IMG/VR virus record: IMGVR_UViG_3300030049_000063
Coordinates: 1-24,985 of that record
Source: a virus
DNA: 24,985 bases
Reading direction: 5' to 3' (one strand)
In this document: piece by piece, positions 1 through 24,985 of the stretch
Layout of the letters: every line of letters begins with the position of its first letter
How positions within the stretch are numbered: position 1 is the first letter of the stretch
Translations under genes and position numbers: made by a program
Notes under the pieces: generated by a model
The model's database searches: none
Told to the model about the DNA's origin: nothing
The model's input: the letters and a program-made list of their open reading frames with translations, nothing else

Positions 1-1
1 A

Positions 2-511
2 AGTGGTGTTTTAAGCTGCGAACAGACTGAAGATTTTAAAAATCGTTTTAGCAAGTACGTCACCCGTGGGCTTAACTATGGACCCACCGAGGGGAAGGAA
101 GAAAATCTCAGGTTTAAAATTCCTCCCGTCGTTGATTCTAGTATTAAACGTTACCGACCGATTCTTATCTCTCAAGATGGAGAGATTAGGGAGCAAGTCG
201 CAAAAGACCGCCTAGCTTGGGAAGCGCGAGTCAGGCGGGCTAAGTCTAATCAGGTGGACATCACTCTGACCTCTTGGAAAGATAGCCTAGGCAAGCTCTG
301 GGACATCAATCAACTGGTATCTTTATCTTTTCCTGGAATCCATGTGTCTGGAAAATACCTCATTACCTCAGTTCATTTCACTTTAGATTCCAGTGGAACA
401 AAAACAAACTTACAATGTGAATCCGCCCACAGCGCAGATATTGACCCCACCTTGGAAGCCAAAGAAATCAATTTTAGAAAAGCTTTGCAAACCCCAGAAG
501 GACCTAAATAA
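2..511 (+). CDS. Phage baseplate hub protein, Mu gp44/late control D-like (5' truncated)
   Basis: The reading frame is open from base 2 to the stop at 511, so this is the C-terminal ~169 residues of a gene that begins outside the window. The tail end carries the pattern typical of Mu gp44/P2 gpD hub proteins: 'AWEARVRRAKS', then 'GKLWDINQLVSLSFPGI', then a strand ending 'GTKTNLQC'. In the family this protein trimerises as the central hub of a contractile-tail baseplate and sits on the spike. The stop codon abuts the ATG of the next gene, which is the gp45-like spike gene, the same order as in Mu. An internal GTG at 254 is not needed as a start because the frame continues upstream with hub-like sequence. 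Family assignment is from pattern recognition, not a search. Confidence 0.85.
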   Translation, partial: SGVLSCEQTEDFKNRFSKYVTRGLNYGPTEGKEENLRFKIPPVVDSSIKRYRPILISQDGEIREQVAKDRLAWEARVRRAKSNQVDITLTSWKDSLGKLWDINQLVSLSFPGIHVSGKYLITSVHFTLDSSGTKTNLQCESAHSADIDPTLEAKEINFRKALQTPEGPK

Positions 512-1054
512 ATGGATTACTCGTTATTTCAAGCCCTTGAAAAACTTTTGAAACCGATCCGCTCTCGGATTTCAAACCTCATTCAAAGAGGAATGATGCA
601 TAAATTGAGTGAGTCAGGCGTTCAGGTGAGTCTTGGGGAAGGCGATACACAGGAGAATATTCGTTATCTCCAGCATTATGGATTTGCCTCTCACCCACCT
701 AAAAATTCTGAGACTTTACTTTTATTCCCTTCTGGAGAAAGAAGCACTGGATTTGCTCTGTCCTCAAACTCACCCAAAGGGTGCCCAGTCCAACTCGATG
801 AAGGTGAATCCGCTCAGTATAATGAGGAGGGTTCATCCATTACTTTAAAAAATGGGGGTAAGCTTGAAATTAGAAACAAGGAAAATGAACTCATCAGTGT
901 TCTTTTAGATTTAACGGTTCAAGTGGAAAAATTATCTCAACTCAGTGCACTGGCTCCTCCTGGTGGAAATTATCCTGGAGGCAATTGCACGATCAGCGTT
1001 CCAGGCTTTGACATCGCATCGGTCAAATCAAAGCTTTCTTCCTTTAAGGCGTGA
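512..1054 (+). CDS. Phage baseplate assembly protein V, Mu gp45-like spike
   Basis: A 180-residue protein whose ATG directly follows the hub stop codon. Features of Mu gp45/P2 gpV spikes are visible: the N-terminal 'RGMMHKLSESGVQV' stretch, an OB-like segment 'IRYLQHYGFASHPPKNSETLLLF', and a beta-rich region in which 'GSSITLKNGGKLEI' fits the start of the spike helix. The Gly/Pro-rich segment near residue 150 ('APPGGNYPGGN') probably precedes the tip. The known role is the membrane-piercing spike below the hub. Length matches the family. Gene order (hub, spike, gp46, gp47, gp48) supports the call more than any single motif. Confidence 0.85.
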   Translation: MDYSLFQALEKLLKPIRSRISNLIQRGMMHKLSESGVQVSLGEGDTQENIRYLQHYGFASHPPKNSETLLLFPSGERSTGFALSSNSPKGCPVQLDEGESAQYNEEGSSITLKNGGKLEIRNKENELISVLLDLTVQVEKLSQLSALAPPGGNYPGGNCTISVPGFDIASVKSKLSSFKA

Positions 1055-1058
1055 CCCT

Positions 1059-1487
1059 ATGCAAGACTTAACGGCTTTACTTTTTTATCATGACATCTGG
1101 CTGAAAGAAGAACTCAGTGAAGAAAACTGGATTAAAAACGCAATTGCTATGAGCCTTTTTTCAGATCAAAGAGTGGAAGAAATCCCAGCCTATGAAGTAT
1201 CCCACCGTGGGTATTGGGCAGACTCTTTAGATCCACAAGCTCAGCCTCTAGGCTCAAGACTTTGGACTTTAGCCAACCAGCCTTTGAATGAAGAAAGTTT
1301 AGAAGATGCGATCCAATACTCCTATGAATCTTTATCTTGGCTTTTAGACGAGGATGTCATTACGGAGCTAAAAACAGATGGTGAACTTTCAAAAGGTACC
1401 ATTCTTCTTTTTATCGGAGTGGTCACGAAAAAGAAAAATTACAACTTCTCCATTAACCTAAATCGGGGGATCGATGGAATTTTCTAA
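1059..1487 (+). CDS. Phage GP46-family baseplate wedge protein
   Basis: A 142-residue protein starting at the ATG at 1059, four bases after the spike stop codon. A longer in-frame extension to 945 would lie inside the spike gene and is not used. The diagnostic block is 'RGYWADS' followed by 'GSRLWTL' (about residues 49-69), matching the 'RGWWGD...GSRLW' signature of Mu gp46 proteins. These are gpW/gp25-like wedge components joining sheath and baseplate. The last 14 bases overlap the start of the baseplate J gene, suggesting translational coupling. Confidence 0.85.
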   Translation: MQDLTALLFYHDIWLKEELSEENWIKNAIAMSLFSDQRVEEIPAYEVSHRGYWADSLDPQAQPLGSRLWTLANQPLNEESLEDAIQYSYESLSWLLDEDVITELKTDGELSKGTILLFIGVVTKKKNYNFSINLNRGIDGIF

Positions 1488-2547
1488 GCCTTCTTTACAA
1501 ACTTTGATCACCAGAATTCAATCCGACATCGCCAGTCGCTTAGGCATTGGGCTTCCCATTAAAAAGGCAAGCATCCTTTCTGCTCTTGCTTCCGCAATGG
1601 CTGGATCCGTGTTTCTACTCTATGGAAGCGTTGAATACTGGCTCACTCAGTGGTTTATCGATACGGCAACAGGGATTCATTTAGATCGATTAGCAGGACT
1701 CTTTGGAATGATCCGGAATGGAAAAACTCAAGCCCAGGGAACTATCCGAATCGAGGGAACCTCTGGAAAACTCATCCAAAAAGACGCACTCTTATCCACA
1801 CAAGAAGGTGAAACCTATTCCATTAAAAATGACGTCACGATCAATGATCAGGGTTTTGTCCATGTAGTGGTCACTGCATCAGCAGCAGGGCCTGCTGGAA
1901 ATTTAAAATCAAACTCGATTTTAAAACTGATCACTTCCATTTCAGAAGTGAAACGAGATGCCCTAGTGCTGGAAATTATCGGTGGATTTGAAGAAGAAAA
2001 TGACGACCAGCTTCGAGTAAGATTACTGAAGCGACTCAGGCACCCAGGACAAGGCGGAAGTGAGGCAGATTACATTCATTGGGCGCAGTCTATTTCAGGA
2101 GTGGGCAATGTTTGGGTGACTCCTGATCCTAAATCCTTTTCAATCTTCCTTTCTTTTCTCACGATCGATGCAGATTACCCCCTCCCAACGGATGATTTGA
2201 GACAATCCGTTGAAGCAAGTTTGAAAACGAAAAAACCTTTAGGGACTCGGGTTTTTGTGCAGAAATTAGATCCAGTTCCTATTTTCATTGAAATCAAGAT
2301 TTTCATTGAGATCATGATCCTAGATCAAAAAGACGTGGAAACAAAGCTTGAAAAAGCGTTAAAAAATTACTTCCTTAAAAAGGTATCTCCAGGAAATCGC
2401 ATTCCATTGATTCACATCACGCAGCTTGTCTCACAAATTCTTAAACACGATCATTTTAAAATAGTTTCACCTGAAAGTGACATTCTGATTAGCCCAAATC
2501 AAATTGGAGTATTTGGAGGACTTAAATGCAGTTATTCTCAGTCTTAA
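1474..2547 (+). CDS. Baseplate J/gp47 family protein
   Basis: A 357-residue protein of normal length for Mu gp47/P2 gpJ. Recognisable elements are the N-terminal 'LQTLITRIQSDIASRLG' helix, 'TATGIHLDRLAGLFGMIRNGKTQAQGTI' (about residues 65-92), the 'AAGPAGNL' turn, and 'EEENDDQLRVRLLKRLRHPGQGGSEADYIHWA', the strongest family marker. It forms the wedge of the baseplate around the hub. It overlaps the upstream gp46 gene by 14 bases and the downstream gp48 gene by 22 bases, consistent with one translationally coupled late operon. Nothing suggests truncation or a frameshift. Confidence 0.93.
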   Translation: MEFSKPSLQTLITRIQSDIASRLGIGLPIKKASILSALASAMAGSVFLLYGSVEYWLTQWFIDTATGIHLDRLAGLFGMIRNGKTQAQGTIRIEGTSGKLIQKDALLSTQEGETYSIKNDVTINDQGFVHVVVTASAAGPAGNLKSNSILKLITSISEVKRDALVLEIIGGFEEENDDQLRVRLLKRLRHPGQGGSEADYIHWAQSISGVGNVWVTPDPKSFSIFLSFLTIDADYPLPTDDLRQSVEASLKTKKPLGTRVFVQKLDPVPIFIEIKIFIEIMILDQKDVETKLEKALKNYFLKKVSPGNRIPLIHITQLVSQILKHDHFKIVSPESDILISPNQIGVFGGLKCSYSQS

Positions 2548-3080
2548 AAAATCTACTTCCTCAAGGTGCTTTCTGGGAAGTGACGCCTCACAGTGCTTTT
2601 CATCGTTTGCTGCTTGCCTTGTCTGATGAACTGGACCGAAATTTAGAGGTCGTCTTAAATATTCCAAACATTCTTTCCTATGATCAAGATCCATCTCGTT
2701 TTATGAAGTATCTAGGTTTAAACCAAAGCTTACTCAAATCGAAAGACTCACAAATCCAGGCTATTTTATCCATCTTAAGTAGACAAGGAAATTTAAGCAG
2801 GCAGTACATCGAAGAAAGACTGAAGGCATTAGGCTACACCCACTTTTCAATCGATGATCCAACCGAAGAAGATGCTGGCCTTGAGCCCATTGTGAAAGAT
2901 ATGATTTCTGTCTACAAAAGAATTGAATCCATTCACTACTTGAGTGCTGGAGATCCTTGTGGAAGTTCGCTCCAGTCGTGGTGGAATCTTCCATTTGAAT
3001 TAGATGTTAAAAAACTTCTCCCAGCTTATATTGCCGTCAACTTTTTATATCAGGAGAATATCAATGCTTCGAATATCTGA
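2526..3080 (+). CDS. Mu gp48-like (DUF2313/YmfQ family) tail protein
   Basis: A 184-residue protein with the start expected of gp48/YmfQ proteins: 'LLPQGAFWEVTPHSAFHRLLLALSDELDR'. Later come a helix-rich middle and a short 'CGSSLQSWW' segment near the C-terminus. An AGG-rich ribosome binding site (ggagga, about 2515-2520) precedes the ATG within the end of the gp47 gene. In Mu-like phages this protein links the wedge to the tail fibres. The following fibre-like gene begins inside this one, so order and coupling agree with the assignment. Confidence 0.82.
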   Translation: MQLFSVLKNLLPQGAFWEVTPHSAFHRLLLALSDELDRNLEVVLNIPNILSYDQDPSRFMKYLGLNQSLLKSKDSQIQAILSILSRQGNLSRQYIEERLKALGYTHFSIDDPTEEDAGLEPIVKDMISVYKRIESIHYLSAGDPCGSSLQSWWNLPFELDVKKLLPAYIAVNFLYQENINASNI

Positions 3081-3735
3081 AAAAGATTATGGAACCAAAG
3101 ACGGTCGTTTTCAAAACGGCGATCCAGTAACGAATACCCGTCCTACCAGGGTGACAGCCGATTGGCTCAACTCTGTTCAAGAGGAAATTGCAAACGTCAT
3201 TACAAGTCGCAACCATACAAAACTAGATGCAAACGACCCAACCCAACTCCTCAAGGCTATTTTAGATATTTACAGTTACGGCGTAGATCCGGTGAGTTTT
3301 TCTATTGATAACGCGATTAAAACTCCAACGGATTTAACTTTTGAAGCGTTTGATAAGTCACTGATGAAAGCCGTTTATTTCAATGCTCTTTCCGTCAGAC
3401 ATACAACGAAAGCTGATATGACTTTCATGACTTCGCATGTGGCTGTATTTAGTTCATTCACATCTGAATGGTCACTTTTTACTCAATATGATCCTGCAAT
3501 TATCAAAGTCGATCTTCAAGCCCCCACACATCCCATGCCACCTCTCAACCCTTCTACGAATATTCCTCCTCCGATTCAACCTGATCCTGCCGCAGTAGTC
3601 AAGGTGCTTCCAGGTCCACATTTTTTATCCATCTCAGCTGCTGGGAAACTTCAGTATCAAACGTCTACTCTTGACGGAGATTTGCACCAAGGATCGCTCA
3701 CTTTATCTCACTTCCGTTATTTAAGGTCTTCCTGA
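3064..3735 (+). CDS. Tail-fibre-like protein, paralogue 1
   Basis: A 223-residue protein. I choose the ATG at 3064 because AGGAG lies at 3052-3056 and because the recognisable sequence begins just after it; an upstream in-frame start at 3004 would only extend into the gp48 gene. The N-terminus has 'GDPVTNTRPTRVTADWLN' followed by 'SVQEEIANVI', the pattern seen near the N-terminus of many tail-fibre/tail-collar proteins ('..G.PAT..TADWLN.VQEE..NVI'). The rest is Pro-rich around residues 155-175 and beta-rich at the end, without a recognised receptor domain. It is the first of three adjacent genes sharing a W/Y/F-N-x-x-Q-E/D-E motif. Confidence 0.72.
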   Translation: MLRISEKDYGTKDGRFQNGDPVTNTRPTRVTADWLNSVQEEIANVITSRNHTKLDANDPTQLLKAILDIYSYGVDPVSFSIDNAIKTPTDLTFEAFDKSLMKAVYFNALSVRHTTKADMTFMTSHVAVFSSFTSEWSLFTQYDPAIIKVDLQAPTHPMPPLNPSTNIPPPIQPDPAAVVKVLPGPHFLSISAAGKLQYQTSTLDGDLHQGSLTLSHFRYLRSS

Positions 3736-4430
3736 TGTTTACCCTAGATCAGACCGTTTTAAAAAATATGAACCCGTCAGACCCCAGGAAATATGCTCTT
3801 TATGAACAGATGCAGGAGGAAATTTGCAACGTCATTGATTTCATGGGAGGATCTCCATTGAAAAGAGATCAACCCGAAGATCACCCTCATCAGCTCCATC
3901 ATCAACTCTATGATGCGATCTCTCAACTTGCGCTAGAATCACCCAGAAAATGGACCATGGATTTTTTCCCCACTCCCAGAGTGGATCCGGTGGAACTCTG
4001 GAACAATCAGCGAATCACTCGATTGATTGACAATTTTCAACTCGATCCGCTTCATAATTGGGCTGTCACCTTTCGTATTTCTTATTTTGAGCAATCTAAA
4101 AAAGATTCCAATGCGGGAGACCCTTTTATACCAACATTTGATTTAATACAAAGTCAACGGGTACAACTCACTTATGAAGATAAGATTGGAACTTGGTTTT
4201 CTGCTCATCAGGTGTGGGAAGTTGGGATGCCTCATCCGATCTTAAGCTCGGATCAACTGGGTCTGATTTTACTCCCTTCAGCTGATAACAATCAGCATCA
4301 AGATCCCAGTCAGTTTTTTATGAGCATTTCCCCTTCAGGCTACATTTCTATCACTTCAAGCACCTTTGAGTTTTTGTCAGTCACCAGGCTTGTTTTGTCG
4401 GAGTTTAGGTTCGTCAGGAGGCCCACATGA
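3735..4430 (+). CDS. Tail-fibre-like protein, paralogue 2
   Basis: A 231-residue protein overlapping the previous stop by one base (TGATG). Its N-terminus carries a diverged copy of the fibre motif: 'YALYEQMQEEICNVIDFMGG'. The C-terminal 40 residues ('SQFFMSISPSGYISITSSTFEFLS') resemble the C-terminus of paralogue 1 ('PHFLSISAAGKLQYQTS', ending 'LSHFRYLRSS' there and 'LSEFRFVRRPT' here). The two therefore share both ends and differ in the middle, as expected of proteins that attach to the baseplate in the same way and vary in target binding. No enzymatic motif is seen. Confidence 0.65.
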   Translation: MFTLDQTVLKNMNPSDPRKYALYEQMQEEICNVIDFMGGSPLKRDQPEDHPHQLHHQLYDAISQLALESPRKWTMDFFPTPRVDPVELWNNQRITRLIDNFQLDPLHNWAVTFRISYFEQSKKDSNAGDPFIPTFDLIQSQRVQLTYEDKIGTWFSAHQVWEVGMPHPILSSDQLGLILLPSADNNQHQDPSQFFMSISPSGYISITSSTFEFLSVTRLVLSEFRFVRRPT

Positions 4431-5326
4431 TCCGACTCAATCCTGATTCAAAAAAAATCACACCTGATGACACAATGAACTATGACTGGTTCAATGCCCT
4501 TCAAGACGAAGTTTGTACCCCGATTGAAAAAACGCAAACGCTTTCAGAACGACTTGATCAGCTTGCTACCTCCATTCAAAATATCATCGCTGGCTCAGGC
4601 TTCGACTTAGGAGAGGTTGCAGATTATAGTGGAAATCCTGTTCCTATTCCTCAGCTGATCATCAAGCCTAACGAAGTAAAATCATTCACTCTGTATCTGG
4701 ATATTGCTCTGAAAAATCCACTTCTTTTAGAGAATCAAGAAAACTATGCACAAGATGCTGGATTTAATTACGCTTTAAACTTTCCTCTGGATACATCGAG
4801 TTCTCAATTTAAGGATCTTTCTGTTATTTTGTCATCCAATGATATTTTAGAAAAAAGGTCAACGAGTTCTCTACCAACTGATCACGCGATGGTGAATGAC
4901 TACATGCCTATCAGGCTCCCTGAGAATTTGAAAGATTTACCCCGCACAGAGGCCATTTCTCTTCTTAAGAAAATAAACGCCACCGTTTTATGCATGAGGC
5001 CCACATCTCTTGTGACTTATGTATTTGGACCTAAAAACAAAGGAATTTCAAAATTAGAAGAAGGCACCTCGTTTGTTGATTTTTCAACCGCTCAGAGCTT
5101 CTTTTCAAAGCTTTGTGCTGAGTTGCATATCCCTTCATGGGCATTTCAAGACGGACAGGAAAAGATTCCATTGTCTTCTTATTATCTCTTCGCTACTTTT
5201 GTTCCGCCCGTCATTCTCGCCAGCAATCCAGAAGGACAGATTTATTATTTTTTCAATAAAATGATGTATGGCGATTTTTTGAATGTCAGATTAGGAATCT
5301 TTAACTTATCCCAACACCCGGTCTAA
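4427..5326 (+). CDS. Tail-fibre-like protein, paralogue 3
   Basis: A 299-residue protein with a four-base ATGA overlap with paralogue 2. 'MNYDWFNALQDEVCTPIEKT' near residues 16-35 is a third copy of the N-terminal motif. The C-terminal segment 'PEGQIYYFFNKMMYGDFLNVRLGIFNL' parallels the endings of the two previous proteins. The central ~200 residues are unique and contain no motif I recognise. It is the last gene of the structural block; an 82-base gap with a palindrome follows. Confidence 0.65.
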   Translation: MIRLNPDSKKITPDDTMNYDWFNALQDEVCTPIEKTQTLSERLDQLATSIQNIIAGSGFDLGEVADYSGNPVPIPQLIIKPNEVKSFTLYLDIALKNPLLLENQENYAQDAGFNYALNFPLDTSSSQFKDLSVILSSNDILEKRSTSSLPTDHAMVNDYMPIRLPENLKDLPRTEAISLLKKINATVLCMRPTSLVTYVFGPKNKGISKLEEGTSFVDFSTAQSFFSKLCAELHIPSWAFQDGQEKIPLSSYYLFATFVPPVILASNPEGQIYYFFNKMMYGDFLNVRLGIFNLSQHPV

Positions 5327-5341
5327 TTTTTGTCATTTTAG

Positions 5342-5351
5342 ACACTAGTGT
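5342..5351. promoter_or_regulatory. Palindrome ACACTAGTGT in the gap before the lysis block
   Basis: A perfect 10-bp palindrome in the only sizeable gap (5327-5408) between structural and lysis-side genes. A second inverted repeat, TTTGAAAT (5356-5363) with ATTTCAAA (5382-5389), follows, then a TATATA stretch and AGGAG before the ATG at 5409. The arrangement suggests an internal promoter with an operator or attenuator, but no clear -35 box is seen. Confidence 0.3.
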
Positions 5352-5408
5352 ACATTTTGAAATTTCTTTAAAGTGTTTCAGATTTCAAATTTTATATAGG
5401 AGAATTTT

Positions 5409-5645
5409 ATGGAATCCTCAAACTTATTTACCTTTGTAAAAGCAAATTTTGGAATGATTAGTTTAATTCTACTCTTGATTCTAAGCGAAGTCTTATCTTT
5501 CAAACCAGCTTTGGGTGCTTCAGGTGTCGTGAAACTGATTTACAACTTATTGCAATCTGAAGCAAAAAAATCAGAGCCTGATGCAATGAAAATCATTGAA
5601 TCAGAACTCGCGGCCCGAATAGCAGATAAAACAAAACGAACGTAA
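5409..5645 (+). CDS. Small membrane protein, possible holin
   Basis: A 78-residue protein with a good ribosome binding site (aggag) nine bases before the ATG. One strongly hydrophobic segment lies at about residues 14-33 ('FGMISLILLLILSEVLSF'), followed by an amphipathic region and a charged tail ending 'KTKRT'. Size, a single membrane span, charged C-terminus and location just before a lipoprotein, a coil protein and an endolysin would suit a holin or antiholin. No family-specific sequence is recognised, so the function rests on context alone. Confidence 0.6.
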   Translation: MESSNLFTFVKANFGMISLILLLILSEVLSFKPALGASGVVKLIYNLLQSEAKKSEPDAMKIIESELAARIADKTKRT

Positions 5646-5661
5646 TCCCTTCTCTGCCACA

Positions 5662-5696
5662 AGGCCCATAGGTTTTTCCTAGTTTCCTATGGGCCT
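5662..5696 (+). terminator. 11-bp hairpin downstream of the small membrane protein
   Basis: AGGCCCATAGG (5662-5672) pairs exactly with CCTATGGGCCT (5686-5696) around a 13-base loop. It is the strongest GC stem in this part of the window. There is no long T-run after it, so it could be a weak terminator, a processing site or an mRNA stabiliser rather than a classical terminator. Confidence 0.4.
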
Positions 5697-5721
5697 GCTC
5701 AACTTCAAAGGACTTTTTTTC

Positions 5722-6372
5722 ATGAAACTCTGTATTCCGTTCCTATTTGTACTTTTTGGATGTTCCTGCTCTCATTCAGTGAAAGTCTTAGATTCTCAGA
5801 GTGCCATTTTAGCGAATGATCTCACTGCCATTTTATCAGGATGTGGCCAACAACTGGCTGGATCGGGATATCTTGTCTGTCGAGAAACCGAGTTGCAAAA
5901 TACAAGAAATGAATTTCTTATTGTCCACACTCCACCAGGACTTGATTGTAAGCAAGAAGCTTGCACATTCGTCAAAGTCTTTTTCTCTGACGGTAGACCC
6001 TCACTAGAAAAGGCTATTCACAAAGGAGATGCACTCATTCAAATTCCTTGGTCGGAGATTGTGGGTAAAAAGGTATTTGATCTCTCCGACCGAGGTACTT
6101 ATTCCATTTCAATTCGGACGCATTATCTGGGTCCTGATGGAATAGAGCGCATCGCCTTTGCTGAAGGTCGAATCCTCATGCTGGTGGTTAGAAAGGAGTA
6201 CACATCGCTTATAGAAAATGAAGACGATGAGGCATTTTATTGGATATGGAAAACAAAGCAGAATCAGACCCTAAAAGTCACCACGGGTTATCGTGTTTAC
6301 ATACAACCTTGGGCCACACCGTGGAACCCATTAGGCACGAAGCCACCAAACGAATTCTCCGACCTATGGTAG
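5722..6372 (+). CDS. Putative outer-membrane lipoprotein in the lysis region
   Basis: A 216-residue protein. The ATG at 5722 is chosen because it gives a lipoprotein signal, 'MKLCIPFLFVLFGCSC', with a lipobox L-F-G-C (Cys14 would be lipidated), and because AAAGGA lies about ten bases upstream; an in-frame start at 5689 would bury the signal. The mature part is beta-rich with Cys pairs ('SGCGQQ', 'LVCRE', 'DCKQEAC') that could form disulfides in the periplasm. I do not recognise a family. It sits between a possible holin and a membrane/coil protein plus endolysin, so a role in the final envelope-disruption step is possible. It is long for a known o-spanin. Confidence 0.68.
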   Translation: MKLCIPFLFVLFGCSCSHSVKVLDSQSAILANDLTAILSGCGQQLAGSGYLVCRETELQNTRNEFLIVHTPPGLDCKQEACTFVKVFFSDGRPSLEKAIHKGDALIQIPWSEIVGKKVFDLSDRGTYSISIRTHYLGPDGIERIAFAEGRILMLVVRKEYTSLIENEDDEAFYWIWKTKQNQTLKVTTGYRVYIQPWATPWNPLGTKPPNEFSDLW

Positions 6373-6626
6373 CTCTCCTTCTTGTCGCATTTCAGATTCT
6401 GCTACTCCTGTTGAAAGCCTATTTTTCAAAACAGGATGACAAAGAAACTGAACTCAAACGCATCGCTGACGAGCAAGCCAAGTTAAACTCAGCCGCTGAA
6501 AAGGTCGAAGAATCTAACCGTTATTCTGAAAACAATCCTGCGCTCATGGATCAGTTCCAAGACGCTATTGACAAGGATAGATTTGATGCAACCCATTCGA
6601 AGCCAGAAAACAATAGACCTCATTAA
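6366..6626 (+). CDS. Membrane-anchored coil protein, possible i-spanin-like lysis protein
   Basis: An 86-residue protein starting at an ATG overlapping the lipoprotein stop (ATGGTAG), a common coupling arrangement. An N-terminal hydrophobic span ('VALLLVAFQILLLLLKAYF') is followed by a highly charged helical stretch ('KETELKRIADEQAKLNSAAEKVEESN') likely to be a coiled coil. One inner-membrane anchor plus a periplasmic coil is the design of Rz-type i-spanins, and the upstream lipoprotein could be the outer partner. Sequence similarity to Rz is not evident. A longer start at 6246 is possible but would overlap the lipoprotein gene by 127 bases and adds a sequence that looks like its shadow. Confidence 0.55.
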   Translation: MVALLLVAFQILLLLLKAYFSKQDDKETELKRIADEQAKLNSAAEKVEESNRYSENNPALMDQFQDAIDKDRFDATHSKPENNRPH

Positions 6627-7053
6627 GTCATTTGAGAGTTTTAGATCGAAAGCCTATTTAGATTTAGCAGGAATTCCAACGATTGGATGGGGAACGACAA
6701 AAGAAATTCATCTTGGCATGACAGTAACAGAGAAGCAGGCCGAAGAGTGGATCAAGCAAGATGTAGTAGAGATTGAAAATGCGATTGCTGCCATGATTAC
6801 CGTTGATTTAAAAGAATCTCAGTTTTCAGCCTTGGTCAGCCTAGCGTACAATATTGGGGTTCATCATTTTTCATGTTCAACCTTACTCAAGAAACTCAAT
6901 GCTGGAGATTTAATAGGGACAGCACGTGAATTTCTAAAATGGGACCACTCATGTGGTCGTACAGTCCATGGACTCTCAAATCGTAGAAAAAAAGAACAGG
7001 AGCTTTTTCTTACTCATCTTCCTCCACATCATCAAGTCAATTCATCAACATAA
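6586..7053 (+). CDS. T4-type lysozyme/endolysin (glycoside hydrolase 24)
   Basis: A 155-residue muramidase cleaving the MurNAc-GlcNAc bond of peptidoglycan. The catalytic E-D-T triad has the family spacing: Glu17 in 'SFESF', Asp26 in 'YLDLAG' and Thr32 in 'IPTIGWGTT' (9 and 6 residues apart, as in T4 E11/D20/T26). The 'SLAYNIG' and 'LSNRRKKEQELF' blocks are also typical. The ATG at 6586 has AAGGA a few bases upstream; an alternative TTG at 6568 is less likely. The start overlaps the preceding gene by 41 bases. There is no signal peptide or SAR anchor, so release would need a holin. Confidence 0.93.
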   Translation: MQPIRSQKTIDLIKSFESFRSKAYLDLAGIPTIGWGTTKEIHLGMTVTEKQAEEWIKQDVVEIENAIAAMITVDLKESQFSALVSLAYNIGVHHFSCSTLLKKLNAGDLIGTAREFLKWDHSCGRTVHGLSNRRKKEQELFLTHLPPHHQVNSST

Positions 7054-7064
7054 AGGAGTACACT

Positions 7065-7775
7065 ATGCGAAAAGTAAAAATAGGTTCAGTTATTTTATTA
7101 GGCAAGCATCGCCTGCTTTGCGGAGATAGCAGGAACCCAGAACACATCGAAAAGCTGATGGATGAAAAGATGGCTGACGCTGTGATTACTGACCCACCTT
7201 ACAACGTCGATTACAAAGGTGAAGAAGGGGAAGCCATTAAGAATGATCTTCTTTCTGAGCGACGTTACAAAGACATGCTGTTTCAAACATTTTCAAATTC
7301 AATTGATTATAGCAAACGAGGTGCTGCTTTTTATTCCTTCATTGGAACGAATGCTATGGATCTTGGAATCAGTTCAATTCGAGATGCGGGATGGAAAATT
7401 AGGCAAAATCTCATCTGGGCTAAACATCATTTTACTTTGTCCAGGTCCCCTTACCACTGGAAGCATGAAGCACTTATTTTTGGAGCGGCTCCTGGTGCAC
7501 CCAGCCCGTGGTATAGTGACCGCAAGCAAACTACTTTGTTAGAATTTCCTATTGAGGTGAAGGACCGCATTCATCCCACACAGAAGCCCAAGGAATTGAT
7601 TAAGTACTTATTAAAAAACTCGACCAAGGAGGGGGACATTATTCTTGATCCATTCGGAGGATCAGGGACAACTTTATTGTCTTGTGAGGCAATGGGACGA
7701 AGGGCTTTTATCTGTGAAATTGACCCCAAGTGGTGCATGGCAATTATGGAGAGATGGAGTAGAAAAATCGTTTAG
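7065..7775 (+). CDS. Beta-class DNA methyltransferase (N6-adenine/N4-cytosine type)
   Basis: A 236-residue protein with AAGGAG ten bases before its ATG. The catalytic motif DPPY is at residues 43-46 and the AdoMet-binding motif 'DPFGGSGT' at about 195-202. The DPPY-first order defines the beta class. 'RIHPTQKPKELI' before the second motif is another usual element. The N-terminal 'HRLLCGDSRN' is typical of phage and ParB-associated orphan methyltransferases. No restriction endonuclease gene is adjacent, so it is likely solitary and may protect the element's DNA or mark it for regulation. It ends the + strand late block. Confidence 0.92.
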   Translation: MRKVKIGSVILLGKHRLLCGDSRNPEHIEKLMDEKMADAVITDPPYNVDYKGEEGEAIKNDLLSERRYKDMLFQTFSNSIDYSKRGAAFYSFIGTNAMDLGISSIRDAGWKIRQNLIWAKHHFTLSRSPYHWKHEALIFGAAPGAPSPWYSDRKQTTLLEFPIEVKDRIHPTQKPKELIKYLLKNSTKEGDIILDPFGGSGTTLLSCEAMGRRAFICEIDPKWCMAIMERWSRKIV

Positions 7776-7974
7776 TAGTTTTATTCAAGTGTTTCATATA
7801 CTTAGAATAGAGAATCCATATGTAACGTACTCTAAGGAGTGTCTATCCTTCACGTAGGGAGGCCAAGTTGAAAAAAAATAAATTTTATACTTGAAATATT
7901 TATAAAAATTTAGTTTATTCGAGATGCTGATATTTTTATGGGCAAAGATTTTTATATTGAAAGTAGAGTGCCTT

Positions 7975-8964
7975 ATGAAAAAATTTAAATTTTTTATATT
8001 TATCTTGTGGTTCTTAAATTCTACTTATGGTTTTGCTACCCTATCTTTTCAAACTAAAACCACTTTAAATGGACTTGGAAGTAACTGGGTAAATGACGTG
8101 TTTGTGGTTGGAGATACTGTTTATGCTGCTACCGCTGGAGGACTCTCCATTTCTGATAATGGGGGTGAAACTTTTGTAAACCGAACTGAAACAGACGGTT
8201 TAGGAAGCAACGAAGTATTGGGTGTTTTTGTAGTAAATCAATTCGTTTATGCTGCAACCAGATGGGGAGGTCTTTCTATATCATCAGATGGAGGAAAAAC
8301 TTTTGTTAATCGAACTGAAAATGATGGATTAGGAAGTAATTCAGTTTATTCAGTTTTTAAGAAAAACAGCATTATCTATGCCGCAACAGAAGAAGGGTTC
8401 TCCATTTCTAATGACGATGGAAAAACTTTTGTTAATCGAACTATGGAAGATGGATTAGGTAGTGATAATACTTGCTATGTCCATGCTATAGATAAGGACC
8501 TTATAGTATGCACTGAGGATGGTCTTTCTTTTTCAAGAGATGGTGGAAAATCATTTGTAAATCGCACATTTCACGATGGGTTAGGAAATAATTGTACTTT
8601 CCGTATAATTGGAAATAGAGATCATCTTTATATTGGGACTTCGAATGGTTTCTCTATCTCTCTAAATGGAGGAAAAACTTTTACTTATAGTCCTGTCAAC
8701 CCAAAAGCTGCCTATGATAGGGTCTATTGTATTCAGGAAAAAGACGGTGTGATTTATGCTGGGACTGACGGGGGTGGAATATTCATTTCCACTGATCAGG
8801 GTAAGTCATTTATTTGTTTTAATAAGGAAGATGAGTTACCAAGTCAGAGTATTCTTTCTATCTATGTAAGTGATGTAAAGATTTATGTAGCAACAGAAAA
8901 AGGGCTAGCTGTGTCATTTTTACAAACTAATGCTTCTTCTGATGAACAGATTATTCGACAATAA
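7975..8964 (+). CDS. Secreted Asp-box (BNR-like) beta-propeller protein
   Basis: A 329-residue protein. The ATG at 7975 gives a clean signal peptide ('MKKFKFFIFILWFLNSTYGF'); an in-frame start at 7924 would precede it with a second hydrophobic stretch and is less likely. Six Asp-box units follow at roughly 45-residue spacing (SDNGGETF, SSDGGKTF, SNDDGKTF, SRDGGKSF, SLNGGKTF, STDQGKSF) and a seventh partial blade ('IYVATEKGLAVS'), suggesting a seven-bladed propeller. Blades 1-4 share 'F-V-N-R-T' and 'DGLGSN', almost identical in DNA too. No catalytic sialidase residues are recognised, so it is more likely a binding protein. The gene is flanked by AT-rich gaps and looks like cargo rather than a virion gene. 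Confidence 0.8.
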   Translation: MKKFKFFIFILWFLNSTYGFATLSFQTKTTLNGLGSNWVNDVFVVGDTVYAATAGGLSISDNGGETFVNRTETDGLGSNEVLGVFVVNQFVYAATRWGGLSISSDGGKTFVNRTENDGLGSNSVYSVFKKNSIIYAATEEGFSISNDDGKTFVNRTMEDGLGSDNTCYVHAIDKDLIVCTEDGLSFSRDGGKSFVNRTFHDGLGNNCTFRIIGNRDHLYIGTSNGFSISLNGGKTFTYSPVNPKAAYDRVYCIQEKDGVIYAGTDGGGIFISTDQGKSFICFNKEDELPSQSILSIYVSDVKIYVATEKGLAVSFLQTNASSDEQIIRQ

Positions 8965-9086
8965 TGCTTACTTAATTATTTTTAATAAATAATAATTTAA
9001 TCTCTACATTCGTAATAAGATCAAGTAAGAAAAAATTTATTGTAAAATATAAGTTTAGTTTTTTTTAAAATTTACGATAAAAACTC

Positions 9087-10325
9087 ATGAGGCTTATTGA
9101 GTTTAAATCCATTTCTGTATGGATTTGCTTTGCCTATTTTTTTTTATTATTTTCTCAAAAAATTCATGCTGGTTTCATGACTTATCATGAAGCTATACTT
9201 AAAATTGAAGACTCAATTTCAAGTATAGCTGACACAACAAAAAGAGGCATAGAACAACATAAATTTAAACAATGGAAAGCCAGAATAGAACAGATAAGAC
9301 AATTGAGTCAAGTAGCATCTGTAGAACATCCTGTTGTTATTTCAATAACTTCCAGCCCTGAACGACTAAAACATGTTCCAACTGTTTTAAGTCTGATTCA
9401 AGACCAAATCACCAAAGATTACATTAAAAAAGTGATCATTGTTTTACCTGAAAAATTTAGAGACAATATGGATTATAATCCAGAAGATATTCAACCTTTG
9501 AGCAATCTTCATGAAAAGGTTGAAGTTCAAAGGATTTCAAAAGATCTTGGTCCAATTACAAAAATAATCCCCGCTATAGAGTGGGCCAATAAGCATATGA
9601 GCTCGGGAAAAGTACTATCAATAGATGATGATATAGCGTATTCACCATCATTAGTCCATGTATTAGCTCAGGCTGCACATGAACCAGAAACTGTCTCTAG
9701 TGGAGGAGGAAGTAAAAAACAACGATGGAATATTCCTGAAGACTTTCCTCAACAGTTACCTCATCATGATTCAAAAAGCGCTAATTATGTAGATGTCATT
9801 GAAGGTTACGGAGGAGTCCTTTATCCACTTAATATAAATACTGAACTAATGAAAGCATTAGTTGATCCAAAATTTACAAGTCAATCATGTAAACTCTCTG
9901 ATGATCTCGTAATTAGTTTCGTATTGGCTATTCAAAATATTTACCGAGTCAAAGCTAGTGGGAGTTTAGTTCCTATTTTCCACATCCCTTATGGGAATCA
10001 AGCGGACGCTCTTCACAGTACTGCACCCAGTGATCTACTGATAACAGACTTAAGACAAGTAGATGCCATTAAGTATCAAGATTGCTATAAAAAACTACGA
10101 GAAGTATCTTATGATCATGAACATAAAAAATTTAAAACTACAGAAGAAATTATGGCTGCCTATCATCAAAAAATACATGAATACGTAGAACAATCATCAG
10201 CAGGATGCACGAGTTCATATTCTTCTTCTCCAGATCCACTAGGGCATGTGGCTCAACAAGGGGCCGAAAGTGTTCGAGTTGTAACAGGTCATGTATTACA
10301 AGATCAAGAAGCAGAAAAAAAATAG
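9087..10325 (+). CDS. Glycosyltransferase-like protein with N-terminal signal/anchor
   Basis: A 412-residue protein. Residues 1-28 form a signal peptide or membrane anchor ('VWICFAYFFLLFSQKIHA'). A GT-A-like domain starts at about residue 82: 'VVISITSSPERLKHVPTVL', then 'KKVIIVLPEKFRDN', 'LGPITKIIPAIEW', and a triple-Asp metal-binding motif 'SIDDDIAYSPSLV' (Asp180-182) corresponding to the DXD motif. A later 'SDDLVISFVLA' probably supplies the acceptor-side acidic residues. The donor and acceptor sugars cannot be inferred. The C-terminal ~80 residues are low-complexity Ser/Gln/Glu. Glycosyltransferases usually stay in the cytoplasm, so the leader suggests either inner-membrane anchoring or export as an effector. 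No strong ribosome binding site is seen. Confidence 0.72.
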   Translation: MRLIEFKSISVWICFAYFFLLFSQKIHAGFMTYHEAILKIEDSISSIADTTKRGIEQHKFKQWKARIEQIRQLSQVASVEHPVVISITSSPERLKHVPTVLSLIQDQITKDYIKKVIIVLPEKFRDNMDYNPEDIQPLSNLHEKVEVQRISKDLGPITKIIPAIEWANKHMSSGKVLSIDDDIAYSPSLVHVLAQAAHEPETVSSGGGSKKQRWNIPEDFPQQLPHHDSKSANYVDVIEGYGGVLYPLNINTELMKALVDPKFTSQSCKLSDDLVISFVLAIQNIYRVKASGSLVPIFHIPYGNQADALHSTAPSDLLITDLRQVDAIKYQDCYKKLREVSYDHEHKKFKTTEEIMAAYHQKIHEYVEQSSAGCTSSYSSSPDPLGHVAQQGAESVRVVTGHVLQDQEAEKK

Positions 10326-10387
10326 TTTTTTACTACAACCTTTATTTTCATAAAAAATATTTAACATTCTTTAAATGAAGAAATACT

Positions 10388-11383
10388 CTAAATCCCCAAG
10401 AACTTTCCACTGAACTCTCCAGGTCTTGCGTGTAAATATTCCCCTACCGTGGTGAGTTTCGAATGCCCGAGATTTTTCTGTAAAACATGAAGCGAACACC
10501 CACGATCCAAGGCATGCGAAGCGTGGCAATGTCTCAACCAATGAGGCGAGACCTTCCTAGTAATCCCAGCACGCATAGCTGCATTTTTCACGATCAAATG
10601 AATCTGACGAATAGAAATTCTCCCCTGCACTCTTGAAATCAACACAGGGTCAAAATCCCGAGCGTCTTTTTGCCTGAGCTTCAACAAATCCTGAAAAACT
10701 CCAGAAGACAAACCCACCGTTCTTTTCTTGTTCCTCTTGCCAATGACAGTAACTTGTCCCTCTCCATTTTCTCGCTCTTGGAGAGCATCCCAATTCAGGC
10801 TGACCAGTTCACTGACTCGGAGGCCTCCACCATAGAGAACTTTTAGGATGGTTCTGTTTCTAAAATCAGTGGTCCGGTCGACCATCCTAAAAACTTCTTC
10901 TTGAGATAAATAGCGCTCGGTAATCTTATTGTGGGCGTCGATTGATTTTAAGTCTTCTGCTGGATTCTCTGAGATGTATTTTTTCTTTCTCGCAAATTGA
11001 AATAAAGATTTGATGATAGCGACTCTCTGCTTTTGAGTATGTGCGCTTTTGTGTTTTGCTAAATCCATGAATGATTGAATAAAGGATTCACTCACCTCTT
11101 TGAGCGACTTGTCACCTAGACAATCCAGAAGTTCACGGGACACTCGCTTGTAATCGACCTGTGTTTTTTTAGCTTTTCCGTGGAGCCAGAGTTTAATCAA
11201 ATCCTCATCTCGCGCCCAAGAAATTCGAAGCTTTGCCATATCGAGTTCAGACTCAGTGCTTAGAGGGTCATTTTTAGTATCTGAAGCACTCAAAAATGCA
11301 GGGTTTTGAACTGTCCCGATACGTTGATTTTTAGAAATCTCCTGAAAATCTCGCTCGTTTCCTAGAGGAAAAATCGTGTCCAT
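10388..11383 (-). CDS. Tyrosine recombinase (XerC/D-like integrase)
   Basis: A 331-residue protein with the complete catalytic set: Arg189 in 'GGGLRVSEL', Lys216 in 'VIGKRNKKR', His281 and Arg284 in 'HWLRHCHASH', His307 in 'LGHSKL' and the nucleophile Tyr316 in 'VGEYLH'. A SAM-like core-binding domain occupies about residues 60-145. The recombinase could integrate the element, resolve multimers or move the neighbouring TA pair. The first ~48 residues are unlike Xer proteins; translation may begin at Met49 (codon at 11237-11239), which would leave the 25-bp repeat at 11285-11309 outside the gene. Neither start has a good ribosome binding site. It lies downstream of higBA on the same strand, 20 bases apart. 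Confidence 0.93.
   Translation of the reverse strand: MDTIFPLGNERDFQEISKNQRIGTVQNPAFLSASDTKNDPLSTESELDMAKLRISWARDEDLIKLWLHGKAKKTQVDYKRVSRELLDCLGDKSLKEVSESFIQSFMDLAKHKSAHTQKQRVAIIKSLFQFARKKKYISENPAEDLKSIDAHNKITERYLSQEEVFRMVDRTTDFRNRTILKVLYGGGLRVSELVSLNWDALQERENGEGQVTVIGKRNKKRTVGLSSGVFQDLLKLRQKDARDFDPVLISRVQGRISIRQIHLIVKNAAMRAGITRKVSPHWLRHCHASHALDRGCSLHVLQKNLGHSKLTTVGEYLHARPGEFSGKFLGI
11285..11309. repeat. Direct repeat copy 1, with TCAAAA/TTTTGA inverted arms
   Basis: About 25 bp, running from AGCACTCAAAA through ATGCAGGG to TTTTGA, recurs at 12134-12159 with one extra G. Inside it TCAAAA and TTTTGA form perfect inverted arms around an 8-bp spacer, the geometry of a tyrosine-recombinase core site. 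Both copies are preceded by AGGGTC (11264-11269 and 12125-12130). This copy lies in the 5' part of the recombinase gene as annotated, or just upstream of it if translation starts at Met49. Confidence 0.6.
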
Positions 11384-11402
11384 TGGTTCTAAAACCTAGG
11401 AC

Positions 11403-11723
11403 TTAGAGTTTTCTTAAACGAGCCAACGTATCTGGAAATTTCTGTACAAGTAAAATGAGTGCTGCCGCTTGATCATTCGGTTTGCTACGTCCTTGTTCCC
11501 AATTTTGCAACGTCCGCTGATTCACTTGAAGCAAACTTGCAAAGACACCTTGGGAAACATGCAACGTTTCCCTAACATTCCGAATCAGCTTCCCACTGAC
11601 TTTAGGAAGTTCGATGGATTCTACTTTGTGAGTTTTCAAGGTAAGTTTTTCTTCACGATGCTTGCGCATCGATTCAACTCCCTCGACCAGTTCACCAAAA
11701 ATATTACGTTTTCCGTTTTTCAT
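11403..11723 (-). CDS. higA: HigA-type antitoxin, Xre-family HTH
   Basis: A 106-residue protein from the ATG at 11723, which has AGGGAAG upstream; a 17-residue longer frame reads only into the toxin gene. The C-terminal half is a classical Xre helix-turn-helix: 'SGKLIRNVRETLHVSQGVFASLLQVNQRTLQNWEQGRSKPND'. In toxin-first (HigBA) modules the antitoxin blocks the mRNA-cleaving toxin and represses the operon by binding an operator over the promoter. The gene overlaps the toxin by 20 bases. The palindrome at 12084-12106 is the likely operator. Confidence 0.88.
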   Translation of the reverse strand: MKNGKRNIFGELVEGVESMRKHREEKLTLKTHKVESIELPKVSGKLIRNVRETLHVSQGVFASLLQVNQRTLQNWEQGRSKPNDQAAALILLVQKFPDTLARLRKL

Positions 11724-12078
11724 AGGACTTCCCTTGTTTTCTTTTTTTCGATCGTGCTTCCTTCTCTGTATCAATCAACACTTTCAAAGCCTTCTTTTGC
11801 TGCGAACTTAAATCATCGGCTTCATTCTTGTCGTAGACAGTCAGAAACCAGATTTGCGCATCATCAGGGAAATGGTAGTAAATCACTCTTAATCCGCCTC
11901 GTTTGCCTTTTCCCCTGCGACTATCTAACCATCGCAATTTTCGAAAGCCTCCCGTTCCTTGAAGCACATCCCCAGCTTCTGGGCTTTCCATCAAGAAGTT
12001 CTGCATTTCCCTAAAAGACTCATCGGCCAGATATTGTGCCTGATATCGAGTAAATGCAGGGGCTTCAATAAACTCCAT
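11704..12078 (-). CDS. higB: HigB/RelE-family mRNA interferase toxin
   Basis: A 124-residue protein matching the HigB-2 pattern: 'MEFIEAPAFTRY', 'ESPEAGDVLQGTGGFRKLRW', 'GKGKRGGLRVIYYHF', 'IWFLTVYDKNEADDLS', then a basic C-terminal helix. These toxins cut mRNA at the ribosome. The C-terminus beyond residue ~105 is strongly Lys/Arg-rich, extending past the usual fold. Toxin precedes antitoxin, as in higBA. The start codon lies only six bases beyond the predicted -10 box, so the mRNA may be leaderless. Confidence 0.88.
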   Translation of the reverse strand: MEFIEAPAFTRYQAQYLADESFREMQNFLMESPEAGDVLQGTGGFRKLRWLDSRRGKGKRGGLRVIYYHFPDDAQIWFLTVYDKNEADDLSSQQKKALKVLIDTEKEARSKKRKQGKSYEKRKT

Positions 12079-12083
12079 AGCTT

Positions 12084-12112
12084 ACTATACGCTATTTACG
12101 TATAGTTGTCAA
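12084..12112 (-). promoter_or_regulatory. higBA promoter with overlapping palindromic operator
   Basis: Read on the - strand, a perfect -35 TTGACA (12112-12107) and a -10 TATAGT (12089-12084) are separated by 17 bases. The inverted repeat ACTATACG (12084-12091) / CGTATAGT (12099-12106) spans the whole spacer and the -10, an ideal site for antitoxin repression. The predicted transcription start falls at about 12077-12078, at the toxin ATG. Confidence 0.8.
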
Positions 12113-12133
12113 TTTTATTTTTACAGGGTCTTT

Positions 12134-12159
12134 AGCACTCAAAAATGCAGGGGTTTTGA
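12134..12159. repeat. Direct repeat copy 2, upstream of higBA
   Basis: Second copy of the repeat at 11285-11309, here with a 9-bp spacer between TCAAAA and TTTTGA because of one extra G. It lies in non-coding DNA just beyond the higBA promoter. The two copies are in the same orientation 849 bp apart and bracket the whole TA operon. Confidence 0.6.
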
Positions 12160-12299
12160 TCGAAATCTTCAGAAATGTGGGAAATGGGTTTTTTTGAAGG
12201 ATCTCTCAAAAGTAAGACTATTCTACTAAGGTATACCAGTATTACTTTACTAATTTAATATGCTATTACTTCACTCATCCGACTCTTCCACTCAGACTA

Positions 12300-12395
12300 C
12301 CACTAATTCCTCTTAGTGGACGTTCGGAGAGACGAGGAAAGCCCCCTTTTTGGGGCAGCGGGGCACGGATTTTTAGAAATCCATCTCTTTTTTAA
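12300..12395 (+). ncRNA. Candidate structured RNA ending in a terminator-like hairpin
   Basis: The 433-base gap 12079-12511 has no gene but holds three hairpins in a row: CCACTAA/TTAGTGG (12300-12319), GCCCC/GGGGC (12341-12356) and GGATTT/AAATCC (12367-12382). The last is followed within a few bases by TCTTTTTT, as in an intrinsic terminator. The segment is GC-rich in an AT-rich surround. This could be a small plasmid RNA (for example copy control or a TA-like RNA) or a leader for the gene at 12512. No convincing promoter was found, so confidence is low. The rest of the gap holds nothing else I can name. Confidence 0.3.
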
Positions 12396-12511
12396 AACTC
12401 GGAAAACTCGGTATAAACATAGAATATCTCTGTACCAAAAGTTTTTACTGGATTAAATCCTGGAGATGATGGAAGATTTTAAAAAATAGCGTACCGTTCA
12501 AAAAGGAATTT

Positions 12512-13102
12512 ATGGATTTAGCGCTCAGATATCCGATGATCGTCCAAGTCATCACCCGAAACGACCGCGACATTTTTTATGGCTGCGTCCCTGATTTTGG
12601 AATTGAAACCTACGAAGTGGTCGATCCTGGCAACGTTCCGCAGGAATACATGTTTCATGTGAAGTTAAGACGAATGATCCGAGAATCCATTGCGGTTTAC
12701 AACGCCGAAGAAAAAGAACTTCCGTTGATTCGTGTTGCCTCTTTGGGCTACAGCTCCCCTGCCCTTCCTTATAATGATGATGAAGATCAAAAATCCGTTT
12801 CAACAACTCTTGCTGCCCAAATGCTAGGAGTTCACCCCGACACGATCCGCAGTCTTTTTGATTCCGGAATTCTCAAAGGCTCTCTCACTCAGGGAGGTCA
12901 GAGAATAATTCTGGTCTCCTCCATTAAAGAAGAAGAAGCTCAAAGGACTCAACGAGCAGAACTGAGAAAGCTTGAACTCCGAGCGAAAATGAAGAATTCA
13001 AAGCGCAAACAGCGAAGGATTCAGAAGCAGAAAAAAGAAAAGCTGGAACGTTTTCAAGCAAACATGGCCGAGCTTACTCAAGCAGAGAATTCACTCTTAT
13101 AA
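12512..13102 (+). CDS. HicB-like/HTH DNA-binding protein with basic tail
   Basis: A 196-residue protein with AAGGAA before its ATG. The N-terminal half ('YPMIVQVITRNDRDIFYGCVPDFGIETYE', then a long helix to about residue 65) resembles the HicB antitoxin fold. Residues 97-125 ('STTLAAQMLGVHPDTIRSLFDSGILKG') are a MerR/excisionase-type helix-turn-helix. Residues 138-190 form a very basic Lys/Arg/Gln-rich helix. It is probably a DNA-binding regulator. No HicA toxin gene is adjacent, so it is not a complete hicAB pair; an excisionase-like or partition-related role is an alternative. Confidence 0.6.
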   Translation: MDLALRYPMIVQVITRNDRDIFYGCVPDFGIETYEVVDPGNVPQEYMFHVKLRRMIRESIAVYNAEEKELPLIRVASLGYSSPALPYNDDEDQKSVSTTLAAQMLGVHPDTIRSLFDSGILKGSLTQGGQRIILVSSIKEEEAQRTQRAELRKLELRAKMKNSKRKQRRIQKQKKEKLERFQANMAELTQAENSLL

Positions 13103-13155
13103 AATTGAAAGAGATTCAAGCGTATTGAGACTGAAATACAGGTGGAATTTAGTAT

Positions 13156-13172
13156 GTAATTTAGTAAATTAC
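13156..13172. repeat. Inverted repeat GTAATTT-agt-AAATTAC
   Basis: A perfect 7-bp inverted repeat with a 3-base centre in the gap between the HicB-like gene and parA. It could be an operator. It is separate from the TCATCNGATGA sites further right in the same gap. Confidence 0.35.
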
Positions 13173-13235
13173 AGTTCATTTCTGAATATCATACTTGTTC
13201 GCTCCCTACTCCCGCGTGTGTAGCTGCAAATGTAC

Positions 13236-13341
13236 TCATCACCGATGATAAATTATCATCTGATGACAACTTTTTTTTATTATTGTAAATTATTTTTTCA
13301 TGGAATAACATATCATAGGATGACAGAAGATCATCTGATGA
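13236..13341. promoter_or_regulatory. TCATCNGATGA palindromes upstream of parA (putative operator/centromere sites)
   Basis: Exact TCATCTGATGA palindromes lie at 13256-13266 and 13331-13341, a one-mismatch copy TCATAGGATGA at 13313-13323, and a split version (TCATC, three bases, GATGA) at 13236-13248. The last two full sites are exactly 18 bp apart. The same 11-mer at the same 18-bp period recurs inside the gene downstream of parA. The rightmost site ends 13 bases before the parA start, so occupancy should repress the operon. Confidence 0.6.
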
Positions 13342-13354
13342 CGAAAGGCAAGGA

Positions 13355-14344
13355 ATGGAACCGAAATTTTATACTTCTTCTGATATACAGAAGATTTTCA
13401 AAGTAGATAAAGATACCTTAAAAGAACTAGAATTATCAGGTAGTTTCCCTGTACCTGAAAGAATTAAAAAAGGTGCAATTTCGGTCAAAGCTTGGCCTAT
13501 TAGTAGTCTCCCCAGTTTCGGACTAAAATGTGGTTTTTTTAAAAAACCCAAAAAAAGAATTACAATCACTGTATTCACTCAAAAAGGCGGGGTTACAAAG
13601 TCATCCTACACCCATTGTTTAGCAAGAGTCCTAGCACTAAATGGTATTAATGTTCTTTTGATTGGTCTAGATTCACAACTTTCTGTTACGACATTTACAT
13701 TTCCTGGACTTGGACTAGAAGAATTAAGGGCTCTTAAGCCTGGCCTGTACCATCACTTTTATGAGAATGCTTCTCTTGATGAAGTAATTCGAGCCACAGA
13801 CATCCCTACACTTAAAACAATACCTGAAACTTCTGAAATAAAAGCTCTCAATGAGAAAATAGAACGAGCCAGAAATAAGGAAGCGTTTTTTAAAGAAAAA
13901 CTCATGCCTCAACTGATCAATTTTGATTGTATAATTTTTGATAATGGCCCAAGTTGGAATAATCTTATTGAAAACTCAATTGTTGCAGCTGATACTCTCA
14001 TATCACCTGTCTCTTGTGCAATTGGAACATTAAATGTCCTACCTCAAAACCTAGAGGAAATAGCAGAATTTCAAAAAGATCTAAAATTAAATTTTGATTT
14101 TATAATGGTGCCAACACTTTTGGACCATAATAATAAGCTCAGCGCACAAATTTATAACGAATATAAAAATAATTATCCAGATAACTTGCTTCCATTCCCT
14201 ATCCGAAAAAGTGTCAAAGCAGAAGAAGCTCAAGCTTTTAATATCTCATCAATCGAATATGACCCTTTAAGTCCTGTTTCTATAGATTATTATCAATCCT
14301 TTTGCGAACTATGGAAACGGATCAACCCAGAATACGCCAATTGA
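13355..14344 (+). CDS. parA: ParA-family partition ATPase with N-terminal HTH
   Basis: A 329-residue protein with an AGGA ribosome binding site just before the ATG. Residues 1-55 form a MerR-like DNA-binding region ('YTSSDIQKIFKVDKDTLKELE'). The ATPase domain follows: deviant Walker A 'KGGVTKS' (77-83), 'VLLIGLDSQLSVT' as Walker A', and 'IIFDNGPSWNNL' in the Walker B/switch position, then 'DTLISPVSCAIGTLNVL'. This resembles type Ia plasmid ParA proteins, which use an N-terminal HTH for autorepression and the ATPase to move plasmids over the nucleoid. It is shorter than P1 ParA. The next gene, 12 bases downstream, should encode the partner. Confidence 0.9.
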   Translation: MEPKFYTSSDIQKIFKVDKDTLKELELSGSFPVPERIKKGAISVKAWPISSLPSFGLKCGFFKKPKKRITITVFTQKGGVTKSSYTHCLARVLALNGINVLLIGLDSQLSVTTFTFPGLGLEELRALKPGLYHHFYENASLDEVIRATDIPTLKTIPETSEIKALNEKIERARNKEAFFKEKLMPQLINFDCIIFDNGPSWNNLIENSIVAADTLISPVSCAIGTLNVLPQNLEEIAEFQKDLKLNFDFIMVPTLLDHNNKLSAQIYNEYKNNYPDNLLPFPIRKSVKAEEAQAFNISSIEYDPLSPVSIDYYQSFCELWKRINPEYAN

Positions 14345-14356
14345 GGTAACTAAGTT

Positions 14357-15169
14357 ATGACCATTCCATCAGGAATTTTACAAAGAAAAGCCGTACAACC
14401 ACCAAAGAAAACCTATAGTAACATCCCACTTCGATCAAGCGCTAAAAAAGAAAATCAATCATCTGATGACAGTTCATCATCAGATGATCATCGGACAAAC
14501 GAAGATAAAAAATCCCAGCCTGATAAAAAAACATCTGATGTTAAATCACCATCGGATGAGGATCTACTTAATTTTACAGATTTAAAAACAAAGAACCAAA
14601 TAGATGAGGATGCTACTTCTAATTTAATTAACCAAAACATAACATCATCCGATGATATAATACCATCAGATGATGATCGCTCACTTAATCAGCCTTCCTA
14701 TATAAATAGTAGTAAATCCAACTTACAAGACTCAAAAGTTTCTCAGCCATTATTAGATAAACCTATCCTGTCTTTATCAACTCCTACAATAAACCTTAAT
14801 AAAGACACGTGTAAAATATCATCTAATGATGATTTACAATTAGATGATATTTTATCATCAGATGCTATTTCAATAACAAATAATTCCATCCCTAAACTAA
14901 TAAAAAAAATAACATTCCATGGGTTCTCCCTAAGAGAGGTAAGGATTATTAATTTTATCTTTAGCATTTGTTACCCTAAGCTATTTACCCCTAAGAAAAT
15001 ATCCTTATCAGAGTTCTTTACTATTCCTGGAGTAGATAAGTCAGTTTTTTACAAAACTATAAATCCTCTAATTGAATCTGGTGTCATTATTAAAATTGAA
15101 ACTAAAGTAGAAGACGGATTAAGGCAAGAATCTAACCTTTACTCTTTAAAAGAGTCATTCTTTACTTAA
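14357..15169 (+). CDS. Putative ParA partner (centromere-binding protein), SSDD-repeat, C-terminal winged-helix-like
   Basis: A 270-residue protein directly after parA. It lacks the ParB/Srx nuclease-like motifs and is not a ParB I recognise. Residues 1-170 are disordered and rich in Ser/Asp/Lys/Asn. They contain recurring SSDD-type tetrapeptides at residues 35, 41, 59, 65, 97, 103, 155 and 167, each encoded by a TCATCNGATGA-like palindrome. Residues ~178-265 ('FHGFSLREVRIINFIFSICY', 'ISLSEFFTIPGVDKSVFYKTINPLIESGVI') look like a winged helix-turn-helix. By position it should bind the centromere and stimulate ParA. The N-terminus may contact ParA. Family membership is unknown to me. Confidence 0.68.
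   Translation: MTIPSGILQRKAVQPPKKTYSNIPLRSSAKKENQSSDDSSSSDDHRTNEDKKSQPDKKTSDVKSPSDEDLLNFTDLKTKNQIDEDATSNLINQNITSSDDIIPSDDDRSLNQPSYINSSKSNLQDSKVSQPLLDKPILSLSTPTINLNKDTCKISSNDDLQLDDILSSDAISITNNSIPKLIKKITFHGFSLREVRIINFIFSICYPKLFTPKKISLSEFFTIPGVDKSVFYKTINPLIESGVIIKIETKVEDGLRQESNLYSLKESFFT
14459..14865. repeat. TCATCNGATGA palindrome array inside the ParA-partner gene
   Basis: Copies at 14459 (TCATCTGATGA), 14477 (TCATCAGATGA), 14531 (ACATCTGATGT), 14549 (CCATCGGATGA), 14645 (TCATCCGATGA), 14663 (CCATCAGATGA), 14819 (TCATCTAATGA), 14837 (degenerate, half site AGATGA) and 14855 (TCATCAGATGC). They form groups with members exactly 18 bp apart. The central base varies, and most other positions keep the dyad. 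All are in codon phase and encode Ser/Pro/Thr-Ser-Asp/Asn-Asp or close variants. Confidence 0.65.
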
Positions 15170-15232
15170 TAAAACAAAATCAAAATAGTAGTTGCCTTTT
15201 TCAAGTTATCCGTAAATTTGTCAAAATTACTA

Positions 15233-15270
15233 TTTCGTAAGTGCAGTTAAAACTTTCTCGTAAGTGCAGT
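15233..15270 (-). repeat. Two iterons in inverted orientation
   Basis: TTTCGTAAGTGCAGT (15233-15247) and TTTCTCGTAAGTGCAGT (15254-15270) are reverse complements of the main iteron, with the CTTACG variant. Placed away from the main cluster, they could serve initiator handcuffing or copy control. Confidence 0.75.
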
Positions 15271-15442
15271 AGTCTATGTCTTTTAGTTAAAGTTGCTTTT
15301 TAACGTACAAACAAAGTTAGTGTGATTGGTAATTAAAAACGGTAAAATCATTTTTTAACAACTTTTAGCAACCTTATTCAGAATTCATCTCAGTAAGAAT
15401 CTCACTTATCATTAAGGTTCACTTATATTGAATTATCCACTA

Positions 15443-15459
15443 ACTGCACCTACGAGAAA
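15443..15459 (+). repeat. Isolated iteron
   Basis: ACTGCACCTACGAGAAA, an exact consensus copy. The sequence TTATCCACT at 15433-15441 just upstream is a one-mismatch DnaA box. Confidence 0.75.
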
Positions 15460-15653
15460 GAAAAAAACTCTTTTTTATTAACGTTTTAGACAGTCCAGTG
15501 TATTCTCATAAAGTAATGAAACAAGACTCGAAATGGCCTGTTAGATTATTTTTTGTGTGCAAAGATTATTTAAATGGGTTTATAGCCCACCACCAACAAG
15601 CACAAACAGTAGAATTATATAATTCACTTATTCGTTCTTTTACTAGCCAGACA

Positions 15654-15670
15654 ACTGCACCTACGAGAAA
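15654..15670 (+). repeat. Isolated iteron
   Basis: A second exact consensus copy, ACTGCACCTACGAGAAA, 44 bases before the main cluster. Confidence 0.75.
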
Positions 15671-15713
15671 TAAATTAACAAAAGTAATAGCGCTGCTATC
15701 TTTTTTTCTCCCA

Positions 15714-15911
15714 ACTGCACCTACGAAACAATCCACTGCACTTACAAGAAAGTTTTCTACGCTTAACACTGCACCTACGAGAAATTTCACTGCACCTACG
15801 AGAAAAAGTTATCCACATACTGTTTTCCTCACTGCACTTACAAGAAAATCCACTGCACCTACGAAACAATCCACTGCACCTACGAGAAATTTTCACTGCA
15901 CCTACGAGAAA
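15714..15911 (+). repeat. Main iteron cluster (eight direct copies)
   Basis: Copies start at 15714, 15735, 15768, 15789, 15831, 15852, 15873 and 15895, mostly 21-22 bp apart, about two helical turns, so that initiator monomers bind one face. The consensus is ACTGCACCTACGAGAAA, with variants CTTACAAGAAA (15735, 15831) and CCTACGAAACA (15714, 15852). The two variants occur side by side in a repeated order, suggesting block duplication of part of the array. Confidence 0.88.
15809..15817 (+). promoter_or_regulatory. DnaA box
   Basis: TTATCCACA, an exact DnaA-box sequence, sits in the gap between iterons of the main cluster. Confidence 0.7.
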
Positions 15912-15944
15912 GCGCGACTATTGAAATTTTTAGTGTTTTTCAAG

Positions 15945-15953
15945 TTATCCACA
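15945..15953 (+). promoter_or_regulatory. DnaA box
   Basis: A second exact TTATCCACA, 33 bases after the last iteron and next to AT-rich DNA. It supports DnaA-assisted opening at this end of the origin. Confidence 0.7.
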
Positions 15954-15963
15954 ATTTTAGGCA

Positions 15964-15991
15964 TTGGTATGTATGTATGTGTTTTTATAAA
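15964..15991 (+). promoter_or_regulatory. Possible promoter of the replication initiator gene
   Basis: TTGGTA (15964-15969) and TATAAA (15986-15991) are 16 bases apart, a fair sigma-70 match located between the iterons and the initiator start. A short run of GTAT repeats fills the spacer. Placement close to iterons would allow autorepression. Confidence 0.4.
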
Positions 15992-16074
15992 AGAAGATCT
16001 TTTAATACAAACAACAAACAATTTCCGAAACAGTTTTTTCACAAATCGTTAATACCCAGGAAGGGGTTACTTTC

Positions 16075-17673
16075 ATGGCAGATCTTAAGCAACCGTTTAC
16101 TCTAACAATGCAGGAACTAAACGAACCTGAAAAGAATACTCACCCTGCATTTTTAGAACGACAAAATGATCTTCGACTTCGCCCATTTTTTCTTGTTGAA
16201 GCTAACCTAGCAAGTCTTCCTTGGGTTGATTTTGATCGAAACCATAGGAACGGTAAAAGCGATGGGCATGTTTTTAGATATCAAGAAATAGTGGATGGCA
16301 CGATACTGACTTGTACAGTTACTGTTGCAATGCCAAAGGTAGTTCGAAATGGCGAGCTAGTTCAAGACACATTACCAACTCAATTTGATCATGATGTATA
16401 TTTTTGCATTACTGATTTATGGGATGAACAAGGTCGTCCCGCTGATGGTGTTGTTTTTTTTAGGGTAGGGGATATATGTAAAAGACTTCAGATTAATACA
16501 GATTCTGGAAAAAACTATGAAATGGTTAAATCAGCTATTAATCGACTATCTCGTGTTGTTATTACTTCTCAAAATGCATTTTACAGCGCAGACGAGAATA
16601 CTCGAATTGAAGCAGTAATTGACTTAATGAAGTCAGTAACGGTAACAAATCAAAAGAGGAAAATTGATTTAGTAAAGGTAGAGCTTTCAGCTAAAGTATT
16701 AGCAAATCTTAATAAAAATCATACAGCAAAAATTAATCGAGTAATGTACCAACGATTAGAACATGGCTTTTCAAAGCGTCTTTTTAATCTTGTAACCACT
16801 CGTGAACAAATTAACAAAGAGCGTGGGGTTTTTGATTTCGAATTATTTAATCTTGCTGAAATTCTACCGATTAAGGGAGCTAAGTACGTTAGTGAAATAA
16901 AAAATAGGCTACGCCGCGCAGTTAAAGAACTACAAACAAAAAATATATTTTTTTGTGAATTTATTCGACAGTCTAAGAATCACGAAGTATTGAGACTTAT
17001 ACCAGTAGAAAAATCAGTTGAGCTGATTGGATCAGATTCTGTTTTACGTTTCACTGGTATGATCTACGAAATATATGGGAAATCGATTGAGGATATTCTT
17101 CAGGTTCCAAACCAGGCGATTTTTCAATATCTTAAGAAAAACACAAGAGTAATTGAACTTGAAGGTGTTCAATATAGTTGGATATTTCATGCTTTGCACG
17201 TTCTTACTCATCAAAAATTAATTGGAAAATGGGAAGTAAGAAATTTAGGTGCAGCAATTCGTAACACATTAAAACAAGAAGAAATAGATATACCGTTAGG
17301 AATAGGATGGAAACCACTTCATATTATGCAGCAGGAGCTTTTAACTAAAATAAAAGTACAACCTGTTTTAGTAAGTAAGACTGAAGCAACATTTCAACAG
17401 TTAACTGAAATAGAAAAAATGGCTGAAAACTATTTAAACAAACTGCATAAAGATCAATTTGATATATATTTCAAAAATGTTTGCTTAGAAAAGCCTTTCT
17501 TAAAAACTATGAAAATAGAAGCAATGAAGTCAAATACTATACGTGGAAGCATTAAGGAGTTAATCACTAAAGATATTATTAATAGCAATCATATTAAATT
17601 AAAAGATGATGATTTTATGATTAATCCTAATTTAATTGAAAATATTAAATCAGAAAATAACAAAGAGACTTAA
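16075..17673 (+). CDS. Plasmid replication initiator protein (Rep, RPA/Rep_3-like)
   Basis: A 532-residue protein with AGGAAGGGG upstream of the ATG and immediately after the iteron origin. The region of residues ~30-270 has the initiator pattern: an early 'FFLVEANLASLPWVDF', 'FDHDVYFCITDLWDEQG', 'VFFRVGDICKRLQINTDSGKNYEMVKSAINRLSRVVI', 'LVKVELSAKVLANL', and 'MYQRLEHGFSKRLFNLV', as seen in replication initiator protein A-type proteins built of paired winged helices. The protein is expected to bind the iterons and recruit DnaA and helicase. The C-terminal ~200 residues are helical and Lys/Asn-rich without a recognised domain. Confidence 0.85.
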   Translation: MADLKQPFTLTMQELNEPEKNTHPAFLERQNDLRLRPFFLVEANLASLPWVDFDRNHRNGKSDGHVFRYQEIVDGTILTCTVTVAMPKVVRNGELVQDTLPTQFDHDVYFCITDLWDEQGRPADGVVFFRVGDICKRLQINTDSGKNYEMVKSAINRLSRVVITSQNAFYSADENTRIEAVIDLMKSVTVTNQKRKIDLVKVELSAKVLANLNKNHTAKINRVMYQRLEHGFSKRLFNLVTTREQINKERGVFDFELFNLAEILPIKGAKYVSEIKNRLRRAVKELQTKNIFFCEFIRQSKNHEVLRLIPVEKSVELIGSDSVLRFTGMIYEIYGKSIEDILQVPNQAIFQYLKKNTRVIELEGVQYSWIFHALHVLTHQKLIGKWEVRNLGAAIRNTLKQEEIDIPLGIGWKPLHIMQQELLTKIKVQPVLVSKTEATFQQLTEIEKMAENYLNKLHKDQFDIYFKNVCLEKPFLKTMKIEAMKSNTIRGSIKELITKDIINSNHIKLKDDDFMINPNLIENIKSENNKET

Positions 17674-17699
17674 ATTGAAAATTCAGTCTAGGGGGCCAC

Positions 17700-18515
17700 A
17701 TGGACAGGGAAGATCCAAAAGAAAAGAAGCGCGAACGCAATAAAATTAACTATCTCCAAAATAAACCTGAGCTTTTAAGTCGCGCTAAGACGAGATACCA
17801 CGAAAAAAAATTTAATCAACCTGATCAGCTGATAATACCATTTCCTATACGCACACAAACGCCAAATAATAAACGAACGAAGCATAGGCAAAGGTTGCCC
17901 ACTGTAAAATTTCTAAATTCAATTCTTGAGCCTTTTCTGTTCGCCTCGTTGATTATTGTCTCAACCTATTTTTTAATGCGAGAAACCGTTCACTTTCTGA
18001 GTGCAACAGATACGACAGGAGCAGCCTGGTTGAAAGCGATACTAGGGGAGGGGATAGTTCTTGCGCTTTCTTGGGTTCGAGTCCAAGGGATCAAAATGCA
18101 GATTTGGCGAGTCGTGTTGTTGATCGCTTTGTTCTGTTACAACGGTTGGGCGATTGTTGGAGGAGTCTGGACGCAAGGCATGCAAAAATCTACAGCGGCA
18201 ATAGTCATACGTCAGGAAGTCGAAGAATTAAAACGACAGATTGAGCAAAAGGAAATTTTACGCGCTGAGTATCACGATTCAGGTTACGTCACCCTTTCTC
18301 GAAAATACGAGCGTGAAATAGCTGCGCTGCGAAATGAATTAAACCTTGCTCGTGCTGAAATGCTTAAAACTCCGGCTGAAAGTCTGAAAATTAACTTTTT
18401 CAGCTTCGCATTTTTCAGACTCCTCGTCATGTTATCAAATTCTTTTCTCGTTACATATTTTTCAGCCTTTTTAAAAGCGAAACCTGCTCCAGTCCTGCGC
18501 CTTGTGCATGGCTGA
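17700..18515 (+). CDS. Four-span membrane protein with central coiled coil, unknown function
   Basis: A 271-residue protein starting 26 bases after the initiator stop, with AGGGGG before the ATG. The N-terminal ~70 residues are very basic and Gln/Asn-rich. Hydrophobic spans follow at about 74-94 ('PFLFASLIIVSTYFLM'), 108-127, 131-155 ('VVLLIALFCYNGWAIVGGVW') and 230-255. Between spans 3 and 4 lies a charged coiled coil ('EVEELKRQIEQKEILRAEY', 'YEREIAALRNELNLARAEM'). No family is recognised. Linkage to the initiator gene suggests a plasmid maintenance or conjugation-related envelope role, which is inference. Confidence 0.65.
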   Translation: MDREDPKEKKRERNKINYLQNKPELLSRAKTRYHEKKFNQPDQLIIPFPIRTQTPNNKRTKHRQRLPTVKFLNSILEPFLFASLIIVSTYFLMRETVHFLSATDTTGAAWLKAILGEGIVLALSWVRVQGIKMQIWRVVLLIALFCYNGWAIVGGVWTQGMQKSTAAIVIRQEVEELKRQIEQKEILRAEYHDSGYVTLSRKYEREIAALRNELNLARAEMLKTPAESLKINFFSFAFFRLLVMLSNSFLVTYFSAFLKAKPAPVLRLVHG

Positions 18516-18570
18516 AAAATGCTGAAGGATTCTGAAAAATGGCTGAAAAAAGTTAGGTCAGGCTGAAAAA
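18396..18570. repeat. Cluster of CTGAAAAA octamers that switches orientation
   Basis: The octamer appears as TTTTTCAG at 18396, 18411 and 18458 and as CTGAAAAA at 18512, 18532, 18543 and 18563. The first three lie in the 3' end of the membrane-protein gene and the rest run across its stop codon into the gap. Facing copies could pair in RNA as a hairpin, acting as a terminator, or could be protein-binding sites. Confidence 0.45.
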
Positions 18571-18598
18571 TAGAAAAACTTCAAGGAAGGAGAACAAG

Positions 18599-19003
18599 AT
18601 GAGTATCGTAAGTACTTGCCAAGGACATTGTGGCCGCAGAGGAAATTTTCTTCATGGCTTTTGCTCAGAGTGCATCCAAAAATTTTGTAAGAGGTGCGGA
18701 AAAAAGATGGAAGAAATGACAGACCCATTATTTTGTCCTAACTGTATTGAAACTCGAAGCACTGAGAAACAGAACGTCGTGAGTGATTCCATTCCTGAGA
18801 TGATGCATATTTTTGATCCAGTCATTCTTGGATTGAGACGACAGCTTCGGCAACTTGAGGAAGAAAAGAGCGAACTCGTTTACACAAAGCAACGCGGCGC
18901 AGTAACTCTGCAAATAACGCTCATTAACCAGAAAATGAGGGATCTTCGAAACAAAATCAAAGTGAGACAGGCGGGAGAATCTCAATTGGAATGTAAGAGA
19001 TGA
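18599..19003 (+). CDS. Small zinc-ribbon/coiled-coil protein
   Basis: A 134-residue protein with a strong AAGGAAGGAG site. The first 50 residues hold Cys pairs: CQGHC (7-11), CSEC (22-25), CKRC (30-33) and CPNC (46-49), enough for two zinc-binding knuckles. Residues ~75-125 ('DPVILGLRRQLRQLEEEKSEL', 'LINQKMRDLRNKI') form a coiled coil. The fold suggests a nucleic-acid-binding or adaptor protein. I do not recognise a named family. A 114-base gap containing a hairpin separates it from the lysine-rich micro-gene. Confidence 0.68.
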   Translation: MSIVSTCQGHCGRRGNFLHGFCSECIQKFCKRCGKKMEEMTDPLFCPNCIETRSTEKQNVVSDSIPEMMHIFDPVILGLRRQLRQLEEEKSELVYTKQRGAVTLQITLINQKMRDLRNKIKVRQAGESQLECKR

Positions 19004-19058
19004 GAATTCTTTCTTCCTTTTCTGATTTAATCGGTTACTATGAATGCCTTGACTTAGG

Positions 19059-19093
19059 GGCCGCGGAATCTACTCTCACAAGTTTACGCGGCC
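19059..19093 (+). promoter_or_regulatory. GC hairpin upstream of the lysine-rich peptide/HU genes
   Basis: GGCCGCG (19059-19065) pairs with CGCGGCC (19087-19093) across a 21-base loop; G-T wobbles could lengthen the stem. It lies 13 bases before the AAGGAG of the micro-gene, so it may control translation or end the upstream transcript. No T-run follows. Confidence 0.35.
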
Positions 19094-19117
19094 TTTCAGT
19101 TATAAAAAGGAGCCTAC

Positions 19118-19189
19118 ATGGCAAAGAAAAAAGCAGCTAAAAAACCAGCAAAGAAAAAAGTCACTAAGAAAAAGGCAAAAAAGAAATAG
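19118..19189 (+). CDS. 23-residue lysine-rich, histone-H1-tail-like micro-protein
   Basis: A 24-codon gene, ATG to TAG, with AAGGAG at 19106-19111. The product is almost entirely Lys and Ala with one Pro and the repeats 'AAKKPAKKK' and 'VTKKKAKKK', the composition of histone H1 or HU C-terminal tails. It ends 13 bases before the HU gene. A good ribosome binding site, clean start and stop, and adjacency to HU argue for a real gene. It should neutralise DNA charge. Similar sequences usually appear as tails fused to larger nucleoid proteins; here it is free-standing. Confidence 0.6.
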   Translation: MAKKKAAKKPAKKKVTKKKAKKK

Positions 19190-19202
19190 GGCAGGGGGGA
19201 TT

Positions 19203-19481
19203 ATGAACAAATCAGAATTGATTGAAAAGATTGCAGAGAATAAGGAACTTTCAGAACTTAAGAAATCTCAAATAGAGCTGATGCTGAATGAGACTCTCAC
19301 GATTATAAAGAAGTCTGTGAAAAAGGAAGATATCACCCTCATTGGCTTTGGAACATTCTCCAAGAGCAAGCGTAAGGCAAGAATGGGCCGGAATCCTCAG
19401 ACTGGAAAAGAGCTGAAGATTCCAGCGGCAACAGTTCCAAAATTTAAGGCTGGTAGGGAATTTAAGGATTTGGTTCGATAA
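19203..19481 (+). CDS. HU-family nucleoid-associated DNA-binding protein
   Basis: A 92-residue protein of standard HU length. Typical elements are 'MNKSELIEKIAEN', 'DITLIGFGTFSKSKRKARMGRNPQTGKELKIPAATVPKFKAGREFKDLV', including the DNA-intercalating 'GRNPQTG' loop of the arms. It bends and compacts DNA and often assists plasmid origins and site-specific recombination. It is 13 bases downstream of the lysine-rich micro-gene, probably co-transcribed. Confidence 0.95.
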   Translation: MNKSELIEKIAENKELSELKKSQIELMLNETLTIIKKSVKKEDITLIGFGTFSKSKRKARMGRNPQTGKELKIPAATVPKFKAGREFKDLVR

Positions 19482-19492
19482 ATAGTATTTTA

Positions 19493-19510
19493 TTTTTTTT
19501 ATTAAAAAAA
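19493..19510. terminator. A/T hairpin between convergent genes
   Basis: A run of eight T followed by A-T-T and seven A forms a short A/T stem in the 50-base gap between the converging HU and receiver genes. It gives a T-run to transcripts from either side, but the stem is weak, so the terminator call is tentative. Confidence 0.35.
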
Positions 19511-19531
19511 TTTCCTTAATCTTGTTCGGAT

Positions 19532-19888
19532 TTAAATTATCAAAGATGAAAAAAATTTCTCATCCTCCCAGGGTGGGTTTTTATGGTTAATTATTTTAAT
19601 ATTTGTATTAATTCCGAATGTATTAAATGTTTGCATATTAGTGCAAAGAAAAATATATTTAAATCCTCTTTCTAATATACGAACTGCCTCATACTCACCA
19701 AGTTGGTTGTTATTAAGATTTCTATCTAAAAAAATCAAAGTATCTTTATCGTAAGTAGATGATTCATCTAAAAATTCATCAATTGTACGGTATGAATAAA
19801 AATGGATACCAAATTTTTCGGCGCTAATTTTCCATTCACGTCTAACAAGAATCATGTCATCAATTAAAACAGTTTTCTTAAGTTTCAT
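19532..19888 (-). CDS. Stand-alone response-regulator receiver domain
   Basis: A 118-residue protein consisting only of a receiver fold. Acidic pair Asp10-Asp11 in 'VLIDDM', phosphoacceptor Asp55 in 'LIFLDRNL', Thr83 in 'YIFLCTN' and Lys103 in 'NHKNPP' fit the conserved positions. There is no output domain. It overlaps the 3' end of the kinase gene by four bases and is last in the operon. A phosphate sink, a phosphorelay step or a protein-binding regulator are the usual roles. The glycine/proline pattern around the lysine is slightly atypical. Confidence 0.82.
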   Translation of the reverse strand: MKLKKTVLIDDMILVRREWKISAEKFGIHFYSYRTIDEFLDESSTYDKDTLIFLDRNLNNNQLGEYEAVRILERGFKYIFLCTNMQTFNTFGINTNIKIINHKNPPWEDEKFFSSLII

Positions 19889-21609
19889 TTTCTTAGTTTC
19901 TTGAAAATAAATTCAATTTCTGTTCCTTGTTCTATTTTTGATTTAATTAAAAGTTCAGCACTAATAGATTCAGCCCACTTAAAAGCAGATGATAGGCCAA
20001 TCCCATTTCCATATTCTTTAAGACTAATCTCGTTCTTTTTTAATAATCTTGAAATTAATTCATTACTCATTCCAACTCCATAATCTTTAACTTTTACAGA
20101 AGTAAAATATTCATTATTTTCAAGTATCAAATTAATTTCAGATTTAGAAGTAGATGCATAAATAGAATTTTGAATTATGTTCTTTAAGTGCGGTCCGAAT
20201 CCAACAACTCTTGTACTACAGTCTAATGGAGAGCCCGTAAGTGATAGGATAATTTTTCGATCAGGATGGAATCTTTGAATATGTGCAATAGTATCTTTTA
20301 CTGTGTCTATAAGTTTCTTAGCATCCAAATCAGTTTGACAACTGAACATAATATTTGTAGTTGTTTCTTTTAGATGATCTTCAATAATAGAAAGGTCTTC
20401 AATTTCATTAGATAATGCTTGCCTATATGGGCTTTCATTTAGATTCTGAATGACTCTTTTTATAGTATTAAAACATTGGGGTACATGGTGTGCAAAAAAT
20501 GCATTAGCGTTGGCATGATAATCTCTGTTTTCTTTAATAGATTCGTAAAGGATATTAAATTTTGACAAGATAATAGAAAGTTCGTGGAAAGTGTATAATT
20601 TTTGAAGGTCTCGCAAAATTACACCGTCATATGTTCCAATTATGTGTGAGACTTGGCTAAGTTGGCGAGTAAAAAAATTTACCGCCATAATAGTTATTCC
20701 AAATATGAACATTATGTTTAATAGAGATGATGCAATTGCTACAGAATTTTGCATTTTTATCATATCAAACTTATCAATTAGCCATTGAGTTAAGAATCCA
20801 AGGAACAAACAAACAACGGTAATTGATCGAATACTTCTTATTGGCACATATTTTTTTATTTCGATGTTCCAAATGTCATTCATACTAACATCTTTTTTTA
20901 TTGACTGTTTTCGAATCGAGTCAAACCCATAAAACATAAAAAATATGCTTAAAACAAAAATATTTTCAAATACTTGAATACCAAGAAAAGTTGGATTTAT
21001 ATTTTTAGATCGGAGAGCAATTTCAGCAGTAAAGTTTAAAATAATAGAATATAAAATTAATTGAATTGGAATGCTAAAATATAAAAAAAGCAATACAATT
21101 GAATAACCAATATTAAAACTAACTAATAAGGAATAAATAGAACCAACGATTTTTACGATAAGTGGAAAATCTTGATTTAATAGCTGAGGAAAAACAAAAA
21201 TATGACAATATAAACTAAATACAACAAATCCAGTAATGTTAGAGAAAAGGTTGATATGTTTTATGCTTGTTTGTTTTATAATAGACCTTAGAAATAACAT
21301 CAAAGAAAATGCACCAATATTAAACGGAACTCCATATAGTAAACAGTTCGGAGCATCATTTGAACACTCGTGATTCACATAATAGATAAAGTACCCATAA
21401 ACTGTGCAAGCAACTAGGTCTGCTATAGAAAATATCTTAATTGTTCTATGGGTTTGACTTTTAAAGTGCATCACAGAGAAGAAAAGAGAAGAAATAAAAA
21501 TAATTTCAACTAAAATATGGATAACGCCTGAATATTTTGAACTATCTTTAAAAACAATTTCAAAAATTAAATCAAAAAATAAAATTATAATTAAAAAATA
21601 CCTAAGCAT
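19885..21609 (-). CDS. Membrane sensor histidine kinase
   Basis: A 574-residue protein. The first ~330 residues contain about seven to nine hydrophobic spans, such as 'YFLIIILFFDLIFEIVF', 'LFFSVMHF', 'FNIGAFSLMLFL' and a later 'SSLLNIMFIFGITIMAV', giving a polytopic membrane sensor with no large periplasmic domain. The likely phospho-accepting histidine is in 'FFAHHVPQCFNTIKRV' (His374/375). The ATPase boxes are present: N box 'LKNIIQNSIYAS' (Asn477/481), G1 'DYGVGMS' (509-515) and G2 'GNGIGLSSA' (534-542). The ATG lies one base after the upstream enzyme's stop. The H box is not of the common HisKA type. Confidence 0.85.
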   Translation of the reverse strand: MLRYFLIIILFFDLIFEIVFKDSSKYSGVIHILVEIIFISSLFFSVMHFKSQTHRTIKIFSIADLVACTVYGYFIYYVNHECSNDAPNCLLYGVPFNIGAFSLMLFLRSIIKQTSIKHINLFSNITGFVVFSLYCHIFVFPQLLNQDFPLIVKIVGSIYSLLVSFNIGYSIVLLFLYFSIPIQLILYSIILNFTAEIALRSKNINPTFLGIQVFENIFVLSIFFMFYGFDSIRKQSIKKDVSMNDIWNIEIKKYVPIRSIRSITVVCLFLGFLTQWLIDKFDMIKMQNSVAIASSLLNIMFIFGITIMAVNFFTRQLSQVSHIIGTYDGVILRDLQKLYTFHELSIILSKFNILYESIKENRDYHANANAFFAHHVPQCFNTIKRVIQNLNESPYRQALSNEIEDLSIIEDHLKETTTNIMFSCQTDLDAKKLIDTVKDTIAHIQRFHPDRKIILSLTGSPLDCSTRVVGFGPHLKNIIQNSIYASTSKSEINLILENNEYFTSVKVKDYGVGMSNELISRLLKKNEISLKEYGNGIGLSSAFKWAESISAELLIKSKIEQGTEIEFIFKKLRK

Positions 21610-21610
21610 A

Positions 21611-22231
21611 TTATTGTTTGTGACTAATTGTTAAAAATCCGCGATAAGAATTACCATCTTTTGAAGCGAGTCCTTGCATAAATGCATTCATTGTAACCCA
21701 ATATGGCTCAGAGTGGAAAGTGTCTAGAACAAGTATAGAGTCATGTTCTTTGTTGTAGCCTGCAATTGGAGAAAAATGGCCAATCCCAAAATTAGATATG
21801 AAATTAGCAATTAAAAAAAATTCATCGTTTAATGTGTTTAATGTGGTTATTATTTTATTTTTTGACTTATTGTCATTCTTAATCTTGCATGTAGAAATAA
21901 TTAAATTTTCAAAATTAAAATATTTAAAGATAGATTTTGTCATTTCTGCTAACTCATCCAGGGTTATACCCCACACGCCATTATCTCCTTTTTCAGTAAA
22001 TCTAGTAGACCATTTTTTTACAGGGGCCGAGCTTATAAGTTCTTTGTCTGTGATTTTAAATTTTTTATCAAATTTTATTGTGTTTAATACTATTGCTAAT
22101 GATGCTGTCGCACAAGAGAAGTAATTAGATTGTCTGCTGTAGTTGCATAATAAAGTTTTTACATAATCAGTTGGTATGGCTGAAGCAAATTTCTCAATAT
22201 CAAATGGTTTATTTTCTAAATCAAAAAACAT
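21611..22231 (-). CDS. Phytochelatin-synthase-like papain-fold enzyme
   Basis: A 206-residue protein from the ATG at 22231; a GTG at 22264 would add 11 residues and is less likely. The C-terminal half matches phytochelatin synthase: 'GIGHFSPIAGYNKEHDSILVLDTFHSEPYWV', then 'RGFLTIS'. The triad is present: Cys40 in 'YFSCATASLAIVLNTI', His152 in 'GHFSPI' and Asp170 in 'LVLDTF'. His to Asp is 18 residues, the same as His162-Asp180 in plant PCS. Bacterial homologues cleave glycine from glutathione or make phytochelatins. No signal peptide is seen, so it is probably cytosolic. It lies between a response regulator and a histidine kinase, an unusual setting that suggests a role in signalling or redox/metal sensing. 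Confidence 0.8.
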   Translation of the reverse strand: MFFDLENKPFDIEKFASAIPTDYVKTLLCNYSRQSNYFSCATASLAIVLNTIKFDKKFKITDKELISSAPVKKWSTRFTEKGDNGVWGITLDELAEMTKSIFKYFNFENLIISTCKIKNDNKSKNKIITTLNTLNDEFFLIANFISNFGIGHFSPIAGYNKEHDSILVLDTFHSEPYWVTMNAFMQGLASKDGNSYRGFLTISHKQ

Positions 22232-22281
22232 AATTATCTCACAATTTTTTAAAAAGTATAACACATGTAGAAAATATGTGA

Positions 22282-23958
22282 TTACTTTTCTTCTGTGAAA
22301 TACGCATGGAAAAATGACGAAAGCACATTAAATGAATGATCAAGATTTTGTAGTATTTCATCAATATCTACATTATCAAAAATTTTTTTATTTCTAAATT
22401 GCTTGATAAATAATGAAAAATTATGAAGTGCTGTTGTTACTTCATGATATTCATTATGGTGTTCGATAGTTTTGTGTGCACCAGTGTTAACTAGTAATTT
22501 TTTTATTACTTTAATAGATGTAATTTCTGGTGTTTGATTACAGTACTTTTGAAGTGTTTGCCTAGAAAGTTTTACTAATTGTGATAGCACTCTATCGCTA
22601 GTAACTAGTCCTTTATTTTTAAAATTCAGTTTAATTTGCTCTACCATTTCAGAAAATACGACATGAATAAAATCATCAAAACTAGGAGGAAGATCGGGAT
22701 TAAAAGTAAAAGATAGAGTGTTGCTTTGTATAGTAGAACTTTCTTCTTTTGAGATTAAGTTGGTGTCTTTTTTAGAAAACACCCAGTTTGGTATTGAGCT
22801 AATAAGGAGTACTTTATTTGCATGTGATGCTGTCATTTCTACCAAAGCACATCTTATCTCTCTTACATTCCCATTACCCCATGTAGCGTTCTCAAGTCTA
22901 CGTAGTGTTGTCGGATATACGACATATGGTCCTCCTTCAAGTGTTTTAGCTATGTGTTGAATGATATCTGCAATTTCTTTTTTTGATCTATTTCTAATGG
23001 GAGGTAGGAAAATTTTAATATCACTGATGCGGTTAAAAAAATCCAGTTCCATTTTATTTGACTTTATCAAGCAATCTGCTGATTGATTACTTGCTGAAAT
23101 GACTTTAAAATTAATTTTTCTATTTTTATTTTCACCTACTCTTCTAATTTCTTTTGTTTCGATAGCTCTTAAAAGCTTATGTTGAGCAGAAAGTGATAAT
23201 CTGTTAATTTCATCAAGAAAGATCCAGCCTTCATTAATGGATTCAAGAATTCCAATTTTATCTTGATTGGCGCCAGTGAATGCTCCTTTAGAGTAACCAA
23301 AAAGTTCACTTTCTAATAGAGCTTCTTGAAATGAAGCACAATTGACAGCAATAAATGGTAAGTTTGAAGGGATGTAAGAAGCAATCATATTAGCGACAAG
23401 TTCTTTTCCAGTACCTGATTCTCCCTCAATGTAAATTGTAGAAGCTGCTGATCGTAATGCTTTAGCAACCGTGATAGAAATTGAATGAAGTGTGTGTCCA
23501 GCAAATGAAGGGAAATTGCGGCAAAGTTTTGGGAAGAGACTAGAGTATTTTAACTCACCCCTGGAGAACATGACCCCTTCGTATGTAGCAATAATTAGTT
23601 CAGGTAATTCTTTATCGTTGAAATTTTTTGTTAGAAAATCATCGGCTCCAACTTCTTTAGCTCTATTAATATTAAAGTCATCATCAAAAACAGATAACAT
23701 TAATATAACTGAGTTCGGAAATTGAGTGCGACAAATTTTTGCAATCTGTAGTCCATTTGTGTGTTTGTGTTTTAAATCTATATCAAGTAAAAATATATCT
23801 ATACATTTTTGAGTATTAACAAAATGGTTAAAATCATCTACTTTAGTAAATGAATGAAGCTTAATATCAAAATTCAAATTTTTATAAATAAAAAATGAGT
23901 CTTTCAATTCTGAGATTGTTAATTGGCTATCATCTAAATGTATTATATTGATTTTCAT
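22282..23958 (-). CDS. Sigma-54-dependent transcriptional activator (NtrC-type response regulator)
   Basis: A 558-residue protein, first gene of the operon. Receiver domain 1-125: Asp9-Asp10, phosphoacceptor Asp59 in 'FLLDIDL', Ser89 and Lys111. AAA+ domain ~150-390: Walker A 'GESGTGKE' (179-186), the sigma-54 contact loop 'GAFTGA' fully intact (225-230), Walker B 'WIFLDE' (245-250) and an arginine finger candidate in 'DFFNRIS'. The C-terminus contains a Fis-like HTH candidate ('SDRVLSQLVKLSRQTLQKY') followed by ~75 extra residues of helical sequence. The protein should activate sigma-54 promoters when phosphorylated by the adjacent kinase. A sigma-54 promoter lies 237 bases upstream of its start, facing the other way. 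Confidence 0.92.
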   Translation of the reverse strand: MKINIIHLDDSQLTISELKDSFFIYKNLNFDIKLHSFTKVDDFNHFVNTQKCIDIFLLDIDLKHKHTNGLQIAKICRTQFPNSVILMLSVFDDDFNINRAKEVGADDFLTKNFNDKELPELIIATYEGVMFSRGELKYSSLFPKLCRNFPSFAGHTLHSISITVAKALRSAASTIYIEGESGTGKELVANMIASYIPSNLPFIAVNCASFQEALLESELFGYSKGAFTGANQDKIGILESINEGWIFLDEINRLSLSAQHKLLRAIETKEIRRVGENKNRKINFKVISASNQSADCLIKSNKMELDFFNRISDIKIFLPPIRNRSKKEIADIIQHIAKTLEGGPYVVYPTTLRRLENATWGNGNVREIRCALVEMTASHANKVLLISSIPNWVFSKKDTNLISKEESSTIQSNTLSFTFNPDLPPSFDDFIHVVFSEMVEQIKLNFKNKGLVTSDRVLSQLVKLSRQTLQKYCNQTPEITSIKVIKKLLVNTGAHKTIEHHNEYHEVTTALHNFSLFIKQFRNKKIFDNVDIDEILQNLDHSFNVLSSFFHAYFTEEK

Positions 23959-24078
23959 AAATATTAGTATTTGAAGGCAAATTAGTTTGATGGAATCAAA
24001 TATTGCATCTACTTTATTGAGGTAATTTGCTTTTCTAGTATCATAAATTTTTTAACGATGACAAAAAATTACCACCTG

Positions 24079-24092
24079 AGAAAAATTTTTCT
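24079..24092. promoter_or_regulatory. Palindrome AGAAAAATTTTTCT, possible activator-binding site
   Basis: A perfect 14-bp palindrome lying about 130 bases before the predicted start of the sigma-54 transcript, the normal distance for an NtrC-type enhancer. It is A/T-only apart from its ends, so chance is a real alternative. Confidence 0.3.
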
Positions 24093-24194
24093 TCAGATAA
24101 AAGTTTATATTTTGTATTTTTCTTAAAAACTAAAAAAACAGTTAAAACAGTAGCAAATTTAAATACTTAGAATTTTTCATTTTTAATGAATAGT

Positions 24195-24210
24195 TGGCAT
24201 ACAAGTTGCT
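24195..24210 (+). promoter_or_regulatory. Sigma-54 (-24/-12) promoter
   Basis: TGGCATACAAGTTGCT matches the sigma-54 consensus TGGCAYRNNNNTTGCW at every defined position, with GG and GC at the required spacing. Transcription would start near 24221 and run right. The neighbouring divergent gene encodes a sigma-54 activator with an intact GAFTGA loop, which makes a local circuit likely. Confidence 0.7.
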
Positions 24211-24220
24211 GTATGTGCTT

Positions 24221-24505
24221 AATGCTCACGCCATAAGAGCACATAGTTATGGAAGCAATGGAGTTAATTTGTACTTAATGAATGGCTTCTATGAAGTACA
24301 AATTTTGAAAGGATTTTTGATGTTAGAAAAAATTTTTTAAAAGAGGGCTCTTGGGTGAAACCAATTGCCCTCTAAAATTTTATTAGAAAGAATACAAGCA
24401 CCTTCTTTCTAACACATTCTAAAAAAGTAGAAAGTCTAATCGTCTACAAGACAAAATATTTTTTAAAATAATGGTGTTTAATCCGCTTTCTCTAATTGTA
24501 GAGAA
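24221..24505 (+). ncRNA. Candidate sigma-54-driven structured RNA or leader
   Basis: The 567-base gap 23959-24525 contains no ordinary gene. From the predicted start it holds successive hairpins: AATTTGTACTT/AAGTACAAATT (24266-24304, 11 bp); AGAGGGC/GCCCTCT with an inner TTGG/CCAA (24342-24373); TTAGAAAGAA/TTCTTTCTAA (24383-24412, 10 bp); GTAGA/TCTAC (24427-24447); and TTCTCTA/TAGAGAA with a four-base loop (24488-24505). No hairpin is followed by a long T-run, so the 3' end is unclear. It may be a small RNA ending near 24415 or a long structured leader of the gene at 24526. The stretch 23959-24190 is AT-rich and holds only the palindrome at 24079 and, presumably, the operon promoter on the - strand. 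Confidence 0.45.
24320..24340 (+). CDS. Possible six-codon leader peptide (MLEKIF)
   Basis: ATG-TTA-GAA-AAA-ATT-TTT-TAA with AAAGGA at 24308-24313, six bases before the start. The stop codon lies one base before the AGAGGGC hairpin. The position suits a leader peptide whose translation alters folding of the following hairpin, but so short a frame can occur by chance. Confidence 0.25.
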   Translation: MLEKIF

Positions 24506-24525
24506 GTTTATTTGGAGAGAGGGTT

Positions 24526-24918
24526 ATGGAAGATGATCAATCTCAGTTTTCAATCGTTGATTTCCTAGAATTCTCAGGTTCAATTCATCGAGCACAGTTT
24601 CTATTTAATTTTGGAGTTCTATCCGTCAGCCAATCTTTGGTTGCATTGGGATGTGGGTTCTTGGATTCCAGCGTGCTACGTCCAAACTCACCAATACTTT
24701 TTCATGTTTTGTATGCCTTTGGCATGATCGCATTTCTGAGCTTAGGCCTGGTCATGCATTTTCATAATTTTACCAAGCGAGCCAGAGACATCTACGGGGA
24801 GGGAACCCATTCCTGCATGCTTGCCATAGCAGCCTTTGTGCCCTTCCTGAATTTGATTGTGTGGGGCTACCTGGCTGTGACTCCAGGAAAATTAAATCGC
24901 AACAAGGAAAGCTCATGA
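24526..24918 (+). CDS. DUF805-like small membrane protein
   Basis: A 130-residue protein with GGAGAGAGGG before the ATG. 'FLEFSGSIHRAQFLFNFGVL' resembles the opening 'F.GR..R..FW' of DUF805 proteins. Three hydrophobic spans follow at about 27-45, 60-78 and 98-117, and 'HNFTKRARDIYGEG' corresponds to the 'RLHDIGKSGW' segment. The ending 'VPFLNLIVWGYLAVTPG' is typical. Function of the family is unknown. Its composition is richer in G+C than the signalling island to its left, so the island's border may lie just upstream. It could be driven by the sigma-54 promoter through the long leader. Confidence 0.68.
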   Translation: MEDDQSQFSIVDFLEFSGSIHRAQFLFNFGVLSVSQSLVALGCGFLDSSVLRPNSPILFHVLYAFGMIAFLSLGLVMHFHNFTKRARDIYGEGTHSCMLAIAAFVPFLNLIVWGYLAVTPGKLNRNKESS

Positions 24919-24919
24919 G

Positions 24920-24938
24920 GACAGTATTCATGACTGTC
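24920..24938 (+). terminator. Short hairpin after the DUF805-like gene
   Basis: GACAGT (24920-24925) pairs with ACTGTC (24933-24938) around a 7-base loop, directly after the stop codon. No T-run follows, so this is only a weak terminator candidate. The window ends with an AGGAG, suggesting another gene starts just beyond it. Confidence 0.3.
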
Positions 24939-24985
24939 TGAAGCATCAGTAAACACACGTGTTCTAGAATAACAACAGGAGTATC

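Follow-up and report, generated by a model that had tools for sequence, protein, structure and literature searches.

A putative self-encoded centromere and operator array shared by the DNA 5' of parA and the linker-coding part of its partner gene

Introduction

Both replication and partition offer precedents for DNA sites located inside the gene for the protein that binds them. The lambda replication origin is located inside the initiator gene O, and other lambdoid initiator genes are organized in the same way (PMC4488673); in Stx phages, two extra iterons in this gene add 13 residues to the protein (PMC7466680). In Streptomyces, parS of the SCP2 ParA-ParT-parS system was found by ChIP-seq within the parT coding sequence (PMC12260392).

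Here we analyzed IMG/VR record IMGVR_UViG_3300030049_000063 over its 24,985 bases (hereafter, the window). Phage tail-type genes in the left part of the window are followed by an integrase, a ParA ATPase, its partner gene, and an RPA-type initiator, a gene layout that points to a phage-plasmid. Repeated sites lie both 5' of parA and inside the partner gene (Table 1), and we consider it probable that together they form a self-encoded centromere/operator array, divided between the DNA 5' of parA and the part of the partner gene that encodes a linker.

Results

Table 1 Features of the partition and replication region of the window
Feature	Coordinates	Strand	Basis
Upstream pair 1: wide-spacer TCATC-ACC-GATGA (13236-13248) and exact TCATCTGATGA (13256-13266)	13236..13266	+	sequence
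Upstream pair 2: TCATAGGATGA (13313-13323, one mismatch) and exact TCATCTGATGA (13331-13341)	13313..13341	+	18 bp apart
ParA-type ATPase, 329 aa; HTH-like N-terminal region; deviant Walker A KGGVTKS	13355..14344	+	Pfam, PHROG, tree
Partner (270 aa) with a short basic region at the N terminus, a low-complexity linker, and a winged HTH at the C terminus	14357..15169	+	
Intragenic pair A, two exact copies: TCATCTGATGA (14459) and TCATCAGATGA (14477)	14459..14487	+	
Intragenic pair B: palindromic variant ACATCTGATGT (14531) and CCATCGGATGA (14549)	14531..14559	+	
Intragenic pair C: exact TCATCCGATGA (14645) and CCATCAGATGA (14663)	14645..14673	+	
Intragenic group D: TCATCTAATGA (14819), half-site CAATTAGATGA (14837), TCATCAGATGC (14855); 18-bp period	14819..14865	+	
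C-terminal winged helix-turn-helix domain of the partner, site-free	14930..15169	+	AlphaFold2 pLDDT 79.4, pTM 0.70, order H-E-H-H-E-E
Array of ~21-bp repeats (CACTGCACCTACGAGAAA-like) 5' of the initiator gene	15240..15911	.	sequence
RPA-type replication initiator	16075..17673	+	Pfam RPA PF10134 E=1.3e-13

Gene content of the window

The ParA-type ATPase matches Pfam AAA_31 (E=3e-27) and the ParA-like PHROG 164 (E=3.7e-31), and it has the ParA/MinD P-loop with a deviant Walker A motif, although KGGVTKS departs from KGGVGK[ST]. Phylogenetically, it falls on a long branch of its own within a supported 19-row clade that includes the ParAs of its relatives (100/100). Throughout this clade, KGGV[TYL]K (KGGILK in Bdellovibrio) replaces KGGVGK, i.e., the glycine before the lysine is substituted.

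Based on its model, the C-terminal winged helix is presumed to be the DNA-binding domain of the partner. Its Foldseek neighbors were all weak and included MarR-type regulators, TubR, and AspA, with the N-terminal model of lambda gpO among the viral neighbors. No match reached E<=0.001, and neither sequence homology nor strong structural homology to TubR/AspA was detected; the model and the weak matches do show the winged-helix DNA-binding fold that TubR/AspA-like centromere binders have. In Pfam and NCBIfam searches, the partners of the window and its relatives matched neither a ParB/Spo0J nor a CTPase domain, and no family was assigned with confidence. We infer the functions of the partner and of ParA from their position and fold class.

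Other features were identified around the locus. The ~21-bp array is probably a set of replication iterons, separate from the par sites. A 184-aa ORF (15498-16052) with STAPTRK-like repeats is open across it; this ORF is probably not a gene, and is still another in-frame repeat array. Near the replication/partition region, positions 19203-19481 encode an HU/IHF-type DNA-binding protein (Pfam E=1.4e-26). Adjoining the integrase on the minus strand (11403-12078) are genes for a probable RelE/HigB-type toxin, with a match under the Pfam cut-off, and an HTH antitoxin. A second IMG/VR contig (L005) is identical to window positions 7355-18037, including the whole par locus, and diverges from 18038 onward, which suggests module exchange in the phage-plasmid; because the shared sequence is identical, this contig provided no independent variation.

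Repeat sites in the window

The exact motif TCATCNGATGA occurs five times in the 24,985 bases (13256, 13331, 14459, 14477, and 14645), always in the par locus. Copies with one mismatch were found in this locus at 13313, 14549, 14663, 14819, and 14855, and a scan of the whole window found others only at 4832, 8281, and 8935. Site 14531 has two mismatches yet is itself a perfect palindrome (ACATC-T-GATGT), whereas site 14837 (three mismatches) is a half-site only, and the right arms of the wide-spacer copy at 13236 and of the copy at 13256 are separated by 18 bp. The unit in the window is therefore two palindromes at a spacing of 18 bp, with two such pairs 5' of parA and four groups inside the partner gene. 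Upstream pair 2, which stops 14 bp ahead of the parA start, is a possible operator. In promoter and terminator scans, promoter-like sites were no more numerous than in shuffled sequences, and two terminator-like matches on the minus strand were the paired palindromes themselves. A previous sequence-only reading of this DNA had listed the sites from 13256 onward, with the same spacing outside and inside the gene and a single codon phase for the intragenic copies; on re-checking, all of its coordinates were correct, pairs were located in both places, and every intragenic copy is in codon frame 0.

Within two mismatches, the motif has 37 matches in the window compared to 14.6 +/- 4.3 in shuffles, none of which (0/100) had as many. 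The 252-bp intergenic region contains two exact copies, a number that none of 20,000 simulations reached; these copies are not attributable to chance. The partner gene contains three exact copies and seven within one mismatch. When the same protein was recoded using the codon usage of the window, the expected numbers were 0.46 and 1.96 (observed values reached in 19 and 3 of 5,000 recodings, respectively), and when the codon usage of the partner gene itself was used, they were 0.99 and 3.26 (164 and 12 of 5,000). The intragenic copies go beyond what the choice among synonymous codons would give. The 7-mer test used for the relatives (see below) was not significant for the window partner against codons shuffled within the gene, because the codon usage of this gene is itself shaped by the motif; for this gene, recoding with the codon usage of other genes was added to the within-gene shuffle. 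With a single frame for all intragenic copies, which leaves some room for a protein-level cause when the window is taken alone, and just two exact intergenic copies, the case from the window is weaker than that from its relatives.

Relatives and covariation of the repeats

Searches of genome contigs, plasmids, and viral contigs found no homologue of the window partner except at the one identical locus. The C-terminal domain is too divergent for a direct homologue search, so ParA was used as a bridge. ParA homologues (~35-41% identity) were identified on plasmids of Legionella, Piscirickettsia, and Bdellovibrio, with more in other gammaproteobacterial genomes. Directly 3' of parA, these relatives encode a partner with a short N-terminal peptide, a disordered linker, and a winged helix, as in the window, and their winged helices share just 14-26% identity with that of the window. 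A profile of the partner winged helix had matches in 28 of the 143 genomes from the order to which Legionella bozemanae belongs and in 7 of 369 genomes sampled across the class. In one Legionella partner, residues 44-141, which encompass most of the encoded sites, are predicted to be disordered (pLDDT <50). Its N terminus (MAIKKGAFELYTQERKLPDK) is conserved and the linker is not, a pattern that would fit a ParA-contacting peptide.

To analyze covariation, the strongest upstream repeat was picked blind to the partner gene and then counted in the partner gene and in parA. A 9-mer coverage test was dropped because it was noisy, with AT-rich upstream DNA matching by chance, and the top upstream 7-mer was used instead. 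Copy numbers upstream, in the partner gene, and in parA were 14/14/0 and 11/13/0 for GGTTCAC in Legionella-type plasmids (other loci: 17/5 and 9/26 upstream and in the gene), 17/5/0 for GGTAACA in Piscirickettsia (P. salmonis), 9/9/0 and 19/8/0 for GGAACAC in two genomes, and 10/2/0 for CCGTACA. For GAGACAC (4/34/0) and AGGTAAC (4/7/1), the repeat was among the top three upstream. The top upstream repeats were mostly above synonymous shuffles in the partner genes, whereas parA had zero or one copy. When seven lineages were cross-matched, each partner was richest in the upstream repeat of its own lineage and nearly empty of those of the others. The diagonal of this table held 77 matches; among the 5,040 permutations, only the identity reached this value.

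Upstream and intragenic repeats thus covary among homologues, the comparison that the sequence-only reading had proposed. Its suggestion that the linker has been built from sites that also lie 5' of parA gains support on the homologues from this covariation and from the use of three reading frames described below. We also looked for the opposite outcome, homologues that keep SSDD without palindromes or upstream copies, and saw none: SSDD and the palindrome are both absent from the homologues, which keep the double placement with another repeat. The kind of motif differs as well, the window having a palindrome with an 18-bp period and most relatives direct repeats with an 11-bp period. At one P. 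salmonis locus interrupted by an IS (L011), upstream repeats are absent, whereas the uninterrupted plasmid (L016) has them.

Reading frames, confinement, and placement of the arrays

The 11-bp period of most relatives places successive copies in different reading frames. For example, GGTTCACAAACGGTTCACAAACGGTTCAC reads GSQ-TVH-KRFT, and the intragenic GGTTCAC copies of Legionella-type genes are distributed 36/30/45 over frames 0/1/2, encoding GSQ, VH, and RFT in turn. All three frames are also used in the arrays of Bdellovibrio and of two other genomes (G234 and G330). Because one DNA word is read in three frames, selection on the protein cannot be its source.

Repeats cluster beside parA and are confined to the locus in the window and in whole plasmids, with few strays. 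Among whole Legionella-type plasmids, the par locus holds 18/18 paired sites of pLD-TEX-KL (66.5 kb), 21/22 of L. antarctica, and 15/16 of L. anisa. In the L. anisa plasmid (L090), a lone perfect GGTTCACAAACGGTTCAC pair (28437-28454) lies away from the par locus, in the interval from traT to the gene that follows it. A 215-kb P. salmonis plasmid has 15/15 paired sites in the par locus, the upstream copies being on one strand and the intragenic ones on the other, and Bdellovibrio pBdHAGR1, with the repeat ACCCGATAA, has 8/8 inside the partner gene.

The arrays are wholly or almost wholly intragenic in three lineages (Bdellovibrio, G330:C24, and G234:C215), and in the latter two they flank the winged helix on both sides. 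At G105:C3 and G103:C3, 19 copies lie 5' of parA and the gene for the short partner (190 aa) carries none, whereas the sister lineages G052:C3 (6 upstream, 38 in the gene) and G017:C57 (5 upstream, 21 in the gene) have a long partner. Another locus (G036:C3, L078; ParA Walker A KGGVLKT) has 42 nearly perfect 11-bp repeats (AACTAGAG core) arranged head to tail 5' of parA, and its 158-aa partner carries no array. These differences in placement between close kin show that embedding was gained or lost and is not universal. Across ten related Legionella-type genes, the protein is longer the more sites are embedded in its gene (Spearman 0.97). There is no more than a suggestion that intragenic copies become fewer as upstream copies increase (Spearman -0.45 over non-independent loci; -0.49, p=0.06 per lineage). 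Because many in-gene copies result from tandem duplication, copy counts overstate independent events.

Discussion

The sequences themselves document the dual placement of the repeats, their lineage-specific covariation, their independence of reading frame, and their confinement to the par locus, and there is strong support for a function of the intragenic repeats as DNA. Beyond this, we infer that the partner binds the repeats, that these act as centromere and operator, and that partition is the outcome. The locus would thus be a plasmid-type partition system of a phage-plasmid, in which the C-terminal winged helix of the partner may bind the paired palindromes, its N-terminal region may engage ParA, and the sites 5' of parA may double as operator. 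The disordered linker would be a permissive place in which sites are kept and expanded: it tolerates almost any sequence, and therefore the array can grow within the gene, lengthening the protein. Among relatives, the array appears to shift between intergenic and intragenic positions. We lean towards the broader view that this is a widespread partition family that routinely carries its centromere in the linker of its own binding protein, with centromere size, linker length, and specificity evolving as a unit and with an array that moves between intergenic and intragenic positions and is sometimes wholly in the gene.

The main competing explanation is a lambda-O-like origin, in which the partner is a replication initiator or a recruiter of the helicase loader with origin iterons in its own gene, with ParA either a bystander or the link between replication and partition. 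The gpO model among the viral fold neighbors is in line with this, as are the best, sub-threshold matches of the winged helix, which include Phage_rep_O (E=0.019 in the window, 0.016 in L. anisa; 15.9 bits in the window compared to a curated cut-off of 28.7), and matches of the partner to O-like PHROGs (E=0.0026). However, the centromere binders TubR and AspA are equally good fold neighbors, and the partner lies directly 3' of parA at nearly all loci examined, which is the usual parAB layout. The window has a separate RPA-type initiator accompanied by 21-bp iterons, so that the partner is less likely to act in replication, an argument that applies to the window and not to the relatives. Taken together, we regard a lambda-O-like origin as unlikely.

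We hold it to be more improbable still that the sites are transcriptional operators only, used for autoregulation or internal repression of the partner gene, with no centromere. Plasmid partition operons are commonly autoregulated, and the upstream sites of the window lie at about -120 to -14 from the parA start, but arrays of 20-40 copies, and arrays wholly within the second gene, are hard to explain in this way. Lowest in our estimate is a protein-level cause in the window, i.e., that acidic SSDD-type linker motifs were selected, e.g., for ParA contact, and look palindromic since TCA-TCN-GAT-GA naturally codes for SSDD. This would account for the single frame of all window copies, and 3.3 near-matches are already expected under the codon usage of the gene. 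Against it, exact copies with the same 18-bp pairing occur outside any gene (0/20,000), the DNA is largely kept at sites that encode the non-SSDD peptides TSDV, PSDE, SSND, and SSDA, and among relatives the sites occupy all frames, with no conserved SSDD motif.

If the self-encoded array is confirmed, the gene and the DNA element recognized by its product would be one physical stretch that is inherited together and would be hard to split by recombination or by loss of non-coding regions. An 11-bp repeat that must be read in three frames makes this an unusually clean case of dual coding. The arrays located outside, split across, or inside the gene provide a natural series for asking why such placement arises. 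They may also offer a route to predicting centromeres and their binding proteins where the partners of plasmids and phage-plasmids are annotated as hypothetical proteins.

Comparison with known systems

The locus resembles lambda O/ori in that repeats lie mid-gene for the putative binding protein and extra copies lengthen the protein. It differs in that lambda serves replication, not partition, and has its sites in the gene only, whereas most lineages here have matching intergenic and intragenic arrays beside parA, and the Phage_rep_O match is below the cut-off. SCP2 similarly has a ParA-neighbor protein with a site inside its own gene. However, its parS is one 18-bp inverted repeat, in contrast to the arrays in a disordered linker, and ParT is a clamp-like relative of type-I ParB with a C-terminal dimerization domain, whereas the window partner ends in a winged HTH. 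TubR/tubC and AspA share with the partner a winged-helix fold for centromere binding (4asn, 4rs8, and 5k5q are fold neighbors), but this similarity is weak (E ~0.01-0.03) and no sequence relationship was found. To our knowledge, no TubR or AspA sites lie within their own genes. With type I ParABS, the locus shares a deviant-Walker ParA 5' of a putative DNA-binding partner and repeated sites, and it differs by a partner without the ParB N-terminal/CTPase domain and by KGGV[TYL]K instead of KGGVGK in Walker A.

A study of a P. salmonis plasmid reported no iterons (PMC6963756). Full-text literature searches, in which coverage is thin for subscription journals, returned no description of the family. 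The sequence-only reading implied that this arrangement was without precedent, which is less so given lambda O/ori and SCP2 parT/parS. What is apparently new is its form as a partition family, with lineage-specific repeat arrays that are common to the parA upstream region and the disordered linker of the partner, and that sometimes lie in the gene only.
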